Assembly (NCBI RefSeq): GCF_014695575.1
Contig: NZ_JACJOO010000034.1
Coordinates: forward strand, 1 to 46,381
DNA length: 46,381 bases
Reading direction: 5' to 3'
Source of the DNA: Leptolyngbya sp. FACHB-8
Lineage (GTDB): Bacteria; Cyanobacteriota; Cyanobacteriia; Elainellales; Elainellaceae
A program made the position numbers and the translations under genes. The number at the start of each line of letters is the position of its first letter. The first letter of the stretch is position 1. This document shows, one piece after another, positions 1-46,381 of the stretch. A model generated the notes under the pieces. It made no database searches. It was given only the letters and a program-made list of their open reading frames with translations, and had not been told where the DNA came from.

Positions 1-334
1 AACACCGTTTGAGTGGGGTGGCAAGCGAGCGGCACGACGACAACGAGCGCGATCTAAACGACCTAAGCATCGATTAGGAGGGTCTGGGGCTGTAACCCAG
101 TCCTTGGTGGCCTGAAATGCTCCACCTGAAATGGCAATACTCACGCCAGATGACCCACTAGTTAAATGGCAAAGAGTGTACTTGCCCGCAGGAGAAAGAC
201 AGTAACGGCTTTTTTGTTCCCTCTCCAAAGAATGTTTCTCTCCCGTGGGAGACGCACTCAAAACGCTGTTCTTGCTAGCCTTCAAAACAAAGGGGGTTGT
301 CTTCCAAATCTCCCACCCCCAAACAAAAACCACG
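1..334. other. Left-edge stretch without a supported gene
   Basis: No confident gene. Two short + strand reading frames are open from the window edge: one ends with TAG at 75-77 (acidic tail), the other with TGA near 113 (very basic tail). Either could be the C-terminus of a gene cut by the window, but nothing in them is recognisable. A small inverted repeat lies near 89-107. The rest holds the upstream region of the YihY gene, with no clear Shine-Dalgarno or promoter. Confidence 0.3.
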
Positions 335-1435
335 ATGAGAGCCTCTGCCCTTTTTCCATTACTTAAGGCAACCTACGCTGAATGGACGGAAGATAAAGTT
401 CCGCGCCTGGCAGCCGCGCTGGCCTATTTTACGATCTTTTCTCTGGCTCCTCTGCTGGTTATCGCCATCTCCATCGCGGCTCTTTTCTTTGGAGAAGAGG
501 CAGCTCGGGGGCAGATTGTAGGGCAGATTCAAGGCTTGCTGGGCCAGGAGGGAGCCAGCTTTGTGGAAGCGATGATCGTTAATGCGAACAGGGTGGAGAG
601 CGGCGGTTTTGCCACTGTTATCGGAATTATCACCCTGCTGGTTGGGGCATCGGGAGTATTTGGGCAGTTGCAAGATGCACTAAACACGATTTGGGAAGTC
701 GCTCCTAGGCCTGATCGCGGCATCATTAACTTCATTCGCACCCGTTTCCTTTCCTTTGGAATGGTAGTGGTGATCGGATTTCTGCTCCTGGTCTCTCTGG
801 TGATTAGTGCCCTTGTCGCTGGCATCGGCACTTACATGAACGGGCTGGCTCCCAGCCTTGCGCCCTTGTGGGAACTGGTGAACTTCCTCGTCTCATTTGG
901 CATCATTACCTTTTTGTTTGCATTAATCTATAAAGTTCTGCCTGACGTACACATCACCTGGGGTGATGTGGGGATAGGAGCTGCTGTAACGGCTTTACTA
1001 TTCACCATTGGTCGTACGTTAATCGGCATTTATCTAGGGAGTGCAGCGATCGGCTCGGCCTACGGTGCAGCTGGTTCTCTGGTCGTCATTCTGGTGTGGG
1101 TCTTCTACTCAGCGCAAATTTTGTTGTTTGGAGCCGAGTTCACGCAGGTATACGCCCGCCGCTACGGTTCTCAAATTCGCCCCACCTCTCTGGCAGTGCC
1201 CCTGACGGAGCAGGGTCGTGTGCAACAGGGCATCCCCACCAAAGAGTATGTGGAGGCGATCGCCCAATCCAAGCAACCCGAATCTTCCTCCACCTCAGCC
1301 CCAACGGAGACTACCCCAATCCGGCGTGCCTCAACCAGTTCTCCCAGCGTGGTTGCTGTGATTTTGGGTTCTGCATTGGCGATCGTTGAAGCCGCTCAGA
1401 AAAATCAGAGAAGGAAAAAACGCAATCGGTACTAA
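335..1435 (+). CDS. YihY/virulence factor BrkB family membrane protein
   Basis: Predicted inner-membrane protein of the YihY/BrkB family (once called ribonuclease BN; transport or efflux role unproven). Seen: 366 residues with the family signature near the N-terminus (DKVPRLAAALAYFTIFSLAPLL), about six hydrophobic segments, and the G-S-AYGAAGSLVVILVWVFYSAQI segment before the last helix. After about residue 285 comes a polar Ser/Thr/Pro-rich tail ending in a basic cluster, longer than in minimal family members. The frame is open to a GTG at 245, but the ATG at 335 starts next to the conserved region; no strong ribosome-binding site supports either. It is transcribed alone, convergent with the GRDP-like gene. 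Confidence 0.85.
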   Translation: MRASALFPLLKATYAEWTEDKVPRLAAALAYFTIFSLAPLLVIAISIAALFFGEEAARGQIVGQIQGLLGQEGASFVEAMIVNANRVESGGFATVIGIITLLVGASGVFGQLQDALNTIWEVAPRPDRGIINFIRTRFLSFGMVVVIGFLLLVSLVISALVAGIGTYMNGLAPSLAPLWELVNFLVSFGIITFLFALIYKVLPDVHITWGDVGIGAAVTALLFTIGRTLIGIYLGSAAIGSAYGAAGSLVVILVWVFYSAQILLFGAEFTQVYARRYGSQIRPTSLAVPLTEQGRVQQGIPTKEYVEAIAQSKQPESSSTSAPTETTPIRRASTSSPSVVAVILGSALAIVEAAQKNQRRKKRNRY

Positions 1436-1469
1436 TCTGTACGCAAACGTATCGTATCTCCTCAACCCG

Positions 1470-1529
1470 AAGCTGCATCTAATGTTCTATACCTTATATG
1501 GGCAAGGCATACAACATTAGATGCAGCTT
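1470..1529. repeat. Long intergenic inverted repeat
   Basis: Perfect 17-bp arms AAGCTGCATCTAATGTT (1470-1486) and its complement (1513-1529), continued inward by about nine more mostly paired bases. It lies just after the YihY stop and could fold in its 3' UTR, but it has no T-tract. The flank to its right, read on the - strand, shares TACTGATACC and AAGCTGC with the spacer at 16327-16400, so it may belong to a dispersed repeat family. Confidence 0.7.
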
Positions 1530-1563
1530 TATATCGAACTGGTATCAGTATGCATAAGCGTTG

Positions 1564-1608
1564 AAAAAAGCGCCTGGCTAGAGTTTTAAGCCTTCCAACC
1601 AGACGCTT
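1564..1608 (-). terminator. Rho-independent terminator of the GRDP-like gene
   Basis: Stem arms AAGCGCCTGG (1568-1577) and CCAGACGCTT (1599-1608), one G-U pair. On the - strand it is followed by a run of T (A-tract 1564-1569 on +). It sits 20 bases beyond the stop of the gene at 1629-2078. Confidence 0.65.
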
Positions 1609-1628
1609 GTACGATATGAACTTGACCG

Positions 1629-2078
1629 CTATCGAATTGGTTCGCAGTCAGCAGGTTGGGTTCCGTGGTAAACCGAAGATTTTCCCAGAATATTCTGGAT
1701 CAATGCTTGGGTTACGCCATGAGCACTGCGCTGATAGCGACGGTCTTGCTCACCGTGACGCCCCAGATATGGGGAGTGATGAACCATTCGACCAAATAAC
1801 GTTTCACAATCCTCAGCATATTTTTGTGTATCGAGGATGTGGTAATGCCATATCTGATCCACATCTGAGGATGGAACCAAACCATATTGAGGATAAGCAT
1901 CCACTAGATAAAGAAACGCGATGTACTGAGTCAATACATTAAATGTCTTGGTCTGCGTCCATTGAGGACCATTTCTCGATTGCATTAATTGATAGACAAT
2001 CGGTGACCAATCCAGAGCACGGGCTTTTTCGAGGAAAGTAGCAAACGATTTTAATGGTTTTTCCTGGCAAATAATCAT
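1629..2078 (-). CDS. GRDP-like (glycine-rich domain-containing protein-like) family protein
   Basis: 149 residues of unknown molecular function. The central block VDQIWHYHILDTQKYAEDC followed by FGRMVHHSPYLG carries the His/Asp/Cys pattern (WHxHxLDT, Y..DC, HH.PY.G) of the GRDP-like family, found in plants and in short stand-alone form in cyanobacteria. The spaced His residues suggest metal binding, but that is inference. The ATG at 2078 is used. The reading frame is open back to 2132 without a good start. Another - strand frame (2253 to 1939) overlaps the N-terminus, so a frameshifted longer ancestor cannot be excluded; 149 residues already suits the short bacterial form. Confidence 0.6.
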   Translation of the reverse strand: MIICQEKPLKSFATFLEKARALDWSPIVYQLMQSRNGPQWTQTKTFNVLTQYIAFLYLVDAYPQYGLVPSSDVDQIWHYHILDTQKYAEDCETLFGRMVHHSPYLGRHGEQDRRYQRSAHGVTQALIQNILGKSSVYHGTQPADCEPIR

Positions 2079-2433
2079 GGGCTTGCAGTAGACACGGCTC
2101 AGCGGGGGTTGAATGAGACAATGCGAGAGCAGTCATCCTGGCCAGGTAGAGATGCCCATTAGAGGGTTGAACTTCTGTGGGCCTAGCGCACAGAAATTCA
2201 ACGGCTCGAATATGAACTAAAACTTGAAAGGGTTCGACCCAAAGCTCAGACATGAGTGATTTAGGCTACAGGAAAATATGTACCAGCTTTTCCAACGCAA
2301 AGCGAACACATTTTTGCGATTAGAACATATCCTTGCGATCGCCATTCAAGACCATACTCCTCTACAAAACAGGGATGCGCATGACCTTTTGGGCCATGCG
2401 CATCCCTGTTTTGTGAGAGCAGCAGGTGCAATA
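2079..2433. other. Spacer between the GRDP-like gene and AraC gene 1
   Basis: Upstream region of the GRDP-like gene plus the downstream region of the AraC gene. The only structure seen is the palindrome at 2364-2414. Short open frames here are mirror images created by that palindrome and are not called. Confidence 0.4.
2364..2414. repeat. Palindrome downstream of AraC gene 1
   Basis: Arms of about 23 bp (2364-2386 and 2392-2414) beginning ACAAAACAGGGATGCGCATG, paired except for one G-U, with a 5-base loop. It lies 20 bases past the AraC stop and may act as its 3' hairpin. No clear T-tract on the - strand. Confidence 0.7.
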
Positions 2434-3333
2434 TTACATCATGCGAAATTGTTTTGGGGAAACGCCAGTATATCGCCGAAAGCATTTCGCAAAATGGCTG
2501 GAGTTAGCAAAACCACAGGCCAGAGCAATATCATTTATAGTGCGCTTTCCGCTTTTCAACAATTGCTTGGATAACTCTACCCGCTGCTGCATCAAGTAAG
2601 CGTGGGGCGTGATTCCAGTAGACTGTTTGAATAAACGGCAGAAATAGAATTGGCTCATACCCAACTCAGTTGCAATTACGGCCAGCGAAACGTTCTCAGA
2701 AAGGTGTTCGTTGATATAGTCAAGCGCTCGTTTTAATTTATATTTTGGCAATCCATCCTCGTACTCCCGTAAGACATGCTTCCGGGTTGTGTAATATTTC
2801 AGCACATGAGCAGCCAGAGCTGTTGCCATTGATTCTGCATAGAAGCAACTATTTTCTGCCCCAGTTTCTAGAACCGACTTTAATGCTGAAATAATTTGCC
2901 AAACCAGTGGATCGGGCTTCTGCAGAGAAAGCTGCACTTCAACAATATCAGGGTTTACAGACTCATAAGCAATATGAGTTATAAGGTCAGGCTCAAGGTA
3001 ACAATGGATAAAATCAATATCTTGATTCCATCGTGCACTCATCGGTACATAGGCCGGCAAAAGCTCAATATGACCAGATGTATTCTTGTCATGCAGGGTT
3101 TGGTAGCGTTTCCCTGCAAAAATCAACTCTACCTCAGTTGGATGCCCCCAACCCGATAGGGTAATTACATGCTGATGGTTAATGATTTCTGGAGTTTCGT
3201 TTGCAGGCAGTTGTTGATGCACTAGATGAATAGTTTTCCAACCAACTTCCTGGCTAGAGCAAAGGGGCGATGGTGCAGCAAATTCAGGCAAGTCTCCCCG
3301 CTGAGCGTAATCTAGTTCTAAAGGTCGTGGCAT
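2434..3333 (-). CDS. AraC family transcriptional regulator (tandem paralog 1)
   Basis: 299-residue DNA-binding regulator. The C-terminal ~100 residues form the double helix-turn-helix AraC/XylS domain: VSLAVIATELGMSQFYFCRLFKQ (first HTH), then TINDIALACGFANSSHFAKCFRR and the closing TGVSPKQFR. The N-terminal ~190 residues are a variable sensor-type domain. It begins MPRPLELDY and is alignable end to end with the next gene upstream (MPDRPLELDY...), so the pair arose by tandem duplication. The genes are 30 bp apart and likely co-transcribed, this one second. No target or transport gene is adjacent, so its ligand is unknown. Confidence 0.9.
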   Translation of the reverse strand: MPRPLELDYAQRGDLPEFAAPSPLCSSQEVGWKTIHLVHQQLPANETPEIINHQHVITLSGWGHPTEVELIFAGKRYQTLHDKNTSGHIELLPAYVPMSARWNQDIDFIHCYLEPDLITHIAYESVNPDIVEVQLSLQKPDPLVWQIISALKSVLETGAENSCFYAESMATALAAHVLKYYTTRKHVLREYEDGLPKYKLKRALDYINEHLSENVSLAVIATELGMSQFYFCRLFKQSTGITPHAYLMQQRVELSKQLLKSGKRTINDIALACGFANSSHFAKCFRRYTGVSPKQFRMM

Positions 3334-3363
3334 TTCTTTAATCTCTGGGTTGCAGGGTGATGG

Positions 3364-4266
3364 TTACATCTGGCGAAACTGTTTTGGGGAAACACCCGTG
3401 GATCGGCGGAAGCATCTCGCAAAATGGCTGGGGTTAGCAAACCCACAAGCGATCGCCACATCATTAACTGTGCTTTCTTTCTGTTTCAGCAACTGCTTCG
3501 ATAACTCTATCCGTTGCTGTATTAAGTAAGCATGCGGAGTAATGCCGGTGGATTGCTTAAACAAGCGACAGAAATAGTACTGACTCATTCCCAATTCAGT
3601 TGCAATTTCTGCTAGCGAAACGTTCTCAGAAAGGTGTGCGTTGATGTAGTCAAGTGCTTGTTTTAATTTATATCCTGGCAATCCATCTTCATGCTCTCGT
3701 AAGACCTGCTTCCGGGTTGAGTAATACCTCAGAAAATGAGCGGCAAGAGCCGTAGCCATCGCCTCCGCATAAAAGGAACTATCCTCCGGATCGGTTTCCA
3801 GAACTGTCTTCAGTGCTGAAACAATTTGCCAAACCAGAGGATCAGGCTTTTTTAGCGTTAGTGCCACTTCGACGTTATCCGGATCTACATATTCATGAGC
3901 TACATGGTTTAAGAAGGTGGGTTCCAAATAACAGTGAATGAAATCACCCCCATGGCTCCAACGGGCACTCATGGGTGCATTGGCTGGAAGAATTTCAATG
4001 CAACCCGTTTCATTCACTTGGTGTTCGTTTCGGTAGCGTTTTCCGGCAAACTCAAGCTCTACCTCTGTTGTATGCTTCCAATCTGCCAGGAAAATAACAT
4101 GCTGAAGATTAACAATCTCTGGGGTTTCGCTCGCGGGTACCTGGAAGCGAACCAACTGAATATTTTTCCACCCCACCTCCTGGCTAGAACGAAGGAGCGA
4201 TCGCGGAGCCACGTTTGGCAAAGCCTCCCGACGGGAGTAATCCAATTCTAAAGGTCGATCTGGCAT
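3364..4266 (-). CDS. AraC family transcriptional regulator (tandem paralog 2)
   Basis: 300-residue AraC/XylS regulator, the upstream member of the tandem pair. HTH motifs VSLAEIATELGMSQYYFCRLF and TVNDVAIACGFANPSHFARCF; ends TGVSPKQFRQM. The frame is open to an ATG at 4290, but the ATG at 4266 gives MPDRPLELDY, matching the start of its paralog, so that start is used. Differences from the paralog are spread through the N-terminal domain while the HTHs are nearly the same. Both copies may therefore read similar DNA sites with different effectors (inference). Confidence 0.9.
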   Translation of the reverse strand: MPDRPLELDYSRREALPNVAPRSLLRSSQEVGWKNIQLVRFQVPASETPEIVNLQHVIFLADWKHTTEVELEFAGKRYRNEHQVNETGCIEILPANAPMSARWSHGGDFIHCYLEPTFLNHVAHEYVDPDNVEVALTLKKPDPLVWQIVSALKTVLETDPEDSSFYAEAMATALAAHFLRYYSTRKQVLREHEDGLPGYKLKQALDYINAHLSENVSLAEIATELGMSQYYFCRLFKQSTGITPHAYLIQQRIELSKQLLKQKESTVNDVAIACGFANPSHFARCFRRSTGVSPKQFRQM

Positions 4267-4417
4267 ACTTTTTAGCCTCCGAATAGTCAATGTATGAAGG
4301 TGTAGTAGTCACCTCCAAACAAATCCACTAGTAATCGAAAAAATCTATTCGGATAATACGCTTCAGACAGATAGAAAAACTGCTTTCTTCTTGCACTTTA
4401 ACCTGATGATCGGGGGG

Positions 4418-4514
4418 ATATAGCAATGTGCAAGTGCGTTAAGTACAGCAACGGTGGTGTGGGGCACTTCGTGCCCCACACCACCGTACTTAATCAACGT
4501 GCATAGCGCTATAT
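4418..4514. repeat. MITE-like palindromic element with TTC-capped stem
   Basis: Outer inverted ends ATATAGC (4418-4424) and GCTATAT (4508-4514). A second paired block is TTAAGTA/TACTTAA. The core has perfect 16-bp arms CGGTGGTGTGGGGCAC (4452-4467) and its complement (4471-4486) around the loop TTC (4468-4470). The core cap GCAC-TTC-GTGC is the same type as other palindromes in this window. No coding capacity. Confidence 0.7.
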
Positions 4515-4557
4515 TTGCTGATGTGTGAAACACATCAACAAACATCCACCCCAATAC

Positions 4558-4592
4558 AAAAAGCCCCCTGCCGTAAGCAAGGGGGCTTTTTG
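4558..4592 (-). terminator. psaB Rho-independent terminator
   Basis: GC-rich stem with AGCCCCCT/AGGGGGCT arms flanked by A5 and T5 on both sides, 24 bases after the psaB stop. The flanking tracts would let it terminate in either direction, but only psaB points into it. Confidence 0.85.
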
Positions 4593-4615
4593 TTAGTTAC
4601 CTAGTATCGCCTACA

Positions 4616-6844
4616 TCAACCAAATCGGCTTGACGTTGAGGCAATCAAGAAGGCCGCGTACGTCAGGATGTAACCCACCGTGAAGTGAGCCAGACCCACC
4701 AGACGACCTTGAACGATGGACATTGCAACGGGCTTGTCCTTCCAGCGAACCAGGTTCGCGAGAGGAGTGCGCTCGTGCGCCCATACCAGGGTTTCGATCA
4801 GCTCTTGCCAGTAACCACGCCAGCTGATGAGGAACATGAAGCCCGTTGCCCATACAAGGTGAGCGAACAGGAACATCCAAGACCAAACAGCCAGGTTGTT
4901 CATACCGTAGGGGTTGTAGCCGTTGATCAACTGGGCAGAGTTGAGCCACAGGTAATCACGCAGCCAGCCCATGATGGTTGGCGAAGACTGGTTGAACTGA
5001 GCAACGTTACCACTCCACACCGAGAGGTGCTTCCAGTGCCAGTAGAAGGTAACCCAACCAATGGTGTTGAGCATCCAGAACATGGCGAGGTAGAAGGAAT
5101 CCCAGGCAGAGATGTCGCAGGTGCCGCCACGGCCGGGGCCGTCGCAAGGGAAGCTGTAGCCGAAATCTTTCTTATCGGGCATCAGCTTGGAACCACGGGC
5201 ATCCAACGCACCTTTAACCAGAATCAGGGTGGTGGTGTGCAGACCCAGAGCGATCGCATGGTGAACCAGGAAGTCGCCAGGGCCAATGGTCAGGAACAGA
5301 GAGTTAGACCCGCTGTTGATGGCATCGAGCCAGTTAGGCAGCCACACGTTGCCATGGTTGGGCCATGCGGTGGTTGCAATGCTATCTGCATTAGACAGCA
5401 GGGAGTCGAAGCCATACAGCGCCTTACCGGAAGCTGCTTGAACGAACTGTGCGAACACGGGCTCGATCAGGATTTGCTTTTCGGGGGTACCGAAGGCTTG
5501 CATGACGTCGTTATGGACGTACAGACCCAGGGTGTGGAAACCCAGGAACAAGGAGACCCAGCTCAGGTGAGAGATGATGGCCTCTTTGTGATGGAGTACG
5601 CGATCGAGCACGTTGCCCTTATTCTGAGCGGGATCATAGTCCCGAACCCAGAAGATAGCGCCGTGAGCGAACGCACCAACCATCAAGAAACCAGCAATGT
5701 ACTGGTGGTGGGTGTACAACGCCGCTTGGGTCGTGTAATCCCGAGCCATGAAGGCATAGGGAGGCAGCGAGTACATGTGCTGAGCAACCAGAGAGGTGAT
5801 GACACCCAGAGCAGCCAGGTGAATCCCCAACTGGAAGTGCAGCGAGTTGTTGTAGGTCTCATACAGACCCTGGTGAGGCAGGTTGAACTGACCTTCCGAG
5901 GACTTGCTGAACAGACCGGCTTTGGAATCGAGCATCTCTTTGATGCTGTGGCCGATACCAAAGTTGGTGCGGTACATGTGGCCCGCAATGATGAACAGAA
6001 CGGCGATCGCCAAGTGGTGGTGCGCCATGTCGGTCAGCCACAGAGACTCAGTCTGAGGGTGGAAGCCGCCCAGGAAAGTCAAGATGGCAGAGCCAGCACC
6101 GTCGCTGCTGTTGAACACATGGTTCACAGTGTCGGGGTTCTGAGCATACACGCCCCAGTTGCCAGTGAAGAAAGGCTTCAGACCAGCGGGGTGAGGCGCA
6201 ACCGACAGGAAGTTATCCCAACCCACATGCTGACCACGGGACTCAGGAATTGCCACGTGGATCAGGTGACCAGCCCAGGCCAAGGAGCTAACACCGAACA
6301 GACCAGCCAGGTGGTGGTTCAGACGGGACTCAGCATTCTTAAACCAGGAGAGGGAGGGGCTGAACTTGGGCTGCAGGTGCAACCAGCCAGCGAACAGCAT
6401 CACAGCGGCCAGCAGAAGGAGGAACACAGCACCCTGATACAGGTCGCCGTTGGTCCGCATCCCGATGGTGTACCACCAGTGGTACACGCCGGAGTAAGCA
6501 ATGTTGACAGGGTTCGACGCGCCAGCCTGCGTAAACGCATCAACGGCGGCCTTACCAAAGTGAGGATCCCAAATTGCGTGGGCAATGGGACGAACAGTTA
6601 GAGGATCTTTGAGCCACTGCTCAAAGTTACCTTGCCAGGCGACGTGGAACAGGCTGCCCGAAGTCCACAGGAAGATGATTGCTAGATGACCGAAGTGGGA
6701 GGCGAAGATCTTTTGATAGAGCTTCTCCTCAGTCATGCCATCGTGGCTTTCAAAGTCGTGGGCGGTGGCAATCCCGTACCAGATCCGACGAGTTGTCGGG
6801 TCCTGCGCCAAGGCTTGGCTAAATTTTGGGAATTTAGTTGCCAT
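4616..6844 (-). CDS. psaB: Photosystem I P700 chlorophyll a apoprotein A2 (PsaB)
   Basis: 742 residues, the usual PsaB length. With PsaA it forms the thylakoid heterodimer that binds P700, the antenna chlorophylls and the electron carriers A0, A1 and FX. Seen: N-terminus [16 protein letters not shown], and the FX 4Fe-4S loop [18 protein letters not shown], whose two Cys pair with those of PsaA. Many hydrophobic helices with His ligands follow the family pattern (for example [19 protein letters not shown] and [15 protein letters not shown]), and it ends ASTSSRFG. Its ATG lies 23 bp after the psaA stop with GAGGAG upstream, so it is the second gene of the psaAB operon. A long antisense open frame inside it is a codon-bias shadow. 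Confidence 0.99.
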
Positions 6845-6867
6845 GACTTAACGAAATCTCCTCGTGC

Positions 6868-9123
6868 TCATCCGACAGAAATAATCCGAGCCAGGAAGAA
6901 TGCCCAGGTAGTGGCAATTCCGCCCAGGAGGTAGTGAGCTACCCCTACAGCACGGCCCTGAATGATGCTCAGAGCGCGAGGCTGGATAGCGGGGGCAACT
7001 TTCAACTTATTGTGTGCCCAAACAATCGACTCGATCAATTCTTGCCAGTAGCCACGGCCACTGAACAGGAACATCAAGCTGAAGGCCCAAACAAAGTGAG
7101 CGCCCAAGAAGAGCAAGCCGTAGGCAGACAGAGCGGAACCGTAGGAACCGATAACCTGACCAGCTTGAGCCCACAGGAAGTCACGCAGCCAACCATTGAT
7201 GGTGATCGCACTTTGAGCAAAGTTGCCGTTGGTGATGTGCGAGATGGAACCATCTGGAGCAACGGTCCCCCATACGTCAGACTGCATCTTCCAGCTGAAG
7301 TGGAAAATCGCAACGGACAGGGAGTTATACATCCAGAACAGACCCAGGAACACATGGTCCCAACCAGATACTTGGCAGGTGCCGCCACGGCCGGGGCCGT
7401 CGCAAGGGAAGCGGAAGCCCAGGTTCGCCTTGTCTGGAATCAGACGAGAGCTACGGGCAAACAGCACACCTTTCAGGAGGATCAGCACCGTCACGTGGAT
7501 GGTGAAGGCGTGGATGTGGTGCACCATGAAGTCTGCCGTACCGAGAGCGATCGGCATCATGGCGATCTTGCCACCTACCGCTACAGGGTCGCCACCGAAG
7601 GCCAAGCTGGCTTGCGCCAGAGCATTGGGAGCGGTGTTACCAGGAGCGAGCGTGTGGATGTTTTGAATCCATTGGGCAAACACAGGCTGAAGTTGAATCG
7701 CCGTGTCGGAGAACATGTCCTGCGGACGGCCCAGAGCCCGCATGGTGTCGTTGTGAATGTACAGACCGAAGCTATGGAAGCCGAGGAAAATACAAACCCA
7801 GTTGAGGTGAGAGATGATGGCATCCCGGTGGCGCAGAACCCGATCGAGCAGGTTGTTCTGATTCACTACGGGATCGTAGTCACGCACCATAAAGATGGCA
7901 CCGTGAGCTGCAGCACCCACAATCAGGAAGCCACCAATCCACATGTGGTGGGTGAAGATGGACAGCTGAGTGGGGTAGTCGGTCGCCAGGTAAGGATAGG
8001 GCGGCATCGAGTACATGTGCTGGGCAACGATGATGCTCAGAGAACCGAGCATGGCCAGGTTGATAGCCAGTTGCGCGTGCCAGGAGGTGGTCAGAATCTC
8101 ATACAGACCCTTGTGGCCTTCGCCAGTGAAGGGACCTTTGTGAGCTTCCAGGATTTCCTTGATGCTGTGACCAATACCCCAGTTGGTACGGTACATGTGG
8201 CCAGCAATGATGAACAGAACGGCGATCGCCAGGTGGTGGTGCGCCGAATCAGACAGCCACAGACCACCAGTAACCGGGTTCAGGCCACCCTTGAAGGTGA
8301 GGAAATCAGAATACACACCCCAGTTGAGGGTAAAGAAGGGGGTCAGCCCTTGAGCAAAGCTGGGGTAGATATCTGTGATGAGGTCCTTATTCAGGATGAA
8401 CTCATGAGGCAGAGGGATGTCCTTAGGAGCAACACCGGAATCCAGCAGCGCGTTAACGGGCAGAGCCACGTGAATTTGGTGACCGGCCCAGCTCAAGGAA
8501 CCCAGACCCAGCAGACCAGCCAAGTGGTGGTTCAGCATGGACTCCGTATTCTGGAACCATTCCAGTTTGGGAGCAGCCTTGTGGTAGTGGAACCAACCGG
8601 CGAACAGCATCAGGCCGGCCATAACCAGACCACCGATAGCTGTCACATAGAGCTGATAACTGTTTGTAAAGCCAGCAGCACGCCAAAGCTGGAACAGGCC
8701 AGAGGTAATCTGGATCCCGTGGAAGCCGCCACCGACATCTGCATTCAAAATTTCTTGACCGACAATGGGCCAAACAACCTGAGCACTGGGCTTGATGCCA
8801 GTTGGGTTGCTGAGCCAGGCTTCATAGTTTGAAAAGCGAGCTCCGTGGAAATACATCCCGCTCAGCCAGATAAAGATCACGGCAAGGTGACCAAAATGTG
8901 CGCTGAAAATTTTACGGGAGATGTCCTCCAGGTCGCTGGTATGGCTATCAAAATCGTGAGCATCGGCGTGAAGGTTCCAAATCCAAGCAGTGGTTTTGGG
9001 TCCTCTGGCCAGAGTGCGGTCGAAATGACCCGGCTTGCTCCACAACTCGAAAGAAGTAGGTACCGGATCCTTGTCAACCACCACTTTAGCTTTCGCCTCT
9101 CGCTCCCGTGGGGTAGTTGTCAT
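6868..9123 (-). CDS. psaA: Photosystem I P700 chlorophyll a apoprotein A1 (PsaA)
   Basis: 751 residues, normal for PsaA. Partner of PsaB in the photosystem I core. Seen: [20 protein letters not shown] start, the FX loop [18 protein letters not shown] with its two Cys, and His-rich helices such as [21 protein letters not shown]. The frame is open to 9177, but the ATG at 9123 matches the family start and has GAGAGGAGAG upstream. First gene of the psaA-psaB operon; transcription probably starts far upstream (see the promoter candidate). Codon use is strongly GC-ending, as expected for a highly expressed gene. Confidence 0.99.
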
Positions 9124-9403
9124 TAGAGACTCTCCTCTCTCTAGACAAGGAAACGAAGGATTGCATCCCAGCCCCAAGCTAATACAGTCGTTACAATCGT
9201 GGTCTCCCTCGTGTGCTATCTACTAGCGAATTTACGAAGGCGCATAAGACCTAAGGGGGAGCGTTCGTCCACCCATAGCTAACCCGAAGGCAAACTTGGA
9301 ATAGACTCCCGAGAGAGATTCGATTGGAATCTCTGAATGTCAGAGTCATCCTTTGGCCGTAACCAAATTAGTGATCCCGACGGAACCTGGGGTGGGTTCC
9401 CTG

Positions 9404-9434
9404 AAATTATAAAGGGGTAGACTACCGGAGTTTA
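9404..9434 (-). promoter_or_regulatory. Candidate psaA promoter (-10 TATAAT)
   Basis: On the - strand CTTTATAATTTC contains a perfect TATAAT (9406-9411). A weak -35 (TAAACT, 9429-9434) lies 17 bp away. If used, the psaA mRNA would have a leader of about 275 bases; long psaA leaders are known in other cyanobacteria. Inference only. Confidence 0.35.
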
Positions 9435-9763
9435 AAGAGGATTAACAATAATTCAAATTGTGCAAACCGAGATCTGATCGACCTTCCACGGCTTAATTGT
9501 TCGCAAAAAGTATTGCGATCATTAAGGAGTGTAAATATCTGAACAATCCTCGGCACAAATAATAAGACTTCCGCTAAGCTTTCCCACCCAGTAATTCTAT
9601 AGATAGAGGGCCAAGTCATTGATGATCCAGCTCTTTAAGGACACCGCCATAATATAGATATCTTTGTCTGATGAGGGCGGCTTACTGACTGAGCAAGGCT
9701 CGGTACCATATTTATCGACACTTTTAGTGATTCAAACGTTTTGTTACAACCCCGGTATTGAAT

Positions 9764-9808
9764 AGGGATTGATTTTTTCTAGGTTTTACCTAGAAAAAAT
9801 CAATCCCT
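9764..9808. repeat. Perfect 21-bp-arm hairpin upstream of the lipoprotein gene
   Basis: Arms at 9764-9784 and 9788-9808 (AGGGATTGATTTTTTCTAGG plus T) are perfectly complementary with loop TTT. AT-rich, no GC-rich terminator core. It lies in the psaA/lipoprotein divergent spacer and could be an operator-like cruciform or a mobile remnant. Confidence 0.7.
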
Positions 9809-9940
9809 GCTCATCCCAATTTGGAAATTACTGCGATGGCTGTCTGCTGACCCACTCTTTTCCGATATAGTTCCCATGGAGCATCGGTGTGGAAAAGCAT
9901 CGGGCTCTTTGGCGATCGCAACACTGAGGAGTAAGGCGGC

Positions 9941-11776
9941 GTGCGCAGCTTTGGCAGTCAGATCATGAGACGAAGTGTGGTTTTAGGAACGCTCCTGCTT
10001 TTCCTGGGGGCTGGGCTATGGGGTTGTAACGATGGCCCGCCTAATGTTTCTAAATCATCGTCACCCCGCTTCCAGCCAACTCAGACACGGAAAGTCTCGG
10101 AAGTATCACCGCCGGAAATCTTCCAAGCCCTACGCCGAGATTTGGATAGTTACCAGCCTCAAGTGACCATTCTCAGCCCCCGTAACGGGGTAGTGATCGA
10201 CGATGACCAGGTAACAGTCCAACTCCAGGTTCGGGATCTACCGGTCTTTAGGGATGAGGATCTGGGTCTTGGGCCTTACCTGCAAGTTTATTTGGATGAT
10301 CAGCCCTCCCAGGCGGTTTATGACGCAAACCAAACCCTCATTTTTCAGGGATTAATGCCAGGAACCCATACGATTCGGGCGATCGCTGCCCGTCCCTGGC
10401 ACGAAACCTATAAGAATGAGGGAGCCTTTGCCGAAGTCATCTTCCATAGCTTTACCAAAACCCCTAAAAATAACCCTGATCCGACTCGTCCCCTGCTCAC
10501 TTACAGCCGCCCTCAAGGCACCGTTGGAGCTGAGCCTGTCATGTTGGATTTCCACCTGACCAACGCCCCCCTACACCTGATTGCCCAGGAAAGCACGGAA
10601 GACGACATTAAAGATTGGCGGATCCGTTGCACGGTCAATGGCGAGAGCTTCGTCTTTGATGAATGGCGGCCCATTTATTTAAAGGGGCTGAAGCCTGGGA
10701 AAAATTGGGTTCAGTTAGAACTGCTGGATGAAGACGGTCTGCCAACCGAGAATGCTTTTAATAACACGGCTCGATTAATCATCTATGAGCCGGGTGGAAC
10801 GGATAGTTTATCTCGGTTAGTGCGAGGGGAAGTGGCGATCGCTGAGGCTCTTGCCATCACTGACCCTAACTATGTTGTCCCTGCTCCACCTGAGCCCGAA
10901 CCGATCGCACCACCCGAAGATGAGGTGATAGCGCCCCTTGAGCCGAGCCCGGAATCCCAAATCGAAGCACCTCAACCGAGTGTCGAAGAGCCGGCACCCG
11001 AGGAGGAACAGGAGCCGGAAGAAGAACTGAGGGAAGATGATGGAGAGCCATTCGACTCTGCCATTCCCGAGGAAATTGCACCGCCCTTAGAACCGAGCGA
11101 AGAACCCGAAGATATCGAAGCCACACCTCTTGATGAATCTTCGGACGTTTTACCCGAATCGGATTTAGAAGATAAGGCGACTGAAGAGCAGGCCGAGCCC
11201 GAGGACAAGGAGCAAGAGCCTGAGGTTGAGCCAGTACTACCCCCCGTGATTTCGGAACCGGAGGCAGCACCTGTAGAGGAACCGGCTCCAGTAGAAGTGC
11301 CTCAAGACACGAAGCCCTCAACCGAACCAGAAGCGGCAGAGCTAGAGGAAGCACCTACGGAAACAGAGCCAGAAGCAATAGAGGAACCCGCCGTAACGGA
11401 TGAGGATGTGCCTGAGGTTCTGGTGGCACCATCTACCCCTGAACCGGCTCCGGAAGTAAGCCCTGAAGAGACTCCAATTCCGGCTACACCTCAAAAGCAA
11501 AAACCGGCTCAAAAGTTGCAGGAGCGTTTTCAGAGGATGCGATCGCGCTTACAAGAAACCCTAAAAGAACGCACGAAAGGAGCTAATCCATCTGCAAAAC
11601 CATCTGTAGAAGCTACGCCAGAAGCACAGCAGCCTATTCTGCCCCCACCTGACATCACACCCGAGCATCTGCCTAGCGAACCGCAACCTGTCGTTCCTAC
11701 AGAACCGGAAGAGATACCGCCCGTAGCGCCAGCACCACCAAAGCTTCCCCCTGCGGGTAATACCCCCTGGATCTAA
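9941..11776 (+). CDS. Putative lipoprotein with Pro/Glu-rich C-terminal half
   Basis: 611 residues, function unknown. Seen: a basic start, a hydrophobic segment and an LWGC lipobox-like site (Cys about residue 29), suggesting a signal-peptidase II lipoprotein. Residues ~60-300 form a globular part with beta-rich stretches (QVTILSPRNGVVIDDDQVTVQLQV and a second repeat-like half around RPLLTYSRPQGTVGAEPVMLDFHL) that look like two Ig-like/cadherin-like modules. Residues ~315-530 are almost wholly Pro, Glu, Ala and Val, then a short charged helix (RFQRMRSRLQETLKER) and a Pro-rich end. The GTG start has GAGGAGTAAGG just upstream. It is divergent from psaA and precedes chlP. It is probably a periplasmic spacer or scaffold protein (inference). 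Confidence 0.6.
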   Translation: MRSFGSQIMRRSVVLGTLLLFLGAGLWGCNDGPPNVSKSSSPRFQPTQTRKVSEVSPPEIFQALRRDLDSYQPQVTILSPRNGVVIDDDQVTVQLQVRDLPVFRDEDLGLGPYLQVYLDDQPSQAVYDANQTLIFQGLMPGTHTIRAIAARPWHETYKNEGAFAEVIFHSFTKTPKNNPDPTRPLLTYSRPQGTVGAEPVMLDFHLTNAPLHLIAQESTEDDIKDWRIRCTVNGESFVFDEWRPIYLKGLKPGKNWVQLELLDEDGLPTENAFNNTARLIIYEPGGTDSLSRLVRGEVAIAEALAITDPNYVVPAPPEPEPIAPPEDEVIAPLEPSPESQIEAPQPSVEEPAPEEEQEPEEELREDDGEPFDSAIPEEIAPPLEPSEEPEDIEATPLDESSDVLPESDLEDKATEEQAEPEDKEQEPEVEPVLPPVISEPEAAPVEEPAPVEVPQDTKPSTEPEAAELEEAPTETEPEAIEEPAVTDEDVPEVLVAPSTPEPAPEVSPEETPIPATPQKQKPAQKLQERFQRMRSRLQETLKERTKGANPSAKPSVEATPEAQQPILPPPDITPEHLPSEPQPVVPTEPEEIPPVAPAPPKLPPAGNTPWI

Positions 11777-12212
11777 TGCATGTTGTGGGTAGCGGCTTTT
11801 CTCCGCTACCCACATTGTTTCCGCTACCCACATTGTTTAGGGTGCATCCCATTGCTTATGAGGTTTCTTTGACGATAAAACTCGCCCTTGCGATCGCAAT
11901 TATTTAGAAGGCGGGCTTGAGTGACGATCTTGGGTTGGGTCGTTGGGCTAAGGGCAAAACCCGCTTCTATGTTGAGTTGAGGCGATCGCTCTCGAAATCG
12001 GAATTGCTTTGGTTGTGTGATGGAAAGTTCACGAAATGTTTTCTATTTCAACCCCGGAGAAAATCAAGGTTTTAGCTTCCTTAGCGCAAAAATTGTAACG
12101 GTACATTAAGCTCTGTTTCATTTCGATCACATCCTTGGAAGTGGCGCAAATTGGTTCAAACCTCCGTGATAGGATTCGTTTCGTAATGCCTTCTGAATTT
12201 GGGAGACGACCT
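11777..12212. other. Spacer between the lipoprotein gene and chlP
   Basis: Holds the hairpin and 18-bp direct repeat at 11785-11838 and two GCGATCGC sites. No gene is supported. The chlP frame is open back to 12135, so the right end is probably the chlP leader. Confidence 0.5.
11785..11838 (+). repeat. Hairpin plus 18-bp direct repeat after the lipoprotein gene
   Basis: GTGGGTAGCGG (11785-11795) pairs with CCGCTACCCAC (11803-11813), then ATTGTTT. The unit CCGCTACCCACATTGTTT is then repeated exactly (11803-11820 and 11821-11838). The hairpin, 9 bases after the stop, may be a terminator. The repeat looks like a slipped duplication of its 3' arm and tail. Confidence 0.6.
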
Positions 12213-13436
12213 TTGACACTGCGGGTAGCTGTAGTTGGATCAGGTCCGGCAGGTTCCTCCGCTGCCGAGACGTTAGCAAAAGCGGGTATCGAAACCTATT
12301 TAATCGAACGTAAGTTAGACAACGCTAAGCCCTGCGGTGGAGCCATCCCTCTCTGCATGGTGGACGAATTTCAGCTCCCCCCCGAGATCATCGATCGGCG
12401 GGTGCGGAAAATGAAAATGATCTCGCCATCCAATGTCGAGGTCAACATTGGTAGCACCCTCAAGAACGACGAGTACATTGGGATGTGCCGCCGGGAAGTG
12501 CTCGATGGCTTCCTGCGCGATCGCGCCGCCAAACACGGGGCGAAGCTTATCAACGGCACCATGTACGGCATGGATCTACCCAAAACCAGCTCTGAACCCT
12601 ACACCCTCCACTACGCCGATCACTCGGATGGTGGTGTGGAAGGCACCATGAAGTCTCTTCAGGTGGATCTGGTCATTGGTGCAGATGGCGCCAACTCCCG
12701 CGTAGCGAAGGCTATTGACGCTGGGGATTACAACTATGCGATCGCCTTCCAGGAGCGCATCCGGTTGCCTCAGGACAAGATGGCTTACTACGAAGAACTG
12801 GCCGAAATGTACGTGGGTAACGATGTTTCCCCCGACTTTTACGCCTGGGTCTTCCCCAAATATGATCACGTGGCGGTCGGTACCGGCACGATGAAGATCA
12901 ACAAAGCCAAGATCAAAGATTTACAAGCGGGCATTCGTGCTCGTGCAGCTCTTAAGCTGGAAGGCGGCGAAATCATCAAAGTCGAAGCTCACCCCATCCC
13001 TGAGCATCCCAGACCACGCCGTGTGGTCGGTCGGGTAGCGCTGGTAGGAGATGCTGCTGGCTATGTGACCAAGTCCTCTGGCGAAGGCATTTATTTCGCA
13101 GCCAAGTCGGGCCGGATGTGTGCTGAAACCATTGTGGAACTATCCAAGAATGGCGCTCGCATTCCAACCGAAGCAGACCTGAAGCAGTATCTGAAGAAGT
13201 GGGATCGTACCTACGGAGCTACTTATCTGGTACTCGATCTGCTGCAACGCGTGTTCTATCGCTCCGATGCGACGCGCGAAGCCTTTGTGGAAATGTGCGA
13301 TGACATCGATGTACAGAAGCTCACCTTTGACAGCTACCTGTACAAGACGGTGGTTCCCGCGAACCCCCTGACTCAGCTCAAGATTACCGCCAAAACCATT
13401 GGTAGCCTGCTGAGAGGTAATGCTCTGGCTCCCTAA
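12213..13436 (+). CDS. chlP: Geranylgeranyl reductase (ChlP)
   Basis: FAD-dependent reductase that uses NADPH to reduce the geranylgeranyl chain to phytyl, for chlorophyll a and tocopherol. Seen: N-terminal Rossmann motif VAVVGSGPAGSSAAETLAKAG, the family block NAKPCGGAIPLCMVDEF, MISPSNVEVNIG, the second FAD motif VGRVALVGDAAGYVTKSSGEGI, and the FYRSD/FVEMCDDIDVQKLTFDSYLYK tail. The frame is open to a TTG at 12135 and has an ATG at 12186. The TTG at 12213 gives the family-like start LTLRVAVVGSG, the usual ~407 residues, and a GGGAG seven bases upstream, so it is preferred; the ATG at 12186 is the alternative. Monocistronic, followed by a terminator. Confidence 0.95.
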   Translation: MTLRVAVVGSGPAGSSAAETLAKAGIETYLIERKLDNAKPCGGAIPLCMVDEFQLPPEIIDRRVRKMKMISPSNVEVNIGSTLKNDEYIGMCRREVLDGFLRDRAAKHGAKLINGTMYGMDLPKTSSEPYTLHYADHSDGGVEGTMKSLQVDLVIGADGANSRVAKAIDAGDYNYAIAFQERIRLPQDKMAYYEELAEMYVGNDVSPDFYAWVFPKYDHVAVGTGTMKINKAKIKDLQAGIRARAALKLEGGEIIKVEAHPIPEHPRPRRVVGRVALVGDAAGYVTKSSGEGIYFAAKSGRMCAETIVELSKNGARIPTEADLKQYLKKWDRTYGATYLVLDLLQRVFYRSDATREAFVEMCDDIDVQKLTFDSYLYKTVVPANPLTQLKITAKTIGSLLRGNALAP

Positions 13437-13476
13437 GGGTTATCCTGGCGCACTGATTTAGCCACTTGTGGAATCG

Positions 13477-13505
13477 GCGATCGCTTTCGGGCGATCGCTT
13501 TTCTT
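13477..13505 (+). terminator. chlP terminator built from two HIP1 sites
   Basis: Two GCGATCGC octamers (13477-13484 and 13491-13498) form an 8-bp stem around TTTCGG, followed by TTTTCTT. It lies 40 bases after chlP. Each octamer is itself a palindrome. Confidence 0.75.
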
Positions 13506-13740
13506 ATGGAAGCTGATATTTAGTAGTGGTTGTGAGAGGAGCTAAACGTCTCTCCCACAACAACCGCACGTTTAGAACAGCACTGCATTTCGACATTGGC
13601 TTCAACGCAAGAATCGCACCTAATGTGATGTGGATCACCTCACAACCTGTCCCATGATCACAATTGCGATTGATACACATCACAGAGAAATCACGCAATT
13701 CACTCCATACTTTTACCTACTGGAGTTATTGCAGGACGTT
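13506..13740. other. Spacer upstream of the small conserved gene
   Basis: No gene supported. An open frame continues upstream of 13741 to an ATG at 13654 and a GTG at 13630, which would extend the next gene by 29 or 37 residues. Confidence 0.35.
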
Positions 13741-13944
13741 ATGCAGTCTGGCACACCTACCCATTCCATGCCCCTGGAAGAGTTGATCGAACAAATTCTC
13801 AACTCTCACAGCATCACTCGTGACGAAGAGCATCGTCTGGTTAGTGCCTTGTCCGGCAGTATCGCCATGGATGAAGACTTACAAGCTGCCATTCAGCGCA
13901 TTTTCTATGGCATGCGCCATGGCCTACTCAACGTGGTAGATTAG
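13741..13944 (+). CDS. Small conserved cyanobacterial protein of unknown function
   Basis: 67 residues from the ATG at 13741, which has AGGA five bases upstream. An in-frame ATG at 13654 (96 residues) lacks a ribosome-binding site. The sequence MPLEELIEQILNSHSITRDEEHRL ... AIQRIFYGMRHGLLNVVD matches a pattern I recall from small all-alpha cyanobacterial hypotheticals (ITRxDxxxL..., ending ..GLLxVVD). No known function, no signal peptide or membrane segment. It has its own terminator and is flanked by chlP and the CURT gene; a link to thylakoids is only suggested by position. Confidence 0.65.
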   Translation: MQSGTPTHSMPLEELIEQILNSHSITRDEEHRLVSALSGSIAMDEDLQAAIQRIFYGMRHGLLNVVD

Positions 13945-14321
13945 CTCGCCACATTTACTGACCTACTACCCACAGCTAGATTTAGCCATGCTCCTTGGAA
14001 AGCTACACTCTCGGTGTGGCTTTTTTCTTTTTGTCTGCGTACTCACCAGTTTCCTAGAGGCATTGATTTTGCAGAGGGTGAGGCGTAAGTAAAACCAATG
14101 CCTTGAGAAAATTGGCTCAGCTCCTGGCTGATCCCCCTTGAAATTCTACGAACTCTGCCCTGGTGTCCGGGTAAATTTAGCAAATATCTGGAAAACAATG
14201 GGATAATCCTGAAGATTTGTCCTTAATATGTAAATTTGAGTTTTGCGCTCGGTTTTTGCGCTCAACATCTGACAAGCACTCATTGCACTCTCAACTGTTT
14301 ATTGTCGTTTAAGGTACTGCT
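13945..14321. other. Spacer upstream of the CURT/CAAD gene
   Basis: Terminator at 14001-14032, then about 290 bp of leader or promoter region for the next gene without clear boxes. No gene is supported; the + frame at 14236 overlaps the CURT start out of phase and looks spurious. Confidence 0.4.
14001..14032 (+). terminator. Terminator after the small conserved gene
   Basis: AGCTACAC (14001-14008) pairs with GTGTGGCT, loop TCTCG, followed by TTTTTTCTTTTT. A classical Rho-independent terminator. Confidence 0.85.
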
Positions 14322-14747
14322 ATGGAGCCTGAAGTCAAACAAGATGATGTCCTCATTTCAGGGACAACGACCGATGAGATTGTGGGAGAACTGCCTCCAG
14401 CCACCGAGGACAGCACTGGTCAGCAATATCAGCAAATCATCGACAAAGCGACAGCGCTCTTAGGCGATTTGCCCGATTACCTAACGACCTTCTTTGGTCA
14501 ATACCGTCGTCCTATTGTCACCATCGGCCTTGTCATTGGGGCGATTATTGCAGTTCGCCTGACCCTGGCGATTCTCAAGTCCATCAATGATATTCCGTTG
14601 CTGTCCCCCAGCTTCGAGCTGATCGGGATTGGCTATTCTGCCTGGTTTGTCTATCGTTATCTGCTCAAAGCTTCCACCCGGAGCGAGCTAGTCAGCGATT
14701 TCAACGGCTTGAAAGAGCAGATCCTGGGCGATCGGCTGTCCAATTAA
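14322..14747 (+). CDS. curT: CURT1/CAAD family thylakoid membrane-curvature protein
   Basis: 141 residues. Acidic N-terminus (1-45), a short amphipathic helix (LPDYLTTFFGQYRRP), two membrane helices (IVTIGLVIGAIIAVRLTLAIL and SFELIGIGYSAWFVYRYLL) and a C-terminal helix STRSELVSDFNGLKEQILG. This layout and the GYSAWFVYRYLL..S.R.EL block are the hallmark of the CAAD/CURT domain. In cyanobacteria this protein (CurT) shapes thylakoids and biogenesis centres; the same domain is also appended to some aminoacyl-tRNA synthetases. Here it stands alone, so the CurT role is favoured. Followed by a strong hairpin. Confidence 0.85.
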   Translation: MEPEVKQDDVLISGTTTDEIVGELPPATEDSTGQQYQQIIDKATALLGDLPDYLTTFFGQYRRPIVTIGLVIGAIIAVRLTLAILKSINDIPLLSPSFELIGIGYSAWFVYRYLLKASTRSELVSDFNGLKEQILGDRLSN

Positions 14748-14770
14748 CGAGCACCTTTGCTCAATCTCTT

Positions 14771-14809
14771 AAGCCGTCAGGCTCTGGAAGTAGCAGAGCC
14801 TGACGGCTT
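14771..14809 (+). terminator. Terminator after the CURT/CAAD gene
   Basis: Perfect 16-bp arms AAGCCGTCAGGCTCTG and its complement around a 7-base loop, ending TTTC, 24 bases past the stop. The T-tract is short but the stem is very stable. Confidence 0.75.
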
Positions 14810-14946
14810 TCACGTCGAAGGTTGAGAATCTGTACGAGCCTCTTACCCAAAGACAAGCCGCTGCTGTACACGTAGATTCTGGATCAAACGCATTCCTGAG
14901 TCAGTTTGAAGTCAAAAACACCCGTTTGCGTAGACGGAGATTAAGT

Positions 14947-15567
14947 ATGTCTTCTCTTGCCCCTGCCCAAGCTATGACTCAGCCAACTTTGAAAGAATGG
15001 GCCGTGGTCGTTGCAGCATTAGAATATGGCCACACGATTTTGCTACTTCGAAAAGGCGGCATTCGGGAAACAGGAGGGACTTTTGCAATTCAGGAGCCCC
15101 AGTTCTGGTTGTTTCCAACTTATGAACATCAGAAAGCCCAGTGGTTGAAGCCAGAATATGGGCACCTGCTTCAAACTGCCCCTGCTGCTCCACCAACAGG
15201 AACTCCTGTACCGCCACCCCATGTCGTTGCCAGTTGGGCAGAAGTCACTCACACAGCCCAAATCACCACTGAGGACGTGGCCGAAGCTCTATATCCCTTC
15301 CATGTGTGGAGCCCAGAGTTAGTCAGCAAGCGGCTGACGTGGAAACCTCAACAGCCTCTCTACGGCGTTCTGTTACGAGTTTATCGACTGGAACAGGGGC
15401 TGGAGTTAGAGGATCAACCAGCCTATGGTGGGTGCAAGTCCTGGTTAAAACTACCGTTGCCCCCCATGGAAGCAGGAGCGGCTGGATGTATGCCTGTTCT
15501 TAGCAATGACGTTTATGACCAGAAGGTGAGGGAACTTTCGGCGATCGCCCACTTCACGCCCCTCTAA
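14947..15567 (+). CDS. DUF1802 family protein
   Basis: 206 residues of unknown function. The N-terminal block LKEWAVVVAALEYGHTILLLRKGGIRETGG..F..EPQFWLFPTYEHQ is the DUF1802 signature. The C-terminal half (SWLKLPLPP...) is less conserved. No membrane segment. The frame opens at a TTG at 14926, but the ATG at 14947 has GGAG eight bases upstream and is chosen. Convergent with the ABC permease; the 45-bp gap holds no evident terminator. Confidence 0.85.
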   Translation: MSSLAPAQAMTQPTLKEWAVVVAALEYGHTILLLRKGGIRETGGTFAIQEPQFWLFPTYEHQKAQWLKPEYGHLLQTAPAAPPTGTPVPPPHVVASWAEVTHTAQITTEDVAEALYPFHVWSPELVSKRLTWKPQQPLYGVLLRVYRLEQGLELEDQPAYGGCKSWLKLPLPPMEAGAAGCMPVLSNDVYDQKVRELSAIAHFTPL

Positions 15568-15612
15568 TTTCCTTATGCTTGATCCTGCCTTCCGGTACGA
15601 CCTCGCCTTCAA

Positions 15613-16299
15613 CTAGCGAAGGGGCGGTTGAAGAGATTTTTGAAGGCGGCTCAACATCACCTCAGCCACCAGAGCCAGAATCGCTACGGGAATCGCCCCA
15701 ACCAGCAAAATGGCGTTGTCGTATAGCGAGAAGCCCAGCACGATAAAGCTGCCGAGCCCTCCAGCACCAATGAACGCCGCCAAGGTTGCACTGGCAATAA
15801 CCTCTACCGTTGCCGTCTTGATGCCTGCAATAATCACTGGCAACGCGAGAGGAACTTCGACCAGACGCAGTACCTGACGGGCATCCATACCCATACCGAA
15901 GGCAGCTTCGCGGATCATCGGATCAATGGTACGGAAAGCGACGTCAGTACTAATCAGAATAGGGGGCATGGCGAGGAGCGTGAGAGCGATCGCCGCCGAC
16001 TGAAACCCCAAACCCGAGTAAGGGATCAGCAGGAATAACACCGCCAAACTGGGAATGACTCGCAAGGCATTAAAGCCGTTGATCAGGACAGTGGAAGCAG
16101 AGCGCGATCGCGCACTCCATAACCCCAGGGGTAACCCCAGGAGTAAACCACAGGCCAACGGCACGGATACCAGCAAGAGATGCTGCTGCAACTCCTTCAA
16201 AAGGGTATCTAAATTGTTGAAGGCATATTGATACGCCTGGATAAATACATCCACACCAACACCTAAGCCGACTGCCCGTATCGTACTATTGGCCGTCAA
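15613..16299 (-). CDS. ABC transporter permease, OpuBB/ProW type (osmoprotectant or choline-like)
   Basis: 228 residues with six predicted membrane helices. The permease EAA-like loop (IREAAFGMGMDARQVLRLVEVPLALPVIIAGIKTA) is followed by IASATLAAFIGAGGLGSFIVLGF, typical of glycine betaine/choline/carnitine uptake permeases. It would pair with an ATPase and a binding protein or fused binding domain. None is adjacent, so it is an orphan here; the partner genes may lie elsewhere. Divergent from the phycobiliprotein-like gene. Confidence 0.85.
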   Translation of the reverse strand: MTANSTIRAVGLGVGVDVFIQAYQYAFNNLDTLLKELQQHLLLVSVPLACGLLLGLPLGLWSARSRSASTVLINGFNALRVIPSLAVLFLLIPYSGLGFQSAAIALTLLAMPPILISTDVAFRTIDPMIREAAFGMGMDARQVLRLVEVPLALPVIIAGIKTATVEVIASATLAAFIGAGGLGSFIVLGFSLYDNAILLVGAIPVAILALVAEVMLSRLQKSLQPPLR

Positions 16300-16663
16300 A
16301 TCTTTGTAGTAAAACCAAGAACTCTCCTACTGATACCGTTTTTTATGAAGCTGCGCCGCCACTCTCATGCTGTGCAGCTTCCCATTGATTTGGTATGACT
16401 TCACGAATTACCGTTTCCCGAAAGTTAAGAAATGAATCAAGGATGTTGTATCACTTCACAGGCTAGGGCAGTCTGAAATTAGAGGCTAAGAGCCACACCG
16501 CATCTGCCCATCTAACTCTCCAATGGTTGAGATGCTGGCGCGATCATCCGCTATGGATTTGTTCAACGTTGTGTCCATCTTGAAGGGTTTTGAATTCTCA
16601 CGTTGCCTTCCTGTAAGGGAATGAACCCGACCAACCTACATCAACCCAATACCGACTAACACT
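16300..16663. other. Divergent spacer between the ABC permease and the phycobiliprotein-like gene
   Basis: Presumed promoters for both genes. At 16327-16400 TACTGATACC, GAAGCTGC and later GCAGCTTC, GGTAT form nested inverted pieces resembling the flank of the palindrome at 1470-1529. No gene is supported. Confidence 0.4.
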
Positions 16664-17134
16664 ATGCACACGCTCAATCACGACATGGACGAATGCTTCC
16701 TGGATGCCGATGGGGCCTACCTGGATGCGCGAGGACTGCAAACTCTGGAGCAATTTGCCCAGAGCTACACAACCCGTTTGGAAGCGTACAATGCTCTACG
16801 GGAACATAGCACTCAGCTCGTTAATGACGCTCTGGACAAGATGGCCCAGCTCCACCCGGAGGTGATTCAGAAGCATCGCCCCCGGTGTTTGTATGACATG
16901 AGCCAGGTATTGCGCTATATTGCGCTGTCCATCCTGCGGAACGACGAAGTGTTCTTCAAAGAAATGATGATGTCCTGGTTGGATACGGTGTTGTTGGCCT
17001 ACAAACGCAATGACCACTGCGCCAGCTCCTACCGTTTCCTTCAGGAAATGATCGATGCCCGCATTCCAGCGAGCAGCTCTATCATTCGCCCCTACCTGGA
17101 TGGAGTCATCCTGGCACTGCAATCCCACGCATAA
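16664..17134 (+). CDS. Orphan phycobiliprotein-like (phycobilisome family) protein
   Basis: 156 residues with the globin-like phycobiliprotein fold signature: two N-terminal helices, then RPRCLYDMSQVLRYIALSILRND, which matches the bilin site of phycobiliproteins (Cys, then Asp three residues later, then LRY). The presumed bilin Cys is residue 75. It is shorter and more divergent than ApcA/B or CpcA/B and is not next to any phycobilisome gene. Similar single genes occur widely in cyanobacteria, annotated only as 'phycobilisome protein'. It may be a chromophore-binding accessory or assembly factor; whether it binds a bilin is not known. Confidence 0.75.
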   Translation: MHTLNHDMDECFLDADGAYLDARGLQTLEQFAQSYTTRLEAYNALREHSTQLVNDALDKMAQLHPEVIQKHRPRCLYDMSQVLRYIALSILRNDEVFFKEMMMSWLDTVLLAYKRNDHCASSYRFLQEMIDARIPASSSIIRPYLDGVILALQSHA

Positions 17135-17151
17135 TACGTTTGACTCATCAG

Positions 17152-17232
17152 GATAAGAGGCTGCTGTGCAATGCACAGCAGCCTCTTATCTTTGCAATGG
17201 AGAGAGGCTTGGTGCTTTACACCAAGCCTCTT
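17152..17232 (+). terminator. Two consecutive hairpins between convergent genes
   Basis: First hairpin: perfect 18-bp arms GATAAGAGGCTGCTGTGC and complement (17152-17169, 17173-17190), loop AAT, then TTTG. Second: AGAGGCTTGGT/ACCAAGCCTCT (17203-17213, 17221-17231). They share AGAGGCT and lie between the phycobiliprotein-like gene and the GH57 gene, so they may terminate from both sides. Confidence 0.65.
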
Positions 17233-17322
17233 CCGATGTCCGAAGCAAAATGGCAAATGCTCAGCGGCTTAAGATCACTTTTTCAGCACTTTACGCGTGT
17301 AAAAGCAACCCCAAGATAACCC

Positions 17323-19965
17323 CTAGGATAGCGACATTGAGTTCGGGCTGGAGGTACGCAGTGCATCTGGTACTTGCCAGGAAGTTACATCGACTGAGAG
17401 GCATTGGCCCAGGTGAATCAGGCGTTGGGCGATCGCCCGCTGCCGCTCATCTCCCTGTAATAGGGGTAGGATGGTTGCCTGTAGACGGCGCAGGTAGAGT
17501 TCCTGGGCGCGATCGCACGATAGCCCAGCACAGACCTCCCGCCCAACTATTAGTAGCCGTTCCAGAATAGTGATTTCTTCGATCGCTGTCTCCAGATCCA
17601 GCTCATAGAGCAAGTGCCAGAGGGCACGAAGAATAACGCGCTCCAGAATGGTACGCATTTCAGCCGTGCGAATTTGGCAGCGGAGTTGGCGTGCTTCATT
17701 TGCGATCGCCTCCAACTCACCTAAGTGGCTGTGGCACATTTGCAAATTCGTCAGGGGCCAATCACTGGTTTCTCGCTCCAGGGCTTGCAGCGACACCATC
17801 GCTCGATGGCTGATGGCAATTTCGGCAGCAACCTGAAGTTCCTGAGGCACGTCCAGACCATCCCGATGGAAGGCCATCAACACCCCAAAGTTATCGCGAT
17901 ACACCTGGGTATAGAGCTGATCTAACCGGGTCAGGGTAGCCTGACTGAGTTGCCGCATAATCCGGTGGCGATCCTCTACAAATAGGTGTTGGAGATTATA
18001 GGACTGATCCCCAAAAGTACGGTTCATGACCTGGATGGTTTGAGCCGCACTAGCCAGTTGAAAAGCCTCAAACAGTTCATCCTTCAGCTGGGTAAACAGG
18101 CGACGACCTGCGAAGGGCTGGATGCAGCAATAGAAATCCCACCCGCCCAGATGCAGTACGGCAAAAACGAGATAAGCCGTTTCGTTGGTGATCTCGGACG
18201 TCAGTTGTAGCTGGCCTACTGCCAGGGTCATCGCCCCCATACGCCGTAACTGGTAATCGTACTGTTGGGTGCGGTAGGCGTAGATGCGGGATTCCTGCGG
18301 GTAGGTCTGGAAGAGGGAACTGATGGCGTAGTGGGCCGCAACCTGTTTCATGTTGATGCGGCTGGGGGAGACCAGTTGATGATAAATGTCGGCACCCGAA
18401 CTAAAGAGATCCACGTTGCTGGGAATCGTTCCCAGTCGTTGGATAAACTCCCGTTCCAGTTGCGTCCCGGTCACTTCTTCAGCCAATTCCAACGCGCGGG
18501 CAGCGTAGCGCAGGATTTGCGTGCCTTCAGGCCGCGACACTTCCTCAAAGAACCAGCCGCAACTGGTGAACATCAGCAGGGCATGGCGCTGCATTTCAAG
18601 GAGCCGCAGGGCATCTACCCGTTCCGCATGGTTGAGGCGGTGGGTTTGATGACGAGTCAGGAAATGACTGATGTTCGTGGAAGAGCGATCGCCCACCACC
18701 GCAATATATTCATCCCGCGCCACCCAGGGATCAAGGAAGAAGCGCCGCCCTTCCGTTTCATAGATATCGATGAGGCGATCGCGCAACCAATTGAGCGTAC
18801 TCCGTAGAGGCCGCCGCCATTGCTGGTTCCACAAACCACCACCGCCGCAGCCACAGTCCTCCTGCCAGCGATCCACACCATGGGAGCAACTCCAAGCCGT
18901 TACAGGCTTTAGCACAACCTCCCAGGTAGGCGGATGCAGACTCAGGTAATGAGCGAAGTTTGTCACCATCCAGCCCCGAGCGGGAAACTCGCGGGTAAAG
19001 GCATAGGCAAGGGCCTTTTCACTGCCGCCTTTGTGATGGCCAAAGGTCTCGCCATCAGTGGCTACCGAAACCAACTGCGCCGTTCGATGATCTCCCCGCA
19101 CCGCCTGTCCTAAACGGGCAGCGAAGTGCTGAGAGCTGTTCATCACTTCACCAAAGCCCATGTCACGGGAAATAGGGCCGTCATAAAAGAAGATATCGAT
19201 GTAGCGATCGCCCGAGGGCTCATTCAGATAGCAGCGGTAGGGGCGGCTGGGATCAATTTGGCTACCGCCAACTTCAGTCCAGTTAGGCTGAGGATGCTCA
19301 TTCGTGGGCAGAGGGCGGCACCGCTGAGCCTGAGAGGGAGCCAGGATAATGAAGCGAATTCCCTCATCCACTAAAGCTTTGAGCGTTGGGTAATCGACAG
19401 CGGTTTCTGCCAGCCACATGCCTTCGGGCTCACGACCAAACCGGGCGCGAAAATCAGCCTTACCCCAGCGAATTTGAGTATACTTGTCGCGCTCATTGGC
19501 TAAGGGCATGATGATGTGGTTGTAGACCTGGGCGATCGCATTTCCATGCCCACCTAACCGCTCACAACTGCGGCGGTCAGCCTCTAGAATTTGTTGGTAG
19601 ACCTCCGGATCGGCCTGCTCCAGCCAGCTCATCAGCGTCGGGCCGATATTAAAGCTAAGGTATTCAAAGTTATTGACGACCCCCAGTAACTCTCCATGAT
19701 CATTGAGCACCCGAGCGAAGGCGTTGGGACGATAACACTCGTGATGGATCCGCTCATTCCAGTTGTGATAGGGAGCCGCGCTGGGTTGCCGCTCAATGGC
19801 ATTCAGGTAGGGGTTCTCACGAGGGGGCTGGTAAAAGTGCCCATGAACCGTAACGTAGACACCTGTTGCCGTGGCACCCCCCCGTGTCGAAGCAGGCTGG
19901 GTAGCCAGAGAGGCAGAACTTGACGCGTGATCAGTTATGGAATCGGAAAAGTGTGAGGAGGTCAT
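17323..19965 (-). CDS. Glycoside hydrolase family 57 with DUF3536
   Basis: 880 residues, cytoplasmic, probably acting on alpha-glucans (glycogen-type metabolism). Seen: N-terminal GH57 barrel starting VYVTVHGHFYQPPRENPYLN; the nucleophile region EPEGMWLAETAVD with Glu in WLAE; the acid region LVSVATDGETFGHHKGG with Asp in TDGE; then the long DUF3536 helical C-terminus. The frame is open to 20010, but the first ATG that gives a normal start is at 19965; residues 1-35 are a Ser/Ala-rich low-complexity lead. No signal peptide. Monocistronic. Exact activity (branching, amylase or glucanotransferase) cannot be read from sequence. Confidence 0.85.
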   Translation of the reverse strand: MTSSHFSDSITDHASSSASLATQPASTRGGATATGVYVTVHGHFYQPPRENPYLNAIERQPSAAPYHNWNERIHHECYRPNAFARVLNDHGELLGVVNNFEYLSFNIGPTLMSWLEQADPEVYQQILEADRRSCERLGGHGNAIAQVYNHIIMPLANERDKYTQIRWGKADFRARFGREPEGMWLAETAVDYPTLKALVDEGIRFIILAPSQAQRCRPLPTNEHPQPNWTEVGGSQIDPSRPYRCYLNEPSGDRYIDIFFYDGPISRDMGFGEVMNSSQHFAARLGQAVRGDHRTAQLVSVATDGETFGHHKGGSEKALAYAFTREFPARGWMVTNFAHYLSLHPPTWEVVLKPVTAWSCSHGVDRWQEDCGCGGGGLWNQQWRRPLRSTLNWLRDRLIDIYETEGRRFFLDPWVARDEYIAVVGDRSSTNISHFLTRHQTHRLNHAERVDALRLLEMQRHALLMFTSCGWFFEEVSRPEGTQILRYAARALELAEEVTGTQLEREFIQRLGTIPSNVDLFSSGADIYHQLVSPSRINMKQVAAHYAISSLFQTYPQESRIYAYRTQQYDYQLRRMGAMTLAVGQLQLTSEITNETAYLVFAVLHLGGWDFYCCIQPFAGRRLFTQLKDELFEAFQLASAAQTIQVMNRTFGDQSYNLQHLFVEDRHRIMRQLSQATLTRLDQLYTQVYRDNFGVLMAFHRDGLDVPQELQVAAEIAISHRAMVSLQALERETSDWPLTNLQMCHSHLGELEAIANEARQLRCQIRTAEMRTILERVILRALWHLLYELDLETAIEEITILERLLIVGREVCAGLSCDRAQELYLRRLQATILPLLQGDERQRAIAQRLIHLGQCLSVDVTSWQVPDALRTSSPNSMSLS

Positions 19966-20409
19966 AGAGATCAGAAGAACGGTGGACAATGTTGACCGGG
20001 GATCACGCAATAAGGTGAGGGATCAACCAAAAACCGAATTAAAAACTAGTATTAAAAGAAGGGATCAAAAAAGGTATTTATACTTCTTGCAGTTCCTTAG
20101 GTTATGAAATCAAAGAAATCGTTGAAGAATTGATTTCATTCCATTACGAAGCCGCATCTAAGGGCAACAATCCTGTTACTTAGGAACGCTCAAAGTCTTG
20201 TCGATTATACTGCCTGCTTCCAGAACAGAGTACAGTCCGAGAGGAGGATTACAGTTTATAACTGTGGAAAGTAGCCATCAATTTTAGGGCGATCGCTCCA
20301 TTTTCAGTCCTAGAACTATCCCACGAAAATGCCGACGAGCGCTTATCTTTAGACTCTATTTATGATTGCCTTCATTAATACATTATCGAGATCATCTCCA
20401 TCACACTCA

Positions 20410-20532
20410 TAGCTACGAATAGGGGAGCGCAAACTGCTCCCTCTATTCGTAGCTACAGCCATTTTCGCTAAGACATTCGGCGAGAGCGAGTACGGAGCAC
20501 TCACTCTCGCCAAATGTCCTAACAAAAATGGC
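20410..20532. repeat. Two adjacent long inverted repeats
   Basis: Repeat one: TAGCTACGAATA (20410-20421) and complement (20444-20455) with an inner GGGAGC/GCTCCC pair. Repeat two: arms of about 34 bp (20458-20491 and 20499-20532), starting GCCATTTT and containing CGGCGAGAG, paired with a few mismatches. They look like separate palindromic elements inserted side by side. Confidence 0.65.
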
Positions 20533-20561
20533 CAGGAGTATAAATCAATATCTTGCCAAAA

Positions 20562-20600
20562 CCCTAATTTTGCCGTCGCTTCACAGCGGCAAAATTAGGG
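20562..20600 (-). terminator. Hairpin after the RbgA gene
   Basis: Perfect 14-bp arms CCCTAATTTTGCCG (20562-20575) and complement (20587-20600), 38 bases beyond the RbgA stop. No strong T-tract; it may be a 3'-end hairpin or a palindromic repeat. Confidence 0.5.
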
Positions 20601-20637
20601 CTCGGATTCTCTACGTCACCAAACCTACTTGCAGCAG

Positions 20638-21498
20638 TTAGCTGATCGGAGGGACTTCGAGGGGAATCGCACCCAGTAAACCTTTGCGGAAATCGTTGAG
20701 GATCTCGCGGGCCGTACGTTCTTGATCGCCATTGTGGCGTTGCTCAGCCAGAGAGGCCAGATAGCTTTCGCCTGTCATGGTTTCGGGATCTAGAGTGTAG
20801 CGCGATCGCAATCCTTCCACACCCATGGGAGCGTGTTCCTGCAACCCCTTTAAAAGATCAATCAGGGCAGACGTAATGCGCTGATTATCGTAGGCCGCTT
20901 CGCCAATGTCATCACAAATGGCCAGCTTAAGAGCAGCCTCCTGGTTAGCGAGGCGGGAAGGTAGAACACCAGGAGCATCGAGCAATTCCATTTGATCGGA
21001 AATGCGCACCCACCGGAGTTGTCGCGTGACCCCAGCCCGACGGGCACTCTCTACAGCCCGACGTTTGAGAAGGCGATTGATGAGCGCTGATTTACCAACA
21101 TTGGGGAAACCAATCACAACGGCCCGCACTGGACGAGGCAGCATACCCCGGTTGTGGCGGCGTTGGTTCAAGCGATCGCCAACCACTTGAGCTGCTTTCG
21201 CGACCCCATTCACCCCCGTTCCTTGATTGGCATTGGTAAAGACAGGGGCTTCCCCCTGTTGCTGAAACCAACGCTCCCACTCAGTACGAAACACGGCCGG
21301 GATCATATCCACTCGGTTCAAGACCAGCACCCGCTCTTTTTCGCCAATCCATTGGCTCAGCTGGGGATGTTGGGTCGCTAGCGGAATGCGGGCATCGCGC
21401 ACTTCTAGCACGACATCAACTTTTTTCAAATTTTCCAGCAGTTGCCGCTCAGCCTTTGCAATATGGCCGGGATACCACTGAATTGGAGGAGAGGTCAT
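20638..21498 (-). CDS. ylqF: Ribosome biogenesis GTPase YlqF/RbgA
   Basis: 286 residues. Circularly permuted GTPase that assists late assembly of the 50S subunit. Seen: N-terminal IQWYPGHIAKAERQL, G4 LNRVD before G1 GFPNVGKSALINRL, G3 DAPGVLPSRL, and the C-terminal helical ANTAR-like region. Order G4-G1-G3 confirms the permutation. Start ATG at 21498 gives MTSPPIQWYPGHI, matching the family. Monocistronic on the - strand. Confidence 0.93.
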   Translation of the reverse strand: MTSPPIQWYPGHIAKAERQLLENLKKVDVVLEVRDARIPLATQHPQLSQWIGEKERVLVLNRVDMIPAVFRTEWERWFQQQGEAPVFTNANQGTGVNGVAKAAQVVGDRLNQRRHNRGMLPRPVRAVVIGFPNVGKSALINRLLKRRAVESARRAGVTRQLRWVRISDQMELLDAPGVLPSRLANQEAALKLAICDDIGEAAYDNQRITSALIDLLKGLQEHAPMGVEGLRSRYTLDPETMTGESYLASLAEQRHNGDQERTAREILNDFRKGLLGAIPLEVPPIS

Positions 21499-21581
21499 AA
21501 CACAATTATCGGGAACGTTGGATTTACATCAAAATCCAAACTTCCGCCTGGATGGGGCAATGCTATTCTAGGGTGCTTCTG

Positions 21582-21726
21582 TACGGTTCAGCCAGCGATT
21601 CTCATTATGAGGTTTAAGCCTGGAGTTCGCGCCCATAGGGCACGAACTCCAGGCTTAAACCGCCGTAGCCCACCTTCAATGAGCTGCGGGACTTCATTCC
21701 AAAATGAGAATTGCTACGGTTCAGCC
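21582..21726. mobile_element. MITE-like element B copy 1 with 12-bp direct repeats
   Basis: A 121-bp body (21594-21714) with terminal inverted repeats (AGCGATTCTCATTATG against AGCAATTCTCATTTTG read from the other end). The exact direct repeat TACGGTTCAGCC flanks it at 21582-21593 and 21715-21726. An inner hairpin has arms GGTTTAAGCCTGGAGTTCG and complement around CGCCCATAGGGCA. Related to the sequence at 30192-30328. The direct repeats look like a target-site duplication. Confidence 0.6.
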
Positions 21727-21927
21727 CCCCAACTTGATTGAAAACGGGATTACCGTAGACCTCGCTGCCAGGCAGATAGATTTGCCACGTTGTGTCGCAT
21801 ATGAGCGATCGCACAGTATTTTAGCTTTGTGCTTAATTAAGTTGAGCTATTGACCAGAAGGTAAAGACATTATTTTTTGACATCATCTTGCAGTTCAAGC
21901 ATCAGGGTTTCATGCTCTGACACTTCA

Positions 21928-22026
21928 CTAGTAGGCTGCGGCCTAAGTTCACAACCTATGTTTTGTGTGGGGTGCTTCGCACCCCACACAAAACATAGGT
22001 GATGGATTTCCGCCTCAGCGTACTAG
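21928..22026 (-). mobile_element. 99-bp palindromic element A, copy 1
   Basis: Begins and ends with CTAG; inverted ends CTAGTAGGCTGCGGC and CTAGTACGCTGAGGC (the latter read from the right). The core is a perfect 22-bp stem (21954-21975 with 21979-22000) around TTC, stem starting ACCTATG and ending GGGGTGC. Opposite orientation to copies 2 and 3. Non-coding. Confidence 0.8.
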
Positions 22027-22234
22027 GCATTTAGAGATTCCAGACTTGTACAGGGTGCTATCTAAAATTTGCGATTCTCAAAACTGAGTTTTGTACAGAT
22101 TGCAGCATTTTTTCTAGACAAAATTACCGCTTTATGTAGGACAGCGTTTTATCAATGCTGATTGATTGAATTGAGAAGAGGCGATCGCCCTACCGTTTTC
22201 CAAAATCCTATCAGCGGCTCTGCCCAGTTAAGCA

Positions 22235-22289
22235 TGAGAGCCAAAAGCTGTGCCATTCGTTAAGTGATCGCCACAGTTTTTGGCTCTCA
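22235..22289. repeat. 18-bp-arm inverted repeat
   Basis: TGAGAGCCAAAAGCTGTG (22235-22252) pairs with 22272-22289 with one mismatch; loop of 19 bases. Not obviously tied to a gene. Confidence 0.6.
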
Positions 22290-22948
22290 CAGGCATTCAA
22301 AAAGTTGATTTTTTGCACCCTTCATGTGTACAGAACTTAAAGCTCTGGAATTCTATTCTTTCGCTGAAGTTTCCTTAAATTTACGGGTATACAAATGTAG
22401 AAATTGATGAGTATTTAAAGAAATGGATAAGCTCTACGAAAAAACCAGGGGTTCTTTTAGTAGTCATGATAAAAAAATGGGTGATTTAATGTGTTTAAAC
22501 TTCTAATTACTATGACGGTTCCGTAGATCCCCTTAGTTTTTGACTCATTACTCTGCATATATTGGGTTAGGAGTGCATGCAGAACTTTACGAGTTTTCTT
22601 TTGAATTTATGGGTGCAAAACAGGGGTATCAGCTCGTGGAGGATGACTAAAAAATCTCGAAACGAGGCATGGTTCGTCCACCTAACGTACAAACCCTATC
22701 GTTCTCAAACTCTATGGCTGCAGAAAGCCCAGTGCGTAGATGCAGTTGAGTGCGCCATTCACTTGACCCCTAAAAGATGCTCTAAGCCACTCAAAGCCCA
22801 GAACTCAGGCAAATTATTCACTCTCGATTGAGAGATAGGAGCGGGGCTACCTCCTATGGCCGGGCTCGGTCATGAAGTTTTACATTTTACCCAGAGACGC
22901 CGTTACCTTTGGCTGCCTACCGAAACCGCATTTTGAGAGACCTGCCCA

Positions 22949-23986
22949 ATGGAATGGACAATTGCTGCACCCTTTGTTCACTACGACAACGTTGCTCAGA
23001 GCCAATGGCTAGAGCTGTTTATGGAGAGCGATCGCCATACTCTACGCCATGTTCCCCGTAGAAAACCCCTGGAAAAATGGCACGATCGCAAAAGCAAATT
23101 TACCTCCCTTGATGAGTGGCTCGTCTATTTAGATCAGGCAAAACGAGCTCTACAGGAGGGTGCCGATGGGGTCATCACCGTATTTCCTCAACTGGCCTCA
23201 GCCGTTGGCATCCAGCAAAACCTATCACGGCAGCATGGGAAGCCTGTTGTAGCCTGGCTTTTTAACGTCGGTACTTGCTCCGATGGGTTGCGGAAATGGA
23301 TGGCCCGCGCAAGCTTACGGCATATTGACCGCTTCGTCGTTCACACCCGGCGAGAACGGCAAATTTATAGCGATTGGTTGAATTTGCCAATCGAACGATT
23401 TGAATTTGTGCCCTACCAGAGCGCTCCTATTTCCGTGACCTATGAGGAGGAAATGGAGCATCCCTTCGTGGCATCCCTGGGGTCAGCCCATCGCGACTTT
23501 CCTACCTTATTTGAGGCGGTTAAGCGACTAAACATTCCAACTATTGTGGCTTCGGGTAAATCAGCCCTGGCCGGGCTGCAAATTCCTGCGAACGTACAAA
23601 CGCCTCTGGGAATTGCTCGTACTGAGTGTTTCCGGTTAGCGCAGCAGGGCCGCATTAATGTCGTGCCTCTACAACCCAAGGACGGCATTACAGCGGCGGG
23701 GCAGGTCACCATCGTAGAAGCCATGTTTATGGGCCGGCCGTTGATTGCCACCCGTTGTAATGGGGTTGAAGACTATATTATTCACGGCGAAACCGGCTGG
23801 TTGGTCGAGCCCAACTCTACGGAGAGCATGTTGGAGGCGATCGACACCCTCTGGAACGATACGGCCCTACGGCAACGCCTTGGGCAAGCCGCCCAACGCT
23901 ATGCCCAGGAATACTTCTCAGACCAGGCCGCAGGGAGGCATTTGACGCGCATCCTGAATGAAGTGGCTGACCAGTGGGGGTTCTGA
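22949..23986 (+). CDS. Glycosyltransferase, GT4-like
   Basis: 345 residues, GT-B fold. Transfers a sugar from a nucleotide donor; acceptor unknown. Seen: the C-terminal donor-binding block GQVTIVEAMFMGRPLIATRCNGVEDYIIHGETGWLVEP, with the E..A.G.P.IA...GG/N...I.....G pattern of GT4 enzymes. It ends with a helix of Arg/Gln (LRQRLGQAAQRYAQEYFS). The N-terminal half is divergent (PFVHYDNVAQSQWLELF). No membrane segment. ATG at 22949 is the first good start. It stands alone, followed by an imperfect TTC-capped hairpin. Confidence 0.8.
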   Translation: MEWTIAAPFVHYDNVAQSQWLELFMESDRHTLRHVPRRKPLEKWHDRKSKFTSLDEWLVYLDQAKRALQEGADGVITVFPQLASAVGIQQNLSRQHGKPVVAWLFNVGTCSDGLRKWMARASLRHIDRFVVHTRRERQIYSDWLNLPIERFEFVPYQSAPISVTYEEEMEHPFVASLGSAHRDFPTLFEAVKRLNIPTIVASGKSALAGLQIPANVQTPLGIARTECFRLAQQGRINVVPLQPKDGITAAGQVTIVEAMFMGRPLIATRCNGVEDYIIHGETGWLVEPNSTESMLEAIDTLWNDTALRQRLGQAAQRYAQEYFSDQAAGRHLTRILNEVADQWGF

Positions 23987-24019
23987 GGCGGTCACTCTAG
24001 GCAGAGTTTGAACAGTGGA

Positions 24020-24066
24020 TAGGGGGGGTGGAAGAGGTACTTCGTGCCCTTTTCACCCCCCGCCTA
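24020..24066 (+). terminator. Imperfect TTC-capped hairpin after the glycosyltransferase gene
   Basis: Arms 24020-24040 and 24044-24066 (TAGGGGGGGTGG... with ...CACCCCCCGCCTA), loop TTC (24041-24043), a few mismatches. 34 bases past the stop, no T-tract. Same cap as the other palindromes of this window. Confidence 0.5.
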
Positions 24067-24210
24067 GAACACAGTATCGCGTTGTGGAATACAGAAGGTC
24101 TTCCAGCAGCGCTATTGTTCTTACATTGGCGAATTAGCTTTTGCTGTAGCGTTAGAATCTGCAGAAATTTGACACTCTAACAATAGATTTTGACCTCGCA
24201 CGCAAATCCT

Positions 24211-25257
24211 ATGCTCTCCATACTCCCTGAACAATTTGCCAGCGACAACTACTCCGGCATCTGCCCGGAAGCAATGGACTACACCCACCGCGCCAATTTA
24301 GGCAGCGCTCCAGCCTATGGCAACGACGAGTGGACACAACAAGCCACCGATCGCTTTCGGGAGTTGTTTGAGATCGATTGTGAAGTGTTTTTCGTTTTCA
24401 ATGGCACCGCCGCCAATTCCCTGTCTCTAGCCAGCTTGTGTCAGTCCTATCACAGCGTTATTTGCCATGAGTTAGCTCACATCGAGACGGATGAATGTGG
24501 TGCGCCCGAGTTCGCGTCCAATGGGTCAAAGTTACTCCTGGGGCGGGGGGAAAACGGGAAACTAACGCCAGAGTCGATCGCCGCGATCGCCACCCGCCGC
24601 ACCGACATCCATTACCCCAAACCTAAGGTCATCAGCCTCACCCAGACCACCGAACTGGGCACTCTCTACAGCATTGAAGAATTACGTGCTATCCGGAACA
24701 TAGCCGATCGCTATCACCTGAAGATCCACATGGACGGAGCACGCTTTGCCAATGCGATCGCTGCTCTCAATGTCACTCCCGCCGAACTCACATGGAAAGT
24801 GGGGGTCGATGTACTGTGCTTCTGCGGCACCAAAAATGGTATGGCCGTTGGGGAAGCCATCATCTTTTTCAAACGGGATCTGGCAGAAGATTTCGCCTAC
24901 CGTTGTAAGCAAGCGGGTCAACTCGCCTCCAAAATGCGCTTCATTGCTGCCCCCTGGTTAGGCTTACTGGAAACGGGTGCCTGGCTACGCAACGCACAAC
25001 ATGCTAACGAGTGTGCTGCATATATGGCTCACGAGCTCACTCGAATTGAAGGAGTTGAGTTGATGTTTCCGCAGCAGGCCAATGCGGTATTTGTCACGTT
25101 ACCGGAGAGAGTGGTTAAGGGATTGCGCGATCGCGGCTGGCTGTTCTACACCTTCATTGGCGTAGGTGGAGCGCGGTTCCTCTGCTCGTGGAGTAGCACA
25201 CGCGAACGCATCGATGAGCTAGTACACGACGTGAAGGACTTAATGGAACTGGTTTAG
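24211..25257 (+). CDS. Low-specificity L-threonine aldolase-like PLP enzyme
   Basis: 348 residues, fold type I PLP enzyme. Likely cleaves L-threonine/allo-threonine to glycine and acetaldehyde, or a related beta-hydroxy amino acid. Seen: FASDNYSGICPEAMDY at the N-terminus; the FVFNGTAANSLSL loop; HIETDECGAPEF; the PLP Asp in HMDGARFANA; and the Schiff-base Lys in FCGTKNGMAVGEAI. Length and motifs match LtaE/GlyA-like aldolases. The frame opens at a TTG at 24190; the ATG at 24211 is used. Monocistronic, followed by a hairpin and 99-bp element copy 2. Confidence 0.88.
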   Translation: MLSILPEQFASDNYSGICPEAMDYTHRANLGSAPAYGNDEWTQQATDRFRELFEIDCEVFFVFNGTAANSLSLASLCQSYHSVICHELAHIETDECGAPEFASNGSKLLLGRGENGKLTPESIAAIATRRTDIHYPKPKVISLTQTTELGTLYSIEELRAIRNIADRYHLKIHMDGARFANAIAALNVTPAELTWKVGVDVLCFCGTKNGMAVGEAIIFFKRDLAEDFAYRCKQAGQLASKMRFIAAPWLGLLETGAWLRNAQHANECAAYMAHELTRIEGVELMFPQQANAVFVTLPERVVKGLRDRGWLFYTFIGVGGARFLCSWSSTRERIDELVHDVKDLMELV

Positions 25258-25274
25258 CCTTGCGGCAAAATCAA

Positions 25275-25325
25275 CCCATGTTTAAAGGTGGGGGATACCG
25301 GGCACCCTCCACCTTTAAACATGGG
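25275..25325 (+). terminator. Hairpin after the threonine aldolase gene
   Basis: 20-bp arms CCCATGTTTAAAGGTGGGGG (25275-25294) and 25306-25325, one mismatch, 11-base loop, 17 bases past the stop. No T-tract, so its termination role is inferred from position. Confidence 0.55.
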
Positions 25326-25345
25326 CAGACTTAAACTGTCGAGTA

Positions 25346-25444
25346 CTAGTACGCTGAGGCAGAAATCCATCACCTATGTTTTGTGTGAGGTGCGAAGCAC
25401 CCCACACAAAACATAGGTTGCGAACTTAGGCCGCAGCCTACTAG
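25346..25444 (+). mobile_element. 99-bp palindromic element A, copy 2
   Basis: CTAG at both ends, left end CTAGTACGCTGAGGC, right end GCCGCAGCCTACTAG. Stem 25372-25393 with 25397-25418 around GAA, one G-U pair, otherwise the same stem sequence as copy 1 but inverted in orientation. Lies between convergent threonine aldolase and UspA genes. Confidence 0.8.
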
Positions 25445-25470
25445 CTTCTGCCTTGGCCTCGAAATAGTGG

Positions 25471-25878
25471 CTAAGGAACCACCAACACAGGACAGGGCGA
25501 CAGGTTAATCACCCGGTTTGTAACGCTATGAGCTGCGCCCTCATCCGTCAGGCCCGTACCCCGGGACCCCATAATAATGAGGTTGGCATTGAGTTCGTCG
25601 GCTACATCGCAGATGACAAAGGCAGGCTTGCCTGTCCGTTCGATAACTTCGGCTTTGATGCCTTCATTGGCAAAGAGTTCTTGAGCGTTTTGGAGAAGTG
25701 CGGCGATCGCCTCGGGTGACACCATATCGGCCTCCACCGTAGTGGCATCATCAGGCTCTTCAACGACAGAGAGCAGCACCAGACGGCTTTTATAATTTTT
25801 TACAACATCGGTAACAACCTCAGCAGCCTCCTGAGATTCGCGACTGTGATCGATCGGAAATAAAACGGTCTTAAACAT
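25471..25878 (-). CDS. Universal stress protein (UspA family)
   Basis: 135 residues. Starts MFKTVLFPIDHSRESQEAA with the USP beta1-loop Asp. The C-terminal block IIMGSRGTGLTDEGAAHSVTNRVINLSPCPVLVV carries a slightly altered form of the ATP-binding G-x2-G-x9-G(S/T) motif, so nucleotide binding is uncertain. The frame is open to 25968, but the ATG at 25878 has GAGGTAAAG upstream and matches the family start. Probably a cytoplasmic stress-response protein; monocistronic. Confidence 0.9.
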   Translation of the reverse strand: MFKTVLFPIDHSRESQEAAEVVTDVVKNYKSRLVLLSVVEEPDDATTVEADMVSPEAIAALLQNAQELFANEGIKAEVIERTGKPAFVICDVADELNANLIIMGSRGTGLTDEGAAHSVTNRVINLSPCPVLVVP

Positions 25879-26216
25879 GGCTTTACCTCGCCAGGGTTCC
25901 AGATTCCTGTAGAGTTTTGAATGGGGCGTGGGTGTTGACAGCCTACCGAACGGTGGTGCCGCACCCACTACGAGTGTAGAACGTTATTGGGATGGTAATG
26001 GCTTGGGTAGGGGCGGTTCCCCCCACAGTAGCGATTCCCAAAGTCGGCACCAAACCCATAAACTCCCCAATACGGCACAGTCTGGCGACTGAAGCAAAAA
26101 AGACAGAGCGGGGTGCGATCCCCAATTCTTACCCTTTTTTTGTAAAGGATTTCAGATAAGACCGTTACGTTTTACAATAATAATAGGTATAAACACTCAC
26201 CTAGGGGGTTAGAGAG
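25879..26216. promoter_or_regulatory. Divergent spacer of uspA-like gene and pgk
   Basis: 338 bp. The pgk side ends with TTTACAATAATAATAGGTATAAAC (26171-26194), with candidate -10 boxes TACAAT and TATAAA, but neither has a convincing -35 at the right distance. AGAGAGG directly precedes the pgk GTG. No gene seen. Confidence 0.35.
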
Positions 26217-27437
26217 GTGTCTAAGAAATCCGTTTCCAGCCTGACGGCGGCTGACCTGCAAGACAAACGTGTTTTAGTGCGGAACGACTTCAACGTTCCC
26301 CTCGATGACGCGGGCAACATTACCGATGACACCCGCATTCGTGCGGCGCTGCCGACCATTAATTACCTCACCAAGAATGGTGCGAAGGTAATCCTCAGCA
26401 GCCACTTCGGCCGTCCCAAAGGGGATGATTTCGCCAGCCGCGTGACCGACAAGTTCCGCCTCACCCCCGTTGCTAAGCGCCTGTCGGAGCTGCTGGAGCA
26501 AGAGGTGATCAAGCCTTCTGACTGTATTGGGGATGAAGTCGCCAGCGTTGTTGCCGCTATGAAGCCTGGTCAGGTCATTCTGCTGGAAAACGTGCGTTTC
26601 CACCCCGAAGAAGAAAAGAACGACCCTGAATTCGCCAAGCAGTTGGCCTCTGTTGCGGACCTATACGTTAACGATGCGTTCGGTACAGCCCACCGCGCCC
26701 ACGCCTCCACAGAAGGTGTGACCAAGTACCTCTCCACCTCGGTTGCTGGCTTCCTGATCGAGAAAGAGCTGGAGTACCTCCAGAATGCGATCGACAATCC
26801 CCAGCGTCCCCTAGCTGCCATCATCGGTGGCTCCAAAGTATCCAGCAAAATTACCGTTATCGAAGCGCTGCTTGAGAAAGTCGACAAGCTGCTGATCGGC
26901 GGCGGTATGATCTTCACCTTCTACAAAGCTCGTGGCCTGAGCGTCGGTAAGTCTCTGGTAGAAGACGAGTTTCTGGAACTGGCGAAGACCCTGGAAGCCA
27001 AAGCCAAGGAGAAGGGCGTTGATCTGTTGCTGCCCACCGATGTGGTTGTGGCGGATAACTTCTCTCCCGATGCCAACGCTCAAACTGTTAGCGTTGAGTC
27101 AATTCCGGATGGCTGGATGGGTCTGGATATCGGGCCCGACTCGGTGAAGGTGTTCCAGGATGCCCTGAAGCAGTGCAAGTCCGTCGTCTGGAACGGCCCC
27201 ATGGGTGTGTTTGAGTTTGACAAGTTTGCACAGGGTACTGAGGCGATCGCCCACACCCTGGCTGAACTCACCGGCACCGGCACCACCACCATCATCGGCG
27301 GTGGCGACTCCGTAGCGGCGGTTGAGAAAGTGGGTGTTGCCGAGAAGATGAGCCACATCTCCACGGGTGGCGGTGCTAGCCTCGAACTGCTGGAAGGCAA
27401 AGTCCTTCCCGGTATCTCAGCACTGAATGATGCCTAA
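26217..27437 (+). CDS. pgk: Phosphoglycerate kinase
   Basis: 406 residues. Catalyses 1,3-bisphosphoglycerate + ADP to 3-phosphoglycerate + ATP, and the reverse step in the Calvin cycle. Seen: [17 protein letters not shown] (family: RVDFNVPL, here Arg-Asn-Asp), SHFGRPKG, the [15 protein letters not shown] block, [18 protein letters not shown] and the nucleotide loop [11 protein letters not shown]. The GTG start gives (M)SKKSVSSL, matching cyanobacterial Pgk, with AGAGAGG next to it. Its last codons and stop lie inside the first unit of a 64-bp tandem duplication. Confidence 0.97.
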
Positions 27438-27556
27438 GGTTTGTTTCTAGTTTTTGAGGTGCTTCGCACCTCAAAAACTAAAGGGATGACTTGATGCCTA
27501 AGGTTTGTTTCTAGTTTTCCGGGTGTTTCGCACCCGGAAAAATAAAGGGATGACCT
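27429..27556 (+). repeat. 64-bp tandem duplication of the pgk 3' end and its hairpin
   Basis: Two units (27429-27492 and 27493-27556), both starting GATGCCTAAGGTTTGTTTC, which includes the pgk stop, and ending AAAGGGATGAC. Each unit has a TTC-capped hairpin. The inner stem differs: TGAGGTG/CACCTCA in unit 1 against CCGGGTG/CACCCGG in unit 2. The three changed pairs are compensated on both sides. Unit 1 is the likely pgk terminator stem. Confidence 0.85.
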
Positions 27557-27618
27557 GAGTAATTGAGACTTGATTCAACAACGTTGAGGGGATACCGAAT
27601 CGGTATCCCTTTTTGTTT

Positions 27619-27687
27619 AGGACTTACGTGTTTGTGTTGGGTGTGGTGTGCTTCGCACACCACACCCAACACAAACACGTAAGTCCT
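27619..27687. repeat. 33-bp-arm perfect palindrome between pgk and glnN
   Basis: Arms 27619-27651 and 27655-27687 are perfectly complementary (begins AGGACTTACGTGTTTGTG) with loop TTC (27652-27654). The largest perfect inverted repeat in the window, between convergent pgk and glnN. T5 at 27601-27615 and A-tract beyond suggest nearby terminators as well. Confidence 0.85.
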
Positions 27688-27704
27688 GTTGAAGGCTTCA
27701 GGGC

Positions 27705-27742
27705 AAAAAAACACCAGGTGTTTTTGGAAACACCCGGTGTCT
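27705..27742 (-). terminator. glnN Rho-independent terminator
   Basis: ACACCAGGTGTTT (27711-27723) pairs with AAACACCCGGTGT (27728-27740), one mismatch; on the - strand it is followed by T6 (A-run 27705-27710). 34 bases after glnN. Closely similar to the hairpin at 31404-31437. Confidence 0.8.
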
Positions 27743-27775
27743 GGCCTTTTAGAATGAGGGCGATCGCCCACCACC

Positions 27776-29947
27776 CTACTTAATGAAGAGCATTTCCTGA
27801 TACTTGGGCAACGGCCACAGATCATCTGCAACTTCGCCCTCCAGGGCATCAGCATACTCGCGCACCTTATCCATTAGCGGACGGAGGGTTGTGGCGGAAT
27901 ATTGCATGTGCTCCTCAGTGCTGGAGAAATCATGGTTATCCAGGGCACTTTCCAATTTGCTGACGGTATCCATCATCAATTTGGTTAGCGCAGCCACCTT
28001 CTCAGCGCTTTCTTTTTCCAATTCAATGCCGATCGCCTTCAAGCTGGCAATGCTGCTAGAGAGTTCTGTCAGATAGCGGAACGCTGCCGGGTAAATCACC
28101 GTTTTGGCGAGGCTGATAACCAGCTTGGCCTCCATAGCAATGACTTGAATGTATTGCTCGCCATAGACCTCAAAGCGGCTTTCTAGCTCCTTGGCTGTCA
28201 ACACACCCGTCCGTTCGAACAGTTCTTCAACGTCAGGCTGCTTCAAGACGGGCAACGCATCGGCGCTGGTCGGGAGATTTTTTAGCCCCCGCTCTACTGC
28301 CATCTTGTGCCATTCCTCGGAGTAGCCATTGCCTCCGAAGATGACCGCACTATGAAGCTCCATAACCTTTTTCAGCACGGTATAAGCGGCCTGATTCAAG
28401 TCAGCCCCTTTCGCTAACTCGGCTTCCAGCTCGTCAGCAACCCAGGTGAGGGAGTCGGACAGGATTGTATTCATGGCCACGAGGGGGCCAGATACCGCCT
28501 GGTTGGAGCCCACGGCACGGAATTCAAAGCGGTTGCCCGTGAAGGCGAAGGGGGAGGTGCGGTTGCGATCGCCCGGATCCCTCGGAAACTCTGGCAGAGT
28601 ATCCACACCCAGACTCATCACCCCAGGATGGGACGAGGCTTTGACATCCCCCTGTTTAATTTGCTCGAACACATCCTCCAGTTGGGAACCCAGATATACC
28701 GAGATGATGGCGGGAGGTGCTTCGTTGGCCCCCAGACGATGGTCATTGCTGGCGGATGCGACCACCGCCCGTAGGAGTGGCCCATACTTGTGAACGCCAC
28801 GAATGACCGCGCCGCAGAACAGCAAAAATTGCAGGTTGGCGTGGGGAGTGTCGCCCGGATCGAGCAGGTTGCCCTGGGTGGCATTGCCCACTGACCAATT
28901 GACGTGTTTGCCAGAACCGTTGATGCCTGCAAACGGCTTTTCATGGAGCAGGCAGACAAAGCCGTGCTTCTTGGCCGTGTTCCGCAGAATCGTCATGGTC
29001 ATCTGCTGGTGGTCACTGGCAACGTTGGCCGCTTCAAAGACAGGCGCGATTTCAAATTGGCCAGGAGCTACTTCGTTATGGCGGGTTTTGGCCGGGATGC
29101 CCAACCGATACATGCGCTCTTCCACGTCTTGCATGAAGATTTGCACCCGCTCGGGGATAGCGCCGAAGTAGTGATCGTCAAACTGCTGACCCTTAGCGGC
29201 GGGTCTACCAAACAGCGTCCGCCCCGTGAGGAGCAGGTCAGGGCGACTGTTGGCGAAATGAGTATCCACCAGGAAATACTCTTGCTCAGCTCCGCAGCTT
29301 GAGTTGACGGGAGCGACGTCGGTATGACCCAACAGCTTGAGCAGCCGTGTAGCCGCTTTGCTCATGACAGCATTGGAGCGGAGGAGCGGAGTTTTTTTAT
29401 CAAGGGCTTCACCTGTCCAGGAGATGAAAACCGTTGGGATACAGAGAGTTGCCCCGTTATCCGTTTGCATGATGTAGGCGGGGCTGGTGACATCCCACGC
29501 TGTGTAACCGCGTGCCTCGAAAGTGGAGCGGATGCCGCCATTGGGGAACGAGGAGCCATCCGGCTCGCCCTGCACTAACACTTTGCCGGTAAATTCTGTA
29601 ATTACGGAGCCGTCACTTTGCACTGAGACGAAGCCATCGTGCTTCTCAGCGGTGATGTTGGTCATCGGGTAGAAGACGTGGGCATAGTAGAGCGCCCCCT
29701 TGGAAATGGCCCAATCCTTCATGGCGGCAGCGACCACCCCCGCCACCGAGACGTCTAGTTTGCCGCCCGTTTTTACTGTTTTCTGAATCGCTTTGAAGAC
29801 ATCTTTAGGCAGACACGCCTGCATTTTGTTCAGAGTGAAGACATCGGTTGCCCACAACTCTTCCAAACGAGTGGGAAGCTTGGCGGGTACTTTTTCGCGA
29901 TCGGTAATCTGACAAATGGCGGTGAAGCGTGACTCGTTGCCGCTCAT
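27776..29947 (-). CDS. glnN: Glutamine synthetase type III (GlnN)
   Basis: 723 residues, the usual GSIII length. ATP-dependent glutamate + ammonia to glutamine. Seen: GSIII-specific N-terminal region; catalytic glutamates in SSCGAEQEYFLVD; the RHNEVAPGQFEIAP block; HEKPFAGINGSGKHVNWSV (the GS NGSGxHxx motif); NRTSPFAFTGNRFEFRAVGS and the long helical C-terminus. In cyanobacteria GlnN is usually induced by nitrogen starvation through NtcA. No exact GTA-N8-TAC box was found upstream by eye. Convergent with pgk. GSIII is not blocked by the small GS inactivating factors that act on GlnA. Confidence 0.97.
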   Translation of the reverse strand: MSGNESRFTAICQITDREKVPAKLPTRLEELWATDVFTLNKMQACLPKDVFKAIQKTVKTGGKLDVSVAGVVAAAMKDWAISKGALYYAHVFYPMTNITAEKHDGFVSVQSDGSVITEFTGKVLVQGEPDGSSFPNGGIRSTFEARGYTAWDVTSPAYIMQTDNGATLCIPTVFISWTGEALDKKTPLLRSNAVMSKAATRLLKLLGHTDVAPVNSSCGAEQEYFLVDTHFANSRPDLLLTGRTLFGRPAAKGQQFDDHYFGAIPERVQIFMQDVEERMYRLGIPAKTRHNEVAPGQFEIAPVFEAANVASDHQQMTMTILRNTAKKHGFVCLLHEKPFAGINGSGKHVNWSVGNATQGNLLDPGDTPHANLQFLLFCGAVIRGVHKYGPLLRAVVASASNDHRLGANEAPPAIISVYLGSQLEDVFEQIKQGDVKASSHPGVMSLGVDTLPEFPRDPGDRNRTSPFAFTGNRFEFRAVGSNQAVSGPLVAMNTILSDSLTWVADELEAELAKGADLNQAAYTVLKKVMELHSAVIFGGNGYSEEWHKMAVERGLKNLPTSADALPVLKQPDVEELFERTGVLTAKELESRFEVYGEQYIQVIAMEAKLVISLAKTVIYPAAFRYLTELSSSIASLKAIGIELEKESAEKVAALTKLMMDTVSKLESALDNHDFSSTEEHMQYSATTLRPLMDKVREYADALEGEVADDLWPLPKYQEMLFIK

Positions 29948-30191
29948 ATAACTCTGCTTGTCCTTAAATATTGGGTCAGGGAATGCTTGAAAGGCTGATT
30001 CTTACACAGCTTCTTTATCAAAAACTACCGTTTCTAGCGTTCAATCAAACAACCCCTCACCGAGAGTACTGTGTGGCGATCGCACAAAAGGTATGAAAGA
30101 TAGTAAAGCGACAAAAACCCGATTCAAGCTCTCAACAAATTAAGCCATAATTTACCACAAAAAATCACTGAAAGGGTCCTTAAGATAACGC

Positions 30192-30328
30192 TGACAGTAA
30201 TTCTTGTTATGGGCTTAAAAGGTAAGAGTTTGTACCCGTAGGGCATGAACTCTCACCTTTAAGCTAAGAAACAGCCCGCTTCGGCAGACTGTATTCTTGG
30301 CTTAATTCAAAATGAGAATTTCTGGGTT
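30192..30328. mobile_element. MITE-like element B copy 2
   Basis: Ends CAGTAATTCTTGTTATG and, read from the right, AGAAATTCTCATTTTG, matching the ends of the element at 21594-21714. Inner hairpin AGGTAAGAGTT/AACTCTCACCT around a loop containing CCCGTAGGGCATG, nearly the loop of copy 1 (CGCCCATAGGGCACG). Here the right half is longer (CAGCCCGCTTCGGC insertion) and no flanking duplication is evident. Confidence 0.55.
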
Positions 30329-30723
30329 ACTGAAGAGGGCGGTCAAGGCAGCTTTCCAACTATTTGTAAACCTTAATCCTACGGAATTACATTCCCTAAA
30401 GCTATAAATAGTGGCTTATACTTGACCGATGAATTATTCCTTGTCTCTGATTAGTAGCAATACTTTTTAGGGGCTTTTTTTAGAGACTTTTATGGTCCTT
30501 TGTATTTCGCCTCACCTCTTATCAAGCTCTCAATAGATCAGCGATTTCCTTGTAGGCAGAGGTGAGGCGATCGCCCAACACCCGAATCACCGCTGCTTGA
30601 AATGAGGCAGCAATGTAGAGTCAGCAGGGCGCTCGCCAAGCTCATCTCCGGTAACCAGCGGACTGAATACTCTGGTTGTATCAGCATCAGGCATGGGGCA
30701 AGCTAAAGAATAGACTTCTTGCA

Positions 30724-30758
30724 TGAATCGTTGCGCAACAAAGCTGCGCAACGATTCA
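30724..30758 (-). terminator. Hairpin downstream of the glutathione peroxidase gene
   Basis: Perfect 14-bp arms TGAATCGTTGCGCA and complement with loop ACAAAGC, 67 bases past the stop. Weak T-tract; termination role is inferred. Confidence 0.5.
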
Positions 30759-30825
30759 CGTCCTCAAAAACGATGCATGCAGAAGGTCTAATGAAAAGCG
30801 AAAGGAATCTGGTGGGGCGATCGCG

Positions 30826-31308
30826 CTACTTCGCCAATTCTGCCTCGATCGCCGAAATCAGCTCAGGCGAATTTGGGGCAACCCGACTGGGAAAACGGCC
30901 CACCACTTCCCCCGTTTTGCTAATGAGAAACTTCTCAAAGTTCCAGGCAACATCTCCAGGGGGATTGGAAGACTGGGTCAGAGTCGCGTATAGGGGATGC
31001 TGGTCAGCTCCTTTGGCATGCACCTTGTCAAACATCTCAAAGCTGGCACCGTAGCGGGTCGAGCAAAACTGTTGGATTTCCTCGTTGCTGCCGGGTTCCT
31101 GTGCCCCGAAGTCGTTGCAGGGGAAACCCAGCACTCGCAAGCCCTGGTCTTTGTATTTCTGGTTCAGTTCTTCCAGCCCTTCGTACTGTGGAGTGTAGCC
31201 ACAATAGGAAGCTACATTGACAATGAGAAGAACATTTCCGGCATAGTCACCCAATGTCTTGGAAGTGCCAGTGATGGTGTTTACAGCAATATCCGATACG
31301 GTACTCAT
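30826..31308 (-). CDS. Glutathione peroxidase family protein (thiol peroxidase)
   Basis: 160 residues. Reduces hydroperoxides with thiols; bacterial forms often use thioredoxin. Seen: the catalytic Cys in NVASYCGYTPQY (residue 36, Cys rather than selenocysteine), the GFPCNDFGAQEPG motif with the resolving-type Cys and catalytic Gln, and VAWNFEKFLI with the catalytic Trp. The frame is open to 31389, but the ATG at 31308 gives MSTVSDIAVNTITG, which fits the family. No signal peptide. Downstream of the DUF697 gene on the same strand but separated by palindromes, so likely its own transcript. Confidence 0.93.
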   Translation of the reverse strand: MSTVSDIAVNTITGTSKTLGDYAGNVLLIVNVASYCGYTPQYEGLEELNQKYKDQGLRVLGFPCNDFGAQEPGSNEEIQQFCSTRYGASFEMFDKVHAKGADQHPLYATLTQSSNPPGDVAWNFEKFLISKTGEVVGRFPSRVAPNSPELISAIEAELAK

Positions 31309-31403
31309 AGGAAATGGTGAGTTAGGAATCCATTTTGTAGCGTAACGGTTTTTTGTGAAGTTGTGTAAAGTGGGGCGATCGCCGCTCACTCACCCCAAAA
31401 CTC

Positions 31404-31437
31404 AGACACCAAGTGTTTCTCAAAACACCCGGTGTCT
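31404..31437. repeat. Hairpin similar to the glnN terminator
   Basis: AGACACCAAGTGTTT (31404-31418) and AAACACCCGGTGTCT (31423-31437), mostly paired. The sequence is close to the glnN terminator at 27711-27740, so the two derive from one repeat. Here no T-tract follows directly. Confidence 0.6.
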
Positions 31438-31462
31438 AAGGAGGTTTCTGCATAAGAATCTA

Positions 31463-31515
31463 CCCAGGATGTTGGTGCTTTGCCCGCTTCGCGGGCAAAG
31501 CACCAACATCCTGGG
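31463..31515. repeat. 25-bp-arm perfect TTC-capped palindrome
   Basis: Arms 31463-31487 and 31491-31515, perfectly complementary, starting CCCAGGATGTTGGTGC and capped CCCGC-TTC-GCGGG. Lies after the DUF697 gene (-) and before the glutathione peroxidase gene. Stem sequence unlike the others, cap the same. Confidence 0.8.
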
Positions 31516-31568
31516 GGTAATTTCATTGTTGGAAATCTCCTAACCTCTACAACTTCAGCCAAGCTTTT

Positions 31569-32132
31569 CTAAAGCCGAGACAGCAACTCCTGCTTTTTCG
31601 CCTGAAACTCTTCCTCCGTCAGCACGCCCTGTTCCTTCAACTTGCCGAGCTGCTCTAGCGTCTGAAAAATCTTGGCGGCATCATCGCCCTTATCATTCTC
31701 TAAATCAGATACGTAGGTTTTTCCGCGCTCGAAGGCTGAATCGTAAATCGTTTTGAGCTGGTCTTCTACAAAGTTGTTCAGCGTACCCGAATTTGAGAAA
31801 TGGTTAACAGCGACCTGCCCCACGGCATAGGTTGATGCTCCGGAGGTCAGCGCCATCGAAGCCCCACCCACCAGCGTTCCAACGCCAGGAAGGGCTTTGA
31901 GGAAGCTGGCTCCCAGCCGCGCCAGGCTTGTTCCCGTCAATGCCGAGACAAACGCTTTGCCATTGCTTTTGGAATAATCCACGCCATAAAGCTGGGCCAA
32001 TTGCTGAAGCATTTCCAGTTGAATTGCCGTAACCGCCGCAAAATCTACCAGAGGAATCGGAATCAATCCACCACCCATCGCCCACAACACATGGGTACGG
32101 ATGATCGCTTCAGCTTGCGTATTCTGGCTCAT
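31569..32132 (-). CDS. DUF697-type membrane-associated protein with SHOCT tail
   Basis: 187 residues. Residues ~10-110 match the DUF697/'EcsC-like small' cyanobacterial pattern (HVLWAMGGGLIPIPLVDFAAVTAIQLEML ... YGVDYSKSNGKAF ... LPGVGTLVGG), with two Gly/Ala-rich hydrophobic stretches likely to associate with membrane. The last ~30 residues, LEQLGKLKEQGVLTEEEFQAKKQELL, form a SHOCT domain, a short oligomerising motif. Function unknown. ATG at 32132, upstream GGGAAA weak. Last gene before the AT-rich accessory block. Confidence 0.8.
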   Translation of the reverse strand: MSQNTQAEAIIRTHVLWAMGGGLIPIPLVDFAAVTAIQLEMLQQLAQLYGVDYSKSNGKAFVSALTGTSLARLGASFLKALPGVGTLVGGASMALTSGASTYAVGQVAVNHFSNSGTLNNFVEDQLKTIYDSAFERGKTYVSDLENDKGDDAAKIFQTLEQLGKLKEQGVLTEEEFQAKKQELLSRL

Positions 32133-32577
32133 GGGTGTTTCCCTATAAAACAGTAGGAGAATTTGTCTCTCGGTTAATGGTATTTCAGTTAAAACACATC
32201 CCAGAGGTATCTACCACTAGTACTCTTGTGGTCACACACTCATTCATTGACAGCACAAACCAATCGATTTTTTGGCTTTAATAAGCCTTCATTGATAGTA
32301 TTTACAGAATTCAGAGAAGAGTTTTCAGAAAATTAAACTTTTTGTAAAGAGCAGGTTGTTTCAACTTTGCGAAAGCTACCTTAGAACAAGGCTTTCCAGT
32401 CTTATATTATGACGTCCTAGAGAAGCTAGCTTCTAAATACTTCTCTTAAATAAGTTTAAGGTGCATTCAAATAAATGTTTGCTCAACAATTACTGAGTGA
32501 GCATAGTCCTTATGAATTTACAGAACATAAACAGCTATTGATTTTTTGCCAAACATATTGTTTCAAAAAGGGGAATC
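32133..32577. other. AT-rich left border of the accessory block
   Basis: 445 bp, clearly more AT-rich than the flanking housekeeping DNA. No gene is supported. It contains the leader of the HNH gene (AAAAGGGGAATC before its ATG). No flanking direct repeats, tRNA or integrase were seen. Confidence 0.5.
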
Positions 32578-33705
32578 ATGAATTTAGCCAGAGCAATAGG
32601 ATCATTGTCCTCTAGCGACTTACCGTTAATTAGCGATCGCGAACAGCTACTTTTTACTATTGAAGACACCCGTAAACGTGCTGATCAACTGCAAGAACAA
32701 CTAGTTCCAAAACTTAAAACCCTTCTTACAAAGGCTTGCAGCTTGATTAATGAAATTTATGGCGAACATACACTCTCATCGTGCAGAACAACAACAACTC
32801 CGGCTCACCGTCCAAACGCAAAACAAACTAAACCGTTTGAAGTCGCAACTGCTGGTTTAGCGATAGAAGGCCAAGCATGGTTTTTTCAGCAAAGGTTTGA
32901 GTGCGCCCAAGACAGGCTTTATGTCAACTTTTTTGGGTTAAGAGGGTTAGAGGGTAATCCGATCATTCAGGTGCTTAAAAAGTATCCGAGCGAAGCCATT
33001 CGACTATTAGAATATGGTGAATATGAACTCTATTCGGAGACAATTGAATCTCCTAATGAAGATCAGAGTATAAACTTTATTGAATTGATCAGTAGACTAC
33101 AGTTGGTTCCCGAAAGGGAATGGAAGGGCACTTACATTAGCGGAACTCCTATTCATCTTCCGGTTAAAAATGTTGACAGAATTCTTCCAGCACTTCACGA
33201 CTTTATAGTGCTTTTTCCTATCTTCCGTGCCGCAGCCAATGTATTGAATGGAAAAGATGATTGTTTTAGAGACTATACAGAGCGCTTTTGGCGCTGGCAA
33301 AGCAAGCACCAAACTCCAAAAACTGAACCCTCATCTCATCATTTCCCAGACGAAGTAGACACAACACAGGCATTCCGTGAAGGGGCAGTGAAGCAGGTTC
33401 TAGTCAACACTTACGAGCGAGATCCTAAAGCTCGACAGAGATGTATCGATCACTACGGCTCAAGCTGTGTAGTGTGTGGTTTCAATTTTGGTAAGATTTT
33501 TGGCCCCCTGGGCGAAGGTTTTATTCATATCCATCACTTGCGTCCTATTGCGGAAATAGGAGAAGAGTATGAAGTTGATCCAGTTAAAGATCTACGCCCT
33601 GTCTGCCCAAACTGTCATGCTATGATTCACCATCAATCACCAGCCCTGAGTATTGGAGAAATGAAAATATTATTGGAAACTTTTAGTAAGAATTGTGCCT
33701 TCTAA
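32578..33705 (+). CDS. HNH endonuclease with a long N-terminal domain
   Basis: 375 residues. C-terminal ~90 residues form an HNH nuclease: RCIDHYGSSCVVCGF (zinc Cys pair), FIHIHHLRPIAEIG (catalytic His pair), DLRPVCPNCHAMIHH (Asn, second Cys pair and final His). This resembles the McrA/restriction type HNH found in modification-dependent nucleases. The first ~260 residues are not recognised; they include a predicted helix (residues ~25-60) and a beta-rich segment and may be the target-sensing domain. AT-ending codons contrast with the photosystem genes. ATG at 32578 with AAGGGGA upstream. It opens a four-gene + strand cluster. Confidence 0.85.
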   Translation: MNLARAIGSLSSSDLPLISDREQLLFTIEDTRKRADQLQEQLVPKLKTLLTKACSLINEIYGEHTLSSCRTTTTPAHRPNAKQTKPFEVATAGLAIEGQAWFFQQRFECAQDRLYVNFFGLRGLEGNPIIQVLKKYPSEAIRLLEYGEYELYSETIESPNEDQSINFIELISRLQLVPEREWKGTYISGTPIHLPVKNVDRILPALHDFIVLFPIFRAAANVLNGKDDCFRDYTERFWRWQSKHQTPKTEPSSHHFPDEVDTTQAFREGAVKQVLVNTYERDPKARQRCIDHYGSSCVVCGFNFGKIFGPLGEGFIHIHHLRPIAEIGEEYEVDPVKDLRPVCPNCHAMIHHQSPALSIGEMKILLETFSKNCAF

Positions 33706-33764
33706 ATGCACTACTTATTCTAATACTCCTGTTCTACGAAGATATTTTTGAAAAGGTCTGCAAG

Positions 33765-34337
33765 ATGGTAAAGGTTTGGAAGGAGGAGAATTTAGAACGC
33801 CGAACCCAACATTCAACCTTGCAACCTGTATGGAATTACTTCGTTGAAGTTTGTGGATTCACGTTCAAATTTGATTCCATAGAGCAACTTGAACAGGTGC
33901 TTGAATACTACAGGCAGAAAATTCATCCCAGTTCCATCATTCCGCGCTTAGATCGGTCTCTTGAAAAGATCGATCGGTCTTTAATTCAGCGTTGGTATGA
34001 ACGGCTTCCGCTCTATTTACGGAAAGAACCCAAACGACAGAAAGTGGTCGCGGCTCTGGAACAGGCACGCCAAAGAATTCACGATGATGATTTAACGATT
34101 CATCCGACTGAAACTCCCAAAGGAAAACCCGTACGTTTTGAGCCCGTTAGTGAAGCATTCTGGTGCCGGACGTGCGATCGCCCTCTCGGCTACGGTCGCT
34201 GCAAACGCTGCCGCGCTAAACAAGCCCTCGACCCCGAAAAGTACAAACCCAAAGAACCATCGATCCCCTTCTGCAACACCTGCGGCGTCAATCTTGGACA
34301 GGGCAGCTGCAAATGGTGCAAAGCCCGCAGAAGCTGA
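33765..34337 (+). CDS. Double zinc-ribbon protein
   Basis: 190 residues, function unknown. N-terminal ~120 residues are helical and charged (EQLEQVLEYYRQKIHPSS..., RWYERLPLYLRKEPKRQKVVAALEQARQRI). The C-terminus has two near-identical four-Cys ribbons: CRTCDRPLGYGRCKRCRA and CNTCGVNLGQGSCKWCKA, separated by a Lys/Pro linker. Each CxxC-x7-CxxC fits a zinc-binding, possibly nucleic-acid-binding module. The frame opens at 33693 inside the HNH gene, but the ATG at 33765 with AAAGGT upstream is better; the gap to the HNH gene is then 59 bp. Probably part of the same transcript. Confidence 0.7.
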   Translation: MVKVWKEENLERRTQHSTLQPVWNYFVEVCGFTFKFDSIEQLEQVLEYYRQKIHPSSIIPRLDRSLEKIDRSLIQRWYERLPLYLRKEPKRQKVVAALEQARQRIHDDDLTIHPTETPKGKPVRFEPVSEAFWCRTCDRPLGYGRCKRCRAKQALDPEKYKPKEPSIPFCNTCGVNLGQGSCKWCKARRS

Positions 34338-34516
34338 CAAGAACCATAAAAGACTTTCAGTTGTGTGCGTAGATCACTTAAAGTGCAGCTGCGATTTCAT
34401 AAATAACATATGAAGCTTACTTGGGCTTCCTGATAGGGAATTGGTTATTAGAAAGGAGAATTGTCCCCAACTGGGCACATATAAAAACATGCCTGGCAGT
34501 CTCCCGGATTATAAGC
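34338..34516. other. Spacer upstream of the nuclease-ParA gene
   Basis: Not a gene as far as seen. Contains AGAAAGGAGAATT at 34450, a good Shine-Dalgarno with no matching ATG, and TATAAA and ATTATAAG sequences that could be a -10. A promoter here would separate the ParA/ParB pair from the two upstream genes. The ParA frame is open back to a TTG at 34421. Confidence 0.35.
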
Positions 34517-35857
34517 ATGACACCTATCAGCCTTCGCTCTGCACTACAAAGCTTGCCCGAAAATGCTCTGGAAGCGATTGTTAATCGACAGTTTGCAACC
34601 AAGTTATTAGAAGCTTTAGGCTTTCAGGCTGAGGAAATTTACCCTGAGTATCCCATTCGCAGAATGGCTGTCGATATAGCGGCCCGGAAGAATGTTGGGG
34701 ATGACATTTTTATTAACACTAAAAAGAATCCCTATCTTTTAGTCGAACTAAAAGGTAGGGACGTCAATCTGACAGAAGGAAGCCAACCCTATAAGAATAC
34801 TGTTCAACAGTTGAAACGGTATTTGCTAGCTCCTGAATGTCATTCAGCGGCATGGGGAATCATTACCAATTCATGCCATATACAACTTTTCCGAAAACAT
34901 GGAAAGGTCGTTTTTCCTGCAACTCCGTGCCATCCCATTAACAAGGATAATATCGAGGATATTACAGCTACAATTCGAGAGAAAATCGAGTCTCCCTCCA
35001 GGGCCCTAACAATAGCTCTATACAATAACAAGGGTGGCGTAGGAAAAACAACGACTACAGTCAATCTTGCGGGTATTCTTACACTGCTTGGAAAAAAGAT
35101 CTTGGTCATTGACTTTGATCCCAACCAACAGGATTTAACAAGTGCATTAGGATTACCACTGAGTGAAGACGCTCTCTTCACAGCTCTCATCAATCGCGAT
35201 ACAGAGTTAAAAACTGCTATCCGTCCTTATAAGTTCTTATTTAGAAGTAAAAAACTGGAAACCAGATTTGATGTCATCCCATCAGATAAAAGGCTAGTTT
35301 CTGAAGCCGAAAATGAGCTGAAGATACATGGTTATAAGCCAGGCAATGGCTTACTTCATCGCAAACTGAAATCTCTAAGAAACGAATACGATTATATTTT
35401 GATAGACGCGCCTCCTAATTGGCGTCTTTTCAGCAAACTAGCAGTTTATGCAGCAGATGTTGTTCTACTTCCGACAAAACACAACAACTTGTTCTCTTTA
35501 GAAAATGCTGTTACTGCAATTAAGGATTTTATTCCTGAAATACAACAGGAAAAGAGTGATGGCAGTCCAATTGCTTTACCCATTTTCTTTAATGGCGAAA
35601 GAATGACGGAGCCTCAGAAAGCTGCCGTAGAAAAAGTTATGGAGAGCATGATTCAGGCGGCTAAAAGGAACGATGGATTTGATTTAGCTCCTTATTTCTT
35701 TCCTAAGAGACGCCGTGCTGGAGAAGACACGCATGTTCTCTGTGTACCCGGCCATGCAAGTATTTCGAGTTCAGCGTTCTTTCGTGTTCCTGCCGTTTTT
35801 CGAGATAAATCAGCCCTTGAGTACTACAAGAACTTAGTGAAGGAGTATTTTCTATAA
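34517..35857 (+). CDS. Fusion of a PD-(D/E)XK-like nuclease domain and a ParA ATPase
   Basis: 446 residues. Residues ~15-130 look like a restriction-type nuclease fold (HsdR N-terminus-like): YPEYPIRRMAVDIAAR gives Asp53, then PYLLVELKGR gives Glu77-Leu-Lys79, the D...ExK pattern. Residues ~164-446 are a ParA/MinD-type ATPase: deviant Walker A NNKGGVGKTTTTVNLAG (172-179), IDFDPNQQDLTSALGL, and YDYILIDAPPN (Walker B). ATG at 34517 is used; the frame extends to a TTG at 34421. The stop overlaps the next ATG by one base (TAATG), so ParA and the ParB-like protein are translationally coupled. Plain partition ParA proteins do not carry such a nuclease domain. Activity of both domains is inferred. 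Confidence 0.8.
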   Translation: MTPISLRSALQSLPENALEAIVNRQFATKLLEALGFQAEEIYPEYPIRRMAVDIAARKNVGDDIFINTKKNPYLLVELKGRDVNLTEGSQPYKNTVQQLKRYLLAPECHSAAWGIITNSCHIQLFRKHGKVVFPATPCHPINKDNIEDITATIREKIESPSRALTIALYNNKGGVGKTTTTVNLAGILTLLGKKILVIDFDPNQQDLTSALGLPLSEDALFTALINRDTELKTAIRPYKFLFRSKKLETRFDVIPSDKRLVSEAENELKIHGYKPGNGLLHRKLKSLRNEYDYILIDAPPNWRLFSKLAVYAADVVLLPTKHNNLFSLENAVTAIKDFIPEIQQEKSDGSPIALPIFFNGERMTEPQKAAVEKVMESMIQAAKRNDGFDLAPYFFPKRRRAGEDTHVLCVPGHASISSSAFFRVPAVFRDKSALEYYKNLVKEYFL

Positions 35858-36597
35858 TGGCGAATCCAAAAGATATTGGAAATTTAATGCACCTTTATCT
35901 CGATGAAATTGATCCGGGTAAAGGAACGAATACTCCTCAATTTCTCATTCAGGCTTCTGCTCATTTGCTGAACGAAAAGGGTAGGCGAAATTGGGTTCCG
36001 TTAATTGTGAGAGAAGTAGGAGGCGATCGCTACGAGGTCATTGGCAACACCTTTGTCTATGCCGTTGCAGAAGAAGCAGGCTTAGAACGAGTTTGGTGCA
36101 TTATTGCTGACGACAGCGATAACACCGCCGAAGTTACTCGCGTATTAGCGGGTGAAGAGATACCAAAAGTAAATCTCTCGAAAGCATCGAGAGATGAAAT
36201 TATGGCAGCTCTGGAATATGTCATGGAACAACCCGGCAGCCCTCTCAAAACCATTAAGTTAGCCGTAGCCACCAATCGTATCGATGAAGCTCCCCGACAA
36301 TTTTGGAAGACACTCGATCCAGTTGTCACCTTAAAGTGCGGGATTACAAAAGGGAAGAAGCTAGATGTACTCAAGCAAGTCTTCTATCTAACTCCACAGC
36401 TCAAATCAGAACCACAGCCAGAACCTGAACCAGAAGACAAACTAGAAGGCAATTTAAAAGCCACTGGCGATACCATCTCTCTTCAAAGCATGACAGCCGC
36501 CAAGTTGAAGGAGTTAGCCAAGAAACAGAAAATTTATGGCTATAGCAAAATGAAAAAAGACGAGCTTATTGCAGCTCTAAGCCAAGCCAGCCAATAA
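35857..36597 (+). CDS. ParB-like protein with a Rho-N/SAP-like C-terminus
   Basis: 246 residues. Residues ~35-90 resemble the ParB/Srx N-terminal fold (NWVPLIVREVGGDRYEVIGNTFVYAVAEEAGLERVWCIIAD), but the Arg-rich GxRRxxA box is replaced by GNTFVYA, so the usual CTP/partner-binding box is degenerate. No central ParB HTH is obvious. After an acidic Pro/Glu linker, the last ~40 residues (LQSMTAAKLKELAKKQKIYGYSKMKKDELIAAL) match the Rho termination factor N-terminal/SAP-like fold, which binds nucleic acid. It overlaps the nuclease-ParA stop by one base. Probably the DNA- or RNA-binding partner of that ATPase (inference). Confidence 0.75.
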   Translation: MANPKDIGNLMHLYLDEIDPGKGTNTPQFLIQASAHLLNEKGRRNWVPLIVREVGGDRYEVIGNTFVYAVAEEAGLERVWCIIADDSDNTAEVTRVLAGEEIPKVNLSKASRDEIMAALEYVMEQPGSPLKTIKLAVATNRIDEAPRQFWKTLDPVVTLKCGITKGKKLDVLKQVFYLTPQLKSEPQPEPEPEDKLEGNLKATGDTISLQSMTAAKLKELAKKQKIYGYSKMKKDELIAALSQASQ

Positions 36598-36615
36598 TCT
36601 CAGCGCTACTGGAAT

Positions 36616-36651
36616 GAATAGGAAGGTGTACTTCGTCCACCTTCCTATTCA
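36616..36651. terminator. Shared TTC-capped hairpin between ParB-like gene and tag
   Basis: 16-bp arms GAATAGGAAGGTGTAC (36616-36631) and 36635-36650 with one mismatch, loop TTC. It lies 18 bases past the ParB-like stop and overlaps the tag stop codon (36649-36651), so it could end both convergent transcripts. Confidence 0.65.
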
Positions 36652-37218
36652 GCTTTTCATTTCCAAGTAGCGGAAACAGTCCGTCGTGTGATCATTCACA
36701 AACCCACAGGCCTGCATCAAGGCATAGCAAATCGTCGGCCCCACAAAATTGCAGCCTCGTTTCCGTAAATCCTTGCTCATGGCACGAGATTCAGGCGTTT
36801 CTGCTGGGACTTCGGCTATCGATTTCCAGGCATTCACGATCGGTTGGCCATCGACGAACTGCCAGAGATAGCGATCGAGGCTCCCAAATTCCTGGCGGAT
36901 TTTCAGCACAGCACGGGCATTGCGTACCGCCGCTTCTACCTTGAGGCGATTGCGGATGATGCTGGCGTTGGTCAGGAGCGTGGCAATTTTTGCGTCGTCG
37001 TAGTGGGCGATCGCCTCTACATCAAACCCATCAAACGCCTCTCGATAGGCCTCCCGTTTCCGCAGCACCGTCAACCAGCTCAGCCCCGCCTGCGCTCCTT
37101 CCAGAATTAGGAATTCAAACAGACGGGTGTCGTCGTGAACAGGAACACCCCATTCGTGGTCGTGATAGTCAAGATAAAGCGGGTCAGACGTAACCCAGGC
37201 ACAGCGGGTCAGTGGCAT
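36649..37218 (-). CDS. tag: DNA-3-methyladenine glycosylase I
   Basis: 189 residues. Base-excision repair enzyme that removes 3-methyladenine. Seen: RCAWVTSDPLYLDYHDHEWGVP with the first zinc Cys and His, the LEGAQAGLSWLTVLRKRE helix, and CGFVNDHTTDCFRY with the other zinc His/Cys. The frame is open to 37266, inside tldD. The ATG at 37218 leaves a 4-bp gap to the tldD stop and starts MPLTRCAWV, as in the family. Second gene of a tldD-tag pair. Confidence 0.93.
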   Translation of the reverse strand: MPLTRCAWVTSDPLYLDYHDHEWGVPVHDDTRLFEFLILEGAQAGLSWLTVLRKREAYREAFDGFDVEAIAHYDDAKIATLLTNASIIRNRLKVEAAVRNARAVLKIRQEFGSLDRYLWQFVDGQPIVNAWKSIAEVPAETPESRAMSKDLRKRGCNFVGPTICYALMQACGFVNDHTTDCFRYLEMKS

Positions 37219-37222
37219 AGGC

Positions 37223-38647
37223 TTACTCGCGCCAGGTGTCGCCGCTATCCTCGTCGGTTTCGCCACCTACAACTACGTTGCGAATGCGTAGACTAGGGCC
37301 ACCACACCCGACAGGCAAACCACTCTGGCCCCCTTTGCCACAGCCACCCGACTCATCCCAGAAGAAATCATTGCCGATCGCCTCAATATCCTCCAGAGTC
37401 GTAAACACATTCCCCGATAGCGACACATCCCGCACCGGCTCCGCCACCTTACCATTGCGAATCATCCAGGCCTCCCCAGCAGTAAAGGTGAACATTTCGC
37501 CGTTGGTCATGCCACCAATCCAGTTCTTGGCGTAGACCCCTTCCTGGATCCCTTCGAACAAATCTTCCACAGGCGTTGTACCCGGTTCAATCCAGGTATT
37601 GGTCATGCGCACGATGGGGGAGTAGTGGTAATTCAAACAGCGAGCATTCCCCGTCACGGGCTCCTCCAGCTTGCCAGCCGTCTCACGGGAGTGCAGACGT
37701 CCCACCAACACCCCATCCTTAATTAACTGTGTCGTCGTTGCAGGCACCCCTTCGTCATCGTAGGCATAGCTGCCCCGATGTCCCTCTGGGGCCGCTCCAT
37801 CGAGGATTTGTAATTCACTGGGACCAAAGCTACGGCCCAGGGTCATCACCTCCATCAAGTCGGGGTTTTCGTAAATCATGTCCGACTCGGAGAGATGCCC
37901 GAAAGCTTCATGAACGAACAGCCCGGTGAGGATGGGATCGATCACAACGGTATAGGTATTGCCTTTCACAGGAGGCAGTTCCAAAGCATTCACCGCCCTC
38001 CGGGCTGCACTCTGCACCAGATCGTCCAGATTCATCAAATCCTCGTAAGCACGACGGGAGCCAGTGGTTTCGCGACCTGTTTGCACCGTTTCGCTATTAC
38101 GGGCGGTAGCGGCAAAGCGCATTTCCATATCCACCCAGGACTGCTCAATCAGCGTACCTTCCGAGGTAGCAATAATGATGTGCTGAGTGCTGTCCCCGTA
38201 ACGCACCGATGTGGTGGTGATGCAATCGTTCACGCTGCGAAGAATATCGGCATAGTGGCTACACAAAGCCTTTTTCTCAGCCAGGGGAACCTTGCGAGGA
38301 TCGGAACCAAACAGTTGCAGGGGCCGGCTGTCTTGAATGATGGGAATGGGAGCCAGCAGGGTTTCCTCTTCACCCACCATCCGAGCAGCAGCGATCGCCT
38401 CCTCAATCCGCTCGGTTAGCTGGTCAAGCTGATTGAAGCTAGCAAACCCCCACCCACCTCGGAAGCAAGCTCGCACCTGCCCCCCAATGGAAACGCCTTC
38501 GCTGAGGGTTTCCACCTGCCCTCGCCGCAATAGTATGTCCGTTCCCTCAGATTCCTCTAGACGGATGGCCAGGTAATCGACCCTGGCCTTATAGCGTTGG
38601 ATGCGATCGCTCAGCAAATCAAAGGCATTATGCAGTACAGAAGCCAT
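37223..38647 (-). CDS. tldD: TldD/PmbA family metalloprotease TldD
   Basis: 474 residues. Zinc protease of the TldD/TldE type that degrades unfolded peptides and helps mature some RiPPs and the CcdA antitoxin. Seen: zinc site FVHEAFGHLSESD (HExxxH), the Cys-containing C-terminal block DESGGCGKGGQSGLPVGCGGPSLRIRNVVVGG and the GNARCLNYHYSPIVRMTNTWIEPG segment. The usual partner TldE/PmbA is not in the window. ATG at 38647 is the natural start. First gene of a - strand pair with tag; the tag start follows the stop by 4 bp. Confidence 0.94.
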   Translation of the reverse strand: MASVLHNAFDLLSDRIQRYKARVDYLAIRLEESEGTDILLRRGQVETLSEGVSIGGQVRACFRGGWGFASFNQLDQLTERIEEAIAAARMVGEEETLLAPIPIIQDSRPLQLFGSDPRKVPLAEKKALCSHYADILRSVNDCITTTSVRYGDSTQHIIIATSEGTLIEQSWVDMEMRFAATARNSETVQTGRETTGSRRAYEDLMNLDDLVQSAARRAVNALELPPVKGNTYTVVIDPILTGLFVHEAFGHLSESDMIYENPDLMEVMTLGRSFGPSELQILDGAAPEGHRGSYAYDDEGVPATTTQLIKDGVLVGRLHSRETAGKLEEPVTGNARCLNYHYSPIVRMTNTWIEPGTTPVEDLFEGIQEGVYAKNWIGGMTNGEMFTFTAGEAWMIRNGKVAEPVRDVSLSGNVFTTLEDIEAIGNDFFWDESGGCGKGGQSGLPVGCGGPSLRIRNVVVGGETDEDSGDTWRE

Positions 38648-39063
38648 AGCATCGGAGGGGGGTTAAATTCCTGATTTATATTGTGCCTTCTAGAGGGATC
38701 CTTCTCGGCTTTTGCCGCTCGAATTTCGCTGAGCCTGGCTCAAACAACAACTAGTGGGAGCCTCTTTAAAGGTTTTGTATAAAGGTTTTGTATATAGGCA
38801 GCACAAAAAACAACCTTTGAAGCCAGGCCCTGGTACTAGTACGCTGAGGCGTAAATATATAACCTATTTTTCTGTGGGGGTGCGAAGCACCCCCACAGAA
38901 AAATAGGTTACGGACTTAGGCCGTAGCCTACTAGGCGCCCTACTGAGTTCGACCGGGTGAAATATTGGTCGTTGCCATTGCAGTTTTTGAAACGGATTGT
39001 CAGGATGAAGAGACAGGGGTTAAGACTGTCATAGGTATCTTTCAGAAAGCTAGGGAGTCGGGT
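38648..39063. other. Spacer between tldD and the secreted-protein gene
   Basis: Contains a 13-bp tandem repeat AAAGGTTTTGTAT (38768-38780, 38781-38793) and 99-bp element copy 3 (38836-38934). No gene is supported. The right end holds AGGGAGTCGGGT before the ATG at 39064. Confidence 0.5.
38836..38934 (+). mobile_element. 99-bp palindromic element A, copy 3
   Basis: Exactly 99 bp with CTAG ends. Left end CTAGTACGCTGAGGC as in copy 2, right end GCCGTAGCCTACTAG with one change. Stem 38862-38883 with 38887-38908 around GAA is perfect but differs from copy 1 at six stem positions (7 and 11-15 of 22), all compensated on the other arm. Confidence 0.8.
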
Positions 39064-39660
39064 ATGGGCTGCTGGAGCTGGAAAATAGGCGCAGTGAGCT
39101 TGGCGATCGCCTTAATGGGGTGGACAGGGGCAGCTTCTGCTCAACCCAGAGACGATTATTGGAATCAACTACTCAGCAATCCACCGGATATGGATATGTT
39201 TGCGTTGGATTACCAATCAGACGATCCCAATATCGTCACATCTATGAATGTTTCAGAGGTGGGGCTCACGATTCCAAGCCTGTGGTGGGCACAGCAGCTC
39301 TATGGTGGACGACTCCTCGAAAATTGGGCGGCTTTCCCCGCAGGAGACGGGCTGCCCCGCCGAGTTGATCTGGTGGTGAATGAGCAAGTTTGGGACATCT
39401 ACAACTACATTGAGCGATATACTTTCGTGAACCGCCTCGGCTCTGAAGCTGAGGAATACGGCTATATCACCCGCGTCTTTGATCGCGCCGGAAACCCACT
39501 CTCGGCCTATGTGTGCGACTTTAGTGACATCGCCAGCGCCGAAATCCAGGTCAACGACCGATGCCAAATTCTTCTCGATTTTCAGGGCAATAATGGCATG
39601 ATGGGCCGCTCTACGCCTCTCGCATCGCCGTCCAGAGGCGACGGTAGGTTTCAGCAGTAG
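39064..39660 (+). CDS. Secreted conserved cyanobacterial protein of unknown function
   Basis: 198 residues. N-terminal signal peptide (basic KIG start, hydrophobic VSLAIALMGWTGAASA) with likely cleavage before Gln-Pro-Arg. The mature part contains MNVSEVGLTIPSLWWAQQLYGG and a Trp/Tyr-rich stretch VVNEQVWDIYNYIERY, a pattern seen in unassigned cyanobacterial secreted proteins. No catalytic motif recognised. The frame opens at 38965, but the ATG at 39064 has AGGGAG upstream and gives the signal peptide. Its last ~50 bases overlap the 3' end of the convergent ABC gene. Confidence 0.7.
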   Translation: MGCWSWKIGAVSLAIALMGWTGAASAQPRDDYWNQLLSNPPDMDMFALDYQSDDPNIVTSMNVSEVGLTIPSLWWAQQLYGGRLLENWAAFPAGDGLPRRVDLVVNEQVWDIYNYIERYTFVNRLGSEAEEYGYITRVFDRAGNPLSAYVCDFSDIASAEIQVNDRCQILLDFQGNNGMMGRSTPLASPSRGDGRFQQ

Positions 39661-40762
39661 ATGCTGAGAGAGGTTCCAAAAATTCGCTACGCTTCACGAT
39701 CGTCGCATCCGGCAGAATAAAGGCGTTCTTTAAGCTACTGGGAAGTTCAGTGCGGCCATCGAGTAGAACTGGGGATGCTCCACTACCCAGAAGCGTCAGA
39801 CGGGTTGCTACCTCAGGCCGCCAATAGTACTGCACCCAGGTGTCAATGAGGCTTTGTACCGTTGTGGTTTCTGAGGATGCAGTCTTGGGAGCAGCAGGTA
39901 ACACCCATAAATCCGATGTGAGGATTGTGCCTGACTGGGGCACCACTGCGCCCAATCGCGGATTTTTCTTTAGCAACGGCACTATATCCATTGACCAGCC
40001 AACAGCGACTGAGGTGTCGCCCAAAATGAGGGGCTCAAGGTAAGTGGTCGAGCTGTAGAAACGGGCCTGTTTGTTGAGAGCCGCCAGGGCATCCGGGAGA
40101 TCTGCGATCGCCCCCAAATCTGTCGTGTTGACGGAATGCCCCAAGTATTTCAAGGTCAACCCCAACACCGCACGTGCCTGGTCGGGCAGGGAAATGCGCC
40201 CGGTCAATTCTGGTTGCCAAAGATCACTCCAATCCGTCGGGGGCTGTTTCAACTTGTCTTTGCGATAGGCGATCGCCAAACTCCCCCACCGATAAGGAGC
40301 CGCCCAGATCGAGCCTTTGGTATCTGGTAGCCCCTGAGAGTTGCGTAACACGAGCTTGCGCCAGGGCTCCGGTAGGCGATCCCAGCCGCTCACCTGCTGA
40401 AGCGTCAACGGTTGAATCAGGGATTCGCGAATGGCCGACGTCAGCCAACCATCCGCCAGGGAAAGAATATCTGCTCGCTGCGACGGTTTAGGGGGATCAC
40501 CCTCCGTTGCCTCGACTTGGTGGTACGTTCTGAGGGCCTGGTAAAGAGCATCCAGACTCCTTACCGAGCGCACTTGCAAGGCAGTGGGTCGAATTTGCTG
40601 TTGCAAATCTGTCAGCACAGCGGTTGGGATGGATTCTTGTAGCAGGTCAACCCGCAACCCGGTGGTTTGCGATTGGCAGCCCCCCAATGCGGCGGCCAGC
40701 ATAAGCCCACCTGAACCGATAAGCAGCGATCGCCGTTTCATAACCTGTTCACCCAAACCCAT
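39611..40762 (-). CDS. ABC transporter substrate-binding lipoprotein (PotD/FbpA-like)
   Basis: 383 residues. Starts MGLGEQVMKRRSLLIG, with a twin-Arg-like RR and a lipobox AALGGC (Cys about residue 29), so it is probably lipid-anchored and perhaps Tat-exported. The rest is a type 2 periplasmic binding fold of the polyamine/iron family (for example GSIWAAPYRWGSLAIAYRKDKL and ILTSDLWVLPAAPKTAS). Substrate cannot be assigned; no permease or ATPase is adjacent. GGAGAGG stands before the ATG at 40762; the ATG at 40741 is an alternative. Its 3' end overlaps the secreted-protein gene by 50 bp. Confidence 0.8.
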   Translation of the reverse strand: MGLGEQVMKRRSLLIGSGGLMLAAALGGCQSQTTGLRVDLLQESIPTAVLTDLQQQIRPTALQVRSVRSLDALYQALRTYHQVEATEGDPPKPSQRADILSLADGWLTSAIRESLIQPLTLQQVSGWDRLPEPWRKLVLRNSQGLPDTKGSIWAAPYRWGSLAIAYRKDKLKQPPTDWSDLWQPELTGRISLPDQARAVLGLTLKYLGHSVNTTDLGAIADLPDALAALNKQARFYSSTTYLEPLILGDTSVAVGWSMDIVPLLKKNPRLGAVVPQSGTILTSDLWVLPAAPKTASSETTTVQSLIDTWVQYYWRPEVATRLTLLGSGASPVLLDGRTELPSSLKNAFILPDATIVKRSEFLEPLSASTAETYRRLWTAMREA

Positions 40763-41707
40763 GCGTCCTCTCCATTCTCGCAGGCGATACAGCTTTCGAT
40801 CCGGTTAAGCGGTGCTGTTCCTGCCTATTTTTTATTGAAGAAGCTCAAAACTCCTTTGAATAGGTTCGTTTCTTAACCCTTCTGGCATAGAAAATAAATC
40901 CATTTCGTAACTTTTCAACCTGTCGCTCAGGGTTACGTACTTTGCCGGTTATAGGGTGTTTCAGACATTACATCCCACAAAAAGTGCGTCAACTGTAAAA
41001 GCAAATGGAGGAGCTAAGCTTCTTCTAGAATTCGTACGCAGAAATTAACCTTTTTAACAAATTCTCAGATACAAGCGATGAGAATTACTGAAATGTTTCC
41101 TGTCGGTTAATTTTCTAATCAGAATTATCAAAAAAATTATTTTCATAAAACGCCAATCCAGGCTAATTCTTTGTCTCACAATTCCATGACGATGAGAGAA
41201 CCTATAACATTCAGCCTCCTCTCATTTTTAAGGGGTTAATATGCGATAGGGGTTCTATTTTCATAGATAAACGTACCGGAATAGAAGGTTTCTAGCCTAT
41301 TTTGGCCTTGCGTTAAGCTATCAAAGATTCAGTAGTTTCACGTTTTAGGAAACCTAAAAATGTTCCAACAGAAGGTAAAATAAGTAACCAAATGAAACAT
41401 TATTAATTAGAGCTTTAGTTTTATTTAACTTTTGAATCTCAAGTTGGTGCAAATCGATGGGTACAATAAGCCTATCCAACAACTTAAGCTCGTTTCTTAA
41501 AAGCACGATCGTCACTGAGGATTCCTTGCTTTCTTGGTAGTATAGGCAGGCGCAAGGCTATAGCTATAAGCTCATGAGCTTGCTTTCCAGACGATTCTGT
41601 TAATCCCAGACGGTAAATGACTTTCGCGGATCAACGCGATCGCTTCGAATCATTAGAACGTTAAATGATTCAGAACAAACCCAGGGTATCTAAGAAGAGT
41701 TCCTAAG
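40763..41707. other. 0.95-kb AT-rich spacer
   Basis: No gene is supported in any frame. Long, AT-rich region between the divergent ABC gene (-) and the coiled-coil gene (+). The only structure noticed is a short TTTTAGG-AAA-CCTAAAA hairpin at 41343-41359. It may hold a non-coding RNA or extended promoters, but nothing can be shown by eye. Confidence 0.4.
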
Positions 41708-42127
41708 ATGGAATTAACACAATCTAGGGAGTCAAGCGTCAACATGGATTCACTCCATACGCAGATAGCAAACCTAAGCACAAAAATTGACGCACTTCAG
41801 CAATTGATTGAGCAGCTGAGCAGTAAGCTTTTGTCTACAGGTTCAGGCGATCGGTGGGTTCCTGGAGGCGGTTCTCACCGCACAGCGGTTCAGGACGGTA
41901 TGGTAGGTTACCAATCTCTCCGTCATCAAAGTGCTCTTGAATCAGAGTTCGATCACAAAGATATTTTGGCAGATGTTGATCTGGTCGATAGCGAAACGCA
42001 TTCGGGCGATCATCAAACTCTATCCCCCGACTTACAAATTCAACGCTTAACTGCTCAATTAACGGCTGCATACAATCGCATTGCCGCATTAGAAGAACAG
42101 CTTCTAGCCAGGCGTGTTAGCCATTAA
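41708..42127 (+). CDS. Small coiled-coil protein of unknown function
   Basis: 139 residues, soluble. Two predicted coiled coils: residues ~13-45 (DSLHTQIANLSTKIDALQQLIEQLSSKLL) and ~110-137 (LQIQRLTAQLTAAYNRIAALEEQLLARR). The middle is acidic and disordered. The ending ...RLTAQLTAAYNRIAALEEQLLA is a pattern I recall from small cyanobacterial hypotheticals. No known function. ATG at 41708; a second ATG at 41744 could also serve. Confidence 0.65.
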   Translation: MELTQSRESSVNMDSLHTQIANLSTKIDALQQLIEQLSSKLLSTGSGDRWVPGGGSHRTAVQDGMVGYQSLRHQSALESEFDHKDILADVDLVDSETHSGDHQTLSPDLQIQRLTAQLTAAYNRIAALEEQLLARRVSH

Positions 42128-42316
42128 CGCTGCTGGCTTGTACTCGACAATTTGAGCTTGCCTGTGGTTGAAAGTGAGAGATGCTACGCATTTCCTCACT
42201 CCAAGCATGGGTTAGTTTCTATCATTTAGCACAAGTTATGAGTCACATCTGCCAGCAACCCTTTCAATGAAGGGTTCGCTCGTGGAATCGTTTGAGCTGA
42301 CCTATGTGTAGTTGTT

Positions 42317-42361
42317 TTCATAGAGAAGGACGGATGCTAAGCATCCGTCCTTCTCTATGAA
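42317..42361. repeat. 22-bp-arm perfect palindrome
   Basis: Arms 42317-42338 and 42340-42361 around a single base; contains AGAGAAGGACGGATGCT. It lies 37 bases after the CobT-family gene (-) and downstream of the coiled-coil gene (+), so it could terminate either. Almost loopless, unlike the TTC-capped set. Confidence 0.75.
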
Positions 42362-42397
42362 TCTTCTCAGGACTTATAGCAAACGAATTTGCGATCG

Positions 42398-43531
42398 CTA
42401 CGACATTGCCGTTGCTTGCTCCACACAGTAGCGCGCCTGAAGCAGGGCCTCAACTTGAGCCATCAGGGTTAAAGCATCCCACCCCTGAAGATGAGCGGCG
42501 ATCGCGCATCCTCCCGCTCCAACCCCTTCCTTGACAAAGCCCCGCTCATAGGCCCGCAAGGGTTCCAGAGAGGAACCTGTAAAGTTGAGTTGGGTTGCCA
42601 ACAAAGGAGCCCCTAGCAGATCAGCCAATCCCACCGTGTCACCCGTTGCATCCTCTGCCACCCACCGGGTTGTGCCCACCACTACCTGTTCCGATGTCCA
42701 GGGATAAACCGGGCGTAGCGCCTGCATTAGCGCGTAGATTGCTAGCATTTGGGTTCCCCCTGCTAGCAGCACAGGAGCATGATGGCTGGCGGCGATCGCC
42801 GCTCCCGCTACGACAGGCTGCATTGGATCTCCCATCGCCGCTACCACCTCAAAAGGTTCTGAATTTGGCAACAGCCCGGCTTTTTCCAGGCCCTGTTGCA
42901 CCAACTCCCACTTCTGTTGATGGTTACAGGTAGGATGGCTACTATTGACCTTGCCCTGTACTTCCCAACCGAGGCCCGTCAGCACGCCCAACGCAGTTGT
43001 CGTCCCGCCAACCACACATTCCCCCAGCACAAGTACATGCTGAGGAAATTGCCGAGCCAGGGTTTCGCCCCAGTACAACCCCTGCTGAAACAGGTGGGCT
43101 ACAGTGTGGCGCGAAAGCGATCGCCCCGTACTCACACAGCAAGCGACCTCTCCTCCCAAATCAATACATGGAACGGTAGGAGCATGACGCAGGCCAGCAT
43201 TGAATAACGTTAGGGGCAGGTTTAAACCTGCAACCACTGCCCGTGAAATGAGGGCGGGAGATGCCCCTGCTACCAGAGGAGGCAATGGAAATTGGGGATT
43301 AGGTTGTACTCCCTGAACGAGGAATTCTGCATCGGCGATCGCTGTAAATTCTCGATCGGCTGGCGTTGCGCCTGCTGCCGAAATACCAGGGAGCACTCCC
43401 GTCTCTGTAAATCCCAACACACAGGCAAACTGTGCCCGCTGTCCCTGACATTGAGCAAGCCATGCCAACCCAGACTGCAACTGGCTATAAACGCGAATAT
43501 CTAATCCAGGCGAGCCATCATTTTGCAGCAA
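42398..43531 (-). CDS. TIGR00303-type CobT-family protein (cobalamin lower-ligand)
   Basis: 377 residues. Matches the cyanobacterial/archaeal family related to nicotinate-nucleotide:dimethylbenzimidazole phosphoribosyltransferase, proposed to act in nucleotide-loop assembly of cobamides. Seen: FACVLGFTETGVLPGISAAGATPADREFTAIADAEFL, VLGECVVGGTTTALGVL, GDPMQPVVAGAAIAASHHAPVLLAGGTQMLA, and the VKEGVGAGGCA block. The start is a TTG at 43531 because no ATG/GTG is in frame between it and the stop near 43561. Follows the 733-residue gene by 73 bp on the same strand. Confidence 0.85.
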   Translation of the reverse strand: MLQNDGSPGLDIRVYSQLQSGLAWLAQCQGQRAQFACVLGFTETGVLPGISAAGATPADREFTAIADAEFLVQGVQPNPQFPLPPLVAGASPALISRAVVAGLNLPLTLFNAGLRHAPTVPCIDLGGEVACCVSTGRSLSRHTVAHLFQQGLYWGETLARQFPQHVLVLGECVVGGTTTALGVLTGLGWEVQGKVNSSHPTCNHQQKWELVQQGLEKAGLLPNSEPFEVVAAMGDPMQPVVAGAAIAASHHAPVLLAGGTQMLAIYALMQALRPVYPWTSEQVVVGTTRWVAEDATGDTVGLADLLGAPLLATQLNFTGSSLEPLRAYERGFVKEGVGAGGCAIAAHLQGWDALTLMAQVEALLQARYCVEQATAMS

Positions 43532-43604
43532 GGCATCATCCTCTAAACAGGCAACACCCTACACCCTACACTGACCGTAGGCACCGGTGTAAGCGACAAT
43601 CGCC

Positions 43605-45806
43605 CTACAGCCCAAAAGGAACCGTTGCACCTGCTGCCCTTGCTGATGGGGGTGAAGGAAGTGGTGTGCCCGTTCCTGCCGTAGATAACGGTGAAGGTGC
43701 CGGTTCTGTGGATGAAGGAAGAGGTGTGCTCGTCGCCGTTGCAGATGACGGTGAAGGCGTTGGTTCTGTAGACGGCGAGGGGGCCATTGCGCTCGTCGCC
43801 GCCGGTGGCGGTGAGGGGGTCATCGCTGCCGATGGTAATAAGGGGGTTACTGCACCTGTTGCACTTGCAGATGGCGGTAAATGACGATCCAGTAGCGCAT
43901 TTTGGTCGTCATACACTTCTACAGGACGCCGAAATCGCGCAGCTAGGCTCTCTAGAGTATGGCGCAGAGCGAGCTGATGCTCAGCTACCACGGCTTGCAG
44001 GCTACGGTTACCCGATGCACGAGCTGTTGTAATCGCGCTCATGTACTCAGGGCTGAGCTGCAGCTGAATGGCATTACCCGCTATTAAGAGACGGCATTTC
44101 TGGAGTTCCTGATGGCAAGCTCGATCCACGTCCAGGGAGATCGCCATAGAGGTCTCCAACTGGGCTTTAGCCTGCTCCATCGATGTCGTGTAGGTGCGAG
44201 TTAACTCTTGACCTTGAACGGATGAAGCCGTATTGGGAGGAATTTGCTCTGTATAGCGCAAGGCATCAGTCCAGGCGGCGATCGCTCCCTGCCAGTTTGA
44301 CTGCTGGCTTGCCTGTTGAGCGGCTTGCGCTGCCTGGGTTGCCTGCTGCAACAGCCCGGTTGCTTTTTGCTCCTGGTCTACCTGGGCGATCGCGGCTATC
44401 AATCGGGGTTGGTAACTCTCTAATAAACGCTGAGCATCCATAGCCGCATAGGTTCCGGCGGGCACTTCTCGCAAACGGTTGACTACCACCTGCCAGGTCA
44501 CGCGAACCAACTGCCATTGGTCCAACGATTGGGCAATTTGCTGCCGAGCTTCGGCTATCTGAATCGCCTGCTTGGCCATGTTGAGAAAAGCTTGGGCCGC
44601 TTCCTCTGACGTTAAACTCTGGCGATGGCGCTCCAGATTTTCCTCATACTGCTGTTTTTGCCGTTGAGCTGTGCGATAGAAAGGGTTCTCCGGAGGAATA
44701 GCATCCAGACGATTAATGGCATCGTGCCAGAGAGCTGTAATTTCCTGCCAGGTTTCAGAGTTATGGGGGCCTTTCTGGCTGCGATCGCTCGCAGTTTGCG
44801 CCATTTCGGCAATTTGGCTCAGGTACTCCAGAGTTTGCTGCTGCTCTCCGTAGCTCTGCCGCAGGGTATGGGCTTCTCCAGAGAATCGTGACCAGGTAGG
44901 GATGGTTTCCAGGGTAGCGATCGCCCGTTGCATCGTCGCTTTGGCTTCCTCAATATCTTCCGCATCTGTAGCCTGCTCGGCTCGCTGGATGGCCTCCTGG
45001 TTCCACTGCTGAACACTCTGCAATTCTGGGCAGGTATCTAACACACAGGGCCGGCTGAGGCCATAAGTGCCGCCTGCAATACCGAGGGCGATCGCCCCTC
45101 CAGCCACCATCCACCGAGAATTCAGCGGAAACTCTCGTGGCGGCAACGGAGTCAATAAAGGGGTGTCAGATACTAACGGCAATCCCACTTCGCGTTCCGC
45201 CAACCGATCCTCGGGGTCTTTCCAGGGAATCAGGCTCACGGTTTCTTCAGCAAGCTTTTCTGGCTCGTCTGTCGAATCCTCCACATCGGGAGCAAATACC
45301 CTTGCATCAGATGCTGCTACGCCCACTAGCTCATGTATCCAACCGTCTAGTTCTTCGTCCGATAGCTCCCAGGGTTCTTCCTCCCCCAACGGCGTTGCTG
45401 TCGGTGTAGCAATTCTGGCGAATTCTTCATCCAGTAAACCCCAGGCTTCCTCCACAGGCGTTGCCCCGACAGCCAAAGGATGTCGAGTGGTGGGACGGGG
45501 CGGTGGTGGCGGCTGAATTAAAAAAAAACGATAGGCGTAGGGCTGAGATTCTCCCGCAATCTGTAAATACAGGCGTGCCTGCTGCACAAAGTGCAACTGT
45601 AATGCCTGGATATGTCGCTCCAAGCGACGGAAAATGTCTTGAGGTTCTAGCCCCAAATCAGCGGAATGCTTCCCCAGGATCATCAGTGCTCCTTCTTGAG
45701 CACTACACTGAAATTCCAGGGGTAGCCCTTCCAACAGACCCCTCAAGGTTTCCTGTAAACCCTGCAAATCCTCTACGCAAAGAGCCGTTCTCATAGGTTC
45801 AGGCAC
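43605..45806 (-). CDS. Large single-pass membrane protein with repeat-encoded Ser/Pro tail
   Basis: 733 residues, function unknown. Residues 1-~230 are cytoplasmic and partly acidic, followed by one membrane helix (WMVAGGAIALGIAGGTYGLS, ~232-251). Then come ~370 residues of helical, Gln/Ala-rich, repeat-like sequence (several ~70-residue units with IEEAKATMQRAI, TWQEITALWHDAINRLDAIPPENPFY, NWQGAIAAWTDALRYTEQIPPN), suggesting TPR-like repeats outside the membrane. The final ~110 residues are Ser/Pro/Thr/Ala-rich with a 20-residue period. The pattern is typical of cyanobacterial 'IMS/TPR-like' orphans. The 73-bp gap to the CobT-family gene leaves co-transcription possible. Confidence 0.65.
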   Translation of the reverse strand: MPEPMRTALCVEDLQGLQETLRGLLEGLPLEFQCSAQEGALMILGKHSADLGLEPQDIFRRLERHIQALQLHFVQQARLYLQIAGESQPYAYRFFLIQPPPPPRPTTRHPLAVGATPVEEAWGLLDEEFARIATPTATPLGEEEPWELSDEELDGWIHELVGVAASDARVFAPDVEDSTDEPEKLAEETVSLIPWKDPEDRLAEREVGLPLVSDTPLLTPLPPREFPLNSRWMVAGGAIALGIAGGTYGLSRPCVLDTCPELQSVQQWNQEAIQRAEQATDAEDIEEAKATMQRAIATLETIPTWSRFSGEAHTLRQSYGEQQQTLEYLSQIAEMAQTASDRSQKGPHNSETWQEITALWHDAINRLDAIPPENPFYRTAQRQKQQYEENLERHRQSLTSEEAAQAFLNMAKQAIQIAEARQQIAQSLDQWQLVRVTWQVVVNRLREVPAGTYAAMDAQRLLESYQPRLIAAIAQVDQEQKATGLLQQATQAAQAAQQASQQSNWQGAIAAWTDALRYTEQIPPNTASSVQGQELTRTYTTSMEQAKAQLETSMAISLDVDRACHQELQKCRLLIAGNAIQLQLSPEYMSAITTARASGNRSLQAVVAEHQLALRHTLESLAARFRRPVEVYDDQNALLDRHLPPSASATGAVTPLLPSAAMTPSPPPAATSAMAPSPSTEPTPSPSSATATSTPLPSSTEPAPSPLSTAGTGTPLPSPPSARAAGATVPFGL
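43621..43860 (-). repeat. 60-bp minisatellite in the 3' end of the membrane-protein gene
   Basis: Four decaying units with an exact 60-bp spacing, for example GGTGAAGG near 43652, 43691, 43751 and 43810. They encode the period PSPSTEPTPSPSS / LPSSTEPAPSPLS in the protein tail. The reading frame is kept because the unit is a multiple of three. Likely length-variable between strains. Confidence 0.7.
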
Positions 45807-46180
45807 ACAATAAATAGGGTTCTGGAAAGTTCCAAATCCCGTACCGGAGCTTACCTGTCAAGATTAAGCTCCCTCATCGCTACCCTTTTCCAGAAACGTC
45901 CTCAACTTCCGGAAAGATGCTTGTCTCTCCTCAAGTTTTTAAAGCCGCCTCAAGAAGCCTCTAAAGGGAGATTTATTGCTTGTGTTCCAGATATGGGATG
46001 GGTGGTTGTGGGAGGGAAATCAGGGCCATAAATGCTCCAGATATAGCGGACTTGCGTAAGTCCTCAGGAAGTCTAATGTAAAAAAGTCCCTTCCATGAAA
46101 AAGCCCCTACCAAATGGCAGGGGCTAGAGTCACCGACTTCTAATGAATTGCAATCCCTAAAAGTCGAGATTAGAAATCTC
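45807..46180. other. Spacer between psbD and the membrane-protein gene
   Basis: Contains the psbD terminator (46098-46125). GGACTTGCGTAAGTCC at 46044-46059 is a small hairpin. Right of 46060 is the psbD 3' untranslated region, left is the promoter region of the 733-residue gene. No psbC gene is present. Confidence 0.5.
46098..46125 (-). terminator. psbD Rho-independent terminator
   Basis: AGCCCCT/AGGGGCT arms with inner CC/GG pairs, followed on the - strand by T5. 55 bases after the psbD stop. Its presence supports a psbD transcript ending here without psbC. Confidence 0.75.

Positions 46181-46381
<201 letters not shown>

What the first reader, a model, noticed from the sequence alone, without database searches (positions are those of the whole stretch)
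32578..36597. Four-gene nuclease/zinc-ribbon/nuclease-ParA/ParB-like cluster: candidate undescribed defence or DNA-targeting system
In the sequence: four + strand genes in an AT-rich block between housekeeping genes: HNH endonuclease with an unknown 260-residue front domain, a protein ending in two Cys4 ribbons, a PD-(D/E)XK-like/ParA fusion, and a ParB-like protein with a Rho-N/SAP-like tail. The last two overlap by one base. Known: ParA/ParB pairs partition DNA; HNH and PD-(D/E)XK domains are common in restriction and abortive systems. Inference: ParA-type ATPase plus ParB-like loader could place or license two nucleases on foreign DNA. I know of no named system with exactly this set.
Basis: partly seen in the sequence, partly recalled or inferred. 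Interest (0 to 1): 0.85.

Follow-up and report, generated by a model that had tools for sequence, protein, structure and literature searches.

The report
Nuclease-armed ParA/ParB-like gene pair
Two of the four genes form a patchily spread pair, a DNA-positioning-type ATPase fused to a nuclease domain plus a ParB-like partner, seen in cyanobacterial relatives, on plasmids and on one viral contig; its function is untested, and the other two genes do not appear to belong to it.

Summary
The four + strand genes are real, but they are not one system. Across 146 relatives the ParA fusion (C) occurs in 43, the ParB-like gene (D) in 39, both in 35 (11.5 expected); D lies beside C in 39 of 47 loci. The HNH gene (A) has one full-length relative there, unlinked to C-D; the zinc-ribbon gene (B) is nearly an orphan. 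C-D has its own conserved upstream element: the unit is about 34415-36651. C joins an HSDR_N-type PD-(D/E)XK nuclease domain to ParA: E51, D85, E109 and both Walker lysines in 45 of 45 rows, K111 in 43. D resembles the ParB N-domain, but 0 of 39 rows keep the two GERR arginines. The pair is patchy, lower in G+C than its flanks in 38 of 43 loci, under purifying selection, and on plasmids and one viral contig. No defence-island enrichment and no parS-like array were shown. Best guess: a partition-derived machine that aims a nuclease at DNA, for element competition or immunity (0.4); main rival: partition/stability (0.33). Seven searches of open papers listed no description.

The parts
34415..34516 (+). 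conserved non-coding element directly upstream of C (promoter/operator, inferred)
   Evidence: 42 columns at least 7 of 9 identical in 9 loci, against 3-8 columns at eight control offsets in the same loci; nhmmer found one copy in each of the 9 loci and, in the other 38 loci of the file, only one chance-level match (E 2)
34517..35857 (+). C: PD-(D/E)XK (HSDR_N_2) nuclease domain fused to ParA/AAA_31 ATPase, 446 aa from ATG 34517
   Evidence: Pfam; conserved active-site and Walker residues; dN/dS 0.08-0.31 (nuclease) and 0.03-0.61 (ParA) in nine pairs
35857..36597 (+). D: ParB-like protein without the GERR arginines, with a Rho_N (SAP-like) tail, 246 aa
   Evidence: starts on the last base of C's stop codon
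36615..36651 (.). inverted repeat, 17-nt arms, 3-nt loop, between D and the convergent methyladenine glycosylase gene: terminator-like (inferred)
   Evidence: I2
32578..33705 (+). A: separate gene, HNH endonuclease with unknown front domain; NOT part of the module
33693..34337 (+). B: separate near-orphan with two Cys4 ribbons, probably starting at 33765 (inferred); NOT part of the module

Best explanation
C-D is a self-standing, horizontally moving two-gene DNA-targeting module built from a partition pair. Shown: architecture, pairing, conserved nuclease and ATPase residues, loss of the ParB GERR arginines, patchy spread, purifying selection. Inferred: ATP makes the ParA part of C dimerise and bind DNA; D, a ParB-fold adaptor working without the usual CTP switch, binds C, controls its ATPase and places it on (or releases it from) particular DNA through its tail; the nuclease domain then cuts DNA where C accumulates. 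Most likely role: removal or exclusion of competing plasmid or phage DNA, or protection of the carrying element.
For: Nuclease residues E51, D85, E109 in 45 of 45 and K111 in 43 of 45 rows, also in the divergent plasmid copies; Walker K204 and K209 in 45 of 45. Nuclease-domain dN/dS 0.08-0.31 in nine pairs, five of them within one host family. C and D together in 35 genomes, 11.5 expected; D beside C in 39 of 47 loci; own upstream element. Patchy: 43 of 146 relatives, 45 of 386 of the phylum sample, both counts with the window's genome; absent at E 1e-30 from the one same-genus genome searched, G001. Host family f1 needs 6 label changes on the tree, 4 forced by well-supported branches; a plasmid copy and the viral copy group at full support. 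Lower G+C than flanks in 38 of 43 loci. Three Nostoc plasmids with C-D carry other partition genes: ParM on two, ParA/ParB on a third.
Against: No catalytic, binding or protection data exist. The PADLOC scans of near and far neighbours show no clear defence enrichment. Seven f26 loci keep C with no D beside it (best E 0.003), and D was not found in those genomes at E 1e-10, so D is not always needed. Two rows (L087, L088) have E in place of K111. AlphaFold models were poor (pLDDT 37 and 58) and the nuclease domain had no relative in the PDB by sequence, so its fold rests on Pfam profiles and conserved residues.
Confidence: 0.4

Rival explanations
1. C-D is a plasmid/phage partition (ParABS-like) system that has also spread to chromosomes; the nuclease-like domain serves DNA binding, autoregulation or addiction rather than attack on foreign DNA.
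For: ParA and ParB-like genes in operon order with a one-base overlap; pairs on six plasmid stretches and one IMG/VR contig; an annotated site-specific integrase next to C-D on two Nostoc plasmids.
Against: Catalytic residues are conserved, which DNA binding alone would not require. Of 40 genome regions, 15 lie on contigs over 1 Mb and 23 over 100 kb (the replicon of the other 17 is unknown). Three of the plasmids have another partition system. No repeat array resembling parS was found at 32133-36800.
Confidence: 0.33
2. C-D positions a chromosomal or protein cargo, or acts in host DNA repair/recombination, as a domesticated ParA-family switch.
For: Solo C is kept in seven f26 loci, five of them in shared gene order, with G+C equal to the flanks within 0.01 and low dN/dS.
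Against: Elsewhere patchy, in scattered contexts with no conserved neighbour, and AT-rich against flanks.
Confidence: 0.17
3. All four genes A-D form one defence system, as first proposed.
For: Adjacent, same strand, all AT-rich.
Against: A and B do not co-occur with C-D; C-D has its own upstream element after B.
Confidence: 0.04

Closest known systems
ParABS plasmid/chromosome partition (type I)
   Same: ParA with deviant Walker A (KGGVGKT), ParB-like gene directly downstream, alignment across the ParB box II region
   Different: nuclease domain fused to ParA; no GERR arginines in 39 D rows; Rho_N tail; no parS array seen in the window
CTP-independent ParATS of Streptomyces plasmid SCP2 (PMC12260392, passages read)
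   Same: a ParB-like partner that works without CTP next to a ParA; the paper reports ParT homologues in 21 cyanobacterial species
   Different: by that paper ParT lacks an apparent CTPase domain, whereas D aligns with that domain but lacks its arginines; 44 of the 45 ParT homologues with a nearby ParA are Actinomycetota; 'nuclease' does not occur in its main text. Whether D is a ParT homologue was not tested
HsdR N-terminal nuclease domain of Type I restriction (HSDR_N/HSDR_N_2)
   Same: PF13588 match in 9 of 11 and PF04313 in 4 of 11 members; PD-(D/E)XK-type residues
   Different: ParA in place of the SF2 motor; no recurrent HsdM/HsdS neighbour family, none annotated in the six plasmid stretches
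SGI1 use of the IncC plasmid parABS to expel it (PMC10954446, search listing only)
   Same: partition parts used in element competition (analogy of role only)
   Different: sequence relation not tested; no nuclease fusion is mentioned in the title or the start of the abstract
Type IV (modification-dependent) HNH restriction enzymes, for gene A alone
   Same: HNH domain; weak mREase_IV match, E 5.8e-5, over residues 273-362
   Different: front domain unmatched; not part of C-D

Membership tests
ParABS partition system | ParA-family ATPase with deviant Walker A | tested here: met
   AAA_31 E 2.8e-34, 14 of 14 members; K204 and K209 in 45 of 45 rows
ParABS partition system | ParB with CTP-binding GERR box | tested here: not met
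   the aligned positions mostly hold N-(S/T/H)-F-(I/V); no arginine at 66 or 67 in 39 rows. CTP binding itself was not tested
ParABS partition system | ParB N-domain homology | tested here: inconclusive
   PF02195 in 7 of 11 members at E up to 0.01, window protein below cut-off; hhalign to one ParB: probability 68%, E 4.9e-5; weak Foldseek matches to Spo0J (E 0.05), ParB and Noc with a low-confidence model
ParABS partition system | central HTH DNA-binding domain of ParB | tested here: inconclusive
   no HTH family among the five Pfam families matched by 11 members at E up to 0.01; Rho_N in 10
ParABS partition system | parS sites near the operon | tested here: inconclusive
   no repeat array at 32133-36800; the upstream element is single copy
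ParABS partition system | stabilises its replicon | not testable with these tools
   needs a plasmid-loss assay
Type I restriction | HsdR with PD-(D/E)XK plus SF2 helicase, with HsdM and HsdS | tested here: not met
   only the N-terminal domain matches, no helicase family in C; no recurrent neighbour family beside C and D apart from shared synteny and common families
Known anti-phage systems (PADLOC-DB 2.0.0) | profile match of the components C and D | tested here: not met
   C: PDC-M28B and a weak mad8 match, both limited to the ATPase part; D: none at E up to 1

The most novel reading that the evidence does not exclude
A nuclease-armed partition machine: a mobile immune or competition system in which a ParB-like adaptor that no longer uses the usual CTP switch steers a ParA-nuclease to foreign or rival DNA, spread through cyanobacterial chromosomes, plasmids and at least one viral contig.
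Probability: 0.35. Interest if true: 0.85.

Novelty: new variant of a known kind. Interest (0 to 1): 0.6.

Why it matters
If the reading holds, ParA, known as a DNA and cargo positioner, has been turned into the aiming part of a nuclease. That would link DNA partition and DNA immunity mechanistically, and would give a common gene pair for which I found no description (nuclease domain in 45 of 386 sampled genomes of the phylum) a testable role in plasmid and phage exchange.

Tried and rejected
Four-gene unit: rejected on distribution. Replacement of canonical ParB by C-D: rejected; TIGR00180 in 74 of 146 genomes, 25 of the 43 C genomes, 21.8 expected, p=0.28. Empty-site test in same-genus G001: inconclusive, because the flanking genes lie on two contigs with other neighbours.

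Defence-island test: 127 near and 108 far neighbour genes scanned with PADLOC at E 1e-15. Near: PDC-S03 4 and mad3 4 of 127, single matches to mREase_IV, ThsB, Csx1, a Cas12f-like and a PD_DExK family. Far: mad3 4, mad8 3, HerA 2 of 108, single methyltransferases and others. Only the first 25 of 55 and of 112 families are shown and the number of genes with any match is not given, so no enrichment was computed. Pfam, near genes only: Uma2 (putative restriction endonuclease) 5, DUF29 4, AAA_21 4 of 127, first 25 of 199 families shown; there is no far control for Pfam. These sets use 32 of the 47 loci: the window, six plasmid stretches, three short-contig loci and five of the six loci of one f26 genus were left out, as were genes under 110 residues.

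AlphaFold of C: useless, pLDDT 37 with two sequences. PDB sequence search with the nuclease domain: nothing credible. B's weak match in G143 lies in a frame that reads like PEP carboxylase (my reading) and is taken as chance; the one in G126 was not inspected. A's front domain in 194 phylum genomes (G016 is not among the hits): own match plus two at E 4e-4 and 9e-4. The fusion in other phyla: not searched; in plasmids, all seven listed records that cover at least 73% of C are cyanobacterial (40 of 161 listed). Rows dropped: of 43 C genomes, 40 regions were fetched wide plus the window; G088 and G099 (C split over contigs) were not; L073 (cut by the contig end) and L090 (frame broken) were left out of the C alignment of 45. 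Two of eleven dN/dS pairs were saturated.

Full report
WHAT IS THERE. The window is a whole 46 kb contig of an unnamed 6.9 Mb assembly. Its psaA/psaB-like genes (my reading of the ORFs) and the best named matches of C, Nostoc plasmids, point to a cyanobacterium. Between a DUF697 gene (31569-32132, -) and a methyladenine glycosylase gene (36649-37266, -) lie four + strand ORFs, here A, B, C and D, in an AT-rich block (42.2% against 50.8% G+C). A has an HNH domain, C an HSDR_N_2 and a ParA/AAA_31 domain, D a weak ParB_N and a good Rho_N match.

THE UNIT IS C-D. In 146 relatives C is found in 43 at E up to 1e-30 and D in 39 at E up to 1e-10; 35 have both, 11.5 expected (Fisher p 1.4e-21, not corrected for kinship). 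Of the 8 C genomes without D at that threshold, 7 are of host family f26 and the eighth (G057) has a weak D beside C. Four genomes have D without C at those thresholds (not looked into). In 47 loci (window, 6 plasmid stretches, 40 genome regions) D lies next to C in 39; the other 8 are 7 f26 loci and one broken C at a contig end. No other gene family recurs beside them beyond common families (ABC transporters, dehydrogenases and the like) and the shared synteny of f26 genomes and of the Nostoc plasmids. A match to A, mostly to its HNH domain alone, occurs in 25 of 146, 8 of them with C, 7.4 expected; the only other near-full-length A lies among unrelated genes in G016, on another contig than C-D. 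B has one partial relative, in G104, on another contig than C. The 102 bases just upstream of C's ATG 34517 are conserved in 9 loci (42 columns at 7 of 9 or better; eight control offsets gave 3-8) and occur once per locus; the element was not found in the more distant C-D loci. An inverted repeat after D (36615-36651) looks like a terminator.

C. The first domain matches HSDR_N_2 in 9 of 11 members and HSDR_N in 4 of 11. In 45 rows E51, D85 and E109 (478-residue numbering; E19, D53, E77 from ATG 34517) are invariant, K111 is kept in 43 and Q130 in 40; the four divergent plasmid copies keep E, D, E and K. Both Walker lysines are invariant. In the phylum sample the domain is found in 45 of 386 genomes; 42 of the 47 listed places lie in open frames over 420 residues, which suggests that it is nearly always fused; the others are short frames or a broken copy. 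In nine pairs dN/dS is 0.08-0.31 for the nuclease and 0.03-0.61 for the ParA part; five of the nine pairs are within f26, and two further pairs were saturated.

D. Pfam finds Rho_N in 10 of 11 and ParB_N in 7 of 11 members at E up to 0.01. Aligned with one canonical ParB, the GERR box falls on N-(S/T/H)-F-(I/V); N64 is kept in 38 of 39 rows and no row has arginine at 66 or 67. That these arginines serve CTP binding is recalled; the ParB survey PMC12704722 (abstract and passages seen) says that Boxes I-III enable CTP binding, and the words Rho and SAP domain do not occur in its main text. Several D homologues repeat residues 105-178. The D model is of low confidence; its first Foldseek match is Spo0J at E 0.05, with ParB and Noc further down, none significant.

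WHERE IT IS AND HOW IT MOVES. The one same-genus genome searched, G001, lacks C. The tree of 46 C proteins needs 6 label changes for host family f1 and 3 for plasmids (4 and 2 forced by well-supported branches); several deep forks are weak and four rows are long. C-D has lower G+C than its flanks in 38 of 43 loci, mean -0.066; the five exceptions are L060 and four f26 loci. Of 40 genome regions 15 lie on contigs over 1 Mb and 23 over 100 kb. Plasmids: Nostoc sp. UHCC 0870 unnamed9 and unnamed4 (C 53% and 49% identical), and distant pairs on unnamed10, Pseudanabaena ABRG53g and pPg_01 and Leptolyngbya boryana pLBA. One IMG/VR contig carries C-D; that it is viral is the collection's label, not checked here. 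In 50,697 phage records no place covers 80% of C and D has no match.

WHAT IT MAY DO. A ParA part that should bind DNA on ATP, a partner that should regulate it, and a constrained nuclease domain are best explained by directed DNA cleavage; whether it targets invaders, rivals or plasmid-free cells is open. Against defence: no enrichment could be shown around C-D (the most frequent nearby Pfam family, Uma2, 5 of 127, is a putative restriction endonuclease family but has no control). Against plain partition: conserved catalytic residues, copies on megabase contigs, other partition genes on three of the plasmids. It does not replace canonical ParB. Solo C in f26 shows that the fusion can be kept without D.

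LITERATURE. Searches over open PMC papers listed no paper on a nuclease-ParA fusion; for most papers only the listing was seen, and not all hits were listed. PMC12260392 (passages) describes a CTP-independent ParB-like partner, ParT. PMC7156551 (passages) reports ParA and ParB in a cyanophage. The passages shown of PMC1913061 and PMC10899382 mention no such fusion. Preprints and most subscription papers are not held, so 'undescribed' is provisional.

Noticed in passing
window 31435-31550: Hairpin element with a stem of about 25 bp (DNA fold z -9.8) between the glutathione-peroxidase-like (my reading) and DUF697 genes; near-identical copies on six other contigs of the same assembly. MITE/REP-like.
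   Followed up: partly
L199 6114-11015 (IMGVR_UViG_2910170622_000001): D matches twice inside a 1633-residue protein on a viral contig, near terminase/portal-like genes (my reading).
   Followed up: no
window 32578-33705; L112 7529-8677; L063 2683-3723: Gene A: HNH nuclease with an unmatched front domain of about 250 residues, also found in G016; a 346-residue protein in L063 shares residues 11-95 weakly (24%, E 1e-5) and ends HNH-like (my reading). Possibly a modification-dependent restriction enzyme.
   Followed up: partly
L089, L091-L096: Host family f26 keeps C without D; five of the seven loci share gene order, and C has about the same G+C as its flanks: perhaps domesticated.
   Followed up: partly
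L087, L088: Two C copies of host family f17 have E in place of the active-site K111.
   Followed up: no
window 35582-35599 and 35847-35864: Two 18-nt stretches, 17 identical, one inside C and one across the C/D junction; may be chance.
   Followed up: no
L074, L076, L079, L080, L085, L087, L097 (D homologues): A region like residues 105-178 of D matches a second time in these homologues, an apparent duplication.
   Followed up: no
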